In this document: in pieces, positions 1-64,000 of the stretch
How the letters are laid out: the number at the start of each line of letters is the position of its first letter
Numbering within the stretch: position 1 is the first letter of the stretch
Source of the DNA: Natronococcus sp. A-GB7
Lineage (GTDB): Archaea; Halobacteriota; Halobacteria; Halobacteriales; Natrialbaceae
Length of the DNA stretch: 64,000 nt
Assembly: GCF_029688865.1 (NCBI RefSeq)
Contig: NZ_JARUKV010000004.1
Coordinates: 124,001 to 188,000, forward strand
Direction of reading: 5' to 3'
Notes under the pieces: generated by a model
Seen by the model: the letters and a program-made list of their open reading frames with translations, nothing else
The model's database searches: none
What the model was told of the DNA's origin: nothing
Translations under genes and position numbers: made by a program

Positions 1-2
1 CC

Positions 3-95
3 GAACTCGAGGCCGAACTCGCAGAGCGCATCGAGACGATCCAGTCCCGAACCGCAGACGGTGAGGGCGACGAGAACGGGGGTGGCGGCGAGTGA
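3..95 (+). CDS. Nop5/Nop56-58 family box C/D RNP core protein, C-terminal end only
   Basis: The window opens inside a reading frame whose last 30 residues are Glu/Arg-rich and then a Gly/Glu tail ending in TGA. No domain is left to recognise. The identification rests on context: the stop codon overlaps the start of the fibrillarin gene, and in archaea Nop5 and fibrillarin are routinely adjacent and form the box C/D 2'-O-methylation complex with L7Ae. A charged low-complexity tail is usual for haloarchaeal Nop5. The assignment is inference from position. Confidence 0.6.
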   Translation, partial: ELEAELAERIETIQSRTADGEGDENGGGGE

Positions 96-733
96 GCGAC
101 GAGCTACCCGTAGGCGTCGAACGCCATCAGTTCGACGGCGAGGAACGCCTCGCTACGCAGGGCGAGCCCGTCTACGGCGAGCCCACCGACGGCGAGTGGC
201 GCGCCTGGAACCCGAACCGATCGAAGCTCGGCGCGATGCTCGCCCTCGGTATGGAGACGGGGCTCGAGGGCGGGGACGAGGAAACGGTGCTCTATCTCGG
301 CGCCGCCAGCGGGACGACGGTCAGCCACGTCGCCGACGTCGCCGGCCCGACCTACGCCGTCGAGTTCGCCCCGCGTCCGGCACGAGATCTCCTCGAGGCG
401 GCCGACTCCCGCCCCCGACTCTTTCCGCTCCTTGCGGACGCCCGGAAACCCGAGACGTACGCCCACGTCGTCGAGCGCGACGTCGACGCGATCGTCCAGG
501 ACGTGGCGACGCGGGGACAGGCCCGGGTCGCACTCGAGAACGCGCGCTTTCTCGCCGACGACGGCCGACTGGTGCTCGCGGTCAAGGCCCGAAGCGAGGA
601 TGTGACTCGCGAGCCCGCGGCCGTCTTCGAGGACGTTCGCGACGAGCTGACCGAGGGGTACGAGGTTCTCGAGTACCGTCGGCTCGACGACTACCACGCG
701 GACCACCTCGGGATCGTCGCGCGCCCGCGGTAG
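92..733 (+). CDS. flpA: Fibrillarin-like rRNA/tRNA 2'-O-methyltransferase
   Basis: A 213-residue protein of normal archaeal fibrillarin length. It has a short N-terminal domain (about 1-60, with the family-typical WNPNRSKLGAML stretch) followed by a Rossmann methyltransferase fold: SAM-binding motif YLGAASGTTVSHVAD at about 68-82, an acidic strand end VEFAPR, and DVATRGQA around 134-141. It transfers methyl groups from SAM to ribose 2'-OH positions selected by box C/D guide RNAs, working with Nop5 and L7Ae. The GTG start overlaps the upstream stop codon (GTGA), which argues for translational coupling with nop5. Confidence 0.95.
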   Translation: MSDELPVGVERHQFDGEERLATQGEPVYGEPTDGEWRAWNPNRSKLGAMLALGMETGLEGGDEETVLYLGAASGTTVSHVADVAGPTYAVEFAPRPARDLLEAADSRPRLFPLLADARKPETYAHVVERDVDAIVQDVATRGQARVALENARFLADDGRLVLAVKARSEDVTREPAAVFEDVRDELTEGYEVLEYRRLDDYHADHLGIVARPR

Positions 734-774
734 CCGGGCGAGGTCGCGTCGCGTGAACGTGTCCGCGCCGGACT

Positions 775-791
775 GGTCCGTCGAACGGACC
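775..791 (+). terminator. Small hairpin after the fibrillarin gene
   Basis: Inverted repeat GGTCCGT-CGA-ACGGACC about 40 nt after the flpA stop codon. It lacks the T-run usual for archaeal terminators, so a role in 3'-end formation is only possible. Confidence 0.3.
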
Positions 792-898
792 GTCATAACA
801 GGGGAACATAAACCCCAGCCCGAACCCGTTTTGCGGGTATTGCGAGCCCGCGGGAATTGCGCTCGGCTGTTATGTGGTCGCCGTGTTGTAACTCGAGT

Positions 899-2224
899 AT
901 GGATTGCAACCAGTGCGAGCAAACGCCCGAGGGTGGCTGTACGGTTCGGGGCGTCTGTGGCAAGGAACCCGACATCAACGGGCTACAGGAGCTCGTCGTC
1001 TACGGACTCAAGGGGATCTCGGCGTACGCGACCCACGCTCGCGACATGGGCTACCGCGACCCAGACGTCGACGCCCTCGTCCACGAGGCGCTGTACTCGA
1101 CGCTGACCAACGTTAACTTCAGCACCGAGGACCACGTCGACCTCGCGATGCGGTCCGGGAAGGCCGCCGTCGACGTAATGGAGCTGCTCGACGAGGCCCA
1201 CACGACCGAACTCGGCGTTCCGGAGCCGACGGAGGTCCCCCAGAACGCCGTCGAAGGGAAGTCGATCCTCGTCACGGGTCACGACCTCTACGGGCTCAAG
1301 CAGTTGCTCGAGCAGACCGAGGACGAACCGATCAACGTCTACACCCACTCGGAGATGCTGCCGGCCCACGGCTACCCCGAACTCGCGACGTTCGACCACC
1401 TGAAGGGGAACGTCGGCGGCGCCTGGCACGATCAGCGACTCCTCTTCCGGGACTTCCCCGGCGCCATCGTCGGCACGACCAACTGCGTCCAGCCGCCGAC
1501 GGAGGAGTACCGCGACCGCTTCTTCACGACAGGACTGACCGGACTCGAGGGCGTCGAGTCGATCGACGACTACGCGTTCGGTCCCGTCATCGAGAGGGCC
1601 ACCGAGCTGCCGGCGGTCGACTGGGAGAGCAACGAGACCGTCGCGACCGGGTTCCACCACGAGCCCGTCCTCGACCAGCTAGACGAGATCGTCGAGGCCG
1701 TCGAGTCGGGCAAGCTCCGGCGCTTCTTCGTCGTCGCGGGCTGTGACGGACCGACACCCGGCCGTGATTACTACCGCGAGCTCGTCAAGACGATCCCCGA
1801 CGACTGCGTCGTGCTGACGACCTCGTGTGGCAAGTTCCGGTTCAACGACCTCGAGATGGGGACCGTTCCCGGCACCGAGATTCCTCGCTACGTCGATCTC
1901 GGCCAGTGTAACAACTCGATCTCGACGGTCAAGATCGCGGGCGCGCTCGCCGAGGCGTTCGACTGCGGCGTCAACGACCTCCCGCTGTCGGTGGTGCTGT
2001 CGTGGTTCGAACAGAAGGCGATCGCCGTCCTGCTCGGCCTCCTCCACCTCGGCGTCGAGGACATTCGACTCGGACCGACGGTGCCGGAGTTTCTCACCGA
2101 ATCGAACGTCGAGTTGCTCCACGAGGAGTTCGGTCTGCAGCCGATCGGCGAGCCCGAGACGGATCTCCGAGAGATGCTCGGCGAGCCGCAGCCGGCCTCG
2201 CAGGCGCAGCCGGCCGACGACTGA
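899..2224 (+). CDS. hcp: Hybrid cluster protein (prismane; hydroxylamine/NO reductase family), short class III type
   Basis: I start at ATG 899, because the N-terminal cysteine motif C3-x2-C6-x7-C14-x5-C20 begins at once; 14 further in-frame upstream codons look non-coding. The protein is 441 aa, whereas class I/II Hcps are about 550. The short length with this cysteine pattern fits class III, which lacks a helical insertion after the first cluster. Later hybrid-cluster ligands are visible: GHDLYGL (His), THSEM (Glu), TTNCVQ, AGCDGP, TTSCGK, GQCNNS (Cys) and FEQK (Glu/Lys). Family role: nitric oxide or hydroxylamine reduction under nitrosative or low-oxygen conditions. No dedicated reductase gene is adjacent, so the electron donor is unknown. 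Confidence 0.93.
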   Translation: MDCNQCEQTPEGGCTVRGVCGKEPDINGLQELVVYGLKGISAYATHARDMGYRDPDVDALVHEALYSTLTNVNFSTEDHVDLAMRSGKAAVDVMELLDEAHTTELGVPEPTEVPQNAVEGKSILVTGHDLYGLKQLLEQTEDEPINVYTHSEMLPAHGYPELATFDHLKGNVGGAWHDQRLLFRDFPGAIVGTTNCVQPPTEEYRDRFFTTGLTGLEGVESIDDYAFGPVIERATELPAVDWESNETVATGFHHEPVLDQLDEIVEAVESGKLRRFFVVAGCDGPTPGRDYYRELVKTIPDDCVVLTTSCGKFRFNDLEMGTVPGTEIPRYVDLGQCNNSISTVKIAGALAEAFDCGVNDLPLSVVLSWFEQKAIAVLLGLLHLGVEDIRLGPTVPEFLTESNVELLHEEFGLQPIGEPETDLREMLGEPQPASQAQPADD

Positions 2225-2261
2225 GCACCCGGTTCGTCCGGTGCCCTGCCGAGTCCAAACG

Positions 2262-2269
2262 GTATTTAT
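2262..2269 (+). promoter_or_regulatory. TATA box of gshA
   Basis: GTATTTAT lies about 25-32 nt before the gshA ATG in otherwise GC-rich DNA. That spacing predicts a leaderless or nearly leaderless transcript, as is common in haloarchaea. Confidence 0.6.
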
Positions 2270-2293
2270 CACCGCGGCCGAAAACGGGAGCCA

Positions 2294-3376
2294 ATGGAAC
2301 GCGGGTCGCCGGAATCGTTTGCGCGCATGGGTACGCTCGGCATCGAGGAGGAGTTCTACGTCGTCGACGAGCGGGGCCGCCCGACGAGCGGCACCGACGA
2401 ACTCGTCTACGAGCACGAACCCCCCGAGATCCTCGAGGGACGGCTCGACCACGAGCTGTTCAAGTTCGTCATCGAGACCCAGACACCCCTGATCGAGGAA
2501 CCGAGTGACGCCCGCGGTTCGCTGCTTTCGGTTCGGGAGGCGCTGGCCGACCACGCCGAGACCCACGGCTACCGGATCGCCGCTGCGGGACTCCACCCGC
2601 TGGCGAAGTGGCGCGAACTCGAGCACGCCGAGAAACCCCGCTATCGCTCCCAGCTCGACCGGATCCAGTACCCCCAGCACCGCAACACGACCGCCGGCGT
2701 CCACGTCCACGTCGGCGTCGACGACGCCGACAAGGCGGTCTGGATCGCCAACGAGCTGCGCTGGTACGTGCCGATCCTGCTCGCGCTCTCGGCGAACTCG
2801 CCGTACTGGAACGGGTTCGACACCGGGCTCCAGTCCGCCCGCGCGAAGATCTTCGAGGCGCTGCCCAACACGGGAATGCCGACCCACTTCGAGGACTTCG
2901 ACGACTTCGACCGGTTCGAACGACGGATGCTCGAAACCGACGCCATCGCCGACCGGGGCGAGCTCTGGTACGACGTTCGCCCGCACACGGCCCACGGCAC
3001 CGTCGAGCTACGGACGCCCGACGGCCAGGCCGATCCGGACGTGGTGATGGCGTTCGTCGAGTACGCCCACGCGTTAGTCGAGGTCCTCGCCGAGGAGTAC
3101 GAGGACGGGACCCCTGGCCATCAGCACCGCCGGGAGCTGCTCGACGAGAACAAGTGGCGCGCGATCCGCCACGGCCAGGACGTCTCGCTCATCGATCGCG
3201 ACCTCGAGGGAACCGTCGACCTCGGCGAACTCGTCGACCGGGAGTGCGAGCGGCTGGGAATCGACGGCATTCGCGAGGTCTACGAGCGCGAGAGCGGGGC
3301 CGAGCGCCAGCGCCGGCTTCGCGAGGAGGAGGGTTCCGACGCCCTCTGTGAGTCGTTGCTGCTCGAGACGCACTGA
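2294..3376 (+). CDS. gshA: Glutamate-cysteine ligase (GCS2/YbdK-type)
   Basis: A 360-aa carboxylate-amine ligase that makes gamma-glutamylcysteine, the main low-molecular-weight thiol of haloarchaea in place of glutathione. Visible family motifs are [10 protein letters not shown] near residue 15-24, [12 protein letters not shown] near 130-140, [18 protein letters not shown] near 172-190, and [18 protein letters not shown] near 230-247. Length is normal. The start ATG fits the upstream TATA box. It stands as a single gene, followed by a T-run and a convergent oxidoreductase gene. Confidence 0.93.
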
Positions 3377-3383
3377 TCGTCCC

Positions 3384-3390
3384 GCTTTTT
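3384..3390 (+). terminator. T-run terminator after gshA
   Basis: The sequence GCTTTTTC follows the gshA stop by about 8 nt, before the end of the convergent gene. Oligo-T tracts are the usual intrinsic termination signal in archaea. Confidence 0.45.
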
Positions 3391-3395
3391 CGTGA

Positions 3396-4373
3396 CTACG
3401 GGAGCGCCCGGAGCTCCCCGCGCTTGGCGCTCTCGTAGAGCCCGTCGATCACCCGCATGTTCGCGATCGCCTCGTCGGCGTCGGTTCGGGGCCGCGTGCC
3501 CGACTCGACGCAGTCGGCGAACTGTTCGACCTGCAGGCGGTAGTGATCGGTGGGATCGAACGTCTCGACGGCGTGGCGGCCGTCAATCCGGTACTCCAGC
3601 TCGAGCGGTTCCTCGAGAGGGGCGTCGAAAGCGTCCGCGACCACGAGCCAGCCGTTTGCGGCCTCGACGCGGTAGCGCTGGACCTTCTGCGTGTCGAACC
3701 CGGAGGCGATCCGGGCCGAGGCGCCGTCGTCGTACTCGAGGACGCCCGCGAGTTCGGTGTCGACGCCCGTACTCCGGGAGTCGTGGGTGTGGGCGTAGAC
3801 CCGGTCGGGCTCGCCGAGGAACTGGCGGGCGGCCGAGACGGCGTAGCAGCCGACGTCCATCAGCGACCCGCCCGCGAGGTCGGGATCGAGGCGGACGTTG
3901 TCGGGATCGCCGAACAGCGGGAACTTGAACGCGGCCGAGACCGAGCGGACGTCCTCGAGCTCCTCGTGGGCGAGTTCGATCGCGCGCTCGGTCCGGGGAT
4001 GGTAGCGATACATGAACGCCTCCATGAGGGTGACGCCGCGGTCCTCGCAGTGGGCGGCGACGTCGCGGGCCTGGTCGGCGTCGACCGCCAGCGGCTTCTC
4101 GCAGAGCACGTCCAGGCCGGCGTCTGCCGCCTGTTTCGTCCACTCGGCGTGGGCGGCGTTCGGCAGGGGGACGTAGACGGCGTCGATCCCGCCGTCCTCG
4201 AGCAGCTCCTCGTAAGAACCGTACCGTCGCGGAATCTCGAACTCGTCGGCGAACGTCCGCGCGCGCTCGCCGTCGCGGGAGGCGACCGCCCCGACCGCGT
4301 GCTCGCTCGCGTCGATCGCGGGCAGTACCGACTTTCGGGCAATTCCCGCCGTACCGATGATGCCGAACTCCAT
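3396..4373 (-). CDS. Gfo/Idh/MocA family NAD(P)-dependent sugar oxidoreductase
   Basis: A 325-aa oxidoreductase. The N-terminus MEFGIIGTAGIARKSVLPA is a Rossmann nucleotide-binding motif, so I start at ATG 4373; upstream in-frame codons are not conserved-looking. The EKP motif (LCEKPLAVD, about 92-100) carries the catalytic Lys of the family. GGSLMDVGCYAV, with Asp and a nearby His-rich YRYHPRTERA, matches D-xylose/glucose-fructose oxidoreductase relatives. Haloarchaeal homologues include pentose 1-dehydrogenases of the oxidative xylose pathway, but the substrate cannot be set from sequence. No xylonate dehydratase or other pentose gene is adjacent. Confidence 0.85.
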   Translation of the reverse strand: MEFGIIGTAGIARKSVLPAIDASEHAVGAVASRDGERARTFADEFEIPRRYGSYEELLEDGGIDAVYVPLPNAAHAEWTKQAADAGLDVLCEKPLAVDADQARDVAAHCEDRGVTLMEAFMYRYHPRTERAIELAHEELEDVRSVSAAFKFPLFGDPDNVRLDPDLAGGSLMDVGCYAVSAARQFLGEPDRVYAHTHDSRSTGVDTELAGVLEYDDGASARIASGFDTQKVQRYRVEAANGWLVVADAFDAPLEEPLELEYRIDGRHAVETFDPTDHYRLQVEQFADCVESGTRPRTDADEAIANMRVIDGLYESAKRGELRALP

Positions 4374-4601
4374 GCGTCCGATGTCTCGGCCATCGGTAAA
4401 GAACCGCACGTCGACGGTCGACGACGGGGACACGACACTCGTCAGTTTCGAGCCGTCATCACCAACTGCCGTCCTCGGAGACGCAACCCGTCCGGCTTCC
4501 CCGTAGCCGGCGCGGAAACGCCGCTCGAACCATCACGACGGCGAGGGTTGAAGGAGACAACACGGACGACCGGCACGTTCGCTGTCGGTTCTTCGGATCG
4601 A

Positions 4602-4662
4602 TGTGTAAACCCTGCACAAGCGACGAAACAGTTATCCTTCTATGTGCAAAAGCTGCACATAG
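4602..4662 (+). promoter_or_regulatory. Two palindromic operators before the toxin-antitoxin operon
   Basis: A perfect 9-bp inverted repeat, CTATGTGCA-N5-TGCACATAG, lies at 4640-4662 and ends one base before the antitoxin ATG. A second, imperfect copy, TGTGTA-N5-TGCACA, lies at 4602-4618. The centres are 41 bp apart, about four helical turns. Two sites on one helix face are what a dimeric ribbon-helix-helix antitoxin needs for cooperative autorepression. Binding by the product of 4664..5029 is inferred. Confidence 0.65.
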
Positions 4663-4663
4663 A

Positions 4664-5029
4664 ATGAGCGCAAGCGACGATCCCCGACGCGTCCACTTCC
4701 AGTCGCCGGAGTACCTGGTCGATCGGCTCGACGCGATCGCGGAGCTCTTCGAGACGGATCGGACGGATCTCCTCGTCGAGGCCATCCGTCAGTACATCGA
4801 GGAGACCGCAGATAGCGAGACGTTCCGGGAGCTAGTCGCGAGGAAGTACTACGACGATCGGCTCGAGTTCGAGACGGTCACGGAGCTGGTCGGCACCGAA
4901 ACCGCCCAGCGGCTTCGGCTCCTCAAAGCTGACCTCGAGGACGAACCGCTCGATCTCGCTGCTCCCGACGACGCGGATATCTACGGCGGCGACGCGGTGA
5001 CGGCCGACACCGACGACGACGGTCGATGA
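4664..5029 (+). CDS. Ribbon-helix-helix antitoxin-like protein
   Basis: A 121-aa acidic protein. Residues about 7-50 (RRVHFQSPEYLVDRLDAIAE...TDLLVEAIRQYIEE) have the strand-helix-helix pattern of CopG/MetJ-type DNA-binding domains. The C-terminal part (about 85-121) is acidic and probably disordered, typical of a toxin-wrapping tail. I start at ATG 4664, directly after the palindromic operator; a longer frame would run through that operator. The stop codon overlaps the start of the PIN-domain gene (ATGA). Likely function: binds and neutralises the PIN protein and represses its own operon. Confidence 0.75.
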   Translation: MSASDDPRRVHFQSPEYLVDRLDAIAELFETDRTDLLVEAIRQYIEETADSETFRELVARKYYDDRLEFETVTELVGTETAQRLRLLKADLEDEPLDLAAPDDADIYGGDAVTADTDDDGR

Positions 5030-5610
5030 ACGGTCGGCCGCAACTCCGAACGGTCGTCGCCGACACCAGCGCGCTCGTCAGTCTCGCCGTGCCCCGCACC
5101 GACACGGACTACGACACCGACGGTGCCCCAGATCCGCTCCAATACCTCCTCACGTCGTGTGACGCAGTCGTGCCGCCGGAGGTGATCGCGGAACTCCGCG
5201 ATATCACGCAGTACCGGGATATACATGGCGCCGCCGCGAGCAACGTCCTCGCGGCCCGCGATCACTACTCGGTCGAGGATCCGTACGAACGCTCCGACGC
5301 CCCGGACTCACGACCAGCGTTCGGCCTCGATGACGGCGAGACCGACGGGATCGTTCTCGCGAACGCGCTCGGTGTCGACGGCTTTCTGACCGACGAGTTC
5401 GGTGGGACGAACTTCCCGCTCATCCACGCGGTCCTCGACGGGCCGCGCATCGTCCCGACGCCGCGACTCATCCGTGACTATGCCCGAAACGGCCACCTGA
5501 CCCACGACGAGGCGAGAACGCTAATCGACGCGATCAGTCCGCACCGAAGCTGGGACGACAGCCCCTACGTCACCCGGATACTGGCACTCCTCGAGGAGGA
5601 ACAACGGTGA
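5026..5610 (+). CDS. PIN-domain ribonuclease toxin
   Basis: A 194-aa protein. It has the PIN N-terminal motif VVADTSALVSLA (first catalytic Asp at about 12-13), a conserved Glu in PPEVIAELRDI, GLDDGETDGIVLANAL (Asp/Glu cluster at about 98-112) and a final acidic pair in FLTDEFGGTNFPLI. This is the order of metal-binding carboxylates expected for VapC-like nucleases. At 194 aa it is longer than classical VapC (about 130), with an N-terminal insertion after the first strand and a C-terminal helical extension. Co-translated with the RHH gene. Target RNA unknown. Confidence 0.78.
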   Translation: MNGRPQLRTVVADTSALVSLAVPRTDTDYDTDGAPDPLQYLLTSCDAVVPPEVIAELRDITQYRDIHGAAASNVLAARDHYSVEDPYERSDAPDSRPAFGLDDGETDGIVLANALGVDGFLTDEFGGTNFPLIHAVLDGPRIVPTPRLIRDYARNGHLTHDEARTLIDAISPHRSWDDSPYVTRILALLEEEQR

Positions 5611-5732
5611 CGGTCACCTCGTCCGTACTTTCCGTGCCGACCGGGACGAGTCTCTCGTCGCTCGCGCCGCTGGTGTTCCGGTTACGGCCAGTCGACCGAA
5701 TCACTATGTGATCCCGTCGGATACGACGAGCT

Positions 5733-6920
5733 ATGAACGTCTACCGGACCCGAACCGGACTGCGCCACCAGTTTCGCGATATCCTGAACTTCTACTACCC
5801 GGCCTGTATCGACACGTCGGTCGGGGGGTACGTCGCCCAGTTGGACGAACGGGACGGCCACGTCTACGACTCGCAAACGCGACACCTCGTCGCGACCGCG
5901 CGGGGCGTCCACAACTTCAGCCTGGGCGTCCTCGAAGACGGCCCCGACTGGTGTCGGTACGCCGCCGAGCACGGCCTGCAGTTTCTCTCCGAGGTCCACT
6001 GGGACGCCGACCGCGAGGGGTACGACTGGCTGCTCGCGGGCCGCGAGCCCGTTGATCGAACCCGGTACTGCTACGGCCACGCGTTCGCGCTGCTGGCCGG
6101 AGCCAGAGCGCACCAGGCCGGAATCCCCGGCGGCCGAGCGGAACTCGAGCGAGCCTTCGACGTCCTCGAGGAGCGGTTCTGGGAGCCCGAACACGGCCTG
6201 TACGCCGACCAGGCATCGCCCGACTGGGAACTCGAGCCCTACCGCGGCCAGAACGCGAACATGCACGCCTGCGAGGCGCTGCTTTCGGCCTACGAAGCGA
6301 CCGACGAAGAACGATTCCTCGAGCGCGCCCATACGGTCGCCGACCGGTTTACCCGCGAGGTGACGAGCGCGACCGACGGCCTGCTGTGGGAACACTACAC
6401 CGAGGAGTGGGAGCCGGACCTGTCGTACAACGCCGAGGAGCCGAATCACCAGTTTCGCCCGCCGGGCTACCAGCCGGGCCACCACGCCGAGTGGGCGAAG
6501 CTGCTCGCCCTGCTGGCGGACCACCGGTCGGAGTCGTGGATACTCGAGCGGGCCTTCGAACTGTTCGACGCCGCAGTCGACCTCGGCTGGGACGATGAGT
6601 ACGGCGGGCTCTACTACACGGTCGAGGCCGACGGCGAGCCGATCGTCCCCGACAAGTACGGCTGGGTCCACACGGAGGCCATCGGTGCGAGCGCGCTGTT
6701 GAGTCGCCACGACGACGCCTACGCCGACTGGTACGACTGCCTCTGGGAACACTCCCTCGAGCACCTCCGGAACCCGAAGTACGGCAACTGGTACGAGCGC
6801 CTGACCCGCGGTCACGAACGGGACGGACCGAACCGCGGGACGGCCGTCGAGCCGGGCTATCACCCGCTGACGAACGCCTGGCTCGCAATGGGCGCTCTCG
6901 AGGACGGCGGACTCGAGTAG
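5733..6920 (+). CDS. AGE-family sugar isomerase/epimerase
   Basis: A 395-aa member of the N-acylglucosamine 2-epimerase (alpha6/alpha6 barrel) family. Typical motifs are DSQTRHLVATARGVHNFS (about 47-64), RYCYGHAFALLAGA (about 112-125, with the active-site His), NANMHACEALLSAYEAT (about 175-191), and PGYQPGHHAEWAKLL (about 246-260, second catalytic His pair). The family interconverts aldoses and ketoses (mannose/glucose/fructose, sulfoquinovose) or epimerises amino sugars, and motifs alone do not separate these. Location 0.9 kb before a sugar ABC transporter suggests it acts on the imported sugar. No sulfoquinovosidase gene is nearby. Confidence 0.85.
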   Translation: MNVYRTRTGLRHQFRDILNFYYPACIDTSVGGYVAQLDERDGHVYDSQTRHLVATARGVHNFSLGVLEDGPDWCRYAAEHGLQFLSEVHWDADREGYDWLLAGREPVDRTRYCYGHAFALLAGARAHQAGIPGGRAELERAFDVLEERFWEPEHGLYADQASPDWELEPYRGQNANMHACEALLSAYEATDEERFLERAHTVADRFTREVTSATDGLLWEHYTEEWEPDLSYNAEEPNHQFRPPGYQPGHHAEWAKLLALLADHRSESWILERAFELFDAAVDLGWDDEYGGLYYTVEADGEPIVPDKYGWVHTEAIGASALLSRHDDAYADWYDCLWEHSLEHLRNPKYGNWYERLTRGHERDGPNRGTAVEPGYHPLTNAWLAMGALEDGGLE

Positions 6921-6948
6921 AGAGCGGTGAAACGAGACGACGGGCCGA

Positions 6949-7584
6949 TCACGCCGTCGCGGCGACGTACCCGCGTGCGACCCGTCGCGTCGCGACCAGC
7001 GTCGCGTAGGCCCCGATCAGCGAGCCGACGACGACCGCGAGTCCGCCCATCTCGACGAGCGCGCTCGAGAGGGCGACTCCGAGCAGGAAGACGATCGACC
7101 CGGAACACCAGCCGACGAAGTAGGCAGCGTTGCCCGCCGCATCTCCGAGACCGCCGAAGCCGGCCCGGAGCGAACCGTCTCGGGCGTAGTTCCCGAGCCC
7201 AATCGGGAGCAGGTAGCCGGCGATTGCGAGGGCGAACAGCACGGCCGTCGAGCCGGCGAGGACGACGACGGCGTCGCCGCCCGTCGGCGCTCGCGTCGTC
7301 TCGAGCAGCAGCCGGAACGTCACGCCCGCCGCGAGCAGGGGCGCGGCGAGGTAGGCGATTCCGAGCACGGTCGCGCCGACGCCACGAGAGAGGACGCTCC
7401 GCTCGAGCGCCGACGGGGGGTCCCGGTCGGGCGCTGCGGCGAACACCGAGACGAGATACCCCGCCAGCGGGACGAGCGCGAGGACGGGGACGGCGATGGC
7501 GTGGACGAACACGCAGAGCCAGGCGACGAGCAGCGCCTTCTCGCCGTGCTCGCCGCGAAGCGGGTACCGCAGTGCGTCGTCCAT
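6949..7584 (-). CDS. DUF4013-like polytopic membrane protein
   Basis: A 211-aa hydrophobic protein with about five to six predicted membrane segments. It begins with MDDALRYPLRGEHGEKALLVAW, the pattern typical of haloarchaeal DUF4013-type proteins (a short charged start, then helices ending in LPIGLGNYARDGSLRAGF). Function is unknown. It is convergent with the AGE gene and divergent from the sugar transporter, so it is a separate transcription unit. Confidence 0.75.
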   Translation of the reverse strand: MDDALRYPLRGEHGEKALLVAWLCVFVHAIAVPVLALVPLAGYLVSVFAAAPDRDPPSALERSVLSRGVGATVLGIAYLAAPLLAAGVTFRLLLETTRAPTGGDAVVVLAGSTAVLFALAIAGYLLPIGLGNYARDGSLRAGFGGLGDAAGNAAYFVGWCSGSIVFLLGVALSSALVEMGGLAVVVGSLIGAYATLVATRRVARGYVAATA

Positions 7585-7754
7585 CCACGCTGGTCTCGAG
7601 CGCGATCCGGTTTACGTCTTCCGCGACCGATCGGTCACGAATCGAGAACGTTCGAGCGCGGTACGGACCGGTTCGGTTCGACCGACGGATCGCCAGCGGG
7701 AGTCGATCTCCTCGGGCGAACGTCGGGAGGTACTCGAGAGCGAATAAAAATACG

Positions 7755-7765
7755 TATATTTATTA
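7755..7765 (+). promoter_or_regulatory. TATA box of the sugar ABC operon
   Basis: TATATTTATTA in an AT-rich patch (7744-7766) about 28-38 nt before ATG 7793. No other AT-rich element is near, so the whole transporter operon probably starts here. Confidence 0.65.
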
Positions 7766-7792
7766 TGAGGGCACCGAAATCTGTGAGTGGTT

Positions 7793-9106
7793 ATGGCAAA
7801 CAACCGCCTAGTCACGCGTCGGCAGTATCTGCTGTCGACCGGTGCAGTCGGGACTGCGGTCCTCGCCGGGTGTGCGGAGGACGAGGATCCCGACGAGATC
7901 GACGACGAGGGGAACGGGAACGGAAACGGAAACGGCGACGACGACGGCGACCTCGAGGTCGTCCACTGGTGGACCGCCGGCGGCGAGGAGGAGGCCTTCG
8001 AGTCGCTGGTGGACGGCTTCGAATCGGAGACCGAGTACACGGTCGAGTCGAACCCGGCACCGGGTGGGGCCGGTGCGGCCATCGACGCCGAGGTCCAGAC
8101 GCGAGTCCTCGACGAGGATCCGCCGGGGACGTTCCAGATCTGGCCCGGGGAAGCGCTGCGAACGTACACCGACGCCGACGCCCTCGAACCCGTCGGCGAT
8201 CTCTGGGAAGACGGCGCCGAAGAGGAGTACCTCGACAGCGTCCTCGAGGTCTCCAGCCCGGAGGGCGACGTCGTCGCCGTACCGATCAACATCCACCGGC
8301 TGAACAACGTCTTCTACAACGTCGAGGTCCTCGAGGACGCCGGCGTCGACCCCGAGGGAGTCGACAGCCCGGAGGCGTTCCTCGAGGCGCTCGAGGCGGC
8401 CGACGACGCAGGCTACGTCGGGCTCACCCAGCAGACCCAGGAGCCCTGGGGCGTGCTCCAGCTCTGGGAGGTCGTCTTCACCGGTCAGCACGGCGTCGAC
8501 GCCTTCCAGCAGTTCCTGGACGGCGAGGCGGCCGAACTCGAGGCCGAGATCGAGGAGTCGCTGTCGCTGGTCGAGGAAACCAGCGAGTACTACAACGAGG
8601 ACGCCGGCACGGTCTCGTGGGACGAGGCCAACGCCGACGTGATCACCGGCGACGCCGCCTTCCACCACAACGGCGACTGGGCGGCCGGCGAGTACCAGGG
8701 TGCCGACGACTTCGAGTACGAGGACGACTGGGACTACATGGCGTTCCCCGGTACCGAGGACGTCTACACCATGGTGATGGACTCGTTCGTTATGCCGGCG
8801 AACAACCCCTCGCCCGACGCGACCGAGGCGTGGATCGAGTACTGCTCGACCGTCGACGCCCAGGAGCGGTTCAACCCGCCGAAGGGGTCGATCCCGCCCC
8901 GAACCGACGTTCCGACCGACGAGTTCCCGCCGTTCCTGCAGGACCAGATGGATGACTTCGAGGGCTCCGACGAGCAGGTGACGTCGATCTCACACGGGAG
9001 CGGTCTCGAGCCGGGACAGGCCAGTGAGGTCGAAGAAGCGTTCGCGGTGTTTACCGACAACTGGGATCCCGAGGAGACCACCGAAGATCTGATCGGGATC
9101 TTCTGA
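7793..9106 (+). CDS. Carbohydrate ABC transporter substrate-binding lipoprotein
   Basis: A 437-aa extracellular binding protein of the family-1 (MalE/UgpB-like) class. The Tat signal TRRQYLL, followed by a hydrophobic stretch and lipobox LAGC at about 22-25, predicts Tat export and lipid anchoring. A low-complexity Asn/Gly/Asp linker follows, then EVVHWWTAGGEEEAFESLVDGFE, the usual start of the mature domain. I use ATG 7793 rather than the in-frame GTG six bases earlier. It is first in an operon with two permeases and an ATPase, which supports sugar import. The many Trp/acidic residues in the cleft region are family-typical; the sugar is not determined. Confidence 0.92.
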   Translation: MANNRLVTRRQYLLSTGAVGTAVLAGCAEDEDPDEIDDEGNGNGNGNGDDDGDLEVVHWWTAGGEEEAFESLVDGFESETEYTVESNPAPGGAGAAIDAEVQTRVLDEDPPGTFQIWPGEALRTYTDADALEPVGDLWEDGAEEEYLDSVLEVSSPEGDVVAVPINIHRLNNVFYNVEVLEDAGVDPEGVDSPEAFLEALEAADDAGYVGLTQQTQEPWGVLQLWEVVFTGQHGVDAFQQFLDGEAAELEAEIEESLSLVEETSEYYNEDAGTVSWDEANADVITGDAAFHHNGDWAAGEYQGADDFEYEDDWDYMAFPGTEDVYTMVMDSFVMPANNPSPDATEAWIEYCSTVDAQERFNPPKGSIPPRTDVPTDEFPPFLQDQMDDFEGSDEQVTSISHGSGLEPGQASEVEEAFAVFTDNWDPEETTEDLIGIF

Positions 9107-9125
9107 GGAGCCACGACGATATTTT

Positions 9126-10133
9126 ATGGGATTTGATATACGTCGGCTACTCGATCGTATTCGCCGCGGACGTACCGACGGCTCCGGAGACGGCGAGCGG
9201 ACGCTCAGAACGGACGGCGGAACGACCTCGAGCCGCGGGAGCAAAGTCTCGCGGCTGCGTCACAGCGACGCTGTGCAGGCGCTTCCGTTCTGGCTGCCGC
9301 CAGCGCTTCTGGTCGGGCTGTTCGTCTACGGTGCAGTCAGCTGGAACCTGCTCATCTCGCTGACCGACTGGAGCGGGCTCGTCCAGCCCGACTACACGAG
9401 CCTCTCGCTCGAGATGTACAGACAGATGCCGGACGACCCCTCGTTTATCGCGGCGTTTCGGAACACGGTCGTCCTGCTGGTCGCCTTTACGGTCGTCTCG
9501 CTGGCGATCGGTCTCGTGCTGGCGATCCTGATCGACCAGAACATCCGCTTCGAGAACACGTTCCGGACGATCTACCTGCTGCCGATGGCGCTGTCGTTCG
9601 TCGTCACGGCGATCTTCTGGTCGTGGATGTACAACCCGTCCACGGGGACGATCAACGTCTTTCTCAGCACGATCGGGCTCGATTTCCTGACGATGGACTG
9701 GATCGGTAATCCGACGACCAGGCTTGCGGCGATCATCTTCGCGCTGACCTGGCAGTTCAGCGGCTACGCGATGGTCGTCTATCTGGCGGGACTGCGGGCG
9801 ATCCCCGACGCACACTACGAGGCCGCGAAGGTCGACGGCGCGAGTTCGCTGCGGATGTACCGCCGCGTGATCGTCCCCCAGCTCAGCGCGTCGACGACCT
9901 CCGCCGCAGTCGTGTTGATGGTGTTCGCGCTGAAGGCGTTCGACTTCATCTTCGTGATGTTCGGCGACACGCCCGGGCGATCCGCGGACATCCTCGCGGT
10001 GATGATGTTCCGGGTCGCGTTCTCCCGAACCGAGTGGGCCTACGGTGCGGCGGTCGCGACCGTCCTCTTCCTGATGGCGCTGTCGGTCGTCGCTCCGTAC
10101 CTCTACATGCAGTACAAGCGAGGTGATCTCTGA
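9126..10133 (+). CDS. Carbohydrate ABC transporter permease, MalF-type
   Basis: A 335-aa inner-membrane permease with a basic cytoplasmic N-terminus (about 60 residues) and six predicted helices. The EAA loop EAAKVDGASSLRMYRRVIVPQL (about 230-250) contacts the ATPase. It starts 19 nt after the binding-protein stop and ends overlapping a 24-codon frame that leads into the second permease. It pairs with 10204..11118 as the heterodimeric membrane channel. Confidence 0.93.
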   Translation: MGFDIRRLLDRIRRGRTDGSGDGERTLRTDGGTTSSRGSKVSRLRHSDAVQALPFWLPPALLVGLFVYGAVSWNLLISLTDWSGLVQPDYTSLSLEMYRQMPDDPSFIAAFRNTVVLLVAFTVVSLAIGLVLAILIDQNIRFENTFRTIYLLPMALSFVVTAIFWSWMYNPSTGTINVFLSTIGLDFLTMDWIGNPTTRLAAIIFALTWQFSGYAMVVYLAGLRAIPDAHYEAAKVDGASSLRMYRRVIVPQLSASTTSAAVVLMVFALKAFDFIFVMFGDTPGRSADILAVMMFRVAFSRTEWAYGAAVATVLFLMALSVVAPYLYMQYKRGDL

Positions 10134-10207
10134 TGAGACGATATACGGGACGATCCGTGCGACGGAGTCGAACGACCGAACCCGGTCGCGGGGGTGACCG
10201 CCGATGA
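10133..10207 (+). CDS. 24-residue bridging mini-ORF between the two permeases
   Basis: The start ATG overlaps the stop of the first permease (TGATG) and the stop TGA overlaps the ATG of the second permease (ATGA). The frame therefore fills the whole 70-bp gap. The peptide is very basic (9 Arg) and matches nothing I know. It may simply carry ribosomes from one permease gene to the next; a functional peptide is not supported. Chance remains possible in GC-rich DNA, where long stop-free frames are common. Confidence 0.3.
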   Translation: MRRYTGRSVRRSRTTEPGRGGDRR

Positions 10208-11118
10208 CCGCCGCCGAGCGAACCGAATCGACCTCGAGCGAGGGCCGGATCGCGACGACCCTCGAGACGATCGATAGTCAGCGGGCCGCGCTGTACGCGG
10301 TACTGCTGGGGCTGATCGCGTTCTACCTCTCCCCGCTGTGGGGCGGGCTGACGACGGCGTTCAAGACCCAGACGGGGTTCGTCCAGACGACGCCGCTGGC
10401 GCCGCCGACTCCCGAGTGGTTCACCCTCGAGCCCTGGGAGCTGGCCTTTGCGACGATGCAGGGCGGGCTCGTCAACAGCCTGCTGTTCGTCGTTCCGGCG
10501 ACGATCCTGTCGGCGCTGTTTGGCAGCCTCGCGGCCTACGGGCTGACGAAGCTGTCCTGGCGGGGACAGATCGGGATCCTCGTGCTCTTTCTGGCGGGGG
10601 TCTTCCTGCCCTACCAGTCGGTGCTGGTGCCGCTACGACAGTTCTGGTCGGCCGTCGACCTCGCGGGGCTGCTCGCGTTCGCGCCGTTTCTCGCGAACCG
10701 GGCGGACCTGATCGAGCTGACGGTCACCCACACCGCCTACGGGATCCCGATCTGTACGATCCTGTTCCGATCCTACTACAAGACGCTGGACGACGAGATG
10801 ATCGAGGCGGCGAAGATCGACGGCGCGAGCGCGTTCGGGATCTACAAGCGGATCGTCCTCCCGCTGTCGATGCCGATGTTCGCCGTGACGCTGATCTACC
10901 AGTTCACGCAGGTCTGGAACGATCTGCTGTTCGCGCTGGTGCTCGTCACCTCGCGGTCGAACTACGTCGTGACCCAGTCGCTAAACGAGCTTCAGGGGTC
11001 GATGGCTCAGGAGTACAACATCCAGATGGCGGGCGCCTTCATCGCCGCCCTGCCGACGATCCTCATCTACGTCGTCTTCGGACGGCAGTTCGCGAAGGGG
11101 ATCACCGGTGCATCGTAG
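10204..11118 (+). CDS. Carbohydrate ABC transporter permease, MalG-type
   Basis: A 304-aa permease with six predicted membrane helices and the EAA loop EAAKIDGASAFGIYKRIVLPL (about 199-219). The C-terminus RQFAKGITGAS is the classic end of MalG-like subunits (F.KG.T.GA). It follows the first permease through a 70-bp spacer and precedes the ATPase by 24 bp. Confidence 0.94.
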   Translation: MTAAERTESTSSEGRIATTLETIDSQRAALYAVLLGLIAFYLSPLWGGLTTAFKTQTGFVQTTPLAPPTPEWFTLEPWELAFATMQGGLVNSLLFVVPATILSALFGSLAAYGLTKLSWRGQIGILVLFLAGVFLPYQSVLVPLRQFWSAVDLAGLLAFAPFLANRADLIELTVTHTAYGIPICTILFRSYYKTLDDEMIEAAKIDGASAFGIYKRIVLPLSMPMFAVTLIYQFTQVWNDLLFALVLVTSRSNYVVTQSLNELQGSMAQEYNIQMAGAFIAALPTILIYVVFGRQFAKGITGAS

Positions 11119-11142
11119 ACGACCACGACACACACACTACCA

Positions 11143-12288
11143 ATGGCAACTCTCACGCTCGAAAACGTAACGAAGCGCTTCGCCGACGGCGACGACGAGA
11201 TCGTCGCGGTCGACGACGTATCGATCGAGATCGACGACGGCGAGTTCCTCGTCCTCGTCGGTCCCTCCGGCTGTGGCAAGTCGACGACGCTGCGGATGGT
11301 CGCGGGCCTCGAGACGATCTCCGAGGGCGCGATCGCGATCGACGACGAGATCATCAACGACGTGCCGGCCCAGCGACGCGACATCGCGATGGTGTTCCAG
11401 AGCTACGCGCTGTACCCCCACATGACCGTCCGGGAGAACATGCGCTTCGGCCTCGAGGAGTCGACCGACCTCGACGCCGAGACGATGGACGGCTCCGTCG
11501 AACGAACCGCGGAACTGCTCGAGATCGAGGAGCTGCTCGATCGAAAACCCGGAGAGCTCTCGGGCGGCCAGCAACAGCGGGTCGCGCTCGGACGGGCGAT
11601 CGTCCGGGATCCCGCCGTGTTCCTGATGGACGAGCCGTTGAGCAACCTCGACGCGAAGCTCCGCGCGGGGATGCGCATGGAGCTCCAGCGGCTGCAAAAC
11701 GAGCTCGACGTGACGACGGTGTACGTCACTCACGACCAGACCGAGGCGATGACGATGGGCGACCGGATCGCCATCTTGGACGGCGGCCGTCTCCAGCAGG
11801 TCGCGACGCCACTGGAGTGTTACCACCGGCCGCGGAACCTGTTCGTCGCCGGCTTCATCGGCGAACCGTCGATGAACTTCTTCGACGCGACCCTCGAGGG
11901 CGACGAACTCCTCCTCGAGGGGACGGAGCTGTCGTACCCGCTCTCGGCGTCGATCCGCGAGGAGCTCGAGGGGGAGACCGAGCTCGTCTTGGGCGTTCGC
12001 CCGGAGGACGTCGAGATCGCCGCGGAGTCGACCGACGACCACGCGTTCCCGGTTACGGTCGACGTCGTCGAGCCGATGGGTAACGAGAACAACCTGCTGG
12101 CGACGTTCGAGGGAAGCGAGCTGTCGGTCAACGCGATCGTCGACGGGATGCGCCACGTCGAGGCCGGCCAGCGCTACGCCGCTCGACTGCCCGAGTCCGC
12201 GATCCACCTCTTCGATCGCTCGAGCGGGCGGGCACTGCACAATCGCCGGATCGACGACGAGGAGAAACTGCTCGAAACGCGCGTCTGA
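11143..12288 (+). CDS. Sugar ABC transporter ATP-binding protein (MalK/UgpC-type)
   Basis: A 381-aa ATPase. Walker [10 protein letters not shown] is at 40-48, the Q-loop at MVFQSYALYPHMTV, the signature at LSGGQQQR (about 139), Walker B and D-loop at VFLMDEPLSNLDAKLR, and the switch His in YVTHDQTEA. The C-terminal third (about 240-370) is the TOBE/OB regulatory region found in MalK-type subunits, including VLGVRPEDVEI. It energises uptake through the two permeases. Last gene of the operon; the regulator that follows starts 75 bp downstream with its own AT-rich element. Confidence 0.95.
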   Translation: MATLTLENVTKRFADGDDEIVAVDDVSIEIDDGEFLVLVGPSGCGKSTTLRMVAGLETISEGAIAIDDEIINDVPAQRRDIAMVFQSYALYPHMTVRENMRFGLEESTDLDAETMDGSVERTAELLEIEELLDRKPGELSGGQQQRVALGRAIVRDPAVFLMDEPLSNLDAKLRAGMRMELQRLQNELDVTTVYVTHDQTEAMTMGDRIAILDGGRLQQVATPLECYHRPRNLFVAGFIGEPSMNFFDATLEGDELLLEGTELSYPLSASIREELEGETELVLGVRPEDVEIAAESTDDHAFPVTVDVVEPMGNENNLLATFEGSELSVNAIVDGMRHVEAGQRYAARLPESAIHLFDRSSGRALHNRRIDDEEKLLETRV

Positions 12289-12363
12289 ACCGACGCACGG
12301 TCGGAGACCGAACTCCCACAAAGGTTTAACCATGCAGGTGGCCTCGTCCTCCACGAGAGGGAC

Positions 12364-12960
12364 ATGGCTTCAGACGACACCGACGACCGCCCGGACGAGG
12401 GGGGCGGGGACGACGAACGACTCGAGGCCGACGGGACGGGCACCGAACGCCCCCCGACCGTCGAGGAGGTCGACCAGCGAATCGTCGACCTGCTCTCGTG
12501 GATCCTCGACACGGAAACGCGCGCGAAGATCTACGTTCACCTGTTGGCCAGCCCCGGCAGCACCTCCGAGGAGGTCGCGAAGGGGACCGGGCTCTATCCG
12601 AGCACCGTCCGGGAGGCGCTGGCAGAACTCCACGAGGAGGAGCGAGTCAGCCGGGAGAAACGCGAGAGCGAGGGGGCCGGCAACAACCCCTACGAGTACA
12701 CGGCGATCCAGCCGAGCGAACTGGTCGGCGGCGTCGTCGACCAGGTCCAACACGAGCTCAACACCATCTTTACGCTCGATCGCGTCCTCGATCGACACTC
12801 CGATGAGGGGTTCGAGGAGGACCTCGAGCCCGTTACGATCACCGTCGCTGACACCGATGCGATGTCGACTGGCGGCGAAGCCGATTCGATGGCTCTCGAG
12901 GACGACGTGGACGTCGACGGGAGCGAAACAGACGACGACGAGCCCGAGCCCGAGCGGTAA
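12364..12960 (+). CDS. HTH (TrmB/ArsR-like winged helix) transcriptional regulator
   Basis: A 198-aa acidic protein. Residues about 42-110 form a winged helix: SWILDTETRAKIYVHLLASPGSTSEEVAKGTGLYPSTVREALAELHEEERVSREK, with helix-turn-helix EEVAKGTGLYPSTVREAL. The acidic N- and C-terminal tails look disordered. A weak TATA-like AAAGGTTTAA lies about 30-40 nt upstream. Its position after the sugar transporter makes it a candidate local regulator. No ligand-binding domain is visible, so how it would sense sugar is unclear. Confidence 0.72.
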   Translation: MASDDTDDRPDEGGGDDERLEADGTGTERPPTVEEVDQRIVDLLSWILDTETRAKIYVHLLASPGSTSEEVAKGTGLYPSTVREALAELHEEERVSREKRESEGAGNNPYEYTAIQPSELVGGVVDQVQHELNTIFTLDRVLDRHSDEGFEEDLEPVTITVADTDAMSTGGEADSMALEDDVDVDGSETDDDEPEPER

Positions 12961-12966
12961 CGGGCG

Positions 12967-14058
12967 CTACTCCTCGAGCCCGAGCACCGCCGGTCGCTCG
13001 AGTTCGAACGATCGGTCGACGGCCGTCGCAGTGAACGTCGGCCACTCGCCGGTTTCGGTCAGCACCTCGATTTCGGCCTCGGTAACGAGAGCAGTATCCT
13101 CGCTTTTCGCGCCCTGTACCGTCGGGTTCCAGGCGTAGGCCATCGGCGACCGGACCGGTGCCTCGTGGTCGGGCGTCGCGATCCACTCGCGGCCGGCGAA
13201 GCCGGCGGCCCCGCCCTGGTGGTGGCGCTCCCACTCGCCGTCGTGGCCGACGGCGGCGTACGCCTCGCGGATCGAGTCGAAGACGTCGCCAGCCGTGTCG
13301 CCGTTCGTCGCGGCTTCCCGTGTCGCCGCCAGCGCCGTCGCCTCGACGCGGGCCGCGGCCCGGTGGCGCTCTCCGAGCCAGTCCGGCGGATCGAAGGCCA
13401 CGGCGCGGGTACAGCTGGCGTGCAAGCCGCCCCGTTCGGCCGTCACCGAGACCAGCGCGTAGTCGCCGAGCTCGGCCTCGGTAGGCGTGTAGTGACGGTA
13501 CTGCTGGGCGCGCTCGCTCCCGCCGGCGAGGGCCACTGGCGACTCGATCCCGCGGGCCGAGAGCCCGACCCGCAGCGCCGAGACGACTTCGCGCTCGGTG
13601 TCGCCGGGCTCGAGCTCGCGACAGACCGACTCGAGGACCGTCGCCGTCTCCCGGCCGAGCTCGCGGTAACGCTCGCGGTCGCGCTCGGTCAGGGGCTGTC
13701 GAAGTTCGGTCGGGTCGACGCCCTCGAGTCCAGGGACGTCGATATCCGCGGCCGCGCGCTCGTCCTCGGTTCGGTCCGCGATCGCCTCGGCCAGGGAGGT
13801 TTCGTACCAGGAGAATCGCTCGATGGCGACGCCCTCGAGGTCGGGCAGCTCCTCGGCCGCGATGCGGTCGGCCTCGATGTTGTTCGCCACCACTCGGAAC
13901 TCGCCGTCGAAGCCGACGGCCGCGACGCCGGCGTCGCCCTCGCGGTCGACGACGTTGTTTCCCCCGGTGAGCCAGGCGAAGGCGTTCGGTCGGGCGAACC
14001 AGATCGAGTCGAGGTCGCGGGCCTCGAGGGTGCGCTCGAGTCGCTCGCGTTTGTCCAT
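12967..14058 (-). CDS. M24-fold (Xaa-Pro peptidase/creatinase) family protein, metal ligands altered
   Basis: A 363-aa protein with a creatinase-like N-terminal domain (about 1-125) and a pita-bread C-terminal domain. The conserved His region HHQGGAAGFAGRE (about 279-291) and KSEDTALVTE are present. The two Asp metal ligands expected in ALVSVTAERGGLHASCTRAV (about 201-220) are replaced, by Ser near 204 and 215. The usual five-ligand dimetal site is therefore incomplete, as in creatinase itself, so aminopeptidase activity is doubtful. Haloarchaea often annotate such genes as Xaa-Pro aminopeptidase. Convergent with the HTH gene. Confidence 0.75.
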   Translation of the reverse strand: MDKRERLERTLEARDLDSIWFARPNAFAWLTGGNNVVDREGDAGVAAVGFDGEFRVVANNIEADRIAAEELPDLEGVAIERFSWYETSLAEAIADRTEDERAAADIDVPGLEGVDPTELRQPLTERDRERYRELGRETATVLESVCRELEPGDTEREVVSALRVGLSARGIESPVALAGGSERAQQYRHYTPTEAELGDYALVSVTAERGGLHASCTRAVAFDPPDWLGERHRAAARVEATALAATREAATNGDTAGDVFDSIREAYAAVGHDGEWERHHQGGAAGFAGREWIATPDHEAPVRSPMAYAWNPTVQGAKSEDTALVTEAEIEVLTETGEWPTFTATAVDRSFELERPAVLGLEE

Positions 14059-14197
14059 GTCGGGCGCTGGTGAGGGCGAGCCTTGAATGCGACGAACCGG
14101 TTCGGCTCGAATCGGGCGAACGGCTCGAATCCACCCGGGACCGGGCTCGACTCGGGCAATCTAAATACGGGTGGTCCTAACCCCCGTCAGAACGCCC

Positions 14198-15070
14198 GTG
14201 TCGACTCACAGCCACACCTCCGGTCTCCGATTTCGCTCGTTGATCGCTCGCGTCGGCTTCCCGCACCTGCTCGCGGCGACGCTGACGCTGGTCGCGGCGA
14301 CGATCCTGCTCGGCGTCGCGGCGAAGGCAACCGGTGCGGGGCTCGCCTGCGAGGCGAACTGGCCCCAGTGCGACGCCGGTCCGTACAACCTCCTGCCCGC
14401 GAACCTGCCGAGTTTCTACGAGTGGATCCACCGCTTCGTCGCGATGTTCGCCGGCTTCGCCATCATCGGCTCGGCGGTCGCCGCCTGGCGCTCGCCGTCG
14501 ATCGACCGACGCGTCACGGCGCTCGTCGTCGCCGGGATGGTCCTGACGCCGATCCAGGTCGTTCTCGGTCGGGAGACGGTCACCCAGTACACGATGGACA
14601 TCCTCTCGCTTCACTTCTGGACCGCGGTGCTGATCTTCTCGATGTTCGTCGTCGCGACCGCGCTCGTCTGGTCGGCGTCGCTGCGGGGGAGTCACGTCAC
14701 CGCGGCACTGGGGCTCGGGCTCCTCGCCCTGCCCGCCCACGTCGCGCTCAGCCCGACCGAGCTGAGCCTCGTCTCGAGCTACTCGCCGACGGTCCAGTTG
14801 CTCCAGTACGGCGTCGCCCTCGCCCTGCTGGCGTCGGTGATCGTCGCCGTGCTGGTCGCCCGGTGGCGCTTCGATGATTCGGTCCTGCTGGGCCTGCTCT
14901 CGGTCTCGGCGGTGCTGGCGCTGGTCGTCACCTACCTCGGCCGTCAGGCCGTGATGACCTACAGCCCGCTGCTGGACGACCTCTACCTCGTCGTCGCGCT
15001 CGCGTTGCTCGTCGCCTTTGCCGTCGGGATCTGGCGGAGCCGCTCTGCGATCGGTACTCGAGACGCCTGA
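14198..15070 (+). CDS. ctaA: Heme A synthase (CtaA/COX15 family)
   Basis: About 290 aa with eight predicted helices. Features are KATGAGLACEANWPQCDAG (Cys pair at the first extracellular loop), EWIHRFVAMFAG (heme-ligand His in helix II), LGRETVTQYTMDILSLHFWTA (second His) and QLLQYGVALALL. Archaeal CtaA lacks some of the eukaryotic COX15 loops, which fits. It converts heme O to heme A for terminal oxidases. No oxidase gene is in the window. GTG 14198 is chosen because the AT-rich CTAAATAC sits about 30 nt upstream; GTG 14171 would add nine residues. Confidence 0.88.
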   Translation: MSTHSHTSGLRFRSLIARVGFPHLLAATLTLVAATILLGVAAKATGAGLACEANWPQCDAGPYNLLPANLPSFYEWIHRFVAMFAGFAIIGSAVAAWRSPSIDRRVTALVVAGMVLTPIQVVLGRETVTQYTMDILSLHFWTAVLIFSMFVVATALVWSASLRGSHVTAALGLGLLALPAHVALSPTELSLVSSYSPTVQLLQYGVALALLASVIVAVLVARWRFDDSVLLGLLSVSAVLALVVTYLGRQAVMTYSPLLDDLYLVVALALLVAFAVGIWRSRSAIGTRDA

Positions 15071-15232
15071 TCGCTCTCCTCTGCTGCTCAGTTATTGGGA
15101 AATGGGTTCAGTATTCGGTCTACTTCGTGAATCTTGATCGGTCGATTCGTTACGTGAGAGGGCGAATGGAACGTTTGGCGTTGAGTCTGCAGCCCTCCCC
15201 AACCACCGCCGGGTGGGAATGAAAGGGGCTGG

Positions 15233-15307
15233 CGTTCTGGGGCGTTCCGACGACGCAAGCACGCGACTGCAAGGAGCGCGCGCAGCGAGTCAGAACGCCC
15301 CAGAACG
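15233..15307. repeat. Long hairpin inside a dispersed non-coding repeat
   Basis: A perfect 15-bp inverted repeat (15233-15247 with 15293-15307) encloses a 45-nt loop. Outside it the pairing continues imperfectly (AAAG and CTG blocks), giving a stem of about 30 bp. The gap 15071-15603 between ctaA and the Hsp20-like gene contains no credible gene; this hairpin and the palindromes that follow are its main content. Minus-strand frames here (for example RNRLERAWRS) resemble spurious proteins from haloarchaeal repeats, and that stretch recurs at 62228-62255. Confidence 0.6.
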
Positions 15308-15408
15308 GCAGGGGCTTTCGCGGTAATACCGACGAGTAGGAGTCCTGCTCGTACGAACACAGGGGACCGCCACGCCCTCTCCAACCGATTTCTGCTCACG
15401 GGCGCTGC

Positions 15409-15539
15409 GGGACGGCTCCGCCGTCCCGACAGTCGCGGCGCTACGCGCCGCGCACTGCCCGTTTGCATGGTCCGCGGAACCTGCGGTTCCGCGCTACGCT
15501 CGCTGTCGCTCGTTCATCCACTGTCAGAGCGCGCTCTGA
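15409..15539. repeat. Cluster of four short palindromes
   Basis: Within 130 bp there are four inverted repeats: GGGACGG/CCGTCCC (15409-15427), GCGGCGC/GCGCCGC (15435-15451), GCGGAAC/GTTCCGC (15474-15492) and the perfect 16-bp palindrome TCAGAGCGCGCTCTGA (15524-15539). Such palindrome runs mark repeat-rich or formerly mobile stretches in haloarchaeal genomes. No coding function seen. Confidence 0.6.
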
Positions 15540-15603
15540 CAAGCCTTCGTCCACGCTGTTCACGAAGACCTCGCACAGTGTCGTCGACCGTCCTCACCGA
15601 CGT

Positions 15604-16239
15604 TCAGCCGGTCGACAGCGCGCGCCACCGCAGATCGAGTGGATAGTCCGACATGATGCGTAGTCCGCCTGTATACCGCTTTAGCGGCGGATAACTCAAG
15701 AAGGGGAATTTCTCGGACGGCTCGGTGCCGTCCGATCGTATATACACTTCGAGGATACCGTTCTTGAACCATGCTTTTCGCATTTCAGCCGAAGACCACG
15801 GAAGTTCCACCCGTCCAACAGTAGTACCTGTTTTCTTGATGATGAGTTCGTTCGTTCTTGAATCGATTCCAGCTATGAGATCCTCTTTGTTTGCCCCTGG
15901 AAGGTCAGCTACGACAACAAACTCGCCGTCGCTAAGGCGAGTATCAATTAAACCGTCTGTAGACTCAGATTTGCGTGCTTGGTTTCGTTCCATACCGTCT
16001 ATCTGCTGGTTTTGATTTGCCTTCGTTCTCTGAGTAGGTGGGCGTGATCGAGGAGGACCTCTCGAGGAGCGCTTCGCGTCTTCTCCAACCACCTTTTCTA
16101 ATCCTTCTGACAACGATCGCAATCCTGCTTGAAGTGACCCCTCGATGGCTCTTGCAAGAGAGGGGTTAGTTTGTTGGTGATCGCGTACGGATCCATCTCA
16201 TTCACTGTCTTCTCTCTCGTTTTCGTCCTTGTTGCTCAT
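15604..16239 (-). pseudogene. Hsp20/GvpH-like small heat-shock protein, interrupted near the N-terminus
   Basis: From ATG 16239 the frame reads 13 residues (MSNKDENEREDSE) and meets an in-frame TGA at 16198-16200. It then stays open for about 198 codons with a coherent amphipathic region (LARAIEGSLQAGLRSLSEGLEKVV). The C-terminal half is an alpha-crystallin domain of the GvpH type: EFVVVADLPGANKEDLIAGID, then RVELPWSSAEMRKAWFKNGILEVYIR. Without the stop, the product would be about 211 aa. Either the gene is inactivated by one nonsense base, or translation starts inside (TTG 16122 gives 172 aa). No gas-vesicle genes are nearby. Confidence 0.65.
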
Positions 16240-16485
16240 GGGGGTTCACCTCTGTATCGCGGTTACTCCGTGTATTGTGTGATGCTCTCTAGCAGAATAA
16301 GTCCCCGGCTCGCTATTATAGAAGTGCTCTAATTTTGGTTATTGAGATCTCGAGGAAGGCTACAGGTGTTTTCAGTAAGCTCGGCAACCGTCGACGATGC
16401 AACAATAGAGAGATACGATAACTATATACATGGTCCTGCAGGCCCGTGAGTTACCTGTCTTTCGCTAGTACTCTGATAATGGAAT

Positions 16486-17106
16486 ATGCCCAAACTAAAA
16501 CTCAACAGACGGCGGTTCGTAGAAGCGGCAGGTGCGGCTACGATTGTCGGCCTTGCGGGCTGTGCCGACGACGAAGAGGACCCCGAAGATCCGGAAGATG
16601 ACCCGGACGACGATCCCGTTGACGAGGATGACCCTGCCGATGATGAGGACGATGATCCTATCGATGACGAGGACGATGATCCCGTTGACGACGAGGAGAA
16701 CGACGTAGAGGAAGATGATGAGGAGGAAGAGGAATATACACTCACAGTCACCGTCGAAGACGAGATGGGCGAGCCTGTCGAGGGCGCGAACGTCACCGTT
16801 GAGGACGAGGAAGGGCTACTCGGTGGGATTTGGCCTGATGAGGAAGACGAGGCCGAGACCGATGCCGACGGTGAAGCAGAGGCTACCGTCACCGATGGCG
16901 AGTATACGGTCGTCGTTGAACACGATGACTACGACGAGGCCGAAGAGGAAGTCGAGGTTGATGGGATGGACGAAGAAGTCACCGTTACCTTCGACGACGA
17001 GGACGACGACGATGAGATGATGGACGACGAAGAAGACGACGATGAGATGATGGACGACGAAGAAGACGACGATGAGATGATGGACGACGAAGAAGACGGC
17101 ATCTAA
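16486..17106 (+). CDS. Extremely acidic Tat lipoprotein with a beta-sandwich (carboxypeptidase-regulatory-like) domain
   Basis: A 206-aa protein. The Tat motif RRRFVEAAG and lipobox GLAGC (Cys at about 26) predict export and lipid anchoring. A Glu/Asp/Pro-rich spacer follows (about 27-85). Next is a domain of about 80 residues (YTLTVTVEDEMGEPVEGANVTVEDEEG to EEVTVTF) with the pattern of carboxypeptidase-regulatory/transthyretin-like folds. The tail is three exact copies of a decapeptide (DDDEMMDDEE) encoded by 30-bp tandem repeats. Role unknown; a cell-surface or metal/cation-binding protein is a guess. It lies in a repeat-rich, lower-GC patch unlike its neighbours. Confidence 0.75.
   Translation: MPKLKLNRRRFVEAAGAATIVGLAGCADDEEDPEDPEDDPDDDPVDEDDPADDEDDDPIDDEDDDPVDDEENDVEEDDEEEEEYTLTVTVEDEMGEPVEGANVTVEDEEGLLGGIWPDEEDEAETDADGEAEATVTDGEYTVVVEHDDYDEAEEEVEVDGMDEEVTVTFDDEDDDDEMMDDEEDDDEMMDDEEDDDEMMDDEEDGI
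17005..17094 (+). repeat. 3 x 30-bp perfect in-frame tandem repeat
   Basis: Units 17005-17034, 17035-17064 and 17065-17094 are identical. Because even the synonymous codons match, the copies are recent and could expand or contract by replication slippage. They encode the C-terminal Met/acidic decapeptides of the lipoprotein at 16486..17106. Confidence 0.9.
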
Positions 17107-17333
17107 CTGTCGGTACCGTCCTCTTTCTTCGAAACGCTTGCTGACCAACCACAGTTCAAGATCTCAGCGTCGGTGTCGCTGATTATTTGACGGTGTTGCA
17201 TACTTCTTCCATATTCGGGAGTATAACCACGGTTATCAGATAGATCGATTGCTATCCTCGTTACCTCTCCGATCTGTACGTAACGCGGTTCGTACCGGAT
17301 TACCGATAGAGAAACGAGTACGGCCGTTTGCTG

Positions 17334-17825
17334 CTATCCGGCCGTGACCACGACTCCCGCAGCCGCGGCCGTCGCCGCGACGCCGACGAGAAGCAACGCG
17401 TAGTTCGCCACCGGGCTCTTCGCGGGCGTTACGTTCAGCGTGTACCGTCGCCTCGAGAGAGGCCAGAACGGTCTGATCCCCATCGGTGTCAGCGCGTCGG
17501 CGAGCAGGTGCGAGCCGATCGAAAGCGCCCCGACGAGGAAGGCGAATCCGACGAACGCGACGTCGACGAGCGGCGACGTGGCCTCGACGAGGACGGCGGT
17601 AGCCGCGGCGAGGGCGGCGCCGATCAGCGCCGCGAAGAGCAGCGTGTGGGTCGGGCCGCGGTGTGCGACCAGCGGGAGCCGGTGATCGACGTCGGGCAGC
17701 GTCGACAGCGAGACGCAGACGAGGCCGCCGACGATCGCGACGGCCTCGAAGCCGGCGAGCGCGACCGCGGCACCGATCGGCGCGTACGCGAGCAGGGCGG
17801 CGCCGTAGTGACCGTACTGGTACAT
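17334..17825 (-). CDS. YdjM-like (DUF457) metal-dependent hydrolase, membrane-bound
   Basis: A 163-aa membrane protein with about four helices. It has the DUF457 signature: MYQYGHYG at the start, LSTLPDVDHRLPLVAHRGPTHTLLFA (about 43-68; His/Asp cluster, DxDH and HRGxTHT) and GSHLLADALTPMGIRPFWPLSRRRY (about 113-137). I start at ATG 17825, as the family motif begins there. The family (YdjM/LexA-regulated in E. coli) is annotated as inner-membrane hydrolase but its substrate is unknown. Confidence 0.85.
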   Translation of the reverse strand: MYQYGHYGAALLAYAPIGAAVALAGFEAVAIVGGLVCVSLSTLPDVDHRLPLVAHRGPTHTLLFAALIGAALAAATAVLVEATSPLVDVAFVGFAFLVGALSIGSHLLADALTPMGIRPFWPLSRRRYTLNVTPAKSPVANYALLLVGVAATAAAAGVVVTAG

Positions 17826-17931
17826 CTCGGGTAACTGGTTCCCGATCGTTGATAAGTTCTCCCCCCGAACGCCTTGAGTCGATCGCGCCCAACCGCGGTC
17901 GTTATGGGAGCCGAACCCCTCAGTTCGGGGC

Positions 17932-18561
17932 GTGCAAAACGTCACCGACAGGACGAGCAACCCGTTCGGCATGCGACCGCCCTTCGACCGGAGCCCTCCC
18001 GGTGACCGACCCGCCGTCTTCGGCTACGGCGACGCCAACGCGGACTTCCACCTGATCGGCGACCACCCCGGCGTCCACGGCGGTGCCGACACCGGCGTCC
18101 CCTTCAGCGCCCCCGAGGTCGAGCCGCTGCGGGCGGTTCTCCGCGAGGTCGGCTTCGAGAGCGGTCCGCGGGACGAACCCGCCTTCGAGAACCTGTTCGC
18201 CAGCTACGTCCACATGTGTACGCTGCCGGCCGGCGACGCCCCGACCAACCGGGAGTACGACGACCTCGAGCGCTACTTCGACGCCGAGTTGCGCGCGATC
18301 AACGCCCACATTCTCATGCCCGTCGGCGAACGGGCGACCGACCGCGTCCTCGAGGGGTACACCACCCAGCGCGATCGGATCGACCTCGAAATGGCCGCAC
18401 TCCACGCCACGGAGATCCGCGGCCGGGGCTTTCTGGTCGTCCCGATCAAGGAGCCCGGCAAGTGGGAGGATACCGAACGGGAAGCGCTCGTCGCGCGCCT
18501 CGAGGCGATCCTCGGACGGGATTACCGTCAAACCAAGGGCGTTGCGACGCTCGTGGGGTAG
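17932..18561 (+). CDS. Uracil-DNA glycosylase superfamily protein
   Basis: A 209-aa protein with a GTG start. Motif-like segments are ANADFHLIGDHPGVHGG (about 36-52; counterpart of the GexPG water-activating loop) and LMPVGERATDRVL (about 130), followed by RGRGFLVVPIKEPGKW (about 163-178), where the family has its HPS loop. The Asp-rich substitutions mean catalytic competence is not certain. Haloarchaeal relatives are annotated as uracil-DNA glycosylase family proteins. It ends one base before the convergent polymerase IV gene, a possible DNA-repair pairing. Confidence 0.7.
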   Translation: MQNVTDRTSNPFGMRPPFDRSPPGDRPAVFGYGDANADFHLIGDHPGVHGGADTGVPFSAPEVEPLRAVLREVGFESGPRDEPAFENLFASYVHMCTLPAGDAPTNREYDDLERYFDAELRAINAHILMPVGERATDRVLEGYTTQRDRIDLEMAALHATEIRGRGFLVVPIKEPGKWEDTEREALVARLEAILGRDYRQTKGVATLVG

Positions 18562-19836
18562 TCAGAAGTCCTCGAGCGAGGACTGACCCTCGTCGTGAGT
18601 CGGGTCGTCGTCCCGATCGGCGCCGGTTCCGTCAGTCGGTTCGTCTGCGGTATCGGACGTCCCCGCCCAGCCCTCGAGACTGGTCTGATCGGCCGCGGCG
18701 AACTCGAGGTTCGCGACCCTGACACCGACCTTTCTGACCGGTTCGCGCTCGAACTCCGCGAACAGCTCTCGAGCGATCTCCTCGACCAGCTCCGGCTTGT
18801 CGATCGGCCCGGGCAGCGAGCGCTCACGGGTGTTGACCTCGAAGGGGGGTTCGACGGCCTTGACGCCGACGGTCCGGTAGAGTGCCCCCTCTCGCCGAGC
18901 GCGGTCGGCGACCGCGGCCGCCAGCGTTTCGATCTGTTCGTACTTCGGCGCCGGCTCGCTGACTGGCTCGGCGAACGCCGACTCCCGCGAGAAGCTCTTG
19001 GGGTCGCCCTTCGGTTCGACGCGGCGGTCGTCGTCGCCCCGGGCACGGTCGTATAGCTCCCGGCCGCGCTCGCCGAAGCGTTCGACCAGCGGTTCGGGAT
19101 CCGTCGTCGCGACGTCGCCGGCGGTCTCGAGGCCCATCTCCCGCAGCTCGCGGGCCGTTACGGGGCCGACGCCGTGGAGCAGGTCGACCTCGAGCGGGGC
19201 CAGAAACTCGCTGAGCTCGCCCGGTCGGACGACGGTCAGCCCGTCGGGTTTGTCGAAGTCGCTGGCGATCTTCGCGGCGCTCATCGTCGGGGCGGCCCCG
19301 ACGCTGACGACGATACCGACCTCCCGACGGATGCGATCTTTGACGTGGCGGGCGAAGCCGTCGGCGACCTCCCAGGCGGTCCGGTCGGTGACCTCGAGGT
19401 AGGCCTCGTCGATGCTGACCTCGCGGACGACGTCGGCGCAGTCGTGCAGAATCTCCTGGACGTCACTCGCGACTGACTCGTAGTAGTCCAGGTCGACGGG
19501 ACGGTAGTGGCCGGTGTCGGCGGGCTCGAGGTCGGGATCGTAGTCGTCCGCGTCCGGGCTCAGGGCCGCGCGGCGGGGAAGTCGCTCGAGGGCCGTCGAG
19601 ATCGCCTGCGCGCTCTCGACGCCGAACTCGCGGGCCTCGTAGCTAGCGGTCGCGACGGCCCCGTTCGTCTCGCCGGGCTCGTACCCCATCCCGACGACGA
19701 CGGGTTCGCCCCGTAACTCGGGCTCGCGCAGCCGCTCGCAGGCGGCGTAGAAACAATCCGCGTCGACGTGGAGGACGATGGGATCCTCCTCGTCCTCCTC
19801 GTCCTCGATGCCGGGAAGTCGCGGCCCGTCTGCCAT
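18562..19836 (-). CDS. dinB: DNA polymerase IV (Y-family translesion polymerase)
   Basis: A 424-aa polymerase. Motif VLHVDADCFYAACE has catalytic Asp at 25 and metal-binding residues; the second catalytic pair is in SIDEAYLEVT (D143, E144). Helix-hairpin-helix thumb residues LHGVGPVTARELREMG are at about 226-241. The C-terminal tail after about 375 is acidic and disordered and ends in QSSLEDF, a canonical PCNA-interacting (PIP) box; a second PIP-like stretch (QTSLEGW) lies about 35 residues earlier. Function: bypass of DNA lesions at PCNA-loaded forks. Confidence 0.95.
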   Translation of the reverse strand: MADGPRLPGIEDEEDEEDPIVLHVDADCFYAACERLREPELRGEPVVVGMGYEPGETNGAVATASYEAREFGVESAQAISTALERLPRRAALSPDADDYDPDLEPADTGHYRPVDLDYYESVASDVQEILHDCADVVREVSIDEAYLEVTDRTAWEVADGFARHVKDRIRREVGIVVSVGAAPTMSAAKIASDFDKPDGLTVVRPGELSEFLAPLEVDLLHGVGPVTARELREMGLETAGDVATTDPEPLVERFGERGRELYDRARGDDDRRVEPKGDPKSFSRESAFAEPVSEPAPKYEQIETLAAAVADRARREGALYRTVGVKAVEPPFEVNTRERSLPGPIDKPELVEEIARELFAEFEREPVRKVGVRVANLEFAAADQTSLEGWAGTSDTADEPTDGTGADRDDDPTHDEGQSSLEDF

Positions 19837-19919
19837 TCACTCGAGAGTTCGGGCGGACGGTTGTGAACGTTGCGCCCGCAACGAGGGGCCAACGGGACTC
19901 GAATCGGTAGCTCGAGCGC

Positions 19920-20090
19920 TCAGTCGGCCGCCGGTACGGGCGTCTCCGTCGGAACGGACGTCGGCTCCGAGCGGGACAGCGAGACGGCGATGGCGGGCGC
20001 CCCGAGCGCGAGGTAGACGACGAACCCGCCGAATCCCCCGAGCCCGCGGATGCCGGCCGCGGCCGAGTCGGACGGCTCGCCGCCCGACAT
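19920..20090 (-). CDS. 56-residue single-helix membrane microprotein
   Basis: Starts ATG 20090 and ends TGA 19920. A Gly-rich hydrophobic segment (IRGLGGFGGFVVYLALGAPAIAVSL, about residues 14-38) is followed by a Pro/Thr tail. It begins two bases after the stop of a 46-residue hydrophilic frame, so the two are probably co-translated. Similar small membrane proteins are common in haloarchaea; function unknown. Confidence 0.65.
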   Translation of the reverse strand: MSGGEPSDSAAAGIRGLGGFGGFVVYLALGAPAIAVSLSRSEPTSVPTETPVPAAD

Positions 20091-20091
20091 C

Positions 20092-20232
20092 TCAGATACT
20101 CACCTCGGGGTCCGGATCGCCGGTGCGGTCGGAATCGAGGGTCGCCAGCTCCCGGCCGCTCGATCGATCCGACTCGAGCAACAGACCGTGGTGAAATCCG
20201 CTCGGAACGCAGTCGAACGATTCGTGATACAT
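20092..20232 (-). CDS. 46-residue hydrophilic microprotein
   Basis: Starts ATG 20232 and ends TGA 20092, just before the membrane microprotein gene. Sequence begins MYHESFDCVPSGFHHGLLLES and ends in acidic residues; no known motif. AT-rich DNA with AGTATAATGA at 20255-20264 lies upstream in the intergenic region and could hold the promoter. Support comes from the tight coupling with 19920..20090. Confidence 0.5.
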   Translation of the reverse strand: MYHESFDCVPSGFHHGLLLESDRSSGRELATLDSDRTGDPDPEVSI

Positions 20233-20458
20233 GTTCTACCCACATTGGCCTAAAGAGTATAATGATGTCTGTTTACAAACATCCAGTATTAGGGAGTGGC
20301 GCACTGCGGGCGTAGCATCTCCAATCGGATAGGGTCTGTATTAGGATCTTTATTCGAATCCGACGAGGAGTGAGTGGACGAGTATCCGCCCTCGAGCGCG
20401 GGCTCGAGACGCGGCCGAAAGCTCGAGGGGTTCGCGCGAGAGTGGAAAACGAGACCGC

Positions 20459-20845
20459 ATGCACCGACCGACCGAGGGCGAGAGCCACGCGTTCGAGCGC
20501 ACGTTCACGACCGAGGAGGTTCGGCAGTTTGCCGAGCTCTCGCGGGACACCCAGCCCCGTCACACCGAACCCGACGAGGAGGGACGGCTGCTGGTCCACG
20601 GCCTGCTGACGGCGACGCTGCCGACGAAGATCGGGGGCGACCTCGAGGTGCTGGCCTCCTCGATGACCTTCGAGTTCCGCCGACCGGTGTACACCGGGGA
20701 ACGGATCGTCTGTACGTGGAGCTACGAGCGCGTCGACGAGCGCGAGGATCGGTACGACCTCGTCGCGGCCGTCGACTGCGAGAACGACGCCGGAGAGACG
20801 GTGTTGTCGGCGACCGTCGAGGGGTTGATCTGGAAGGAGCGGTAG
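20459..20845 (+). CDS. MaoC-like hot-dog fold dehydratase
   Basis: A 128-aa single hot-dog domain. The catalytic motif is seen as DTQPRHTEPDEEGRLLVHGLL (about residues 30-50), equivalent to the D-x4-H hydratase loop followed by VHG. Strands SMTFEFRRPVYTGERIVCTW follow. The family hydrates 2-enoyl-CoAs (R-specific) in fatty-acid or PHA metabolism. Stand-alone gene; substrate not inferable. Confidence 0.8.
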   Translation: MHRPTEGESHAFERTFTTEEVRQFAELSRDTQPRHTEPDEEGRLLVHGLLTATLPTKIGGDLEVLASSMTFEFRRPVYTGERIVCTWSYERVDEREDRYDLVAAVDCENDAGETVLSATVEGLIWKER

Positions 20846-20935
20846 TTACCGTCGGGCTCGAGCGGATCGCGGTCGGTGGCTCGAGAGTCGAAATCGATCG
20901 ACTCGAGAGAGGTGTCCGATCGGCGCAAGGGGTCG

Positions 20936-21259
20936 TCAGTTGTACCCGCGCCAGCGGTGGCCACACTCCGTACACTTGAAGAATCGGGTCGGCGGTTCGT
21001 CGGCCGAGGCGGTCTGCTTGAGGGTGTACCACGCCTCCTGGGTGCCACACTCGTCGCAGACGACGTCGGTCGCTTTAGGCTTGCCCTCGAAGTTCGCGTC
21101 CTCGCTGGACTCGATTATTTCGTCGTCGGTCTGGGACTCGGTCGTGACGAACTCGCTTTCGGCCTCGCGGTCGCGCTCGCTCGAGGCGCCGCAGTTCGAA
21201 CAGACCATGCGGTCGCCGTCGGCTTTCATCATCGAGCCGCAGTCGTCGCAGAACTGCAT
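20936..21259 (-). CDS. Transcription elongation/cleavage factor TFS
   Basis: A 107-aa protein with two zinc ribbons. N-terminal CDDCG...CSNC has Cys 4, 7, 20, 23. C-terminal CDEC...CTEC has Cys 68, 71, 96, 99. The acidic catalytic pair is intact in QTASADEPPTRFFKC (D87, E88), the hairpin that enters the RNA polymerase funnel to stimulate transcript cleavage. Length and layout match archaeal TFS (RPB9/TFIIS-like). A paralogue at 56235..56552 lacks these acidic residues. Confidence 0.94.
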   Translation of the reverse strand: MQFCDDCGSMMKADGDRMVCSNCGASSERDREAESEFVTTESQTDDEIIESSEDANFEGKPKATDVVCDECGTQEAWYTLKQTASADEPPTRFFKCTECGHRWRGYN

Positions 21260-21526
21260 GTCCGCACGTACGGACGTACAGCGACAAAACTCCCTCGCTC
21301 GGACACCGTGACACCCAACTCAGCAGTTAATCGGAGTATGGCTCTCTCGCTCTCGATCCTGACCCTGTCGAGTACCGCTGCCCTGTTACGGCGACCGCTC
21401 GCGTAGCGTCCGCCGCTCAGCCCGCTCGTGGACACTCGTTCAGCAGTGGTACGGCGTTTAATTCCTTTAACAAGCCAATGAGGGTGGTAGACAGAACTAT
21501 CCATCCTCTCGGTCTGCTCTCACGGG

Positions 21527-21865
21527 ATGGCACCTCCCCGTCCGGATGACGACAGCAGTACCGACCCGATTCGTCGGAAATCGATGCTGTTCTGCTGGGA
21601 GTGCGACCACGCGAGTCCGATCGAGGAAGAATGGGTGGTCCACGCATGCGGCGACTACGTCCAGTATGCGTGTCCACGCTGTGGCACGGCCCTCACCGAA
21701 CGTCCACGTTCGGAAACCGTTCCCGCAGTTCGCAGACGGCCGGCAGAACGTGTCGCGGCTTCGTGGGGACACGTGCTCCGATCGTCCGCCGAACTCTGGC
21801 GCACGTCGTTTGCTATCGGAACCGGGAGCATCACCCCGAACGCTGACCGCTGTGACTGTCGGTGA
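21527..21865 (+). CDS. Haloarchaeal zinc-ribbon protein of unknown function
   Basis: A 112-aa protein. The core RRKSMLFCWECDHASPIEEEWVV...VQYACPRCGTALTERPR (about residues 16-60) has two CxxC pairs and is a likely zinc ribbon. The rest is low-complexity. Short conserved zinc-ribbon proteins of this type are common in haloarchaea with no known role. The start could also be the internal ATG of MLFCWE. Confidence 0.6.
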   Translation: MAPPRPDDDSSTDPIRRKSMLFCWECDHASPIEEEWVVHACGDYVQYACPRCGTALTERPRSETVPAVRRRPAERVAASWGHVLRSSAELWRTSFAIGTGSITPNADRCDCR

Positions 21866-21951
21866 TGCGGCGGGTAGTCGAACTCTGTCGGTGAGAGGAA
21901 CCACACGCGCATTCTGAAAAGACTGCGCCCCGTCTACCAGCCGAGATCAAC

Positions 21952-22929
21952 TCACCGTTCCGCCTCGACCCTCGCCCCCGCCGTCGCCGCAGCCGAGAGG
22001 ACGACCTCGCCGCCGAACCCGCCGTCCTCGAGTGCGTCCTCGGCCGCCGACCTGGCCTCCGGCGCATGGTCGGCGTCAGTCAGCCCGTAGACGACCGGAC
22101 CCCAGGAGGACTGGCCGACGCCCGTGAGAACGGGACAGTCCTCGAGGGTCGCGACGAGCTCGCCCGCGGGCGGGCGGAAGACCCCGCCCTGGGCGTCGGC
22201 GTACCAGGAGCCGTTCTTGCGACCGATCTCGGCAACGGCCTCGCCGAAGGCCTCGAGACGGCCCTCGGCCGCGGCGGGAAGCAGCTTGCGGGTGACCACA
22301 CCAGCGAGCTCGTCGGCGACCGCGGGGTCGGCTCGCTCGACGACCGCGCGCATGCTGGCGTCCTCGTTCTCGCCGCTGCGTCCAGGGTCGGCGTCGGGAA
22401 CGACGATCAGAAAGCGCCAGTCCTCGGGCAGGCCGTGGCGGGCGACGACCGGGGGGACCGTCCAGTCGCCCTCCGCGGGCGGGTCGGTCGTGAACCGGCT
22501 CGTCGGGTGGCCGGCGTCGACGACGAACCCGCCGTCCTCGAAGGTCGCGACGCCGATTCCGCTGCGTCCGCCCCGGCCCATCGCGGGCGCCAGTTCGCGG
22601 ACCCGGAGCTCGAGGCCGTGCGCCCGAGCAGTCGCCGCGAGCACGGCGAGTGCGAGCTGAGTGCCGCTTCCGAGGCCGACGTGGCGAGGGAGTCGCTCCT
22701 CGAGGACGACGTCGACACCCGGAACCGCCAGGACGTCGACGGCTCGCCGGGCGTACTCCTCGAGGAGCGAGTCCGACGCCGCGACCGTCGAGGCGGGCTC
22801 GGCGGTGACGGTTACCCGTGGCTGCTCGAGGCCGACACCGATGCCACCATAGAGGCGTCGCCGGGCGAGCGAGAGGTTCTGAAAGCCGATGTGGAGGCGC
22901 GCACCCGCGCTGACGGTCGCCTGTCCCAT
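21952..22929 (-). CDS. Beta-ribofuranosylaminobenzene 5'-phosphate synthase-like GHMP-family protein
   Basis: A 325-aa protein, start ATG 22929 (GQATVSAGARLHIGFQNLS). Key segments: RLYGGIGVGLEQPRV, the GHMP glycine/serine-rich loop PRHVGLGSGTQLALAVLAA (about 82-100), GRGGRSGIGVATFEDGGFVVDAGH (about 118-141), and the C-terminal GVGQSSWGPVVYGL. RFAP synthase condenses p-aminobenzoate (or hydroxybenzoate) with PRPP in methanopterin-type pterin synthesis. Haloarchaea carry homologues although they lack methanopterin, so the actual product is uncertain. Confidence 0.85.
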   Translation of the reverse strand: MGQATVSAGARLHIGFQNLSLARRRLYGGIGVGLEQPRVTVTAEPASTVAASDSLLEEYARRAVDVLAVPGVDVVLEERLPRHVGLGSGTQLALAVLAATARAHGLELRVRELAPAMGRGGRSGIGVATFEDGGFVVDAGHPTSRFTTDPPAEGDWTVPPVVARHGLPEDWRFLIVVPDADPGRSGENEDASMRAVVERADPAVADELAGVVTRKLLPAAAEGRLEAFGEAVAEIGRKNGSWYADAQGGVFRPPAGELVATLEDCPVLTGVGQSSWGPVVYGLTDADHAPEARSAAEDALEDGGFGGEVVLSAAATAGARVEAER

Positions 22930-23011
22930 TGCTGTCCCGCCGTAGGAATCCGTCCGGGAAGGGGGTTTCGACGCTGGCAACGACTGACGGCGGTCACAAG
23001 CCGACGGTCGA

Positions 23012-24007
23012 TCAGGGACGGGGCGCGGCCTTCTGCAGGGCCGTCTCCGCGACGTTGCCGCCGTAGTCCGCGCTGCGCGAGAGCGAGTCGAGGACCAGCC
23101 CGAGCGACTGGGCCTGGACGGGGTCGAGATCCCGGAGGAGTTCGTCGACGCGGCGGGTGTGTTCGTCGATCTCCGGGACGGCTTCGAGCGCGCGGTGGCC
23201 GTACTCGTTGGCCTCGTCGCTCTCCTCGGCGAACAGCGCGTCCATCGACCGCTCGATGATCGCCGCCGCGTCCTCGTGGAGAGCCAACAGCGCCTCGGCG
23301 ACGGCCTCGGGAATCTCCTCGAGTTTGAGCGCCAGCCGGGCGATCTTGACGGCGTGGTCGCCGACGCGCTCGAGCTGGCGGGCGCTCGAGTGGTAATCGA
23401 AACAGTCCTCCCGGGAAACGCCGAGTCCCTCGGCAGCCCCGGGCGAGCGAAGCGTCGCCCGGAAGATCCGCGAGACGACGAGGAAGAGTCGATCGACGTC
23501 GTCGTCGCGTTCGATGACGTCCTGGGCGATATCGTCGTCGTTCTCGACCAGCGCCGTGAGGGCGTCGGAGAGCATCGAGGTGGCGATCAGACGCATTCGG
23601 GAGACGGCGTTGACGATCGACAGCTCCGCGGAGTCGAGCAGATCCTGGATGACGACACAGCCGCTTTGCTCCTCGACGACCTCGACCCCGATCAGTCCCT
23701 GGATCGCGCTGCGGATCGCCCGTCGTTGCTCGGTCGTGATCCGTCCGGCCTCCAGACGGATGACGTCGAAACCGCTGACGTACATCGTGAGGATCGCCCG
23801 TTTTAACTGCTCGTCGTCGAGCGAGGCGACCTCGAGGGTTCCCTCCTGATGGTCGACGTCGTTCTGCGGAGTGATCAGGAGCGTGTCGTCCTCGGCGTAG
23901 ATCTCGACCGTCATCCCGCTGCTGACGTCGTTTGCCGTCGCCCACGTCTTCGGCAGCGAGACGGTGTAGGTCGAGCCCCCGGTCACCTGGATCTTGCGCG
24001 TCTCCAT
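23012..24007 (-). CDS. AbrB-PhoU fusion phosphate-uptake regulator
   Basis: A 331-aa protein. Residues 1-45 (METRKIQVTGGSTYTVSLPKTWATANDVSSGMTVEIYAEDD) form a SpoVT/AbrB DNA-binding domain. Two PhoU-type helical repeats follow (about 110-215 and 220-325), including DDVDRLFLVVSRIF and SSARQLERVGDHAVKIA (E-x-x-GDHA metal-binding motif). Start at ATG 24007, as upstream codons precede the AbrB domain. It lies 0.75 kb from, and divergent to, pstS and resembles 29330..30334, so it likely senses PstB status and regulates phosphate genes. Confidence 0.88.
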   Translation of the reverse strand: METRKIQVTGGSTYTVSLPKTWATANDVSSGMTVEIYAEDDTLLITPQNDVDHQEGTLEVASLDDEQLKRAILTMYVSGFDVIRLEAGRITTEQRRAIRSAIQGLIGVEVVEEQSGCVVIQDLLDSAELSIVNAVSRMRLIATSMLSDALTALVENDDDIAQDVIERDDDVDRLFLVVSRIFRATLRSPGAAEGLGVSREDCFDYHSSARQLERVGDHAVKIARLALKLEEIPEAVAEALLALHEDAAAIIERSMDALFAEESDEANEYGHRALEAVPEIDEHTRRVDELLRDLDPVQAQSLGLVLDSLSRSADYGGNVAETALQKAAPRP

Positions 24008-24231
24008 ATCCGTCGATTCGATCGCCAGTACATAAAGCCTAGCGTATCTATAGAGACGTGTAGAGAATCGGGAAATCGGAGGGGGAACTCGACGGGACGA
24101 GAACGGATTCATACGTCCGTGAACGTACTATATCCGTTGACAACGTTTGGTTATCTACTGCTATATAGTCCCATACTTTCGACGAGGGGACGGAGAAGAA
24201 CTGTTTTGTCGTCGGAGTCGGATTCTCGAGC

Positions 24232-24576
24232 ATGACCGAGCAGTCTTCCGACGGGCCCACGCGCCTGCGGAAGTCGGGTGTCGGTGTCGTTCTCGGTGGC
24301 GTCTTGCTCGCCGTCACCGCGGCAGGGCTCCCGGACGTCGGTGCCGCGGCGCTCGTGGCGGTGCTCGGCCTCGGTGGACTGGTGTACGGCGACGACGCCG
24401 ACGTGGTTCAGGGCTCCGTCGGCGTTCTCGCCGTGGGCGCTATCGGACTCGTCGAGGCGGCTTCCGGAGTCGGACTCGGACTCGAGCCGACCGTGCTCGG
24501 GGGAATCGCCGTCGCCTTCGGCGTTCTGGACGTGCTCGCGGGAGTGTTGCTTCGTCGGCTCTCGAGTTCGAGCTAG
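24232..24576 (+). CDS. Small membrane protein, four hydrophobic segments
   Basis: A 114-aa Gly/Val/Leu-rich protein (VGVVLGGVLLAVTAAGLPDVGAAALVAVLGLGGLVYG...). Four short helices are predicted. No known domain. It sits between the AbrB-PhoU gene and pstS, so a link to phosphate uptake is possible only by position. Confidence 0.6.
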   Translation: MTEQSSDGPTRLRKSGVGVVLGGVLLAVTAAGLPDVGAAALVAVLGLGGLVYGDDADVVQGSVGVLAVGAIGLVEAASGVGLGLEPTVLGGIAVAFGVLDVLAGVLLRRLSSSS

Positions 24577-24647
24577 GTTTCGTAGCCGGGCGAGACGACG
24601 ATGCCAGTGTCGGACGGGGAGCCATCGGTACGGTCGTCGAAACGGGT

Positions 24648-24721
24648 CGTTCCTACGTACTGGTACGTACCGGAACGTTCCATCGACGAGACGAATATAT
24701 ACTTACAATATGGAGTATATA
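24648..24721 (+). promoter_or_regulatory. pst operon promoter with palindromic putative Pho operator
   Basis: An inverted repeat CGTTCC-T-ACGTAC-TG-GTACGT-ACC-GGAACG spans 24648-24677. Its right half, CGTACCGGAACGT (24666-24678), is repeated exactly before phnD. A TATA element (AATATATAC, 24694-24702) follows, and TATATACT (24696-24703) is mirrored by AGTATATA (24714-24721) with a 10-bp spacer, a second possible regulator site over the transcription start. The pstS ATG is 45 nt further on. Confidence 0.6.
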
Positions 24722-24765
24722 GATCTTAGCTCTCTTTTTATACACGGCACCGAAACGACCGATCG

Positions 24766-25791
24766 ATGGCACCCAGCCAGAACCCGAACGGGGGACTGAC
24801 TCGACGAACCGCGATCACAACTATCGGCGGGATCGGCCTGGCGGGTCTCGCCGGCTGTATGGGCTCGGACGGTGACGGACTGTCGGGCGACGTTGCTGCG
24901 TCCGGCTCGAACACCGTCGCACCGATCACGCAGGTCGCAGCCGAGGACTTCGAAGCGGAGTACTCCGGCGTGGCGGTCGCCGTCGAACCGGAGGGGACCG
25001 GCGCCGGCTTCCAGGAGTTCTGTCAGGCCAACTCCGACTTCCAGAGCGCGAGTCGGGAGATCACCGACGAGGAGATCGACCTGTGCGGAGAGAACGACGT
25101 CGACTACACCCACTACACCGTCGGGCAGGACACCCTCGCGGTGGGCGTCAACGAGGACAACGACTGGTGTGAGGAGATCACGCTCGACGAGCTCGAAGAG
25201 ATCTGGCAGTTCGAGTCCGACGTCGAGCAGTGGAGCGACGTCCGCGACGACTGGCCCGACGAGGACATCGCGCTCCACGGCCGGGACTCCGCGTCGGGAA
25301 CGTTCGACTACTTCACCGAGCACATCAACGGCGAGATGGGCAACATCCGCGACGACTACTCCGCGACGAGCCAGACCGACGAGATCTGGGACGCCGTCGC
25401 CGACAACGAGTACGCGCTGGGCTGGGGTGGCGTCGGCCACCTCCGCAGTCTGCAAGAACAAGACGGAACCCTCAGAGCCGTCGAGGTCGAAAGTGACACC
25501 GACGGCGAGTTCTACCCGCCCGAGGAGGAGTACATCGAGGGCGGAGAGTACTCCCCGCTCGCTCGGCCGCTCTTCTTTTACTTCAACCACGCCTCGCTCG
25601 AGGAGGATCCGGACCTGATCGGCTCGTTCGCTCGCTTCTACATCAACAACCAGCACGGGTTCGCCGAGGAGGTCGGCTTCTATCGGGCGACCGACGACGA
25701 CGTCGTCGAGAACCACGACCAGCTCGACTCCGTCCTCGAGGAGATCGGCGAGGATCCCGACGAGCTGACGGTCGAGCGACAGGATCCCTAG
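24766..25791 (+). CDS. pstS: Phosphate ABC transporter substrate-binding lipoprotein
   Basis: A 341-aa PstS. Tat signal LTRRTAITTIGG and lipobox GLAGC (Cys at about 31). The mature domain opens with ASGSNTVAPITQVAAEDF (phosphate-binding Ser/Thr loop) and has GTGAGFQEFC, FQSASREI and GRDSASGTFDYF (second anion loop, about 176-187). It captures extracellular phosphate for PstCAB. First gene of pstSCAB-phoU-phoU2. Confidence 0.95.
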   Translation: MAPSQNPNGGLTRRTAITTIGGIGLAGLAGCMGSDGDGLSGDVAASGSNTVAPITQVAAEDFEAEYSGVAVAVEPEGTGAGFQEFCQANSDFQSASREITDEEIDLCGENDVDYTHYTVGQDTLAVGVNEDNDWCEEITLDELEEIWQFESDVEQWSDVRDDWPDEDIALHGRDSASGTFDYFTEHINGEMGNIRDDYSATSQTDEIWDAVADNEYALGWGGVGHLRSLQEQDGTLRAVEVESDTDGEFYPPEEEYIEGGEYSPLARPLFFYFNHASLEEDPDLIGSFARFYINNQHGFAEEVGFYRATDDDVVENHDQLDSVLEEIGEDPDELTVERQDP

Positions 25792-25821
25792 CGCGGCGAA
25801 CGCGACCTCACAACTGCTACT

Positions 25822-26895
25822 ATGAGCACTGAAAACCAACCTGGACCGGGGATTTCGGGCGACGACAGCCTCGACGCCGACCACGAGGCGAACAGACGGA
25901 TCCGGCGCGTCTTCTTTTCGTGTGCGCTGGTCACCGTCCTGACGACGATCGCTATCTTCCTGGTCCTGTTCGACAACGCTGCCAGCTACTTCTTCGGCGC
26001 TCGGATCAGCGAGCTGATCGCCGGTGCGGACCTCGAGCGGACGGTGACGTTCGGCGAGTTCTTCAGCGGAACGCGGTGGGCGCCCGATCACTCGACGCCC
26101 GCCCACGGCGTGCTCCCGATCGTCTGGGGGACCCTCGCGATCACGATCGGCGCCGGACTGGTGTCGATCCCGATCGGCACCGCGACCGCGCTGTTTCTCT
26201 CCGAGTACGCCGAGGACGCGACCCGAAACAGACTGAAACCGATCCTCGAGGTGCTCGCCGGGATCCCGACGATCGTCTACGGCTACTTCGCCGTCTCGTT
26301 CGTCACGCCCGTCCTCGTGGGCGGGATCGCGTCGAACCTGATCAATCCGGCGGGCGCGTGGCTCGAGTCGATCAGCCACCTCGCGCCGTTCGTTCTCGAG
26401 CCCGCGGCCGACTGGATGATGGCCCAGAGCGTCGGCCGCTACAGCATGCTCGCGGGTATCATCGTCGTCGGCACGATGACGATCCCGATGGTCTCCTCGA
26501 TCAGCGAGGACGCGATGCAAGCCGTGCCGGACGATCTCCGCAACGGCGCGTACGCCCTCGGCGCGACGAAGTACCAGGTCGCGACGCGCATCGTGCTTCC
26601 GGCCGCGGTGTCGGGAATCTTCGCGTCGTACATCCTCGCGCTCTCGCGGGCGATCGGGGAGACGATGGCGGTCACCCTCGCCGCCGGCTTCAACGCGAAC
26701 CTCACCGCCAACCCGTTCGACGAGATCATGACGATGACGGCCTACCTCGTGTCGATGGCTCGCGGGACGAGCGCCGTCGGGACCGTGGAGTATCAGAGCC
26801 TGTTCGCCGTCGGCCTCCTGTTGTTCCTCATGACCCTGTCGATGAACCTCATTAACGATCTCTTGAAACGGCGATTCCAGGAGGAGTACAGATGA
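25822..26895 (+). CDS. pstC: Phosphate ABC transporter permease PstC
   Basis: A 357-aa permease with six predicted helices plus an extended, partly extracellular loop (about 55-90). The EAA-type loop DDLRNGAYALGATKYQVATRIVLPAAVSG (about 235-263) is typical of PstC/A. The stop overlaps the pstA start by 4 bp. Pairs with PstA to form the channel. Confidence 0.94.
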   Translation: MSTENQPGPGISGDDSLDADHEANRRIRRVFFSCALVTVLTTIAIFLVLFDNAASYFFGARISELIAGADLERTVTFGEFFSGTRWAPDHSTPAHGVLPIVWGTLAITIGAGLVSIPIGTATALFLSEYAEDATRNRLKPILEVLAGIPTIVYGYFAVSFVTPVLVGGIASNLINPAGAWLESISHLAPFVLEPAADWMMAQSVGRYSMLAGIIVVGTMTIPMVSSISEDAMQAVPDDLRNGAYALGATKYQVATRIVLPAAVSGIFASYILALSRAIGETMAVTLAAGFNANLTANPFDEIMTMTAYLVSMARGTSAVGTVEYQSLFAVGLLLFLMTLSMNLINDLLKRRFQEEYR

Positions 26896-27809
26896 GCACG
26901 AAACGGGAGGAGCTCTTCGCCGACGTCGACCTCAGCCAGGAGAAGCTGCTCAACCGGCTCTTCCACGGCCTGCTCGCCGCGGCGTCGCTGTTCGGGCTCG
27001 TCATGCTGGCGCTGTTGCTCCTGGACGTGCTCTGGGAGTCCTCACAGGCGCTGCTCACGTTCGACATCGACATCGGACAGTTCCTCACCGGAACGTCGTC
27101 CTCCCGGGCGGAGCAGGCCGGCTTCGGTGCGTCGATACTCGCGTCGATCTGGTTGATGGTGCTGACGGCCGTGCTCGCGTTTTTCATCGCCGTCGGCTGT
27201 GCGATCTACCTGGTCGAGTACGCACCCCGGAACCGGGTGACGCGGCTGATCGAGGCGAACCTCGCGAATCTCGCGGGAGTCCCCTCGATCGTCTACGGGC
27301 TGCTCGTCCTGGCGCTCATCGTCAACGACGCCGGGCTGGGATCGGTCATCCTCGCCGGGGCGATCGCGCTCGCCTTGCTGATCGTGCCGATCATCATCGT
27401 CGCGTCGATCGAGTCGATCCGTGCGGTCCCCAGCAGCGTCCGCGACGGCTCCTACGCGATGGGCGCGACGAAGTGGCAGACCATCCGAAAGGTGGTCCTG
27501 CCACAGGCGATGCCGGGAATTCTCACCGGGACGATCCTGGCGCTCGCCCGCGCGATCGGCGAGACGGCACCGCTGATCATGGTCGGGACGCTGCTGCACG
27601 CGACGCGATACCCGATGGGGCCGCTTTCGGACTTCAGCGCGATGCCCACCCAGATCTACAACTGGACGTACCAGGCCGACCGAATGTTCAACGGGCTGGC
27701 GGCGCTCGGAATCGTGGTTCTGCTCGTCGCCCTGATCGCCCTGTACGTCCTCGCGGGATACCTGCGCAGGCGGTACGAAACCGAGGGAGGGACGATAAGC
27801 AATGTCTAG
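26892..27809 (+). CDS. pstA: Phosphate ABC transporter permease PstA
   Basis: A 305-aa permease with six predicted helices and the loop [29 protein letters not shown] (about 188-216). It overlaps pstC by 4 bp and pstB by 8 bp, so the genes are translationally coupled. Confidence 0.94.
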
Positions 27810-28668
27810 TGACACGCCAGACGGACGAACGGTCGACGAATCGACTGACGACCCGCTGATACAGACGGAGATCGACGCCGAGCCCAGCCCGAGTCGCGAC
27901 GCCGAGCGCACGGAGACGATCGTGCGGACGAAGGATCTCTCCGTTTACTACGGCGACGACCGGGCGCTCGACGACGTCACGTTCGAGATCCCCGAGAACC
28001 GAGTCACCGCGATGATCGGTCCCTCGGGCTGTGGGAAATCGACGTTCCTCCGCTCGATCAACCGGATGAACGACCGCATCGACGCCGCACGCGTCGAGGG
28101 CGACCTCTACTTCCACGGGAAGAACGTCTACGACGACGACGTCGACCCGGTTGCCCTGCGCCGGAAGATCGGGCAGGTGTTCCAGGCCCCGAACCCGTTC
28201 CCGAAGTCGATCTACGACAACGTCGCCTACGGACTGCGCGTCCAGGGGACGGACGAGGACGTAGACCTCGACGACGCGGTCGAGCGCGCCCTTCGCGGGG
28301 CGGCGCTGTGGGATGAGGTAAGCGATCAACTCGACGAATCGGGACTCGACCTCTCGGGCGGCCAGCAACAACGGCTCTGTATCGCCCGCGCCATCGCCAC
28401 CGATCCCGAAGTGATTCTGATGGACGAACCGACGTCGGCGCTCGACCCCGTCGCCGCCTCGAAGATCGAGGACCTGATCGACGAGCTCGTCGACGAGTAC
28501 ACCGTCATCATCGTCACCCACAACATGCAGCAAGCGGCGCGGATCTCGGATAAGACCGCCGTCTTCCTCACCGGCGGGGAGCTCGTCGAGTTCGACGACA
28601 CCGCGACGATCTTCGAGGACCCGACCGACCCGCGGGTCGAGGACTACATCACCGGCAAGTTCGGCTAA
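27802..28668 (+). CDS. pstB: Phosphate ABC transporter ATP-binding protein PstB
   Basis: A 288-aa ATPase. Walker [10 protein letters not shown] is at 73-81, followed by [10 protein letters not shown] (PstB-typical). Then [20 protein letters not shown], signature [15 protein letters not shown] and Walker [14 protein letters not shown]. An N-terminal extension of about 40 acidic residues precedes the core. Powers phosphate import and probably signals to the PhoU proteins. Confidence 0.96.
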
Positions 28669-28670
28669 CC

Positions 28671-29330
28671 ATGTCACGAACGGACTACCAGCAACAACTC
28701 GAGACGCTTCGTACGGACGTCGTAGAGATGTCTGCCCTCGCCTGTCGGCGACTCCGGCGGGCACTCGAGGCCTACGAGCAACGGGATGCCAGACTCGCCG
28801 AGGACGTTATCGAGGGGGACCACGAGCTCAACGAGCTGTACCTCGAGCTCGAGCAACGCTGCATCGAGCTGATCGCGCTTCAACAACCCGTCGCGGGCGA
28901 CCTGCGCTTCATCGCCTCCTCGTTCAAGATCATCACGGACCTCGAGCGGATCGGCGATCTTGCCGTAAACATCGCCGAGTACGCCGATCGCGGCCAGGGG
29001 AGCCGGTATCCGGATATCGATATTACGGCGATCGGCGAGCGGACGGTCGGAATGGTCGAAGACGCCATCGAGGCCTACGCGACCGACGACGCCCCGTCGA
29101 CGTACGATGTCGCGGCGGCCGACGACGAGGTCGACGCGCGCTGTGAGCGGGCGAGCGAGGTCGTCATCGAGGACCTGCTCGAGACCGAGGTCGGCGACGA
29201 GTCGCTGCTCGAGGACGTCTCCCGGATGCTGCTGACGATCCGCGACCTCGAGCGCGTCGGCGACCACGCGGTCAACATCGCCGCGCGAACGCTGTACATG
29301 GTCGACAACGACGACGAGCTGATCTACTGA
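28671..29330 (+). CDS. phoU: PhoU phosphate signalling protein
   Basis: A 219-aa protein made of two PhoU three-helix repeats. The metal-binding motifs are ITDLERIGDLAVNIAEYA (about 84-101) and IRDLERVGDHAVNIAART (about 188-205). It starts 2 nt after pstB and overlaps the next gene by one base. In bacteria PhoU links Pst transporter state to the phosphate regulon; archaeal signalling partners are not known. Confidence 0.94.
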   Translation: MSRTDYQQQLETLRTDVVEMSALACRRLRRALEAYEQRDARLAEDVIEGDHELNELYLELEQRCIELIALQQPVAGDLRFIASSFKIITDLERIGDLAVNIAEYADRGQGSRYPDIDITAIGERTVGMVEDAIEAYATDDAPSTYDVAAADDEVDARCERASEVVIEDLLETEVGDESLLEDVSRMLLTIRDLERVGDHAVNIAARTLYMVDNDDELIY

Positions 29331-30334
29331 TGAGTCAGCACCGTTCGGAGAACGGATCCTGGGAGCCCGTCGAACGAAAGGTTCAGCTGGCGGGCAACTC
29401 CACGTTCGTCGTCTCCCTGCCGAAGGAGTGGGCCCTCGCACAGGAGCTCGAGTCGGGGATGTCGATGCATCTCTACCCCCACGAGGACCGCGTCGTCGCC
29501 TCGGCCGAGACCATTCCCGACCAGGATCGAAGCGCGACCGTCGACGCCGCGGCGGTCGACGACGAAACCGTGTTGCGACGCGTTCGCTCGGCGTACGTCG
29601 TCGGACGCGACCGGATCACGATCGTCGGCGCCGACGGGCTCGGCCAGGAGGCCCGGCGCGCGCTCGATCGGGTCGTCGGTCGGCTCGTCGGCGTCGAGAT
29701 CGTCGAGGACGCCGGAGAGCGGATCGTCGTCCAGGACCTGCTCGACGTCGACGACGTCTCGCTGCCACAGACGCTCGTTCAGGCGCGCCAGCTCGCCCTC
29801 GAGATGCACGCCGACGCCCTCGAGGCGCTGGTGCGGGACGACGAGGAACTCGCCCGCCGGGTGATAGACCGCGACGACGAGGTCGATCGGCTGTTCGCGT
29901 TCGTGAGTCGCGGGTTCCACTGCGGCCTCGAGGACGTCCACGAGATCAACCGGCTCGGCACGGATCGGGCCTCGGCGTTTCGGGACTACCGGATCGCCCG
30001 CCAGCTCGAGCGCGTCGCCGACCACGCCGAACGGATCGCGACCGTCGCCGTCGCCCAGTCGGGCCCGCCCGCCGACGGGATCGGCGACTCGATCGAGACC
30101 GTCGGTGCCGACGCGCGACGCCCCCTCGAGCTGGCGCTCACCGAGGAGGGAGACCGCGCGGACGACGCGATCGAGGACGCCCTCGTGGCGATCGAGGAGC
30201 TGGATCGTCGACTCTCCGAGAGCGACGATCCCGACGCCTACCGGTACGGAACGGTCCTCGAGAGCCTGCGGCGAACGGGAGCGATCGCCGGCAACGTCCT
30301 CGAGGTGACGAGTGAGTCGAGGATCGGTCCGTAA
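29330..30334 (+). CDS. AbrB-PhoU fusion regulator (second copy)
   Basis: A 334-aa protein with an N-terminal SpoVT/AbrB domain (KVQLAGNSTFVVSLPKEWALAQELESGMSMHLYPHED, about 12-50) and PhoU-like helices behind it, with RQLERVADHAERIA at about 223-236. The first PhoU motif is less conserved than in the copy at 23012..24007. The start overlaps the phoU stop, so it belongs to the pst operon. Likely a DNA-binding phosphate regulator acting with PhoU. Confidence 0.88.
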   Translation: MSQHRSENGSWEPVERKVQLAGNSTFVVSLPKEWALAQELESGMSMHLYPHEDRVVASAETIPDQDRSATVDAAAVDDETVLRRVRSAYVVGRDRITIVGADGLGQEARRALDRVVGRLVGVEIVEDAGERIVVQDLLDVDDVSLPQTLVQARQLALEMHADALEALVRDDEELARRVIDRDDEVDRLFAFVSRGFHCGLEDVHEINRLGTDRASAFRDYRIARQLERVADHAERIATVAVAQSGPPADGIGDSIETVGADARRPLELALTEEGDRADDAIEDALVAIEELDRRLSESDDPDAYRYGTVLESLRRTGAIAGNVLEVTSESRIGP

Positions 30335-30480
30335 GTGGGGCGGTCGTCGATCGGGGCGGGAAATCGGACGGCGCCGTTCGATGTCGGCCCGTGATGACTG
30401 CTACGCTGTCGTCTCTGCTCTCGGTTGAAGCGCTCGGCTGGCGAGGCTGCAGACACCATTTTCGGTTCGGCGGCGAGATT

Positions 30481-31458
30481 TCAGTCGGTTAGTGGTGCCT
30501 GAGCGATTCGGGAGGGCTCGTAGAGCACCGGCGCGTCGTCGAGTGTCGTTTCGGTGATTCCGAGCAACGTTCGTCGAAACGCCGGCCCCTCGGCCAGCAA
30601 CTGGTAGGCTTCCGTCCGACCTACTTCGCCCGCGTGCGAGACCAGCCACACGTTCGTTCCGGTCTCCTCGATCTCGAGCAGGCAGTACGCCTGCGGGTAC
30701 GACGCGACCGCGGGCGAGACGAGCTGTCGGACCCCGTTCCGTCTCACCAGCGACGGGAGGTGGTGGTGGCCGGAGACGACGAGGTCGACGTCGTGGCGCT
30801 CGAGGATCGCGCCGAACCGCTCGCGCTCTCGCATCGTGAACGTCTCCCACGTTTCGGTCCGGCAGAGGGGCTGGCGGACGATCGGGATCGGATTGTGGTG
30901 ACAGACGACGATCGACGTCTCGGCCGCCGGCAGCCGCTCCTCGAGCCACTCGAGTTGGGGCCGCGAGATCCGTCCGCGGTGGGTGTCGACGTAGGGGCCG
31001 TCGCCACCGGAAGCGCTGTCGACGACGAAGAACGCGACGTCGCCGACGTCGTAGCGGGCCGGCAGCGAGCCGTTCGCGTACCGATCCGCGAACGCCGCGG
31101 CCGACGGACAGCGGTGGTCGTCGCTTCGCTTCTGGAGATCGTGGTTACCCGGGGTCGCGAGAAACGGAACTTCGAGCTCCTCGAGCAGCGTATCGAGCCG
31201 TTCGTAGTTCCAGGGCTCTCCGTCCTTCGTAAGGTCTCCGGGGAAGATCGTGAGGTCGACGTCCCGGTCGTTGATGTCGTCGATCACCGCCCGGAGCCGC
31301 TGTTCGGTTCGATGAAAGACGCGATACGTTCCCGTCGCGCGCGTCGCGACGTGTGGATCGCCGACGACGGCGATCCGTCGGGGCTCTAGCGCGCGGGGCC
31401 GCTCGAGCCGTCCCAGGAGGAGGCGGTCGCCGACGGCCGACAGCGGTTTATCGGTCAT
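30481..31458 (-). CDS. Metallophosphoesterase (calcineurin-like)
   Basis: A 325-aa protein with the full metallophosphatase motif set: GDPHVAT (D-x-H, about 33-39), FPGDLTKDGE (GDxxxDG-like, about 72-81), PGNHDLQ (GNHD, about 102-108), CHHNP (about 164) and SGHHHLPS (GHxH, about 205). No signal peptide, so cytoplasmic. It lies 0.3 kb downstream of the phn transporter on the same strand, with a motif shared with the pst promoter upstream. That suggests hydrolysis of an imported phosphate ester under phosphate limitation. Confidence 0.85.
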   Translation of the reverse strand: MTDKPLSAVGDRLLLGRLERPRALEPRRIAVVGDPHVATRATGTYRVFHRTEQRLRAVIDDINDRDVDLTIFPGDLTKDGEPWNYERLDTLLEELEVPFLATPGNHDLQKRSDDHRCPSAAAFADRYANGSLPARYDVGDVAFFVVDSASGGDGPYVDTHRGRISRPQLEWLEERLPAAETSIVVCHHNPIPIVRQPLCRTETWETFTMRERERFGAILERHDVDLVVSGHHHLPSLVRRNGVRQLVSPAVASYPQAYCLLEIEETGTNVWLVSHAGEVGRTEAYQLLAEGPAFRRTLLGITETTLDDAPVLYEPSRIAQAPLTD

Positions 31459-31632
31459 CGGACGAGCTCCAGCCCGTTCGCTCGATTCGACGTCACGACA
31501 CCGACGCCGGACTGCAACCCCTCGGTTTCCCGCGACACACGCAGCCGTGGATGCATGCTGTTCGCCACGCCGTCACCGAAAAATAACGTTTCTAGGAGGC
31601 GTGCGGTCGGATACAGCTGCGTCGCGATCGGT

Positions 31633-31648
31633 ACGTACTGGTCCGTAC
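31633..31648. promoter_or_regulatory. Putative Pho-type operator before the metallophosphoesterase gene
   Basis: ACGTACTGGTCCGTAC matches the centre of the pst palindrome (24655-24670) at 15 of 16 positions. On the minus strand a TATA-like TTATTTTT (31578-31586) follows about 47 bp later, giving a leader of roughly 95 nt to the ATG at 31458. The rest of 31459-31754 shows no gene. Confidence 0.45.
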
Positions 31649-31754
31649 GACTCGAGAGCGGGCGAGCGAGGACGGTGGAACGATATCGATTCGCAATTCA
31701 GAGCTGAACGTCGTGGGGGTCAGCTCGAACGGTCGAGAAACGCGAATCGAACGG

Positions 31755-32561
31755 TTAGCTTACCAGCTTCCTGACCTTCGCGGAGACCAGCTCGCTGGCT
31801 ACGACGGTGAGCAAGATTGCGAGCAGGATTACCGACACCGACTGCCACTCGTAGAAATCCATGAGCCCCGTCAACTCGAGCCCGATTCCGCCGGCGCCGA
31901 CGAACCCGAGAACGGTCGACGACCGGATGTTGATATCCCACCGGTGGGTCGTAATGCCGACGAACAGCGGCATCACCTGGGGTGCGACGCCGTAGATGAG
32001 GCGCTGACGCCCGTTCGCGCCCGCGGACTCGAGGGCACGAACCTGGCCGGGATCGATCTCCTCGATCGCCTCAGAGAGGAGTTTTCCGATGAAGCCGATC
32101 GATCGGATCGCGACCGCAAGGACCCCCGCGAAGGCACCGGGACCGAACAGGATCACGAAGATGATAGCCCAGATGATGGTGCTGACGGTTCGCGTGACGG
32201 TGATGAGCAGCCGTCCGATCACGTACGTGACGTGGTTCGGTGTCGTGTTGCTCGCCGCGAGGAAGGCGATCGGGACCGAGAGGACGGCGGCGAGCCCGGT
32301 TCCGAGCAGGGCGATGTTGATCGTCTCGATCATCGGCCCGACGATCTCGCCGGTGTAGCCGTAGTTCGGCGGATACATCCGGGAGAGCAGGTCCCCGACC
32401 GCCTGGACCGATGTCGAGAGGTAGCCGTAGTTGATCCCGAGGATCTGCCAGGCGTAGACGACGACCGGAATCGCGAGGAGGACGGCCGTGAACCGCAGGA
32501 TCCTGGTTTTGACGTCGTACCGCTGCCAGCGCTCGTACTCCTCGGCGGTCGGTTCGAGCAT
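31755..32561 (-). CDS. phnE: Phosphonate-type ABC transporter permease PhnE (second copy)
   Basis: A 268-aa permease beginning MLEPTAEEYERWQRYDVKTR, with about six helices and the PhnE-typical loops IGKLLSEAIEEIDPGQVRALESAGANGRQRLIYGVAPQVMP (about 158-198) and HRWDINIRSSTVLGFVGAGGIG (about 206-227). Start ATG 32561 overlaps the stop of the preceding permease (TGATG). A much longer in-frame reading exists upstream but overlaps two real genes in another frame and is rejected. Confidence 0.92.
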   Translation of the reverse strand: MLEPTAEEYERWQRYDVKTRILRFTAVLLAIPVVVYAWQILGINYGYLSTSVQAVGDLLSRMYPPNYGYTGEIVGPMIETINIALLGTGLAAVLSVPIAFLAASNTTPNHVTYVIGRLLITVTRTVSTIIWAIIFVILFGPGAFAGVLAVAIRSIGFIGKLLSEAIEEIDPGQVRALESAGANGRQRLIYGVAPQVMPLFVGITTHRWDINIRSSTVLGFVGAGGIGLELTGLMDFYEWQSVSVILLAILLTVVASELVSAKVRKLVS

Positions 32562-33397
32562 CAGCGGATCCGCCTCCTGATCATCGCGCTGGCGACCTCG
32601 CCGAGGAGCACGATCGCGACGATAACGAGCAGGATCGCGAGCGCGAAGTCGTACTGATAGCGGTCGAACGCGTTGAGTAGCGTGAAGCCGATCCCGCCGG
32701 CGCCGACGATGCCGATGATGGTGCTCGAGCGGACGTTGATATCCCATCGGTAGATCGCCAGCCCGATCATCCGCGGTAACGCCTGCGGAACGACCCCGTA
32801 GAGGATGACCTGCAGCCTGTTCCCGCCGGCAGCCTCGATGGCGCGCAGCTGGTTCATGTCGATGTTCTCTAAGTCCTCCGCGAGGATCTTCCCGTAGAAG
32901 CCGATCGTCGCGAACGAGAGCGTGAGTGCGCCAGCGAAGGGGCCGAACCCGACCGCGACGACGAAGATGATACCGATAATGAGGCTGTGGAACGACCGCG
33001 AAATCATGATCAGTCCGCGTGCGAGGTAGTACACCGGTCGCGGTGCGAGGTTCGCAGCCGCCGCGAACGCGACGGGAACGCTGGCGATGACGCCAACAAT
33101 GGTCGCGATGACCGCCATCGCGAGGGTTTCGCCGACGCCTTCCCTGATGAGTTCGCGCTCCCGCTGACCGAAGTCCGGGGGCCACATCGACGCGAGGAAC
33201 TCGACGGTCGCTCCGGTTCCCTGCAGGAACCGCTCTGGGGAGATGCGGATCGCCCACGCGCTCCAGAGGACGAACGCAGCCAGAATCGCGTACGTCAGGT
33301 ACTTGACCCGATGGCTCGGGAAGGCGGTCGGTCGACGCCAGACGACGTACTCGGACCCGTCGTCGGAGCGAAATCGGTTCGTGATCGCTCGAACCAC
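32561..33397 (-). CDS. phnE: Phosphonate-type ABC transporter permease PhnE (first copy)
   Basis: A 278-aa permease with a GTG start, beginning 2 nt after the phnC stop. Family loops: YGKILAEDLENIDMNQLRAIEAAGGNRLQVILYGVVPQALPRM and YRWDINVRSSTIIGIVGAGGIGFTLL. Two different PhnE genes imply a heterodimeric channel. Overlaps the following permease gene. Confidence 0.92.
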   Translation of the reverse strand: MVRAITNRFRSDDGSEYVVWRRPTAFPSHRVKYLTYAILAAFVLWSAWAIRISPERFLQGTGATVEFLASMWPPDFGQRERELIREGVGETLAMAVIATIVGVIASVPVAFAAAANLAPRPVYYLARGLIMISRSFHSLIIGIIFVVAVGFGPFAGALTLSFATIGFYGKILAEDLENIDMNQLRAIEAAGGNRLQVILYGVVPQALPRMIGLAIYRWDINVRSSTIIGIVGAGGIGFTLLNAFDRYQYDFALAILLVIVAIVLLGEVASAMIRRRIR

Positions 33398-33399
33398 GG

Positions 33400-34242
33400 T
33401 CAGTTGAGCCCCCGCTGGATCTCCCGTTTCTCGAGCGACGGCCCGTTGTCGGTTTCGTCCGTCGCTTCCGCGGCTCGGTCCGGATCGGAATCGGACTCGG
33501 ATGGGTCGCCGTCGCGATAGATGCGATCCCTAGCCGACGCATCGAGCTCGACCGGCGGTCCGTCGAAGACGACCGCGCCGTCGGCGAGGCCGATGAGCCG
33601 ATCGGCGTACTCGAGCGCGAGGTCGACTTCGTGAATGTTGATCAACACAGGAATGTCCTCGTCACGAGCGATCTCGGTGAGTAGCTCCATCACAGCACGG
33701 GAGGTTTCCGGATCGAGGCTACTGGTCGGCTCGTCGGCGAGCATGATCTTCGGTCGCTGGAGGACTGCACGGGCGATCCCGACGCGCTGTCGCTGCCCGC
33801 CTGAGAGTTCGTCGGCGCGATCACGTTCGTGACCGCCGAGACCCACTCGATCGAGCGTCTCACGGGCGAACTCGACGTCCTCCTTCGGAAACTTCCGGCG
33901 GAACGCCTTCCAGGTGCTCAGATAGCCGAGCCGGCCCGAAAGGACGTTCTCCATCACCGTGAGCCGTTCGACCAGGTTATACTCTTGGAAGATCATCGCG
34001 ATGTCCCGACGGGCGCGTCGCAGTTCGCGCTTCGAGAGGTCGGTCAGCTCGGTTCCGTCGAGGGAGACCGTTCCCCGAGTCGGCTCGGTAAGTCGGTTGA
34101 TCGACTCGATAAGCGTGCTCTTTCCGGCCCCGCTCGGTCCGATGATCGCGACGACCTCGTTACCGGTTACGTCGAATGAGACGCCGGTTAGCGCTTCTTC
34201 GCCGCCTGGATACGTCTTCGCTAGTTCTCGTACACGTAACAT
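33400..34242 (-). CDS. phnC: Phosphonate-type ABC transporter ATP-binding protein PhnC
   Basis: A 280-aa ATPase. Walker [10 protein letters not shown] is at 35-43, then [27 protein letters not shown] (PhnC-typical), signature [16 protein letters not shown] and Walker [14 protein letters not shown]. The long acidic C-terminal tail (after about 245) is a haloarchaeal addition. Confidence 0.94.
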
Positions 34243-34320
34243 CGTGTTGAAACGTTCGTTCGGTAGTCGATACAGGCCGTGTTCCCCACCGAACGAGGGG
34301 AACGGTGCGAACGGACCGAC

Positions 34321-35514
34321 TCAGCCGTCCATCTCGTCGATGTCGTACTCCTCGCCTAGCGCCTCGTGGACCTGCAGGATCGGGTCGTAGGTTGTATAGT
34401 AGTCGACCTCGATGAAGTTGTTGTACTGGAGCTCTTCCTCCATAGCGGTCCCGGAATAATCGTGCTCGAGCAGCGCCTTCGTAATCCCCTCGACGAGGTC
34501 GGGCTCGAGGTTGTAAACGTACGACATCGGGCCCCGGGGCATCACCGGCCCCATGTAGATTACCTTGAAGTTCTCCGGGTCAATCTGGCCCTGTTCGACC
34601 ATGTTCGCGAACGTCGGTCCGCCGCAGGGACCGACTTCGTAGTCGCCCTGTTCGATACCCCTGAGCGACGTGTCGTGGCCGCCCGAGAAGTCGACGTCGT
34701 AGTCCTCTTCGGCGACCAGCCCGGCGTCGTCCTCGATGAACACTCGCGGTTCGAGGTTCCCGGACCCGGAGCCGGGATCGGCGTGGGTGACTTCGATGCC
34801 TTCGAGATCGGCCACCGTGTTGATCTCGTCGTTGTCCCGTCGGGTAACCATCCAGAAGGCGTTCCCGTATTCATCGTCTTCCATGATATGGGCGATCGGG
34901 TGTGCGCCGGCGATGTTGGCCGCATACGGCATCGTTCCGCCACTCACCCGACCGAAGTGCAGTCGCCCCGCACGCATCGCCTCAACCGTCGCCGCGTACG
35001 AGTCGACCGGGACGTAGTTGACCGAGTGCCCCGTGTACTCCTCGATCTGATCCATGAGCGGCTCCATCGCCCGCTCTAACGCCGCGGGGTCCTCGTCCGG
35101 AACGAACGTCATTTCGATCGGATCCGGCGAGATGTACTCGCTTTCGTCGTCCACTTCCCAGAGCTCGTCACCGTACCGGGGTTCGTCCCGCGGATCCTCG
35201 AGCGGTTCCAGAAGGCCCTGCTTGTCCGCCTGGTAGTTGCCCAGCTCGTACATCTCCTCGGCCGGCTGCGGGAACATCTCGACGTACTCGTCGCCGTCGC
35301 CGGGCTCGAGTTCGGAGTCGTACTCCGGGAAGTCGGCATCGTTGGTGCCGGAGCCGGAGTCGTCGTTTCCAGCGTCGTTCGATGCGTCCCCGTTACCGTC
35401 GCCGTCGCCGAGACAGCCAGCCGTCCCCGCGAGTCCGGCACCACCTATCCCGAGAAGATACGTTCGCCGAGTGAAGCCATCTGATTCCCCTTCGACGTTG
35501 TCGGAGGTCATCAC
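34321..35514 (-). CDS. phnD: Phosphonate/phosphite-type ABC transporter substrate-binding lipoprotein PhnD
   Basis: A 397-aa protein. Tat signal FTRRTYLLGIGG and lipobox GTAGC, then an acidic spacer. The PhnD domain starts at PIEMTFVPDEDPAALERAMEPLMDQIEEYTGHSVNYVPVDSYAATVEAMRAGRL (about 132-185). Later DLEGIEVTHADPGSGSGNLEPRVFIED carries the anion-binding Ser/Gly loop. First gene of phnD-phnC-phnE-phnE. No C-P lyase, phosphonatase or phosphite dehydrogenase gene is in the window, so the substrate may be phosphate esters or another oxyanion. ATG 35511 is an equal start candidate. Confidence 0.9.
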   Translation of the reverse strand: MMTSDNVEGESDGFTRRTYLLGIGGAGLAGTAGCLGDGDGNGDASNDAGNDDSGSGTNDADFPEYDSELEPGDGDEYVEMFPQPAEEMYELGNYQADKQGLLEPLEDPRDEPRYGDELWEVDDESEYISPDPIEMTFVPDEDPAALERAMEPLMDQIEEYTGHSVNYVPVDSYAATVEAMRAGRLHFGRVSGGTMPYAANIAGAHPIAHIMEDDEYGNAFWMVTRRDNDEINTVADLEGIEVTHADPGSGSGNLEPRVFIEDDAGLVAEEDYDVDFSGGHDTSLRGIEQGDYEVGPCGGPTFANMVEQGQIDPENFKVIYMGPVMPRGPMSYVYNLEPDLVEGITKALLEHDYSGTAMEEELQYNNFIEVDYYTTYDPILQVHEALGEEYDIDEMDG

Positions 35515-35556
35515 GTGAAGAAAACCGGATATCGTTGTAAAGCGGTTGCTAAGAGT

Positions 35557-35611
35557 GATATATCGATCTCTCGAACGCCGTTTTCGCTTTAGTCGACTAC
35601 GTTCCGGTACG
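35557..35611 (-). promoter_or_regulatory. phnD promoter with putative Pho operator
   Basis: On the minus strand CGTACCGGAACGT (35611 down to 35599) is identical to the right half of the pst palindrome. Over 16 positions (GGTCCGTACCGGAACG against GGTACGTACCGGAACG) only one base differs. A TATA-like element (GATATATCA, about 35556-35564) follows about 35 bp later, and the phnD ATG is at 35514 or 35511. Confidence 0.6.
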
Positions 35612-35755
35612 GACCGCTCGGTATCGGCGCTGGCCGACCTGGAAGGGGCCGCAACACGACACCGAAAGCGGCGAAACCGGCGACCCCAGTTCCGGAAGGC
35701 CGCAACTGGTTACCCGCGCCGTTTAGTAGCCGGCTTCCGTGCTGTACGGTACGCT

Positions 35756-36937
35756 ATGTCAGGACCAGAGGACGGCCGGATCCCGGTGACGATCGTCAGC
35801 GGCTATCTCGGTGCCGGGAAGACGACGCTCGTCAACCATCTGCTCACGAACGAGCAGGGGTACGAGATCGCGGTGATCGTCAACGATATGGGCGAGGTGA
35901 ACATCGATGCGGACCTGATCGCCCGCGAGAACGAAGAGGAGGGGGTGATCGACCTCTCGAACGGCTGTATCTGCTGTCGGCTGCAGGGCGACCTGCTCGA
36001 GGAGGCTCGCCGGCTCGCCGAGAGCCGCGAGTTCGACTACCTGCTGGTCGAATCGTCGGGGATCAGCGAACCGATTCCGGTGGCGCGGGTCTTTCTCGAG
36101 GGCACCGAGGACAGCGAGATCGATCCCACCGAACGGTTCCGGCTGGACACGATGGTCACCGTCCTCGACACCTACGGCTTCTGGAAGGAGTTCGACGCGG
36201 GCGCGACGCTCCCCGAGGGTGCCCAGCCCGACGAGGAGCGGCCGCTGAGCGAGGTGCTCGTCGAGGGAGTTGAGTTCTGTGACGTCCTCCTGTTGAACAA
36301 GACCGACATGGTTCCCGACGACGTCCTCGAGGAGATCGAGACCGTCGTCGACCGACTCCAGCCCAGGGCCGAGCGGCTGCGAACGAGCTACTCCGAGATC
36401 GATCCCGATCTCGTGTTGGGAACGGGAAGCTTCGATTTCACGGAAGCGAAGCGCTCGCAGGGGTGGAAACGCGAGCTGCGCGGCGAAGGTCACGGTCACG
36501 GGGGTCACGAGCACGGAGACGCGAAAGCGGAACACGAACACGAGGACGAGGACGACGGCCACGACCACCACCACGGACCTGGACAGTCCGCCGCCGACCT
36601 CCACGGCGTCTCCTCGTTCGTCTTCCGTGCCGACGACCCCTTCCGACCCGACGAGCTTGGCGCGTGGCTCGAGGAGTGGGACGGCTCGATCGTCCGCGCG
36701 AAGGGTGTCTGTCACGTCGCCGGCCGCGAGGAGGTGATCGGGCTCAGCCAGGCCGGCCCCGCTGTGCAGGCGGGACCGATCGGCGAGTGGCGGCCCGACG
36801 ACGACCGACGGACCCAGCTCGTGTTCATCGGCCGCGAGATGGACGAGGAACGAATTCGGGGGGAGCTCGAGGCGATGCTCGTCGACCCGGACGAGCGGGA
36901 CGGAGCCGAGAGCTGGGCCGACCCGTTCCCGCTTTGA
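35756..36937 (+). CDS. CobW/COG0523 family metal-binding GTPase
   Basis: A 393-aa G3E GTPase. Walker A GYLGAGKT is at 16-23, the metal-binding motif CICC at 71-74, and ESSGISEP (about 101) and LLNKTDMV (NKxD, about 181-188) complete the GTP site. A His-rich loop (about 243-275: GHGHGGHEHG...GHDHHHG) separates it from the C-terminal CobW_C domain. Start is ATG 35756, since the upstream frame is Arg-rich and non-conserved. The His-rich loop suggests a zinc (or cobalt) chaperone. The stop codon touches the end of a TnpB element. Confidence 0.9.
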   Translation: MSGPEDGRIPVTIVSGYLGAGKTTLVNHLLTNEQGYEIAVIVNDMGEVNIDADLIARENEEEGVIDLSNGCICCRLQGDLLEEARRLAESREFDYLLVESSGISEPIPVARVFLEGTEDSEIDPTERFRLDTMVTVLDTYGFWKEFDAGATLPEGAQPDEERPLSEVLVEGVEFCDVLLLNKTDMVPDDVLEEIETVVDRLQPRAERLRTSYSEIDPDLVLGTGSFDFTEAKRSQGWKRELRGEGHGHGGHEHGDAKAEHEHEDEDDGHDHHHGPGQSAADLHGVSSFVFRADDPFRPDELGAWLEEWDGSIVRAKGVCHVAGREEVIGLSQAGPAVQAGPIGEWRPDDDRRTQLVFIGREMDEERIRGELEAMLVDPDERDGAESWADPFPL

Positions 36938-37060
36938 CATCCTCCACCTGCCTGAAGGCAGGGTAATCCCCGACATGGGGAATCCAGCCTGCTACTGGAG
37001 AGGTTTCAGCTCCACTCCGTGAGCGTCGTCTGTGCGGGCTTCGCACTCATCTCGCGGTGA
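36938..37060 (-). ncRNA. Putative TnpB-associated reRNA/omega RNA region
   Basis: The last part of tnpB plus about 70 nt of 3' flank holds two strong hairpins and ends at the element boundary. Overlapping sense RNAs are known for haloarchaeal IS1341 tnpB genes, and TnpB guide RNAs end at the element's right end with the guide read from flanking DNA. Here the guide would come from the end of the cobW-family gene. Inferred, not shown by sequence alone. Confidence 0.45.
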
Positions 37061-38235
37061 GCTGTGGCACTGTCAAGGGAGCTCCCATCCCGAGGCGAGT
37101 CATCGCGTTCCGGTTTCCAAGGAACGCTCTCTCCCCACGGGTCAACGCGATCAGCGATATTTGCTGCTGCGTTGATATCCGCCTGATACTCCGTAACCCA
37201 ACACTCCGGATTCGTACAGTTGAATTCGGCTTGCGAACCACGACGGCCGATATGTCTGCAGGCGTGGCATGTTTGAGACGTGTAGCGCGGATTCACGAAC
37301 TCGACCGGGATACCGGCTTCTAGAGCCTTGTCCTCAATTCGGCCGGTGAGTCGAGCGAACGCCCACGAGTGTAAGCGCCGATTCATATACTTCCCGTAGT
37401 CCAAGTTCTCACGGATGTACGACAGGTCCTCAAGTACGATCACAGGGTCCTCGAAGGACTCGGCGTACTCGACGGCTTCGCAAGATCCTTTCTCGACGAT
37501 ATCTGTCAAAGCGTTCTGGAAGTGGTCGAAGCGTTCGTCCACACGCCACTCAGCGACGTCACGTTCTTGCAGTCGTTTGAGTGTCGTGTACATCTCCTTG
37601 CGGAGTGCTCGAGCGTGACCGCCGTCGTAGATGTACGGTTTGGTCGGAGCGTCGTTCTGACAGGCACAGCCCGTCAGAAGCTTGGATTCTCCGATATCGA
37701 ACCCAATTCTAGTCGGGTCGTCCGGTGTGTCTGGCTCGGTTACCTCGTACTCGACGGTGACGTGCAGCACCCAATTCGTACGGTGCTGTTGGAGTCGGAA
37801 CTCGCAGATCGACACGTCCCTGTCAAGGAGGTCGAACCAGAGCGATTCCTGTTCGGGGTTAATCCGAAGTGGAATCCAGAAGGCGTTGCCACGTCCGGCC
37901 TGTGGAACACGCCAGCAGAACTCGTGTTCTCTCTTGTCGGAGTGGTCGAGAGTGAATCCACGATTCGTAAACCGAACCGGATGGTCGTCCTCGATCTCCG
38001 ACGCATCATACGTGTTGAAGAGTTGCGGAACGTAGTTTTTGAGCGCGTCTTTGGCGTAAGACGTGAGCGTGTACGGCGTGACGACGTCGTTGACCGCCGA
38101 CTGTGTATCTGCGCCACTCTCGAAGGCGTTTTTGAGGGCACGGCGGTAGGTCGCCACGGTACGCTCGAGCTGTTGCTTTTTGCCCGTTGTGGGTGGAACG
38201 AGGGTGGCCTCGAGCGTTTTCGTGGCAGTCGTCAT
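37006..38235 (-). CDS. tnpB: TnpB RNA-guided nuclease (IS1341-type)
   Basis: A 409-aa TnpB with an N-terminal helix-turn-helix/OrfB domain. The RuvC-like catalytic residues are all present: D180 in IGFDIGESK, E269 in VLEDLSYIRENL, D353 in QADINAAANIA. The zinc ribbon is intact (C323, C326, C340, C345; CHAC...CTNPEC). No frameshift or stop, so the protein should be active. TnpB proteins are transposon-encoded RNA-guided DNA endonucleases and ancestors of Cas12. Start ATG 38235; ten extra in-frame codons exist upstream. Confidence 0.93.
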   Translation of the reverse strand: MTTATKTLEATLVPPTTGKKQQLERTVATYRRALKNAFESGADTQSAVNDVVTPYTLTSYAKDALKNYVPQLFNTYDASEIEDDHPVRFTNRGFTLDHSDKREHEFCWRVPQAGRGNAFWIPLRINPEQESLWFDLLDRDVSICEFRLQQHRTNWVLHVTVEYEVTEPDTPDDPTRIGFDIGESKLLTGCACQNDAPTKPYIYDGGHARALRKEMYTTLKRLQERDVAEWRVDERFDHFQNALTDIVEKGSCEAVEYAESFEDPVIVLEDLSYIRENLDYGKYMNRRLHSWAFARLTGRIEDKALEAGIPVEFVNPRYTSQTCHACRHIGRRGSQAEFNCTNPECWVTEYQADINAAANIADRVDPWGESVPWKPERDDSPRDGSSLDSATAHREMSAKPAQTTLTEWS

Positions 38236-38293
38236 CACAATCACGAATACGACACCGTGAATCATAAATGCAACGGAAATGTTACCTATATGT

Positions 38294-38440
38294 GTGCGCT
38301 ATATAAAGATTGAGATCGACGACGAGGAACAGTACGAACGACTAAGCGAAATAAAGGATTCGCACGGTCTGACTTGGAAAGGGATCTTGCTCCGCGGTGC
38401 GAAGGGGTTGGATTCCGACGGGCCATTGGGCGAGAACTGA
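38294..38440 (+). CDS. 48-residue RHH-like protein divergent from tnpB
   Basis: From GTG 38294 the frame reads VRYIKIEIDDEEQYERLSEI and ends with GAKGLDSDGPLGEN. The strand-helix-helix pattern (KIEIDDEEQYERLSEIKD...LTWKGILLRGA) looks like a small ribbon-helix-helix protein. It lies just outside tnpB, in head-to-head orientation. It may belong to the element, or be a resident gene whose 5' end was replaced by the insertion. The promoter would lie in the tnpB 5' flank. Confidence 0.5.
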   Translation: MRYIKIEIDDEEQYERLSEIKDSHGLTWKGILLRGAKGLDSDGPLGEN

Positions 38441-38499
38441 CTAACGGAGTGACGCGCTTCCCCCTGCGCCTAAAGTCGCGGGTATCCGCTCTGTGGTAT

Positions 38500-38685
38500 C
38501 TATGACTCGAGCTCGTCGCTGAGCTCGTCCCAGGACTCGTGGAAGCCGTGTGTCGACTGGGTCGTCGCCGACTCGGGGAGGGCGTTCTGGTAGACGTCGT
38601 CGTACTCGAGCAGCTGGCCCCAGCCGTCGGTAAACGAGTAGTTACAGTACTTGCACACGGAGACGGGTAGTACCGACGCCGACAT
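38500..38685 (-). CDS. 61-residue haloarchaeal protein with one CxxC
   Basis: Begins MSASVLPVSVCKYCNYSFTD; one CxxC pair, aromatic-rich core (CKYCNYSFTDGWGQLLEYDDVYQN), acidic C-terminus. It could bind zinc as a dimer. Unknown function; the conserved look of the first 35 residues and clean start support a real gene. Confidence 0.55.
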   Translation of the reverse strand: MSASVLPVSVCKYCNYSFTDGWGQLLEYDDVYQNALPESATTQSTHGFHESWDELSDELES

Positions 38686-38809
38686 ACGCCTTTCCGTTGT
38701 CGGGGTGAAGACGTATCAACGGTACTGAGACCGGCTCCCGATCCAACAGAGCCATGACGGTGCGTCGTCGAGGACGGGTATCCGACGGCCCGCCGCCGGA
38801 TCACGGACA

Positions 38810-38977
38810 ATGAACACGAAGCGAAACGGCGCCTACGTCGCCAGCACGACCGACGTCGTCGAGCGATCTTGCGACCACTGCGAGTGGCACGCCGTCGACG
38901 ACACCTACCCCGCCCTGATCGAACGATACCAGAATCACCTCCGCGAGGAACATCCGCGAGTCTGGCTCCGACGGTAG
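38810..38977 (+). CDS. C2H2-type zinc-finger microprotein
   Basis: A 55-aa protein from ATG 38810 to TAG 38975. The pattern C-x2-C (CDHC) with H-x4-H (NHLREEH) about 20 residues later is a single zinc-finger. One-domain zinc-finger microproteins are a recognised haloarchaeal group. A T-run (CCCTTTTTCG, near 38996-39004) follows and may terminate it. Confidence 0.7.
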   Translation: MNTKRNGAYVASTTDVVERSCDHCEWHAVDDTYPALIERYQNHLREEHPRVWLRR

Positions 38978-39010
38978 CGCGGCCGAGACCGACGCCCTTT
39001 TTCGACCGAC

Positions 39011-40000
39011 TCAGAAGTCGCCGAGCGAGCGCTGGTTGCGGACCAGCGGGTACGCCTCGTACCCCTCGACGGTCTCGAGGTGCGTCGCGAGCTCCGCGGC
39101 GGAGCCGTGCTGGGTGTAGACCAGGTCGGGGTCGACGCCGCGGACGACGTCGACGAGTTCGGTGAAATCGCAGTGATCGGACAGCGGAAACGTCACGTCG
39201 TAGTCCCCGCGGTACTGGAAGCTGTCGTTGATCGCCCAGCCGGAGAACCCGGCCTTGATCGCGTCGGCGTCGCGGACCAGCGCGTCGACGAAGGAGAGCG
39301 TGCTCGTCTGAGAGGGGAGGATCAACGCGTCGCCCGCGCCGAGTTCCGTCTCGTCGCGGTAGCGCCGTGCGTCGAAGTCGACGTCGTAGTGCTCCTCGGC
39401 GACCGCGTTGATGCGCTCGGTTGCCTGCGTGACGAACAGCCGATCCCGCGAGGATCGATTCACCAAAAGCTGCAGTTCCTGGGCCCGGCCGAGCGTGTAA
39501 CCGAACAGGAGCACCGGACGATCGGCGGCGTCGTCGAGCCAGTCGACGATCTCGGCCTCGACGGTCTCCTGGGGCGGCAGGACGTACCCCGGCTCGCCGT
39601 AGGTCGCCTCGATCACGAGCACGTCGGCGTCGACGGAGTCGGGATCGAATCCCTCGAGGTAGAACCGATTCCGCGTCGAGCAGTCGCCGGTGTAGAGGTA
39701 GGTCGTCCCGTCCGGGTCGGCGATCTCGGTCGCGCGCGAACCGGGGACGTGGCCGGCATTGTGGAGATCGACGGCGGGGTGGGTCGTCCGCTCGAGCGGG
39801 GTGTCCTCGCGCCGAGTTCGCGCGAGCGCCGCGGTCACGTCCGAACAGATCACGGCGCCCGGGTCCTCCCGATAGAGGTGGTCGCCGTGGGCGTGGCTTA
39901 GCACGCGAATCCCGTCGCTCGAGCGCTCGCTGTCGCAGACGACGGTCTCGGCGTTCGTCAGATCGAACCGGATCCCGTCTCCGAGGCGAACTCGACGCAT
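39011..40000 (-). CDS. MBL-fold/beta-CASP ligase-associated nuclease
   Basis: A 329-aa metallo-beta-lactamase/beta-CASP protein. Motifs: VLSHAHGDHLYRED (HxHxDH, about 33-46), HNAGHVPGSRATEI (about 80-93), YTGDCSTRN (about 102-110), VIEATYGE (about 130-137) and FPLSDHCDFTELV (about 271-283). It is shorter than CPSF-73-type proteins and fits the ligase-associated DNA exonuclease group. The ligase gene is 0.7 kb upstream on the same strand, with only two microprotein genes between. Older annotation: mRNA 3'-end processing factor. Confidence 0.85.
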   Translation of the reverse strand: MRRVRLGDGIRFDLTNAETVVCDSERSSDGIRVLSHAHGDHLYREDPGAVICSDVTAALARTRREDTPLERTTHPAVDLHNAGHVPGSRATEIADPDGTTYLYTGDCSTRNRFYLEGFDPDSVDADVLVIEATYGEPGYVLPPQETVEAEIVDWLDDAADRPVLLFGYTLGRAQELQLLVNRSSRDRLFVTQATERINAVAEEHYDVDFDARRYRDETELGAGDALILPSQTSTLSFVDALVRDADAIKAGFSGWAINDSFQYRGDYDVTFPLSDHCDFTELVDVVRGVDPDLVYTQHGSAAELATHLETVEGYEAYPLVRNQRSLGDF

Positions 40001-40197
40001 GTGCTATCCCGCAGTACGGCCGAGACGATGATGGGCGGCGTGCTTGCAGTCGGTCGCGACGTCGATATCGGTGACCTGGCTTCGATCCGCCGACGACTCT
40101 CGGTTACGACGCTCGAAATGACGATCGTCGCGTACTGGCTCGCCGACCCCGGGGCCGTCGTAGCGAGGGGCGCCGAGCGGTGAACGCCAGCCGACGG

Positions 40198-40317
40198 TCA
40201 CCGGTCGACGCCTCCGTAGCCGCGCTCGAAGCCGGATCTGACAAGCGGCGCGAGCAGTCCGGACGCGAGCATCAGACAGAGGCCGACGACGATCAGAACG
40301 ATGCCGAGGGCGGACAT
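40198..40317 (-). CDS. 39-residue single-helix membrane microprotein
   Basis: ATG 40317 to TGA 40198: MSALGIVLIVVGLCLMLASG then LLAPLVRSGFERGYGGVDR. One transmembrane helix. The start overlaps the stop of the preceding 39-residue frame (TGATG). Architecture repeats that seen at 19920..20232. Confidence 0.65.
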   Translation of the reverse strand: MSALGIVLIVVGLCLMLASGLLAPLVRSGFERGYGGVDR

Positions 40318-40436
40318 CAGCGCTCAGCTCCGAACGGATGGTCGTCGTGAACTCGCGTTTCGGCGTCCGCGAGCGGGGGGCGATTCGAGGCCGCGGCGTC
40401 GATACGGTGGGTCGGATCGGGGTCGAGCTCGTTCAT
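40317..40436 (-). CDS. 39-residue hydrophilic microprotein coupled to a membrane microprotein
   Basis: ATG 40436 to TGA 40317: MNELDPDPTHRIDAAASNRP, then PPLADAETRVHDDHPFGAER. No motif. Overlap of its stop with the next ATG argues for co-translation. The remaining gap 40437-40685 up to the ligase gene shows no further gene. Confidence 0.5.
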   Translation of the reverse strand: MNELDPDPTHRIDAAASNRPPLADAETRVHDDHPFGAER

Positions 40437-40685
40437 TTTGAGGTGTGAGATCACAGCGTGGGTGGTCCTTCGGTCGCCGTCGTCGTCGACTCCCGATGGA
40501 GCGTCGCGGACGTAGTCAGCGCGAGCGTTGCCACTCAGCCCGGCGATACAGCGATCCCGAAGTCCGCGTCGGAACCGGTCGTTTGCCGTCGAACTGGGAC
40601 GTCTCGTAGTGACGGGCGACGATCGGATAAACCGTCGCCAACCGTAGTGAAAGTGAAGCGGTCTCGGTCCAAGGGTGACGAGTCG

Positions 40686-42377
40686 CTACTGCGTCTCGAA
40701 CAGCGTCTCGACTCGCTCGAGCGTGTCGACGTCCGACACCGAGAGATCCTCCCGTCGGCGCACGAATCGGGGGAACCGCAGCGCGTAGCCCGAGTCGTAC
40801 GTCGGCGAGGACTGGATCTCCTCGTACTCGACCTCGAGGATGACTTCCGGGCGAACGCTCACGTCGCGACCGTCGGTCTCGGTGACCAGCGGCTCGAGGG
40901 CGTCGGTGAGGGCGGCGAGCTGCTCGTCGGTGTACCCCGTCGCCAGCCGACCGACCTCGCTGAGTTCGTCGCGTTCGGTATCGCGACAGGCGAGGTAGAG
41001 CCGACCGAGTTTGCCCTTCCGGCGTCCCTCGCTGTACTTTCCACGGGTGACGACGACGTCTAAGGGCTCCATCGTCGGTTTGACCTTTAGCATGTAGCCG
41101 ACGCGCCGGCCCGGCTGGTACGGAACCTCGAGGTTCTTGAGCATCAGCCCCTCGTGGCCGGCGGCGAGAGCGTCCGCGTAGAGCTCGCGGGCCGGCTCGG
41201 GATCGGCGGGATCGAAGCGAACGTGCTGTGCCGGTTCGATCGCCCACTCCTCGGGATCGAGGACGGAATCGAGGCGAGCGAGGCGCTCGTCGAGCGAGCG
41301 CTCGAGCAGCGACTCCCCCTCGATCGAGAGCAGGTCGAAGGGGTAGACGATAACCGGCGTCTCCTCGGCTGCCGCCTCGATATCGTGTTCGCGTGTGATC
41401 CGGGTCGAGAGCTCCTGAAACGGCGTCAGCGCTCCAGAGTCTGGATCGTAGCCGACGATCTCGCCCTCGAGCACGCAGCTGTCGGTCGCGACGCGCGTGC
41501 GGACGCTCTCGACGACGTCGGGAAACTGTGCGGTGATCTCCTCGAGACGGCGGGTAAAGGCCCGCACCTCGTCGCCGTCCTTGTGGAGCTGGATCCTGAC
41601 GCCGTCGTACTTGTACTCGGCCAGCAGCGGCCCGTCGCTCGTCGCGACCGCGTCGATCCCGTCCTCGACGCTGTCGGCCGAATCGGCGAGCATCACCTGC
41701 AGCGGCCGGAACAGGTCGATCTCGAGGTCACGGAGGCCGTCGACGCCCGACTCGCGGGCCGTTCGGGCGACCAGCGGGTAGTCGTTCGTGAGCTGATAGG
41801 CGTACTCGACGGCGTCGGTCGCCTCGTCGCTCCCGTCGAGTTCGGCCCGAGCGACCGCGTCCCGGATCGTTCCCTCCCCGATCCCGATCCGGAGATGGCC
41901 CAGGACGGTGCGAACGACGTAGCGCGCCTCCTCGGGGTCCGCGTTCGAGAGCAGCTTCGCGACGGCGTCGATACGGCGCTGCTGGCTGCCCTCTCCCTCG
42001 TACTCGAGGAGGTCCCGAAGCGTCTCGAAGACCGATTTGACGGTCAGCTCGGTCGAAAACAGCGTCTGCTGGGTCTGGTTTGCGACGGCCTCGGTCGCGG
42101 CGGTGCCGAGGTCGCCGGTCTCGCGCCAGGTCGTTCGGATCTCGGATTCGGCGACGCCAGTTGCCTTGTGGATCGCCGCCAGGGTGAGACTCGAGGAGAT
42201 ACCCAGATCGCCCTGCTCGTACGCCGGCGTTACCTCCCCGCGAAACAGTGGCAGAAGCATCTCGAGGTCGTCGGTCGTCGCGTCCGCAAGCGTTTCGGCG
42301 ACGATCGCGGTCTTCTCGTCGGTCGACGCCGTCGCGTCGATCCGGCGGTACTGCTCGACGAGGGCGGCGTACTTCAT
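40686..42377 (-). CDS. lig: ATP-dependent DNA ligase
   Basis: A 563-aa replicative-type archaeal ligase. N-terminal DNA-binding domain is about 1-210. Motif I LAEYKYDGVRIQLH has the adenylated Lys (about 253). Then RLEEIT, VLEGEIVGYD (motif III), YPFDLLSIEGESLL (IIIa/IV), HEGLMLKN (motif IV/V) and GYMLKVKP. The OB domain follows to the C-terminus (VEYEEIQSSPTYDSGYALRFPRFVRRRED, motif VI). Seals Okazaki fragments with ATP. Neighbouring nuclease gene suggests a repair link. Confidence 0.96.
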   Translation of the reverse strand: MKYAALVEQYRRIDATASTDEKTAIVAETLADATTDDLEMLLPLFRGEVTPAYEQGDLGISSSLTLAAIHKATGVAESEIRTTWRETGDLGTAATEAVANQTQQTLFSTELTVKSVFETLRDLLEYEGEGSQQRRIDAVAKLLSNADPEEARYVVRTVLGHLRIGIGEGTIRDAVARAELDGSDEATDAVEYAYQLTNDYPLVARTARESGVDGLRDLEIDLFRPLQVMLADSADSVEDGIDAVATSDGPLLAEYKYDGVRIQLHKDGDEVRAFTRRLEEITAQFPDVVESVRTRVATDSCVLEGEIVGYDPDSGALTPFQELSTRITREHDIEAAAEETPVIVYPFDLLSIEGESLLERSLDERLARLDSVLDPEEWAIEPAQHVRFDPADPEPARELYADALAAGHEGLMLKNLEVPYQPGRRVGYMLKVKPTMEPLDVVVTRGKYSEGRRKGKLGRLYLACRDTERDELSEVGRLATGYTDEQLAALTDALEPLVTETDGRDVSVRPEVILEVEYEEIQSSPTYDSGYALRFPRFVRRREDLSVSDVDTLERVETLFETQ

Positions 42378-42493
42378 GAACGCTCGTGGTAGGGATCGAG
42401 CGCGTAAAACTCCCGAGCAGGCACGAGCACGCGCTCGAGACGGTGCTCTCGGGATCGCAGTGATCGGTCGAAAAGACGTCGAATCGACGGCCG

Positions 42494-43660
42494 TTACGGC
42501 TCGAGTAGAACCTTGACGACGCCCTCCTCGCGATCGTCGAAGCGCTCGTACATCTCGGGGGCCTCCTCGAGACCGACACGGTGGGAGACGACCCAGCTCG
42601 GGTCGGCCCGGCCCTCGATGATCATGTCCCGGAGCTGGCGGTTGTACTGCTTGACGTTACACTGACCGGTACCGAACTTCTGGCCCTTCTCGAAGAGCTT
42701 CCCGAAGTCGATGCCGAGCCGTCCCTGCGCGGCCATCTCGTCCGGCGCGCCGGGGTCCGAGGGGACGTACAGTCCGGGGACGCCGATCTCTCCCGTCGGT
42801 CGCACCGTCTGAATCAGCTGGTTGAGCACGACCGCGGGGTTCTCGCGGGCAGGGTCGTAGGCGTCGTCGCCCGGATCCGTCTCGGGGTCGATCGCCTGGT
42901 AGCCGACGGCGTCGACGCCCTTGTCGACCTCGTCGCCGTGGGCCTCGACGATCTGGTCGACAGGGTCGCCCTCCTCGAAGTTGATCGCGTGGGCATCGCA
43001 GTGGTCCTCTGCCATCTCGAGGCGGCTCGGCACTCGGTCGACGACGTAGATCTCCGAGGCGCCCTGGATCTTCGCGCTGTAGGCGGCCATCAGGCCGACC
43101 GGGCCGGCGCCGTAGATGGCGATCGACTCGCCGGGCTGGAGGTTCGCCAGCCGGGTGCCGTGCCACCCCGTCGGGAAGATGTCCGCGAGCAAGGCGAACG
43201 AGTCCTCGTGTTCGTCGCCCTCGGGCAGTTTTAGGGCGTTGAAGTCGGCGTACGGCACGCGGAGTTTCTCGGCCTGGCCACCCTTGTACGGCCCCATCGC
43301 GACGTAGCCGTAGGCGCCGCCGGCGAAGCCGGGGTTGACGTTGGTACAGAAGCCCGTGTAGCCGTTCTCGCAGTTCTGACAGAACCCACAGGCGACGTTA
43401 AACGGCATGACGACGCGGTCGCCCTCCTCGAGGGTCGTGACGGCGTCGCCGACCTCGCTAACGATCCCCATGTTCTCGTGGCCGAAGACGATTCCCTCCT
43501 CTGCCGCGGTTCGGCCCTCGTACATGTGGAGGTCCGAGCCACAGATGCAGGTCGTCGTGATGTCGACCATCACGTCGTTCGGATGCTGGATCTCCGGCTC
43601 TTCGACTTCCTCGACGGCTACCTCGTGCGGTCCCTGGTATACGACAGCGTTCATTGACAT
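42494..43660 (-). CDS. Zinc-dependent alcohol/formaldehyde dehydrogenase (MDR family)
   Basis: A 388-aa enzyme. Catalytic zinc residues: ICGSDLHMYEG (Cys at about 39) and GHENMG (His/Glu, about 60-65). Structural zinc lobe: CGFCQNCENGYTGFC (about 91-105). NAD-binding IYGAGPVGLMAA is at about 181-192. The long insertion (YQAIDPETDPGDDAYDPARENP) and GTGQCNVKQYNRQL region match glutathione-independent formaldehyde dehydrogenase-like proteins. Substrate not proven. Start ATG 43660 or 43654. Confidence 0.88.
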   Translation of the reverse strand: MSMNAVVYQGPHEVAVEEVEEPEIQHPNDVMVDITTTCICGSDLHMYEGRTAAEEGIVFGHENMGIVSEVGDAVTTLEEGDRVVMPFNVACGFCQNCENGYTGFCTNVNPGFAGGAYGYVAMGPYKGGQAEKLRVPYADFNALKLPEGDEHEDSFALLADIFPTGWHGTRLANLQPGESIAIYGAGPVGLMAAYSAKIQGASEIYVVDRVPSRLEMAEDHCDAHAINFEEGDPVDQIVEAHGDEVDKGVDAVGYQAIDPETDPGDDAYDPARENPAVVLNQLIQTVRPTGEIGVPGLYVPSDPGAPDEMAAQGRLGIDFGKLFEKGQKFGTGQCNVKQYNRQLRDMIIEGRADPSWVVSHRVGLEEAPEMYERFDDREEGVVKVLLEP

Positions 43661-43734
43661 TTGGTATCTGTCTCCACAGTACTTGCCACGGGTGCGGGCG
43701 GTAAATGTTGCTGTGACTACCGGTTCGAGATTTG

Positions 43735-43757
43735 TGTATGATTATTATCCACATACA
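43735..43757. promoter_or_regulatory. AT-rich inverted repeat between dehydrogenase and mobA
   Basis: TGTATG-N11-CATACA centred in the only AT-rich part of this divergent intergenic region. It may be an operator for the dehydrogenase gene (minus strand) and/or mobA. It is flanked by two copies of GGGTGCGGGCGGT (43690-43702 and 43770-43782). Confidence 0.35.
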
Positions 43758-43852
43758 GCGGCTAGCATCGGGTGCGGGCGGTGGATCGAACGAACGGTCG
43801 GTTTTGCATCGTCGCCGACAGGTATTACGCCACCCCACTCCAAGCGCCGACT

Positions 43853-44494
43853 ATGAGTTCCCACTCCCAGCGATCACTGTCGGGAGTCGTCCTCGCGGGC
43901 GGCTACTCGACGCGCTTCGGCGAGGCCGACAAGGCGGTCGCGGATCTCGCGGGAACGCCGATGATCCGGCGGGTCGCCGACCGACTCGCAACGGTCTGTG
44001 ACGAGCTCGTGGTCAACTGCCGAGAGGACCAGCGCGAGGCGATCGAGACGGCGATGGCCGACTTTCCCGAACCAGTCACGTTCGCGATCGATCCCGAACC
44101 CGATCGCGGGCCACTCGCCGGTATCGCCGCCGGACTCGAGACGGCCAGCCGAGAGTACGCGGCGGTCGTGGCCTGCGACATGCCGTTCGTCGACCCCGCC
44201 CTGCTCGAGGCGCTTGCCGACCGCGCCGAGGGCCGCGACGGTGCGCTCGTCAAACTCGAGGACGGCTGGTACCAGACGACCCAGGCAGTCTATCGGACCG
44301 AGCCGATGGCCCGGGCCTGCGCCAACGCCCTCGAGGGCGAGGACGGGCGGATCCTCGCGGCCGTCGAGGAACTCGACACCGTCGTCGTCGACGAGGGCGA
44401 ACTCGAGGGCGTGAGCGGGGACACCTTCGAGAGCATCGACACGAGGGAGGCGCTTCGGGAGGCGGCTGCCCGTTTCGAGACACCGAGCCACTGA
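43853..44494 (+). CDS. mobA: Molybdenum cofactor guanylyltransferase
   Basis: A 213-aa nucleotidyltransferase. N-terminal GVVLAGGYSTRFGEADKAVADLAGTPMI (about 12-39) is the GTP-binding signature LAGG-x-S-x-R-x-G-x-x-K. DPEPDRGPLAGIAAGLE (about 82-98) and VACDMPFVDP (about 110-119) follow. Adds GMP to molybdopterin for bis-MGD enzymes. Start ATG 43853; GGTATTACGC at 43831-43840 is a plausible TATA about 15-22 nt upstream. A 108-bp hairpin element begins at its stop codon. Confidence 0.9.
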   Translation: MSSHSQRSLSGVVLAGGYSTRFGEADKAVADLAGTPMIRRVADRLATVCDELVVNCREDQREAIETAMADFPEPVTFAIDPEPDRGPLAGIAAGLETASREYAAVVACDMPFVDPALLEALADRAEGRDGALVKLEDGWYQTTQAVYRTEPMARACANALEGEDGRILAAVEELDTVVVDEGELEGVSGDTFESIDTREALREAAARFETPSH

Positions 44495-44602
44495 TACTGT
44501 CGGACGGAAGTCAGAGAGAAGTCGATCGCGAGTTCGCGGCCGTTGCCTCGGGAAACGGCCACAGTTGAGCGATCGACCTTCGAATAGTTCCGTCCGACAG
44601 TA
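44495..44602. mobile_element. 108-bp MITE-like element with 15-bp perfect terminal inverted repeats
   Basis: Terminal repeats TACTGTCGGACGGAA (44495-44509) and its exact reverse complement (44588-44602) are flanked by TGA on both sides (44492-44494 and 44603-44605), a possible 3-bp target duplication. Inside, GTCGATCGC pairs with GCGATCGAC and GGCCGTT with AACGGCC, so nearly the whole element can fold into one long hairpin. No coding capacity. It fills the gap between mobA (stop codon = left TGA) and the ilvD upstream region. Alternative: a structured RNA or terminator. Confidence 0.65.
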
Positions 44603-44696
44603 TGACCGCCGACCGAACCCGGTAGCCGATACGCCGATCGCCAGCAACCCTTGAGGAGAAGGCGTGACTTATGTCCCCTCGAGACAAGGGCCGACC

Positions 44697-46436
44697 ATGA
44701 GCAGCGACGATCGGTTCGATCACGGGAAAGACGAGCGGCTGCAGAGCCGCGAGGTTACCGAAGGCGCCGAGAAGGCCCCCCACCGCGCGATGTTTCGCGC
44801 GATGGGGTTCGACGACGAGGACCTCTCCTCGCCGATGATCGGCGTGGCGAACCCGGCCGCAGACATCACGCCGTGTAACGTGCATCTGGACGACGTCGCC
44901 GACTCGGCCCTCGAGAGCGCCGACGCGGCCGGCGGGATGCCCATCGAGTTCGGGACGATCACGATCTCCGACGCGATCTCGATGGGGACCGAGGGGATGA
45001 AGGCGTCACTGATCTCGCGGGAGCTGATCGCCGACAGCGTCGAACTCGTCAGCTTCGGCGAGCGCATGGACGGCCTAGTCACGATCGGTGGCTGCGACAA
45101 GAACATGCCCGGCATGATGATGGCCGCGATCCGAACCGATCTCCCCTCCGTCTTTCTCTACGGCGGGTCGATCATGCCCGGCGAGCACGAGGGACGGGAC
45201 GTCACCATCGTCCAGGTGTTCGAGGGCGTCGGCGCCTACGGCACCGGCGAGATGGACGCCGAGGAGCTCGACGACCTCGAGCGCAACGCCTGTCCGGGCG
45301 CCGGCTCCTGTGGCGGGATGTTCACCGCGAACACGATGGCCTCGGTCTCGGAGGCGCTCGGCCTCGCCCCTCTCGGCAGTGCCTCCCCGCCCGCGGAGGA
45401 CGAGGAGCGCTACGACGTCGCCGAGCGCGCGGGCGAACTCGCCGTCGAGGTCGTCGAAGCGGACCGCCGACCCTCCGACATCCTCACCCGCGAGTCCTTC
45501 GAGAACGCCATCGCGCTCCAGACCGCGATCGGGGGCTCGACCAACGGCGTGCTCCACCTGCTGGCGCTGGCCCGCGAGGCCGGGATCGACCTCGAGATCG
45601 AGGACTTCGACGAAATCTCCCGGCGGACCCCGAAGATCGCCGACCTCCAGCCCGGCGGCAACAGCGTGATGAACGACCTTCACGAGCTCGGTGGCGTGCC
45701 GATCGTCGTCCGGCGGCTGCTCGAGGCCGACCTGATCCACGGCGACGCCATGACCGTCACGGGGCGAACGATCGCCGAGGAACTCGAGCACCTCGAGGCC
45801 GAACGCGGGCTCCCGGACGACGAGGAGATCGAGGCCGACTTCCTCTACACCGTCGAGGAACCCAAACAGGAGGAGGGTGCGATCAAGATCCTGACGGGGA
45901 ACCTCGCGCCCGGCGGCGCCGTCCTCAAGGCGACCGGCGAGGACCAGTTCCACCACGAGGGCCCCGCCCGGATCTTCGAGAACGAGGAAGACGCCATGCG
46001 GTACGTCCAGGAGGGCGACATCGAGAGCGGCGACGTGATCGTCATCCGTAACGAGGGACCCCAGGGCGGACCGGGGATGCGCGAGATGCTAGGCGTCACC
46101 GCCGCGGTCGTCGGTGCCGGCCACGAGGGCGACGTCGCCTTGATCACCGACGGGCGGTTCTCCGGGGCCACGCGGGGGCCGATGATCGGCCACGTCGCCC
46201 CCGAGGCGTTCGTCGGCGGTCCGATCGGACTGCTCGAGGACGGCGACGAGATCACCGTCGACATCCCCGAGCGCACCCTCGCGGTCGACGCGAGCGACGA
46301 GGAACTCGAGGCCCGACGGGAGGAGTGGGACCGGCCGGAGCCGGCCTACGACGCCGGCGTGCTGGCGAAGTACGGTCGGGACTTCGACTCGGCGTCGAAC
46401 GGTGCCGTGACCAACCCCGGCGTCAAGCGAGAGTAG
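44697..46436 (+). CDS. ilvD: Dihydroxy-acid dehydratase
   Basis: A 579-aa IlvD/Edd family enzyme for valine, leucine and isoleucine synthesis. Iron-sulfur cysteines: TPCNVH (about 60-65), GGCDKNMPG (about 132-140) and [18 protein letters not shown] (about 200-217). The C-terminal [31 protein letters not shown] is typical. I start at ATG 44697. Converts 2,3-dihydroxy-3-methyl acids to 2-keto acids. Single gene, other ilv genes absent here. Confidence 0.95.
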
Positions 46437-46501
46437 CCTCCCTTCGATTTCCTGCACGGGTCTTTCCCGGCCCCGTCCCCGACTACCGAACAGAGGGAGA
46501 G

Positions 46502-46657
46502 ATGCACAAGTACTGTCTTGAGTGTGACTGGCGGGCGAGTACGGACGACGGGGACACCGAGCAGGAGGTCTCGCGGAAGGCGATCGAACACTTCGTCGAG
46601 ACCGGCCACACGGTGGACTCGATACGGCTCCCGCCGTCCTGCGTTAGCAAAAACTAG
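46502..46657 (+). CDS. C2H2-like zinc-finger microprotein
   Basis: A 51-aa protein: MHKYCLECDWRAST with CxxC, then a helix ending EHFVETGH with paired His about 24 residues later. Same class as 38810..38977 although sequences differ. It begins 65 nt after ilvD and could be co-transcribed. Confidence 0.65.
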   Translation: MHKYCLECDWRASTDDGDTEQEVSRKAIEHFVETGHTVDSIRLPPSCVSKN

Positions 46658-46666
46658 CGGCGCCGA

Positions 46667-48055
46667 TCAGAACGGTGGCGAGTTCGGAATCTCGCTGTCG
46701 CCGTCACCGAGCACGCGAACGCCGAGTCCGTGGAAGTCCGGAATCGCGGGCGCGTCATCCTCCTCGTCTCGTGCGGCCTGTAGCTCCTCCTCCTCGTAGT
46801 CGTCGATCGGATCCGGTTCGACGACGTCGACGATCTCGCGGCTCTCGACGTCGAGCACCGAGAAGCCGGGTGTGACGCCGGTCGCGGCGTGAGGGTCGCC
46901 CGACAGCGGAACGGGACCGCGCAGGGTGACGAACATGTACTCGCCGTCCGGCGAGGTCCACATGATGTCGGGCGCGTCGCGATCCTCGGAATCGTCGGAT
47001 TGGGCGGGGCCGAAGGCGTCGATCTCCTCGACGACCTCGTCGGTCTCCGGATCGACGACGACGCCGTCGTTGGTCTCGCGGTTCAGCACCCACAGCTCCT
47101 CGCCGTCGGGAGTGAACCAGAAGCCGTGCGCGTCGACGCCTCTGGTACTCTCGCCGTCGACGATGATCTCGTCTTCCTCGACGTCGTAGACGTAGTACTC
47201 GCCGACGCCGTCCTCGCCTTCCTCGGGATCCGAGGGAAGCCCGGCGGTGAGGTAGAACTTCCCGTCCTCGAAGTGGGGCATCGTCCCGCAGTTGGCCGGC
47301 AGTTCGTCGCCGGAGTAGGCCCGTTCGACTTCGAAGCTGTCGTGGTCGACGATGACGACGCCGGCGTCGTGGTAGCTCGGGCCGAGCGTGTGGATCGACC
47401 GTCCCTGGCCGTCGAACTGGTGACAGATCGGTGCAGCGGACTCGATGCCGGCCTCCTGGACCGTCTCGTCGTCGGGCAGTTCGAGGCGGTCGACCTCCTC
47501 GAAGGACTCGTTCTCGAGGTCGGCGTCGACGCGGGCGATCGCCTCCTCGCCGATGACGTCGACGTGGATGTACTCGTCGTCGGGCGAGAAGATCGCCATG
47601 TGCGAACCGGGGCCGGTCTCGACGTTGCCGACGAGTTCACAGCCCTCGGTTCGGAAGACGAGGACGCGCTGGCCGGCCGTACACGCGATGGCGGCGTACT
47701 CGTAGTCCGAGCTGAAGTCGATCATGTGCGGCACGACTCCCTCCTCGGGGACGCCCTCGAGTTCGTTCAGGTCGACCGTCGTCTTCCGGTCGAACTCGGC
47801 GTCGCCCTCGCCGGGCTCGTAGATGTGGACGTTGTCGGTCCCCTGATCGAGCGCCCAGACCTCGTACTCGGCGTCGGCGTAGTCGGTCGCGTCGTCGGTG
47901 TCCTCGGCGTCGTCGCCGTCGTGATCGTCGGCGTCGTCACCGTTCGGGTCGTCGCTCTCGTCGCCGTCCGTCTCGCTGAGACAGCCGGCTACGGCGACGA
48001 TTCCCGCAGTCGTGCTTCCCGCGAGAAACCGTCTGCGAGTGGAGTTCGTCTGCAT
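46667..48055 (-). CDS. Tat-exported lipoprotein with beta-propeller (YVTN-like) domain
   Basis: A 462-aa protein. Tat signal STRRRFLAGSTTAG and lipobox VAGC (about 22-25), acidic spacer, then repeated beta-propeller blades recognisable as EYEVWALDQGTDNVHIYEPG, HMAIFSPDDEYIHVDVIGEEAIARVD, FTPDGEELWVLNRETNDGVVVDPETDEV, and WTSPDGEYMFVTLRGP. These are YVTN/NosZ-N-like repeats. Probably surface-anchored; binding partner unknown. Downstream of it (48056-48327) no gene is seen, only an AT-richer patch at 48236-48310. Confidence 0.82.
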   Translation of the reverse strand: MQTNSTRRRFLAGSTTAGIVAVAGCLSETDGDESDDPNGDDADDHDGDDAEDTDDATDYADAEYEVWALDQGTDNVHIYEPGEGDAEFDRKTTVDLNELEGVPEEGVVPHMIDFSSDYEYAAIACTAGQRVLVFRTEGCELVGNVETGPGSHMAIFSPDDEYIHVDVIGEEAIARVDADLENESFEEVDRLELPDDETVQEAGIESAAPICHQFDGQGRSIHTLGPSYHDAGVVIVDHDSFEVERAYSGDELPANCGTMPHFEDGKFYLTAGLPSDPEEGEDGVGEYYVYDVEEDEIIVDGESTRGVDAHGFWFTPDGEELWVLNRETNDGVVVDPETDEVVEEIDAFGPAQSDDSEDRDAPDIMWTSPDGEYMFVTLRGPVPLSGDPHAATGVTPGFSVLDVESREIVDVVEPDPIDDYEEEELQAARDEEDDAPAIPDFHGLGVRVLGDGDSEIPNSPPF

Positions 48056-48327
48056 ACCGACATACTCTGCACTCCGACCTCAAAAGTCTGCGGGTTTCAG
48101 GCCTTCTACCCCACGAATTTCGGACTTGGGCCGTAGGAAGAGGCAAGATTTGACTCCCTCGAGCGAATCCGAACACCGCAGATGCGAGGTACCGACCGTT
48201 TCGTCGAAGTCGACGGGGTCGATGTCGGAGAGATGCGGATTATGTTTCCGCTATCTACGTTCCCCAGTGTGGATATATTTTCCACCTTCCCAGTTATCTA
48301 ACTATCGCTCTCCCCCATCGAGAGCGG

Positions 48328-48765
48328 TCAGCCACGCCGTTCGAGTATTCGGTCGATAATCAGTCGTGTCGACAGGATCTCGTCGTCGGCCGCCGGTTCG
48401 CGCGCGCTCGCTCGACGGACCTCGCAGTCGACGCCCCGTTCTTCGAGCGCTCCACGGATCGCGTCGGCGTCGTGGTGCTGGTCGTGGCCGAGCGCGATCA
48501 CGTCGGGGTCGATCTCCTCGATCGGAACGAAGATGTCCTCCTCGTGGCCCAGCAGGGCTTCGTCGACCGCCTCGAGCGCGCCGACGACGTCCCGTCGCTG
48601 GCTCGCCGGACAGACGGGCGCCTCCTTGTGATCGACGTTGGCCTTCCGGGCGACGATCACGTACAGCTCGTCGCCCATGGCGGCGGCCTCCTCGAGGTAG
48701 TGGACGTGACCGGGGTGGAGGATGTCGAACGTTCCCTGCGCGATGACGGTGCGACCGCGGCTCAT
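48328..48765 (-). CDS. ribL: Archaeal FAD synthase (RibL-type cytidylyltransferase fold)
   Basis: A 145-aa nucleotidyltransferase. [21 protein letters not shown] (about 7-27) has the HxGH motif; [24 protein letters not shown] (about 39-62) and ALGHDQHHD are typical of the archaeal GCT-like FAD synthase. Transfers AMP from ATP to FMN. Start ATG 48765 chosen because the conserved strand begins six residues later; upstream in-frame codons are low-complexity. Confidence 0.85.
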
Positions 48766-48856
48766 GTCGAGGATCGCGCCTCCGCCGTCGCCGTCATCGG
48801 TCGTCGATCGGAGTCCGACTCGTCGGTCGCCTCGAGCGAGCAAGTCGCGTTGAGAG

Positions 48857-49351
48857 TCATTGGAGGTCCTCGTCGATGTCGGCCTGTGTGAAATCGAAGA
48901 ACTCGTCGCTTTCCGGCAGTTCGACGTCGATCACGTTCAGCGTCGTCGGCCGTCCCTGGGAGTCGAACGCCTTCCAGTCGCTTCGGCGGTAGGGGGCGCC
49001 GATGATGACGTGGACGCTCCCCCGGCCGAACGTCTCCAGGTCCGCACCGCTGGGACGGAGCACGCCGTTGGGGTGGGAGTGAACGCTCCCCAGCGCCTTC
49101 ACGTCGTTGGGAATCTGGCTCGTCCGGACCGTCGCGCTGACGCTGTTGGCTTCGGTTCCCGGCACGACCAGTACGTCCGTGATGACGAGCCCACTGCGCT
49201 CGAGCCCCAGCTTGTCGGCCTCGGTCCCGCGGAGAAAGCCCATGTACTCGTCGGGGTGGGCCGCCTCGGAGGACTCGATGGCGAACTCGAGGGTCTCCTC
49301 GGCGATGCCGAGGACCTCGCTCGAGCGAAACAGCGCGTCGAACAGCCCCAT
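48857..49351 (-). CDS. JAMM/MPN+ metalloprotease (desampylase-like)
   Basis: A 164-aa protein. JAMM motif: H91-x-H93 ... S101-x-x-D104 in [20 protein letters not shown], with catalytic Glu35 in DEYMGFL. All zinc and catalytic residues are present. Haloarchaeal JAMM proteins remove SAMP ubiquitin-like modifiers; this could be one of those desampylases or a paralogue. It is divergent from the DHH phosphoesterase gene and shares a strand with ribL. Confidence 0.85.
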
Positions 49352-49456
49352 ACTCCTCCCTCCGGGCTTCCGGTTGCTAAACGTTCCGAAAGGCCACCCG
49401 GCGGGCCGGCAGGCTTAACAAGGGTTATACGCGCCCGTCCCAAACAACGGGCAACG

Positions 49457-51364
49457 ATGACTGTTGAGCCCGCCGGAGACTCCGGCGCTGACGACGGGGA
49501 TTCCGTCGTCTACGATCTCGCTGCCGACTGCACCGCAGACGACCTCGAACAGGACCGGCCGTATCTGGCCGAGATCAACGGTATCGTCGACTACGGCGTC
49601 TTCGTCGATCTCTCGGATTCGATCTCGGGACTCGTCCACGAGTCCGTCCTCGAGGGCACCTACGCCGTCGGCGACGGGCTCGTCGTCGAGCTCGAGTCGA
49701 TCCGCGAGAACGGCGACATGGCGTTCGAGCCCGTCGACGTCGAGGAGTACACCCTCGAGTCAGTCTCCCGGGACTACGCGCTGACCGGTACCGACCGCCT
49801 CGAGGCCAACGTCGGCGACCAGATCCACGTCGAGGGCAAGGTCGTCCAGGTCAAACAGACCGGAGGCCCGACGATCTTCCACGTCGCCGACGAACAGGGC
49901 GTCGTTCCCTGCGCCGCCTTCGAGGAGGCCGGCGTCCGTGCCTACCCCACCATCGAGGTCGGCGACGTCGTCCGGGTCACCGGGATGCCCGAACACCGCG
50001 AGGGGGCCGTCCAGATCGAGGTCGACGGCCTCTCGAAACTCGAGGGCGAGGACGCCGAGGAGGCCCGCGAGCGACTCGAGGCCGCCCTCGAGGAGCGCGC
50101 CGAACCCCACGACGTCGAACCGCTGATCGACTGGCCCGCCTTCGAGAAGCTCCGACCCAACCTGCAGGAGGTCGCAAAGCTACTTCGCCGGACGGTTCTG
50201 GAGGGACGCCCCATTCGGGTTCGTCACCACGCCGACGGCGACGGGATGTGCGCCGCGGTGCCGGTCCAGATCGCCCTCGAGCGGTTCATCGCCGAGGTCC
50301 ACGAGGACGAGGACGCCCCCCGACACCTCATCAAACGGCTCCCCGCGAAGGCGCCGTTCTACGAGATGGAAGACGCCACGCGGGACCTGAACTTCGCGCT
50401 CGAGGACCGCGAGAAACACGGTCAGCAGCTTCCGCTCCTGTTGATGCTCGACAACGGCTCGACGGCCGAGGACGTCCCGGCCTACGAGACGCTGGCCCAC
50501 TACGACATCCCCATCGTCGCGCTCGACCACCACCACCCCGACCCCGACGCGGTCGGCGGACTGCTCGACGCTCACGTCAACCCCTACCTCCACGACGAGG
50601 ACTACCGCATCACGACGGGGATGCTCTGCGTCGAACTCGCTCGGATGATCTACCCCGACATGACCGACGAGCTGCGCCACGTCCCCGCCGTCGCCGGCCT
50701 CTCGGATCGCTCGAAGGCCGACGCGATGGACGACTACCTCGCTCTCGCCGCAGAGGAGGGGTACGACGAGGAGCGACTCAAGGACGTCAGCGAGGCGCTC
50801 GACTACGCCGCCTTCTGGCTGCGGTACAACTCCGGCGACCGGCTGATCCAGGACCTGCTCCAGGTCGACTCCGACGACGAGGAGCGCCACCGCGAGCTGG
50901 TGTCGTTCTTCGCCGACCGCGCCCGCGAGGAGGTCGACGAACAGCTCGAGGCCGTCATGCCCCACGTCGAACACGAGGAGCTCGACAACGGCGCCCACCT
51001 CTACGGGATCGACGTCGAGAACTACGCCCACCGCTTTACCTACCCCGCGCCGGGGAAGACGACGGGCGAGCTCCACGACCGGAAAATCGAAGAGACCGGC
51101 GACCCCGTGATCACAGTCGGCTACGGCCCGGACTTCGCCGTCCTCCGCTCGGACGGCGTTCGCCTCGACATCCCGAACATGGTCTCGGAGCTCGAGGCAG
51201 AGATCCCTGGCGGCGGCGTCTCCGGCGGGGGCCACCTCGTCGTCGGCTCGATCAAGTTCGTCAAGGGCAAACGCGAGGAGGTCATCGACGCCCTGATCGA
51301 GAAGATGGCCGAGGCCGACATCGACGAGGCGCTCTCGAGTGCGGCGCTGATCGACGACGACTGA
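49457..51364 (+). CDS. OB-fold/DHH phosphoesterase (archaeal RecJ-like nuclease)
   Basis: A 635-aa protein. S1-like domain (DRPYLAEINGIVDYGVFVDLSDSISGLVHESVL, about 31-63), then an OB domain (EGKVVQVKQTGGPTIFHVADEQG, about 130-153). The DHH core follows: VRHHADGDGMCAAV (about 256-269, the DHH-motif variant), LLMLDNGST (about 331), ALDHHHPDPDAVG (about 356-368), and DHHA1-like C-terminal GYGPDFAVLRSDG...GGGVSGGGHLVVGS. Start ATG 49457, after a TATA-like GGTTATACG. Archaeal RecJ homologues are 5'-3' exonucleases, some in the CMG replisome (GAN). Confidence 0.88.
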   Translation: MTVEPAGDSGADDGDSVVYDLAADCTADDLEQDRPYLAEINGIVDYGVFVDLSDSISGLVHESVLEGTYAVGDGLVVELESIRENGDMAFEPVDVEEYTLESVSRDYALTGTDRLEANVGDQIHVEGKVVQVKQTGGPTIFHVADEQGVVPCAAFEEAGVRAYPTIEVGDVVRVTGMPEHREGAVQIEVDGLSKLEGEDAEEARERLEAALEERAEPHDVEPLIDWPAFEKLRPNLQEVAKLLRRTVLEGRPIRVRHHADGDGMCAAVPVQIALERFIAEVHEDEDAPRHLIKRLPAKAPFYEMEDATRDLNFALEDREKHGQQLPLLLMLDNGSTAEDVPAYETLAHYDIPIVALDHHHPDPDAVGGLLDAHVNPYLHDEDYRITTGMLCVELARMIYPDMTDELRHVPAVAGLSDRSKADAMDDYLALAAEEGYDEERLKDVSEALDYAAFWLRYNSGDRLIQDLLQVDSDDEERHRELVSFFADRAREEVDEQLEAVMPHVEHEELDNGAHLYGIDVENYAHRFTYPAPGKTTGELHDRKIEETGDPVITVGYGPDFAVLRSDGVRLDIPNMVSELEAEIPGGGVSGGGHLVVGSIKFVKGKREEVIDALIEKMAEADIDEALSSAALIDDD

Positions 51365-51562
51365 TCGGGCGGTCGATTCTCCGGCGAACGATCGCAGGTC
51401 GCTTCGGTCGGTAGCGGGTTTCGGGACTCGGTTTTCGCGTCGAATCCGAGCGATCGAATCAGTACGTGGTGAGTGCGTACCCAATAGACGCGTTGAGAGA
51501 GCCGTGCTGAATCCACAGCGCGTATTCAACATCAGGTGAATCGATAGCGTGTGATTTCCCGT

Positions 51563-51602
51563 CAAATATTTATGTAGTGTGACTGATAATCGAAGGGGGA
51601 GG
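51563..51602 (+). promoter_or_regulatory. TATA box and ribosome-binding site of the sensor kinase gene
   Basis: AAATATTTATG (51563-51573) lies in an AT-rich patch and GGGGGAGGA (51594-51602) sits 5 nt before the ATG at 51608. A real Shine-Dalgarno with a short leader is less common here than leaderless starts and supports this start. Confidence 0.6.
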
Positions 51603-51607
51603 ACACC

Positions 51608-53383
51608 ATGGGTACGATCTCGGGCACGATTCCCGTTCTCCACGTCGACGACGACCCGGATTTCGCGGAGGTGGCTGCGTCCTTTCTCGAACGAGAAGAC
51701 GACCGATTCGAGGTCGAAACGGCGACGAGCGTGAGCGAGGGGCTGAATCGGCTTGCCGACGGTAACTTCGATTGTGTCGTTTCCGACTACGATATGCCTG
51801 GTCGGAACGGGATCGAGTTTCTCGAAGCCGTCCGCGAAGAATACCCCGATCTCCCATTTATTCTCCATACGGGTAAGGGCAGTGAGGAAGTTGCCAGTGA
51901 TGCGATTTCTGCCGGTGTTACGGACTACCTCCGGAAGGAAAGCAAAACCAGCCAGTATACCGTCCTGGCAAACCGCATCAGGAACGCGGTCGAAAACTAC
52001 CGTACTCGGATCGAACTCGCCAACCGGGAACAGCGTCTCAACCTGTTTTTCGAGCAGTCGCCACTCGGTGTCATCGAGTGGAACGAGAACTCCACGTTCG
52101 TTCGCATGAACGAAGCTGCTGAGGAACTCCTCGGATATACCGAGGACGATCTGACTGGCCGATCATGGGAGGTGATCGTCCCAGAATCGGACCGAGATGC
52201 GGTTGATGAGGTGGTATCCGACTTGCTCGAAAACAAAGGCGGATACCACAGTGTCAACGAAAACGTCCGAAAAACGGGTGAGCGGATCGTCTGTGAGTGG
52301 CACAATCGCGTCGTGACCGACCACGAGGACGATGTCGTTGCCATCTTCTCACAGTTCCAAGATATAACCGAGCTAAAAGAACAAGAACGGGAACTCCGCG
52401 AGACAAAGCGACGGCTTGAACTCGTGCTTGAGGGGACGGAAATGGGTCTCTGGGAGTGGAAGATAGGAACGGGCAAAATCGAGTGGAACGAGACGTTGGA
52501 ACGGGCGCTCGGACTCGAGCCCGGCTCGTTTGAGGGGACTTACGAAGCCTTCGCCAAGCGCGTCCATCCGGATGACCTCCCCCAGGTCGAAGATGCACTC
52601 GACCAAGCCGTCGAAACCGATGAACTGTATCACATGGAGTTCAGAATGATCCACGGAGATGGGGACGTAGTCTGGGCGGAGTGCCCGGGAGTCATCGTCG
52701 ATCAGGAAAACGAACCCGATTGGATGGTCGGTCTCTACCGCGACATCACCGAGCGCAAACGACGCGAGAAACAGTTAGAGACGTTTGCTTCGATCGTGAG
52801 CCACGATTTGCGGAATCCCCTCAACGTGGCAAGAGGGTATCTGGAACTCGCTCGAGAAGACCAGGAGAGCGAGCACCTCGATCACGTCGAGCAGGCTCAT
52901 GATCGGATGGACGGTCTGATTGAGGAGCTTCTCACACTGGCACGTAAAGGCGATACAGTAGGTGGTATCGAACCGGTCGACTTAGCAGACATCACCGAGA
53001 ACTGCTGGGAGAACGTTGCGACGCCGGAGGCGGCACTCACAACCGAGATCGACCGTGAGATTCGAGCGAATCAAAGCCGGCTTCAACAACTCCTCGAGAA
53101 CCTCGTGCGGAACGCGGTTGAACACGGTGGTGAAGATGTAACGGTTACTGTTGGACGGTTGGAGAACGGCTTCTACGTCGAAGACGACGGTCCTGGCATC
53201 CCCAGCGGGGATCGTGAGGACGTATTCGAGGCCGGATACTCGACCGCAGAGGGCGGGACCGGATTCGGGCTGGAAATCGTCAAACAGGTGGCACAAGCCC
53301 ACGGCTGGGACGTTCGCGTCGTTGACGGCACCGAGGGCGGCGCACGGTTTGAGATTATCGGCGTTGAGTTCACCGCTGAATAA
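51608..53383 (+). CDS. Hybrid sensor histidine kinase: receiver-PAS-PAS-HisKA-HATPase
   Basis: A 591-aa soluble kinase with no membrane helices. Receiver domain about 8-125 (acidic DDD at 14-16, phospho-acceptor D60 in VVSDYDMPG, Lys in RKESKT). PAS domains at about 140-255 and 275-385 (MGLWEWKIGTGKIEWNETLERALGL). HisKA with H-box VSHDLRNPLNVARG near 397-410. HATPase with N-box NLVRNAVEHGG, G1 DDGPGIP and G2 GGTGFGLEIV. Haloarchaeal-type cytoplasmic kinase; the N-terminal receiver suggests phosphorelay input. No separate response regulator nearby. Base composition is lower in GC than its neighbours. Confidence 0.92.
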   Translation: MGTISGTIPVLHVDDDPDFAEVAASFLEREDDRFEVETATSVSEGLNRLADGNFDCVVSDYDMPGRNGIEFLEAVREEYPDLPFILHTGKGSEEVASDAISAGVTDYLRKESKTSQYTVLANRIRNAVENYRTRIELANREQRLNLFFEQSPLGVIEWNENSTFVRMNEAAEELLGYTEDDLTGRSWEVIVPESDRDAVDEVVSDLLENKGGYHSVNENVRKTGERIVCEWHNRVVTDHEDDVVAIFSQFQDITELKEQERELRETKRRLELVLEGTEMGLWEWKIGTGKIEWNETLERALGLEPGSFEGTYEAFAKRVHPDDLPQVEDALDQAVETDELYHMEFRMIHGDGDVVWAECPGVIVDQENEPDWMVGLYRDITERKRREKQLETFASIVSHDLRNPLNVARGYLELAREDQESEHLDHVEQAHDRMDGLIEELLTLARKGDTVGGIEPVDLADITENCWENVATPEAALTTEIDREIRANQSRLQQLLENLVRNAVEHGGEDVTVTVGRLENGFYVEDDGPGIPSGDREDVFEAGYSTAEGGTGFGLEIVKQVAQAHGWDVRVVDGTEGGARFEIIGVEFTAE

Positions 53384-53555
53384 AACCTCCGCATTCAGCA
53401 CGCGGATTTTGACAGCTGTCATGCGGATCAAGCGCCGTTTCGTTACCTGCTTGGCCTGTACCGAGCGCGAGTTTCGCGGCCAACCCCAAGTGAGGAAGCC
53501 GCTACTGCCCGCTATCGTACCGCCGGGACGCGAGTGGGCCCTCGTCGCTCGAGCC

Positions 53556-53879
53556 TTAGAACTGGTAGCGGCGCTCGTCGTCCATGCTCGGATACTGGTC
53601 CGCGCCGGTCATCTCGTCGTAGGTCATCCCGGAGAGGTACTCGTCGTAGGTGACGTCGTACCCCGAGCGCAGCTGGAAGTCGAGCTTCCCGCTCTCGACG
53701 GTCGTCTGGAACAGCATGTGGATCGCCCGGCGGACGAGTTCGTCGGTTTCCTCGGGCTCGAGGGCCGCCTCGAGCAGGGCGAGTTCGTTTCTCGTTTCGC
53801 GATCGAGCGCAATCGTCAGCTCGTCGCTGACGTCGGCGTAGGACTCCTGTACGTCGTCGTTGAGATCGTCGAGGCTCAT
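53556..53879 (-). CDS. Haloarchaeal hypothetical protein, helical
   Basis: A 107-aa acidic protein (SLDDLNDDVQESYADVSDELTIALDRETRNELALLEAALEPEETDELVRRAIHMLFQ...). A predicted helical N-terminal half with a RHH-like strand (DELTIALDRETRNELALLE) suggests a small DNA-binding or adaptor protein, but this is weak. Divergent from mutY. Confidence 0.6.
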   Translation of the reverse strand: MSLDDLNDDVQESYADVSDELTIALDRETRNELALLEAALEPEETDELVRRAIHMLFQTTVESGKLDFQLRSGYDVTYDEYLSGMTYDEMTGADQYPSMDDERRYQF

Positions 53880-54001
53880 ACGGGAGCGGACTCATGCGGG
53901 CCGGATAGGCCTTTCGTGCTCGCTCGACGAGTGTGCTCGAGCGCGTTCGAATCGCGAGCCGATTCAGTAGACGTAAGCCGGGGGAGTCGCTACAACGGCC
54001 G

Positions 54002-54946
54002 ATGACTGATGCCGACGCCGACGTCGATCCCGGTACCGACGAGCCGTCGGTGCCCGAAGACTGCGAGCCCGTCCGCGAGTCACTGATCGCGTGGTACGAG
54101 GCCGACCACCGACCGTACCCCTGGCGCGAGACCGACGACGCTTACGAGATCCTCGTCAGCGAGGTGATGAGCCAGCAGACCCAGCTCGATCGGGTCGTCG
54201 ACGCCTGGGAGGACTTCCTCGAGCACTGGCCGACGACGGCCGAGCTGGCGGCCGCGGATCGGGCCGACGTCGTCGGCTTCTGGACCGACCATAGCCTCGG
54301 CTACAACAACCGCGCGAAGTACCTCCACGAAGCCGCCGGGCAGGTCGAGACGGAGTACGACGGCGAGTTTCCGACGACGCCCGAGGAGCTCCAGGAGCTG
54401 ATGGGCGTCGGTCCCTACACTGCCAATGCGGTCGCGAGCTTCGCGTTCAACAACGGGAACGCGGTCGTCGACACGAACGTCAAACGCGTTCTCTATCGCG
54501 CCTTCGACGTCCCCGACGACGAATCGGCCTTCGAAGAGTGGGCGAACGAACTCATGCCCGAGGGGCGCTCGAGGGTCTGGAACAACGCCGTCATGGAACT
54601 CGGTGGGGTCGCCTGCCGGCAGACGCCCCGTTGTGACGAGGTCGGCTGTCCCTGGCGGGAGTGGTGTTCGGCCTACGAGACCGGCGATTTCACGGCACCC
54701 GACGTGCCGACCCAGCCCAGCTTCGAGGGGAGCCGTCGGCAGTTCCGCGGACGGGTCATCGGGACGCTCCGGGAGTACGACGAACTCGAGCTGGACACAC
54801 TCGGCCACCGGATCCGGGTCGACTACGCCCCCGACGGCGAGTACGGCCGGGAGTGGCTCGCGGGCCTCCTGTCGGATCTCGCGGACGACGGGTTAGTCGA
54901 GGTCGAAAAACGGGACGGGAAAACGATCGCACGTCTCGAGCGTTAG
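54002..54946 (+). CDS. mutY: A/G-specific adenine glycosylase
   Basis: A 314-aa HhH-GPD enzyme. Catalytic Glu in LVSEVMSQQTQLDRV (about 45-59), helix-hairpin-helix LMGVGPYTANAVASFAF with catalytic Asp in AVVDTNVKRVLYR (about 156-168). Iron-sulfur cysteines follow as CRQTPRCDEVGCPWREWC; spacing C-x5-C-x4-C-x5-C differs from the usual C-x6-C-x2-C-x5-C. No C-terminal NUDIX-like domain. Removes adenine opposite 8-oxoguanine. Start ATG 54002; the frame overlaps the convergent membrane gene by 4 bp. Confidence 0.9.
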   Translation: MTDADADVDPGTDEPSVPEDCEPVRESLIAWYEADHRPYPWRETDDAYEILVSEVMSQQTQLDRVVDAWEDFLEHWPTTAELAAADRADVVGFWTDHSLGYNNRAKYLHEAAGQVETEYDGEFPTTPEELQELMGVGPYTANAVASFAFNNGNAVVDTNVKRVLYRAFDVPDDESAFEEWANELMPEGRSRVWNNAVMELGGVACRQTPRCDEVGCPWREWCSAYETGDFTAPDVPTQPSFEGSRRQFRGRVIGTLREYDELELDTLGHRIRVDYAPDGEYGREWLAGLLSDLADDGLVEVEKRDGKTIARLER

Positions 54947-55500
54947 CGGTCGCGATCGGCGTCGTCGAACGGCGTCTCGGCGTCCGGCTCGGCCTCGACG
55001 AACACCGAGAACAGCGCACCGAGCAGGGCACCGTACAGCAGGTGACCCGCGAGGCTCTCGGCGGCGACCGCCGGGAAGCCGGGGTCGGTACCGACCGAGA
55101 TCAGCACCTGCCCGCCGATGACCGGGAGCACCGCCCAGATCGCCAGCCCGTAGACGGCGCCGGCCAGGACGAACCGCACCGCCAGGCCGCTCTCCTCGAG
55201 GACGTCGAACTGGGTGGTCGCGGTGAGCGTCCCGAGGATCACCTCGCGGGAGACGATCGCACCGAACACGAGCCCGAGGACGAGCCCGTGAAGCAGGTGG
55301 AACAGCCAGCCGATCGTCGCGCTACCGGAGTCGACGCCGTAGATCCCGGGAACGGTGTCGGTGACGATCGTCGGCTCGAAGACCCACAGCAGGGCGCCGA
55401 AGAGCAACGATCCGACGACCCCACCGATCGCACCGCCGAGCAGCCAGTTCGTGCTGCCGCCGAGGCCGTAGTCCGTGGGACTTGCGGATTCAGTACTCAT
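54943..55500 (-). CDS. Polytopic membrane protein of unknown function
   Basis: A 185-aa protein with about four helices (NWLLGGAIGGVVGSLLFGALLW, IGWLFHLLHGLVLGLVFGAI, FVLAGAVYGLAIWAVLPVIGG, SLAGHLLYGALLGALFSVFVEA), the His-containing helices resembling small haloarchaeal DUF membrane proteins. Function unknown. Convergent with mutY. Confidence 0.7.
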   Translation of the reverse strand: MSTESASPTDYGLGGSTNWLLGGAIGGVVGSLLFGALLWVFEPTIVTDTVPGIYGVDSGSATIGWLFHLLHGLVLGLVFGAIVSREVILGTLTATTQFDVLEESGLAVRFVLAGAVYGLAIWAVLPVIGGQVLISVGTDPGFPAVAAESLAGHLLYGALLGALFSVFVEAEPDAETPFDDADRDR

Positions 55501-55829
55501 ACGGTCGCCCCTAGGCCGATCCCGCGGATAAGTGGTCAGCAGGAAACATAAGATCGGGTGTAGCAGGGCTCACTCGAGGGTGTAGGGTGTCTCGTTGTGA
55601 TCCCCTTACACCACCTCCTCGATCGGGTATCCGCAACCGGGCGCTCGAACCGGATCCAGGACGAACAGCTGTTCCGTCAGCGTCTCCAGTTCCGTGCGGT
55701 GTTCCAGCGAGGAACGCCACCGATCGGGGGTTCGGTCGCACCGAACCGAGCGCCGGTGACTGCCTCGGACACGGCACCGACGGTATCCGTGTCACCCCCA
55801 GAGACATCGCCACGGAAACGGCCGACGGC

Positions 55830-56079
55830 CGAGAGCATCCGTCGCGCGACCGAGAACGCCCGCTCCGTCGCCGACGAGCTGGCGTGTCGATCGATCGTTC
55901 TTCCCGCAGTCGGGTGTGAAAACGGCGGGTTTTACATCCGCGAGGGTGGGGCGCTCATCCGTCGAACGATCCGGAGCTACGACCCGGAGGTCCTCGAGGA
56001 CATGCGCGTGATCGGGTACACGGATCGCGAACGGAACGCGCTCGAAGCAGCCGCTTCCGAACTGACAGGATCTCGCTGA
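55830..56079 (+). pseudogene. Remnant of a macro-domain (ADP-ribose-binding) gene, C-terminal half
   Basis: In one frame TAESIRRATENARSVADELACRSIVLPAVGCENGGFYIREGGALIRRTI...LEDMRVIGYTDRERNALEAAA matches the C-terminal half of macro-domain proteins (the LPAVGCGxGGF ligand loop is recognisable). The N-terminal half (VVNAAN loop, HAVG strand) is absent. Upstream the same frame is Pro/Ser/Thr-rich, and no other frame supplies it, although an open frame runs from 55597. I read this as a decayed or rearranged gene. Next gene is the degenerate TFS. Confidence 0.5.
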
Positions 56080-56234
56080 CTCTCGTTGCGGCCCGGATTT
56101 CGAACCGCAACGGTGAATAGCACCGTTCGAAACGCTGGACGGCTTTGCGACGGTACTCAGCAGTTGCGTAGCGGCGTTCATTTTCGAAAGGAAGGGAGAG
56201 GGGAGTCTGGGTGAAGAGGACGCGAGATGCGCCG

Positions 56235-56552
56235 TCAGGACTCGCGCCACTTGTGGCTACACTCGACGCAGGTCAACAGCCGAACCTCGTAGGAACCGCC
56301 CGGCTTCGGCATTATCTCGGAGTAGGCCCGGTCGCTGTCGCAGTCGTCCGCTGGGCAGGGCTCCTGCATCGTCTCAGTGGAGTCTTGGGTCGCGTCGGCC
56401 ACGGCAGGTGCCCCGTCGTCCCGCTGCCCCTCTCGAGTCGCCATCGCCGCTTCCGCTTGCGAGTCCCGCGGGTCCTCGTTCTCACAGGAGCGACACACCC
56501 ACGTGTCGCCCTCCGTGTGCATCATCGAACCACACTCGTCGCAGAATTGCAT
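56235..56552 (-). CDS. TFS-like zinc-ribbon protein lacking catalytic acidic residues
   Basis: A 105-aa paralogue of the TFS at 20936..21259; first ten residues MQFCDECGSM are nearly identical. N-terminal ribbon Cys 4, 7, 20, 23. The C-terminal ribbon is altered: C66-x4-C71 instead of CxxC, then C95, C98. The Asp-Glu pair that TFS uses for transcript cleavage is replaced; the hairpin reads PKPGGSYEVRL (82-92). It may therefore bind RNA polymerase without cleaving. Start ATG 56552 by analogy with TFS. Confidence 0.8.
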   Translation of the reverse strand: MQFCDECGSMMHTEGDTWVCRSCENEDPRDSQAEAAMATREGQRDDGAPAVADATQDSTETMQEPCPADDCDSDRAYSEIMPKPGGSYEVRLLTCVECSHKWRES

Positions 56553-56774
56553 TGTGACCGAATCTACGCAGGTGGCAAATATAGGTTTGTGATTCAACTC
56601 CGTTTAGAAAGCAGCGAGCTGTAACGATCGTTCACAGGCGGTACGAGGCGGTTGACTAAGAGCGTCAAAGTCGTCCTCGTATTGCGGTACGTGGTACCGA
56701 GCCGAAGGAACCTCCTCGACGATCCCAGCAGTTTTCTTATTTGTAGACGGCTTTGCGCCACGACCAAGAAATGC

Positions 56775-56988
56775 GGTTGGGACAGATTTGAACCACGCCC
56801 GAGGACCTGCTCGCTTCGCTCGCAGAACCTCGGTCCGGTTCAAACTGCCGTAACAATTTCTGACGAACGCACTCCTCACTGCGTTCGTCGTGTTAGTTCG
56901 TCAGAAATGGGTTGGGGCAGATTTGAACCACGGTCGTTCCGCTCACTTCGTTCGCTTCACTCCCTGATTCAAATCTGCTCAACGTCAC
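56775..56988. repeat. Copies of the tRNA-Val 3' end in direct and inverted orientation
   Basis: Direct copies: 56908-56928 (21 nt identical to 57027-57047 of the tRNA) and a similar one at 56775-56797 (one mismatch over 23 nt with 56910-56932). Each is followed by an inverted partial copy (56965-56985 region; 56834-56850 region), so each unit can fold as a hairpin. Between them lie further inverted repeats: 13 bp ATTTCTGACGAAC/GTTCGTCAGAAAT and 9 bp TTCTGTCGC/GCGACAGAA. Unit spacing is 119-135 bp. The layout suggests repeated integration/excision at, or amplification of, the tRNA end. Confidence 0.6.
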
Positions 56989-57026
56989 GATTCTGTCGCT
57001 CACGGATTTGTTCGCGACAGAAGTAG

Positions 57027-57101
57027 TGGGTTGGGGCAGATTTGAACTGCCGGCCTCCTCCATGTCAAGGAGGTGTCATAACCAGACTAGACCACCAACC
57101 C
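57027..57101 (-). tRNA. tRNA-Val (anticodon GAC)
   Basis: On the minus strand the acceptor GGGTTGG (57101-57095) pairs with CCAACCC (57034-57028), discriminator A at 57027. Anticodon stem CCTCC/GGAGG encloses loop TTGACAT with anticodon GAC. T-arm is GGCAG-TTCAAAT-CTGCC. CCA is not encoded. Length 75 nt, no intron. Confidence 0.95.
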
Positions 57102-57282
57102 GCCTGGTTTCGCGTCCGTGGCGTCGTGCGCCACCTCGCCTGCACTCGTTCGTTGCCCGCCGCCGTAATTGAAGGTTTCGAATCGTCCGCCGTGCGTAAC
57201 TCGGCCCCACGGATCGGCGACACGCTTAAGTTAGTGTACTGATTTGGTCATCGTAAGACAACTACGTACATTGGTGTTCACT

Positions 57283-58311
57283 ATGCAGGAGTTCATCGAA
57301 CGGGTGGCCGACGGGGAGGATCTCACACAGACGGAGGCTCGAGCGGCCTCGACGGCCGTTTTCGAGGACGCGACCGACGCCCAGATCGGCGCGCTGCTGG
57401 CGGCGCTGCGGGCGAAAGGCGAGACCGAGGCCGAGATCGCGGGCTTCGCCCAGGGGATGCGCGAGGCCGCCCGGACGATCGATCCCGCCCGGACGCCGCT
57501 CGTCGACACCTGCGGCACGGGCGGGGACGACTACGACACGATCAACGTCTCGACGACCAGCGCGATCGTCGCCGCCGGCGCGGGCGTTCCGATCGCCAAA
57601 CACGGCAACTACTCCGTCTCGTCGTCCTCGGGCAGCGCGGACGTGCTCGAGGAGGTCGGCGTCGAGATCGAGGCCGAACCCCCGGCCGTCGAGGACGCGA
57701 TCCAGCGCGACGGGATCGGTTTCATGCTCGCGCCCGTCTTCCACCCGGCGATGAAGGCCGTCATCGGCCCGCGCAAGGAGCTCGGGATGCGGACGCTGTT
57801 CAACGTCCTCGGGCCCCTGACCAACCCTGCCGGCGCCGACGCCCAGGTCGTCGGCGTCTACGACCCCGAGCTGGTGCCCGTCCTCGCGGACGCGCTCGCC
57901 CGGATGGACGTCGAGCGAGCGCTGGTCGTCCACGGCGCGGGCACCGACGAGATCGCGATCCACGGCGAGACCCGGGTCGCGGAGGTCGAGGGGAGCGACG
58001 TCGAGGAGTACGTCCTCGAGCCAGCCGACCTGGGACTCCCCGAACACGAGATCGGCGACATCGCGGGCGGCTCACCGACCGAGAACGCCCGCGACATGCG
58101 CGGCATCGTCGAGGGCGACGTGACCGGCGCCAAGCGGCACGTGATCCTCGCGAACGCCGGCGCCGCGGTCTACGTCGCCGACGAGGCCGAGACGCTCGCG
58201 GCCGGGGCAGACGCCGCGCTCGAAGCGATCGAGTCGGGGGCCGCGGCGGCGAAGCTCGAGGAGCTCTGCGCCCAGAACCGCGCCGAGCCCCCGGAGCGGG
58301 AGGCCCGATGA
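57283..58311 (+). CDS. trpD: Anthranilate phosphoribosyltransferase
   Basis: A 342-aa enzyme. Motifs: DTCGTGGDDYDTINVST (about 76-92, PRPP loop), KHGNYSVSSSSGSADVLEE (about 106-124), FNVLGPLTNPAGAD (about 174-187), VVHGAGTDEI (about 216). Second step of tryptophan synthesis after anthranilate. First gene of trpDFEG. Start ATG 57283. Confidence 0.96.
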   Translation: MQEFIERVADGEDLTQTEARAASTAVFEDATDAQIGALLAALRAKGETEAEIAGFAQGMREAARTIDPARTPLVDTCGTGGDDYDTINVSTTSAIVAAGAGVPIAKHGNYSVSSSSGSADVLEEVGVEIEAEPPAVEDAIQRDGIGFMLAPVFHPAMKAVIGPRKELGMRTLFNVLGPLTNPAGADAQVVGVYDPELVPVLADALARMDVERALVVHGAGTDEIAIHGETRVAEVEGSDVEEYVLEPADLGLPEHEIGDIAGGSPTENARDMRGIVEGDVTGAKRHVILANAGAAVYVADEAETLAAGADAALEAIESGAAAAKLEELCAQNRAEPPEREAR

Positions 58312-58967
58312 CGCGAGTGAAACTCTGCGGGACGACCGACGAAGACGACCTCGAGACGGCCGTCGCCGCGGGCGCCGACGCGGTCGGGCTCATCGCTGCG
58401 GTCCCCGTCGACACCCACCGCGAGCTCGCACCCGCCCGCGCTGCCGAACTCGCCGCGGCCGCGCCGCCGTTCGTGACGACCGTCCTCGTGACGATGCCCG
58501 AGACGCCGGCGGCGGCGATCGAGCTGGTCGAGACGGTCAGCCCCGACGCCGTCCAGCTCCACGGGACGCTCGAACCCGAGGACGTCGCGACCGTCCGCGA
58601 AAACGTCGACGCGACGGTGCTTGTCGTCCTCGAGGCCGGCGAGACCGACGCGGGGACCGCCGAACGGTACGACGCGGTCGCGGACGGGCTGCTCGTCGAC
58701 ACCCCCGCAGCCGAGGGCGGCGGTGGCACCGGCGAAACCCACGACTGGGAGCTGACCCGCGAGCTGACGGCAGCCCTCGACTCGCCGATCGTCCTCGCCG
58801 GCGGGCTGACGCCCGAGAACGTCGCCGAGGCGGTTCGGACGGTCGAGCCGTTCGCCGTCGACGTCGCCAGCGGCGTCGAGGACTCCGGAGGCGCGACCGA
58901 CCCCGACGCAGCCCGGTCGTTCGTCGAGCGAGCGAAGAACGCGACCACCCCGGTGCCTCAATCATGA
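58308..58967 (+). CDS. trpF: Phosphoribosylanthranilate isomerase
   Basis: A 219-aa (beta/alpha)8 enzyme: VKLCGTTDEDDLETAVAAGADAVGLI (about 4-29, catalytic Cys), PDAVQLHGTLEPEDV (about 84-98), LLVDTPAAEGGGGTGETHDWEL (about 125-146), LAGGLTPENVAEAV and DVASGVEDSGGATDPD (phosphate-binding). Overlaps trpD and trpE by 4 bp at each end. Confidence 0.95.
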   Translation: MTRVKLCGTTDEDDLETAVAAGADAVGLIAAVPVDTHRELAPARAAELAAAAPPFVTTVLVTMPETPAAAIELVETVSPDAVQLHGTLEPEDVATVRENVDATVLVVLEAGETDAGTAERYDAVADGLLVDTPAAEGGGGTGETHDWELTRELTAALDSPIVLAGGLTPENVAEAVRTVEPFAVDVASGVEDSGGATDPDAARSFVERAKNATTPVPQS

Positions 58968-60616
58968 GCGACGCCGACCGAACGCCGACGGAGCCGCCCG
59001 CGCTCGACCTCGACCGGGAGGCGTTTCGCGCGTCCGCTGACGAGGCCGACGCGGAGCGTCCGGTCGTCGTCCGAGCCGTCGCCGAACTCGAGGTCGAAAC
59101 GTCGCCGCTCGCGGCCTACGCTGCGCTGACCGGTCGCTCCGAGAGCAGCGACCGCGAGCGCTCGCCGTACGCCTTCCTGCTCGAGAGCGCGGAGAAGACC
59201 GCCTCGAGCGATCCCGACGGCGCCTTCCGACCGAACGCCTCGCGAGCGGACCGCCACGCCCGGTACTCCTACGTCGGCTACGATCCCGAGGCCGTCGTCA
59301 CCGTCGATCCCGATGGCGCCTCGGTCGAGGCGCTCTCCGCGGACCCACCCCTCGAGGACCTCGAGCGCGATCCGGCCGGCGACACCGTCGACACCCTCCG
59401 GGCCGCGCTGCCGGACGCCCGGCTCGCGAACTTCCCGGAACACGACCGCCAGCACCTCGAGGGCGGCCTGGTCGGCTTTCTCGCGTACGACGCCGTCTAC
59501 GACCTCTGGCTCGAGGAGGTCGGCTGCGAGCGCCCCGACTCGCGGTTCCCCGACGCGCAGTTCGTGCTCACGACCAAGACCGTCGCGTTCGACGAGCGCG
59601 ACGGAACCGTCTCGCTGGTGTTCACTCCCGTCGTCGAGCCCGACGACGACCCCGATGCGGTCTACGATCGGCTGCTCGCGGAGGCCGGGGACGTCGCCGA
59701 GACGCTCCGGGCGGCCTCGGCGCCGGCGCCGGGCGGGTTCGTCCGCGAGGACGAGCGTGCGGGCTCGCGCGAGGAGTACGAGGAGAGCGTCCGGCGGGCG
59801 AAAGAGCACGTCCTCGACGGCGACATCTACCAGGGCGTCATTTCGCGGACGCGGGAGCTGTACGGCGAGATCGACCCGATCGGGTTCTACGAGGCGATGC
59901 GCGAGGTCAACCCCTCGCCGTACATGTACCTGCTCGATCACGGCGACCTGACCGTCGTCGGCGCGAGCCCCGAGACGCTGGTCTCGGTGCGGGGCCGCGA
60001 GGTCATGTCGAACCCGATCGCGGGCACCTGCGACCGGGGGTCGGGCCCCGTCGAGGACCGTCGGCTGGCCGGCGAAATGCTGGCCGACGAGAAGGAACGG
60101 GCCGAGCACACGATGCTCGTCGATCTGGCGCGCAACGACGTCCGCCGGGTCGCCGAACCGGGTTCGGTGCGGGTCGACGAGTTCATGAACGTCCTGAAGT
60201 ACAGCCACGTCCAGCACATCGAGTCGACGGTGACGGGCCAACTCGCGACGGACGCGGATGCGTTCGACGCGACGCGGGCCGCCTTCCCCGCCGGCACTCT
60301 CTCGGGGGCGCCGAAGATCCGCGCGATGGAGATCATCGACGATCTCGAGACCGAGCCTCGCGGGTTGTACGGCGGCGGGGTGGGCTACTACTCCTGGACC
60401 GGCGACGCCGACTTCGCGATCGTGATTCGGACCGCAACCGTCGAAGACGAAGGAGAGCGCGATCGGATCACCGTCCAGGCCGGCGCCGGACTGGTCGCCG
60501 ACAGCGACCCGACCGCCGAGTACGAGGAGACCGAGAAGAAGATGGGCGGCGTGCTGGCTGCCCTCGAGGCCATCGAGGACGAACGGACTGAGGCCACCCC
60601 GGAGGTGGGACAATGA
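58964..60616 (+). CDS. trpE: Anthranilate synthase component I
   Basis: A 550-aa chorismate-binding enzyme. N-terminal regulatory half (about 1-250), then catalytic motifs HVLDGDIYQGVISR (about 284), NPSPYMYLLDHGDLTVVGASPETLV (about 314-338), PIAGTCDRG (about 350), EHTMLVDLARND (about 383), FPAGTLSGAPKIRAMEIID (about 443-461) and GYYSWTGDADFAIVIRT. Uses TrpG-derived ammonia to make anthranilate. Overlaps trpG by 4 bp. Confidence 0.96.
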   Translation: MSDADRTPTEPPALDLDREAFRASADEADAERPVVVRAVAELEVETSPLAAYAALTGRSESSDRERSPYAFLLESAEKTASSDPDGAFRPNASRADRHARYSYVGYDPEAVVTVDPDGASVEALSADPPLEDLERDPAGDTVDTLRAALPDARLANFPEHDRQHLEGGLVGFLAYDAVYDLWLEEVGCERPDSRFPDAQFVLTTKTVAFDERDGTVSLVFTPVVEPDDDPDAVYDRLLAEAGDVAETLRAASAPAPGGFVREDERAGSREEYEESVRRAKEHVLDGDIYQGVISRTRELYGEIDPIGFYEAMREVNPSPYMYLLDHGDLTVVGASPETLVSVRGREVMSNPIAGTCDRGSGPVEDRRLAGEMLADEKERAEHTMLVDLARNDVRRVAEPGSVRVDEFMNVLKYSHVQHIESTVTGQLATDADAFDATRAAFPAGTLSGAPKIRAMEIIDDLETEPRGLYGGGVGYYSWTGDADFAIVIRTATVEDEGERDRITVQAGAGLVADSDPTAEYEETEKKMGGVLAALEAIEDERTEATPEVGQ

Positions 60617-61242
60617 GCGCGACCGGGACCGCGGACGAGCGCGAGTCGGAGGGCGAGACCGTCCGGATCCTCGTGATCGACAACTACGACTCCTTTACGT
60701 ACAACCTCGTCGAGTACGTCAGCCAGCAGCCCGGAACCGAGACCGAGGTGCTCAAGAACACGGCCTCCCTCGAGGAGGTCCGTGCCGTCGAGCCCGACGG
60801 AATCGTCGTCAGCCCCGGCCCGGGCCACCCGAAGAACGACCGCGACGTCGGCGTCTCGGCGGCCGTCCTCCGGGAGATCAGCCCCGAGGTACCGACGCTG
60901 GGCGTGTGTCTCGGCCTCGAGGCGGCCGTCTACGCCTACGGGGGCTCGGTCGGGCGCGCGCCCGACCCGGTCCACGGGAAGGCCTGGGCGGTCGACCACG
61001 ACGGCGAGGGCGTCTACGCCGGCCTCGAGCAGGGGTTTCGCGCCGGCCGCTACCACTCGCTGGTCGCGACGGAGGTACCCGACTGCTTCGAAGTGACGGC
61101 GACGGCCGACCACGACGGCACCGAGCTGGTCATGGGCGTACGCCACCGCGAGCACCCGATCGAGTGCGTGCAGTTCCACCCCGAGAGCGTGCTCACGGCC
61201 GTCGGTCACGACGTGATCGAGAACTTCCTCGAGGGGCTGTGA
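60613..61242 (+). CDS. trpG: Anthranilate synthase component II (glutamine amidotransferase)
   Basis: A 209-aa class I amidotransferase. Nucleophile Cys in LGVCLGLEAAVYAYGG (about 96-111), oxyanion PGPGHPKND (about 71-79), and the His-Glu pair in CVQFHPESVLT (about 187-197). Supplies ammonia to TrpE. Last gene of the trpDFEG operon. Confidence 0.95.
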   Translation: MSATGTADERESEGETVRILVIDNYDSFTYNLVEYVSQQPGTETEVLKNTASLEEVRAVEPDGIVVSPGPGHPKNDRDVGVSAAVLREISPEVPTLGVCLGLEAAVYAYGGSVGRAPDPVHGKAWAVDHDGEGVYAGLEQGFRAGRYHSLVATEVPDCFEVTATADHDGTELVMGVRHREHPIECVQFHPESVLTAVGHDVIENFLEGL

Positions 61243-61509
61243 TGGTAACAGACCCATCTAAAACGGCAAGGACTACACACCTCTAGTACTTGACTGTCGT
61301 CTCACAGCGACCTTGCTCGAGTCTATGTGATGTTCTGGCTATCTTGAGAGGGATTTTGTGGTATAGATGAACAGTGATCTTATTGATAGGTTTACTTTCA
61401 CCCCGTTCTGAAAATTATTGAGCCCGTCATCATTGTAGTCTCTTCTGCGAAAAAGATGTGATTTCGCTTCCCACATCGCAAATCGGGACTAGGTTCGTGG
61501 ACAGTTGTA

Positions 61510-61517
61510 CAAATATA
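61510..61517 (+). promoter_or_regulatory. TATA box of the 90-aa peptide gene
   Basis: CAAATATA about 21-28 nt upstream of ATG 61538 predicts a leaderless transcript. The paralogous start before nrdJ (62753-62772) keeps the surrounding 20 bp but has lost this TATA (CTAGGG instead). Confidence 0.5.
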
Positions 61518-61595
61518 GTTGTGCTACTACAATAAGAATGGAAGAATACCACTACAATTATGTGGCGCCGATGAATACCGATTCTTCGCTACAAA
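61518..61595 (+). repeat. 78-bp direct repeat, copy A (peptide gene start)
   Basis: Matches copy B (62753-62830) at 75 of 78 positions, covering about 20 bp upstream and the first 19 codons of the peptide gene. Farther upstream the similarity continues at lower level (for example TTTACTTTCA at 61391 and 62634). Confidence 0.85.
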
Positions 61596-61810
61596 AGAAC
61601 GTAGCCATCCCGGATAATGCCGGGATGTCCAACCCGAAAATGGACGACAACATGCTCGACGATGACAAGTGGCTCGAAGTGATCCTCGCACAGGGCTGTT
61701 GCTTCGTGCCTGTGGCCATCGTCATTGCAGGAGGAGGGGCATTCGCTGCCCTTCTCGCCATAGTCATCCTGGCTGTGGCCGCGCTAACCGCCCAGCGGTC
61801 TGGGGAATAG
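61538..61810 (+). CDS. 90-residue peptide with hydrophilic leader and hydrophobic C-terminal half
   Basis: ATG 61538 to TAG 61808: begins [20 protein letters not shown], then an acidic segment (MSNPKMDDNMLDDDKWLEV, about 31-49), then QGCCFVPVAIVIAGGGAFAALL plus AIVILAVAALTAQ as one or two membrane helices. No domain recognised. The layout (charged leader, Gly/Ala/Cys-rich hydrophobic core) resembles precursor peptides of membrane-active or bacteriocin-like products, but no processing enzyme or transporter is adjacent. AT-richer than neighbours; its 5' part is duplicated before nrdJ. Confidence 0.6.
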   Translation: MEEYHYNYVAPMNTDSSLQKNVAIPDNAGMSNPKMDDNMLDDDKWLEVILAQGCCFVPVAIVIAGGGAFAALLAIVILAVAALTAQRSGE

Positions 61811-62333
61811 CTTACTTCCGTGCTGGTGCAACAGTCCGCAAGATCACTGTTTTGCGCCCGAATTACGTTCCATTTATGCTGAAACCCCATTCAGGTGGGC
61901 TGCGTAGCGGGCAAGAGACGGTGGGATACTCGATTATAAAAATCTTGAGGATCAGTAGACGAGGATATGAGAGGAAGTTAGTGACTTCCAGTCGTTCTAA
62001 AAAGTATCTTAGCTCATCGAGAAAGGAAAGTCCACGAGACCGGTTTGTTGCGCAACGCGCCTAGCAAGCTCTTCGAGGCCTGATGTCGACATCGTTTATC
62101 GAACTGCTACGTGTTACTGCTCTGAGCCGCATTACAGTGGCGCGCGCTGTCGGTCAGTTCGAGCAACGGCGAGAACTGATAGACGATATTGTGCGAGGGA
62201 TGAGCGAGGGAGCAACGCGAGCGAGCGAATCGGCTGGAGAGGGCGTGGCGATCCCGTGTTGCCGGCTCGAGCAGAACGCTCGAATCGCCAACGGTCGCCT
62301 CACGGCCAACATCGCTCCGGACCTTCGATCGAC
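61811..62333. other. Intergenic stretch with a fragment of a dispersed repeat
   Basis: No credible gene in 520 bp. Lower GC in the first 240 bp. 62228-62255 matches 15363-15390 (minus) at 26 of 28 positions, so a piece of the same haloarchaeal repeat lies here. A 91-codon open frame (62083-62358) has no recognisable features. Confidence 0.55.
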
Positions 62334-62504
62334 CTATCCGATAACGCCGACGGTGTAGAGCCCCGCGAGGGCGACGCCGGCGACGAGGCCGACGCGGACG
62401 GCGAGTTTGATCGCGACGCGGACCGCGAGGATCGTGACCAGGACGAGGACGAGGGCGGCCAGGGCGAGCAGCACGCCCGTGCTGGACGTCAGTGGATCGA
62501 GCAT
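62334..62504 (-). CDS. 56-residue membrane microprotein
   Basis: ATG 62504 to TAG 62334. MLDPLTSSTGVLLALAALVL, then VLVTILAVRVAIKLAVRVGL and VAGVALAGLYTVGVIG: two hydrophobic segments separated by basic residues. GC and codon use are typical for the host, unlike the surrounding DNA. Unknown function; possibly part of the resident nrdJ neighbourhood. Confidence 0.65.
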   Translation of the reverse strand: MLDPLTSSTGVLLALAALVLVLVTILAVRVAIKLAVRVGLVAGVALAGLYTVGVIG

Positions 62505-62565
62505 ACGTTCCATCCCGCACGGAAACTATGAAGTCTTTCTGGATATTGTGAAAGACAGGCCAAAA

Positions 62566-62580
62566 GAACAGTATCTGTTC
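62566..62580. promoter_or_regulatory. Palindrome upstream of nrdJ
   Basis: GAACAG-TAT-CTGTTC is a perfect 6-bp inverted repeat about 190 bp before the leader ORF of nrdJ. The corresponding place near copy A has only the left half (GAACAG). Candidate regulator site, unproven. Confidence 0.35.
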
Positions 62581-62752
62581 CGTACAACTCGAGGCGTGGA
62601 TGAGCGACCTCATCGTCCGCAAATTTACTTTCACTCTGGTCTGAAAATCATTAAGGCCGTCGCCGTACTACACCCTGGTAAGCGCGAAGAGAGCCGTTTC
62701 GCCCTCGCATCGCAACCCCCCGACTGAGTACAGGACCAGCTACGCAACTAGG

Positions 62753-62830
62753 GTTGTACTACTACAACAAGAATGGAAGAATACCACTACAATTATGAGG
62801 CGCCGATGAATACCGATTCTTCGCTACAAA
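62753..62830 (+). repeat. 78-bp direct repeat, copy B (nrdJ leader)
   Basis: 75 of 78 bases identical to 61518-61595. It ends exactly where the encoded peptide changes from the shared 19 residues to an Arg-rich sequence, so this is a junction between a duplicated segment and the original nrdJ upstream DNA. Confidence 0.85.
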
Positions 62831-62907
62831 TGACCCACGCCAGGACCCGGACCCGCGACGGAATCCGCACGCGTCGGCGGGCTACCCCCGAGGTGACCCG
62901 CGCATGA
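62773..62907 (+). CDS. 44-residue chimeric leader ORF coupled to nrdJ
   Basis: ATG 62773. Residues 1-19 ([19 protein letters not shown]) match the 90-aa peptide except one residue. Residues 20-44 are Arg/Thr-rich ([20 protein letters not shown]...). The stop overlaps the nrdJ start (ATGA), so ribosomes ending here could restart on nrdJ. Either a leader peptide or a truncated fossil of a second peptide gene. Confidence 0.45.
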
Positions 62908-64000
62908 GCGAATCCGACCTCTCCGCGGAGGAGCTTACCCTCCCGATCAAGCGCACCGATGGGGACACCCTCGAGGAGCGCCTGACCGCCAACGCCTACG
63001 ACAACATTCTCCCTGCCCGATACCTCCGCAAGGACGCGGACGGCGAACTCGTCGAACGCCAGGAGGACCTGTTCGACCGCGTCGGCAAGAACATCGCACT
63101 GGCCGAAGCGGTCTTCGAGGCCGAGAAGCGCGACTTCGAGATCACGGTCACGCCCGACCAGCTCAAACCCGACCACCCGCGGCGAGACGAACTGGCCGCG
63201 GACGTGTTCGGTGCAGGAACCACCGCGGACGACGAGGCTGAGACCGCACTTTCTATCTACAACGTCAACAAGTTCGCCTACGACACCGTCGTCCCCGAGC
63301 TGCCCGACGAGGTCCGGGCCCACGTCGAGGACGTCGCCGACGAGTTCCAGGAGATGATGGCGAACCTCGACTTCATGCCGAACTCGCCGACGCTGATGAA
63401 CGCAGGCGACGAGCTCCAGCAGCTCTCGGCGTGTTTCGTCGACTCCCCCGAGGACGACATCGACGACATCCACCAGACCGCAAAGGAAGCCGCGCAGGTC
63501 TTCCAGAGCGGCGGCGGGATGGGCTACGCATTCTGGCGGCTTCGCCCCTACGGCGACGCGGTCGGGAGCACCGGCGGCATCGCCAGCGGCCCGATCACGT
63601 TCATGCGGACGTACGACCAGATGTGCGAGACGATCGCCCAGGGCGGCGCCCGACGCGGCGCCCAGATGGGCGTCATGCGCGTCTCCCACCCGGACGTCAT
63701 CCAGTTCATCCACGCCAAGAACAAGGACGTCTCGCTGGCCGAGACGCTGCGCCTGAACGACCCCGACGACTACACCCACACCTCCTTCCAGGCGGCTCTC
63801 GAGGAGGCCCGCGAACTCATCGACGACGAGGGTCGCGTCCCGAAACACCTTCGCAACGCCGTCGAGGGCCACCTCTCGAACTTCAACATCTCCGTCGGCG
63901 TCACCGACGACTTCATGGAGGCCCTGCAGAACGGCGAGGAGTTCACGTTCACCAACCCCCGTACTGAGGAGCCCCACATCGCGACCGCGGAGACAAAAGA
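62904..64000 (+). CDS. nrdJ: Adenosylcobalamin-dependent ribonucleoside-diphosphate reductase, N-terminal part
   Basis: Open to the window end (365 codons seen). Starts [20 protein letters not shown]. Class II RNR motifs: [27 protein letters not shown] (about 151-162), [12 protein letters not shown] with the conserved Cys (about 167-178), [17 protein letters not shown] and [18 protein letters not shown] (about 249-266). Reduces ribonucleotides to deoxyribonucleotides with B12 as radical source, with or without oxygen. Catalytic C-terminal residues lie beyond the window. Confidence 0.93.

Follow-up and report, generated by a model that had tools for sequence, protein, structure and literature searches.

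Introduction

In archaea, stalled RNA polymerase (RNAP) is rescued by the transcript cleavage factor TFS. In the Sulfolobales, the accessory TFS paralogue TFS4 (NF047723, PDB 7oqy) has no Asp-Glu (DE) pair and a shortened hairpin whose tip carries two or three lysines; its inhibition is lost when these are changed to AAA, and it is induced by STIV (PMC5715097). In TFS4, the N-terminal ribbon contacts the lobe and the upper jaw of RNAP, and the C-terminal ribbon sits in the NTP-entry funnel (PMC8448823). Laboratory mutants set a precedent: processivity falls with the cleavage-dead TFS1-AA, while TFIIS-AA and mutants of Gre behave as dominant negatives (PMC5715097). A 2017 paper pointed out additional tfs genes in Halobacteria without analysing them in its main text (PMC5715097), and a search of the open-access literature found no paper on the family described here.

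Coding sequence and domain identity

The window, i.e. the whole stretch of 64,000 nucleotides that was analysed, carries a complete minus-strand open reading frame of 105 aa, named TFS-C here, which runs from the ATG at 56552 to the stop at 56235. The plus strand of 56235..56552 encodes no such protein. The coding features are as follows.

56235..56552, minus strand: TFS-C coding sequence, 105 aa plus stop, predicted cleavage-dead TFS/RpoM paralogue; intact, under purifying selection
56478..56552, minus strand: N-terminal zinc ribbon, residues 1-25 (C4, C7, C20, C23); Pfam RPB9 2e-8, 94% mean conservation
56358..56477, minus strand: linker, residues 26-65; from the alignment, 89% mean conservation over 26-64
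56241..56357, minus strand: C-terminal zinc ribbon, residues 66-104 (C66-x4-C71, C95-x2-C98); from conservation and alignment, AlphaFold2 strands 75-81 and 90-95
56280..56309, minus strand: new tip PKPGGSYEVR (residues 82-91) in place of the R-A-A-D-E-S-E-T-R of catalytic TFS; from the alignment, 99.7% conserved in 96 distinct sequences
20936..21259, minus strand: TFS-B, a DE-bearing TFS paralogue used for comparison; one of two DE-bearing copies

The original prediction described a TFS paralogue that shares its N-terminal ribbon with TFS but has lost the cleavage residues, and the analysis bears this out. The N-ribbon matches Pfam Zn_ribbon_RPB9 above the cut-off (2e-8) and keeps the TFS sequence. 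Residues 2-104 match TIGR01384 TFS_arch (1.7e-8) with 34-35 bits, under the 64.75 cut-off, and the two canonical TFS copies of the same genome, both with DE intact, score 75-81 bits. These copies are TFS-B, in the window, and TFS-A (G000:C12:67820); the earlier designation of 20936..21259 as the true TFS is thus right as to its DE, but that gene is one of two such copies. TFS-C resembles TFS (TIGR01384; Saccharolobus TFS1, haloarchaeal TFS/RpoM) in its two ribbons, its length and all eight zinc cysteines, whereas it lacks the Arg, Asp and Glu of the tip, has a tip one residue shorter, a CxxxxC knuckle and an altered linker, and is an accessory, transferred gene rather than a universal one.

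The C-ribbon has moved away from its profile: against Pfam TFIIS it reaches 11 bits, where the TFS gene at 21259..20936 reaches 60. Since zinc ribbons are versatile, this departure could indicate an RNAP-independent protein that took another partner, nucleic acid or protein, after the tip was lost. We regard such a change of partner as very unlikely, given that the N-ribbon retains its TFS sequence and that both ribbons and the overall length are kept. As for the C-terminal cysteines, the first pair is indeed CxxxxC, as had been predicted, and the second pair (CVEC) is intact. CxxxxC is no defect: the TFS of Halosegnis (L132, L131) has CxxxxC together with an intact ADES tip, and the first knuckle of the yeast Pol III subunit Rpc11 is also expanded. 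We therefore rejected damage as an explanation of CxxxxC.

The replaced tip and selection

Alignment confirmed the predicted replacement of the DE hairpin by PKPGGSYEVRL. Where catalytic TFS reads Q-I-R-A-A-D-E-S-E-T-R-F, TFS-C has P-K-P-G-G-S-Y-E-V-R-L, one residue fewer, and the cleavage-tip Arg, Asp and Glu are all three replaced. Every one of the 96 distinct full-length members carries PKPGG(S/A)(Y/F)EVR or a near variant, and none has the catalytic Asp-Glu. Across these sequences the tip is the most conserved part, above the N-ribbon and the linker, and the new, nearly invariant tip is thus under selection. A divergent relative at 5001-5309 of L129 (Halobacteriales archaeon QH_7_66_36), 54% identical, reads PEPRGSYEVRL and is the sole such tip variant seen.

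The median dN/dS of TFS-C is ~0.22, and the window gene and the Natrinema limicola copy differ at 3, 1 and 17 sites at codon positions 1, 2 and 3, respectively. These values rule out a decayed pseudogene and, with the conservation of the tip, say that PKPGGSYEVRL has some specific role. They also speak against a decaying or selfish passenger without host function: broken copies do exist, one frameshifted on Halobacterium pNRC200 and fragments in other genomes, but dN/dS, the invariant tip and a conserved promoter (see below) already contradict this reading, which we consider extremely improbable. The pNRC200 copy of Halobacterium salinarum NRC-1 (L145, 8001-8239) lies in IS-rich surroundings, and the 'ATP-binding protein' annotation overlapping it may be spurious.

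Origin within haloarchaeal TFS

In a tree of 89 haloarchaeal sequences, TFS-C is nested in TFS-A, where the TFS proteins from Halosegnis rubeus (L132) and a relative (L131) are its sisters; support is 100/98. The same sister group came out when only residues 1-60 were used and when the tip and knuckle columns were left out, which excludes the changed columns as the source of the placement. By this tree, TFS-C is a true TFS paralogue that arose inside the haloarchaeal TFS lineage. The Halosegnis rubeus TFS and its relative (match 5001-5318) represent an evolutionary intermediate: they combine CxxxxC with a catalytic ADES tip that is still in place, so that the change of the knuckle probably preceded that of the tip.

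The original prediction drew a parallel to TFS4, and in the inhibitory feature this likeness fails. Against the TFS4 model NF047723, TFS-C scores 25.5 bits, far under the cut-off of 120; in place of two or three lysines it has PKPGGS with the single tip lysine K83, although its hairpin, too, is shortened, by one residue relative to catalytic TFS. The tree has no crenarchaeal row, and the separateness from TFS4 is read from the nesting and the low TFS4-model score. On these two grounds TFS-C evolved apart from TFS4, a convergent parallel rather than the same family, and is of separate haloarchaeal origin and transferred across many families.

Distribution and horizontal spread

A class-wide search (E < 1e-30) gave a patchy pattern: 132 of the 391 haloarchaeal genomes sampled carry TFS-C, and they represent 48 of 86 genera. 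Identity is 69-93%, except for one 54% relative and one fragment. In the phylum-wide draw all matches fell within the window's own order. None of the eight genomes of the same genus that were searched has the gene, whereas homologues of TFS-A and TFS-B occur in nearly every genome. It occurs on chromosomes and, in many genera, on plasmids or megaplasmids; several genomes have two copies and others fragments. Its annotations there read 'DNA-directed RNA polymerase subunit M' or 'RPA12/RPB9/RPC11 family'.

Silent divergence was compared between genome pairs from eight TFS-C genomes. The median third-position difference is 0.20 for TFS-C compared to 0.39 for TFS-A and 0.40 for TFS-B, and the value is lower for TFS-C in 27 of 28 pairs against TFS-A and in all 21 comparable pairs against TFS-B. 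The TFS-C gene tree is star-like and requires 22 family changes, compared to 32.5 with shuffled labels and a possible minimum of six. Judged from this silent divergence, the star-like phylogeny and an empty site in a relative (see below), TFS-C has recently spread horizontally. The earlier suggestion of a mobile origin therefore stands, in the form of a laterally spreading gene. Virus-borne copies did not appear, with no phage match and none in IMG/VR, where exact peptide patterns only were used and distant copies could escape.

The travelling unit and its promoter

Sequence shared between loci extends beyond the coding region.

56553..56635, minus strand: conserved upstream region, type-2 promoter form; 86% identity over up to 83 bp to L035, also L043, L056 and L068
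56572..56584, minus strand: TATA-like ACCTATATTTGCC, TATAT at -31 relative to the ATG; both promoter types have it there
56158..56234, minus strand: conserved 77 bp past the stop, with which the shared unit ends here; 77-85% identity to L035, L068, L042 and L041

The shared flanks typically comprise 60-100 bp upstream and 70-130 bp downstream, reaching -430 to +400 in some loci, and the surroundings are unrelated. In L050, L039, L083, L077, L055 and L073 the flanks are 80-97% identical across distant genera, with variable ends. Two other explanations of the unit were rejected: a transposon with sharp ends, as the ends of the shared unit differ from locus to locus, and a second gene in the conserved flanks, as the frames are broken between loci. 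The flanks are probably non-coding.

There are two upstream types, and the window has the rarer one, which it has in common with L035, L043, L056, L068 and few others. The placing of TATAT in both types would fit a leaderless transcript. In a set of 18 genomes the core of the main type, GGATCGGAAGTTAACACATATATCCGAC, has 15 occurrences, spread over 14 of them; all lie 18-21 bp before TFS-C and none elsewhere, and its reversed control has no occurrence in the same set. No co-regulated genes and hence no regulon of this element were found in these genomes, where it is confined to TFS-C. Its CGGA/TCCG arms resemble a possible operator. The element was also seen upstream of TFS-C in ~80 loci, e.g. 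L077, L050 and L062.

Gene neighbourhood and the window locus

No neighbour cluster recurs in more than 7 of 74 loci, and a conserved operon or toxin-antitoxin partner was rejected on this count. TFS-C itself has no PADLOC match, and no PADLOC family dominates the 117 nearest neighbours, among which the top family, mad2, has four members only. These results bear on the proposal, close to the original prediction, that TFS-C is an antiviral shut-down factor of the TFS4 type, induced by virus so that transcription is halted and the cell becomes dormant. The two proteins do share a starting protein, the loss of DE, a shortened hairpin and an accessory distribution; TFS-C also has a dedicated promoter, and TFS4 is reported to be induced by STIV (PMC5715097). 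Yet the lysine cluster is missing from the TFS-C tip, the TFS4 model is far from reached, and there is neither a PADLOC match nor a neighbourhood of defence genes, so that this role is quite unlikely. Infection data naming TFS-C were not found in the main texts of the haloviral transcriptome papers searched.

In the window, two further features describe the site.

55558..56778, no strand assigned: segment missing from the nearest relative, G005; 139 bp between the same flanks there
57026..57101, minus strand: tRNA-Val(GAC); partial 3'-end copies at 56909-56928 and 56774-56793

The flank of G005 is ~95% identical to the window, and the 1.2 kb between 55558 and 56778 are swapped for the 139 bp. 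The right edge of the segment falls in the leftmost tRNA-Val 3'-end repeat, and no copy lies on the left, so that the repeats stand on one side of the TFS-C segment only. Each 3'-end copy is 20 bp long, where none is expected by chance, and such repeats occur too in relatives without TFS-C. Because the repeats are one-sided and are found in these relatives, the tRNA is better seen as a hotspot neighbour than as a proven attachment site. The tRNA integration site of the original prediction is accordingly real as to tRNA-Val and its 3'-end copies but unproven as to integrase-mediated arrival. Its decayed, repeat-rich stretch likewise holds in part: the stretch is recombined and repeat-rich, but the TFS-C gene in it is intact by its codon-position pattern.

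Two other sequences lie nearby. At 55597-56079, on the plus strand, a fragment corresponds to the C-terminal portion of a macro domain (22 bits with Pfam Macro), and a similar piece is found at the same place in the same-genus genome G007. A 60-bp palindromic repeat lies between tRNA-Val and TFS-C (56785-56844), and dozens of copies of it, 75-95% identical, are scattered in same-genus genomes.

Predicted structure and likeness to polymerase subunits

The AlphaFold2 model of TFS-C (pLDDT 76) has two zinc ribbons and a long C-terminal hairpin, with the tip at moderate confidence (~64 pLDDT). Using Foldseek against the PDB, we found Rpb9, Rpa12 and Rpc11 at the top and TFS4 (7oqy) at rank 10, with low TM-scores that are probably due to freely placed ribbons. 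A sequence-profile search of the PDB returned matches to Rpb9/Rpa12/Rpc11/TFIIS and TFS4 only. Rpb9 (Pol II), Rpa12 (Pol I) and Rpc11 (Pol III) have the same two-ribbon build as TFS-C, and the expanded first knuckle recurs in Rpc11; these proteins are stable subunits of one polymerase each, whereas TFS-C is an extra mobile gene beside two canonical TFS.

As Rpb9 subunits are among its best matches in fold and sequence, TFS-C could be an Rpb9-like accessory subunit or positive modulator, stably bound to RNAP with the C-ribbon outside the funnel and tuning fidelity or start-site use, e.g. on plasmids. Strong conservation, frequent megaplasmid carriage and the second copy in several genomes would suit such a useful, non-toxic factor. 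On the other hand, one would hardly expect a subunit to occur patchily and to be transferred, TFS-C descends from a cleavage factor, and the tip being its most conserved part suggests that the tip, and not the body alone, contacts something. We regard the subunit role as unlikely, though worth keeping in view.

Proposed function

The reading that we prefer, to which we give about an even chance, is that TFS-C is a horizontally spreading single-gene TFS paralogue that docks on RNAP like TFS, does not cleave, and acts as a conditional antagonist of the canonical factors. Its N-ribbon would dock between the RNAP lobe and the upper jaw, and its C-ribbon would enter the NTP-entry funnel as that of TFS does. 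The Gly-Gly-Ser tip should be unable to position Mg2+ and water, so that RNA would not be cleaved, and from the missing residues we predict that cleavage stimulation is negative. TFS-C could then displace TFS-A and TFS-B from the funnel, which would block the rescue of backtracked polymerase, and the new conserved tip probably hinders movement of the trigger loop. The dedicated promoter may keep TFS-C off until a stress signal, of which virus infection is one possibility.

Engineered TFS1-AA and TFIIS-AA, in which the cleavage residues are changed to small neutral ones, are expected to occupy the funnel without cleavage as TFS-C would; they are laboratory mutants, whereas TFS-C is natural and conserved and its tip is remodelled. 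The effects of TFS1-AA, TFIIS-AA and Gre mutants suggest that TFS-C, as a natural counterpart, should restrain elongation. Inhibition of TFS4 strength needs tip lysines, of which TFS-C has one, and therefore both full shut-down and mere modulation are conceivable. Several points weigh against an antagonist: the TFS-C tip is without the lysines that TFS4 needs, its modelled shape is of modest confidence, the linker is unlike that of TFS, so that docking on RNAP could differ, and the high conservation would equally fit a positive, housekeeping-like role.

We further propose, more tentatively and with less than even confidence, that a second class of RNAP inhibitors has arisen from TFS, independently of TFS4 and with TFS-C as its founder, in which a neutral Gly-Gly-Ser tip stands where TFS4 has lysines; it would form a stand-alone, transferable off-switch of ~0.5-1.1 kb that consists of a promoter and a leaderless gene and has no partner genes.

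Significance

TFS4 has so far been the one well-studied archaeal cleavage factor turned against RNAP. What is new here, as judged from sequence, is a TFS paralogue without the catalytic residues that has evolved separately from TFS4 and is widely exchanged, which makes it a promising candidate for an RNAP regulator or inhibitor that can be transferred. With TFS-C there is a second case to study, in archaea that are amenable to genetics: it comes with an intermediate (the Halosegnis TFS), an invariant tip to mutate and a dedicated promoter whose signal could be sought, and would let one ask whether loss of cleavage alone, with no lysines, yields a regulator of RNAP. TFS-C also raises the question of why a basal transcription factor passes between species like an accessory gene.
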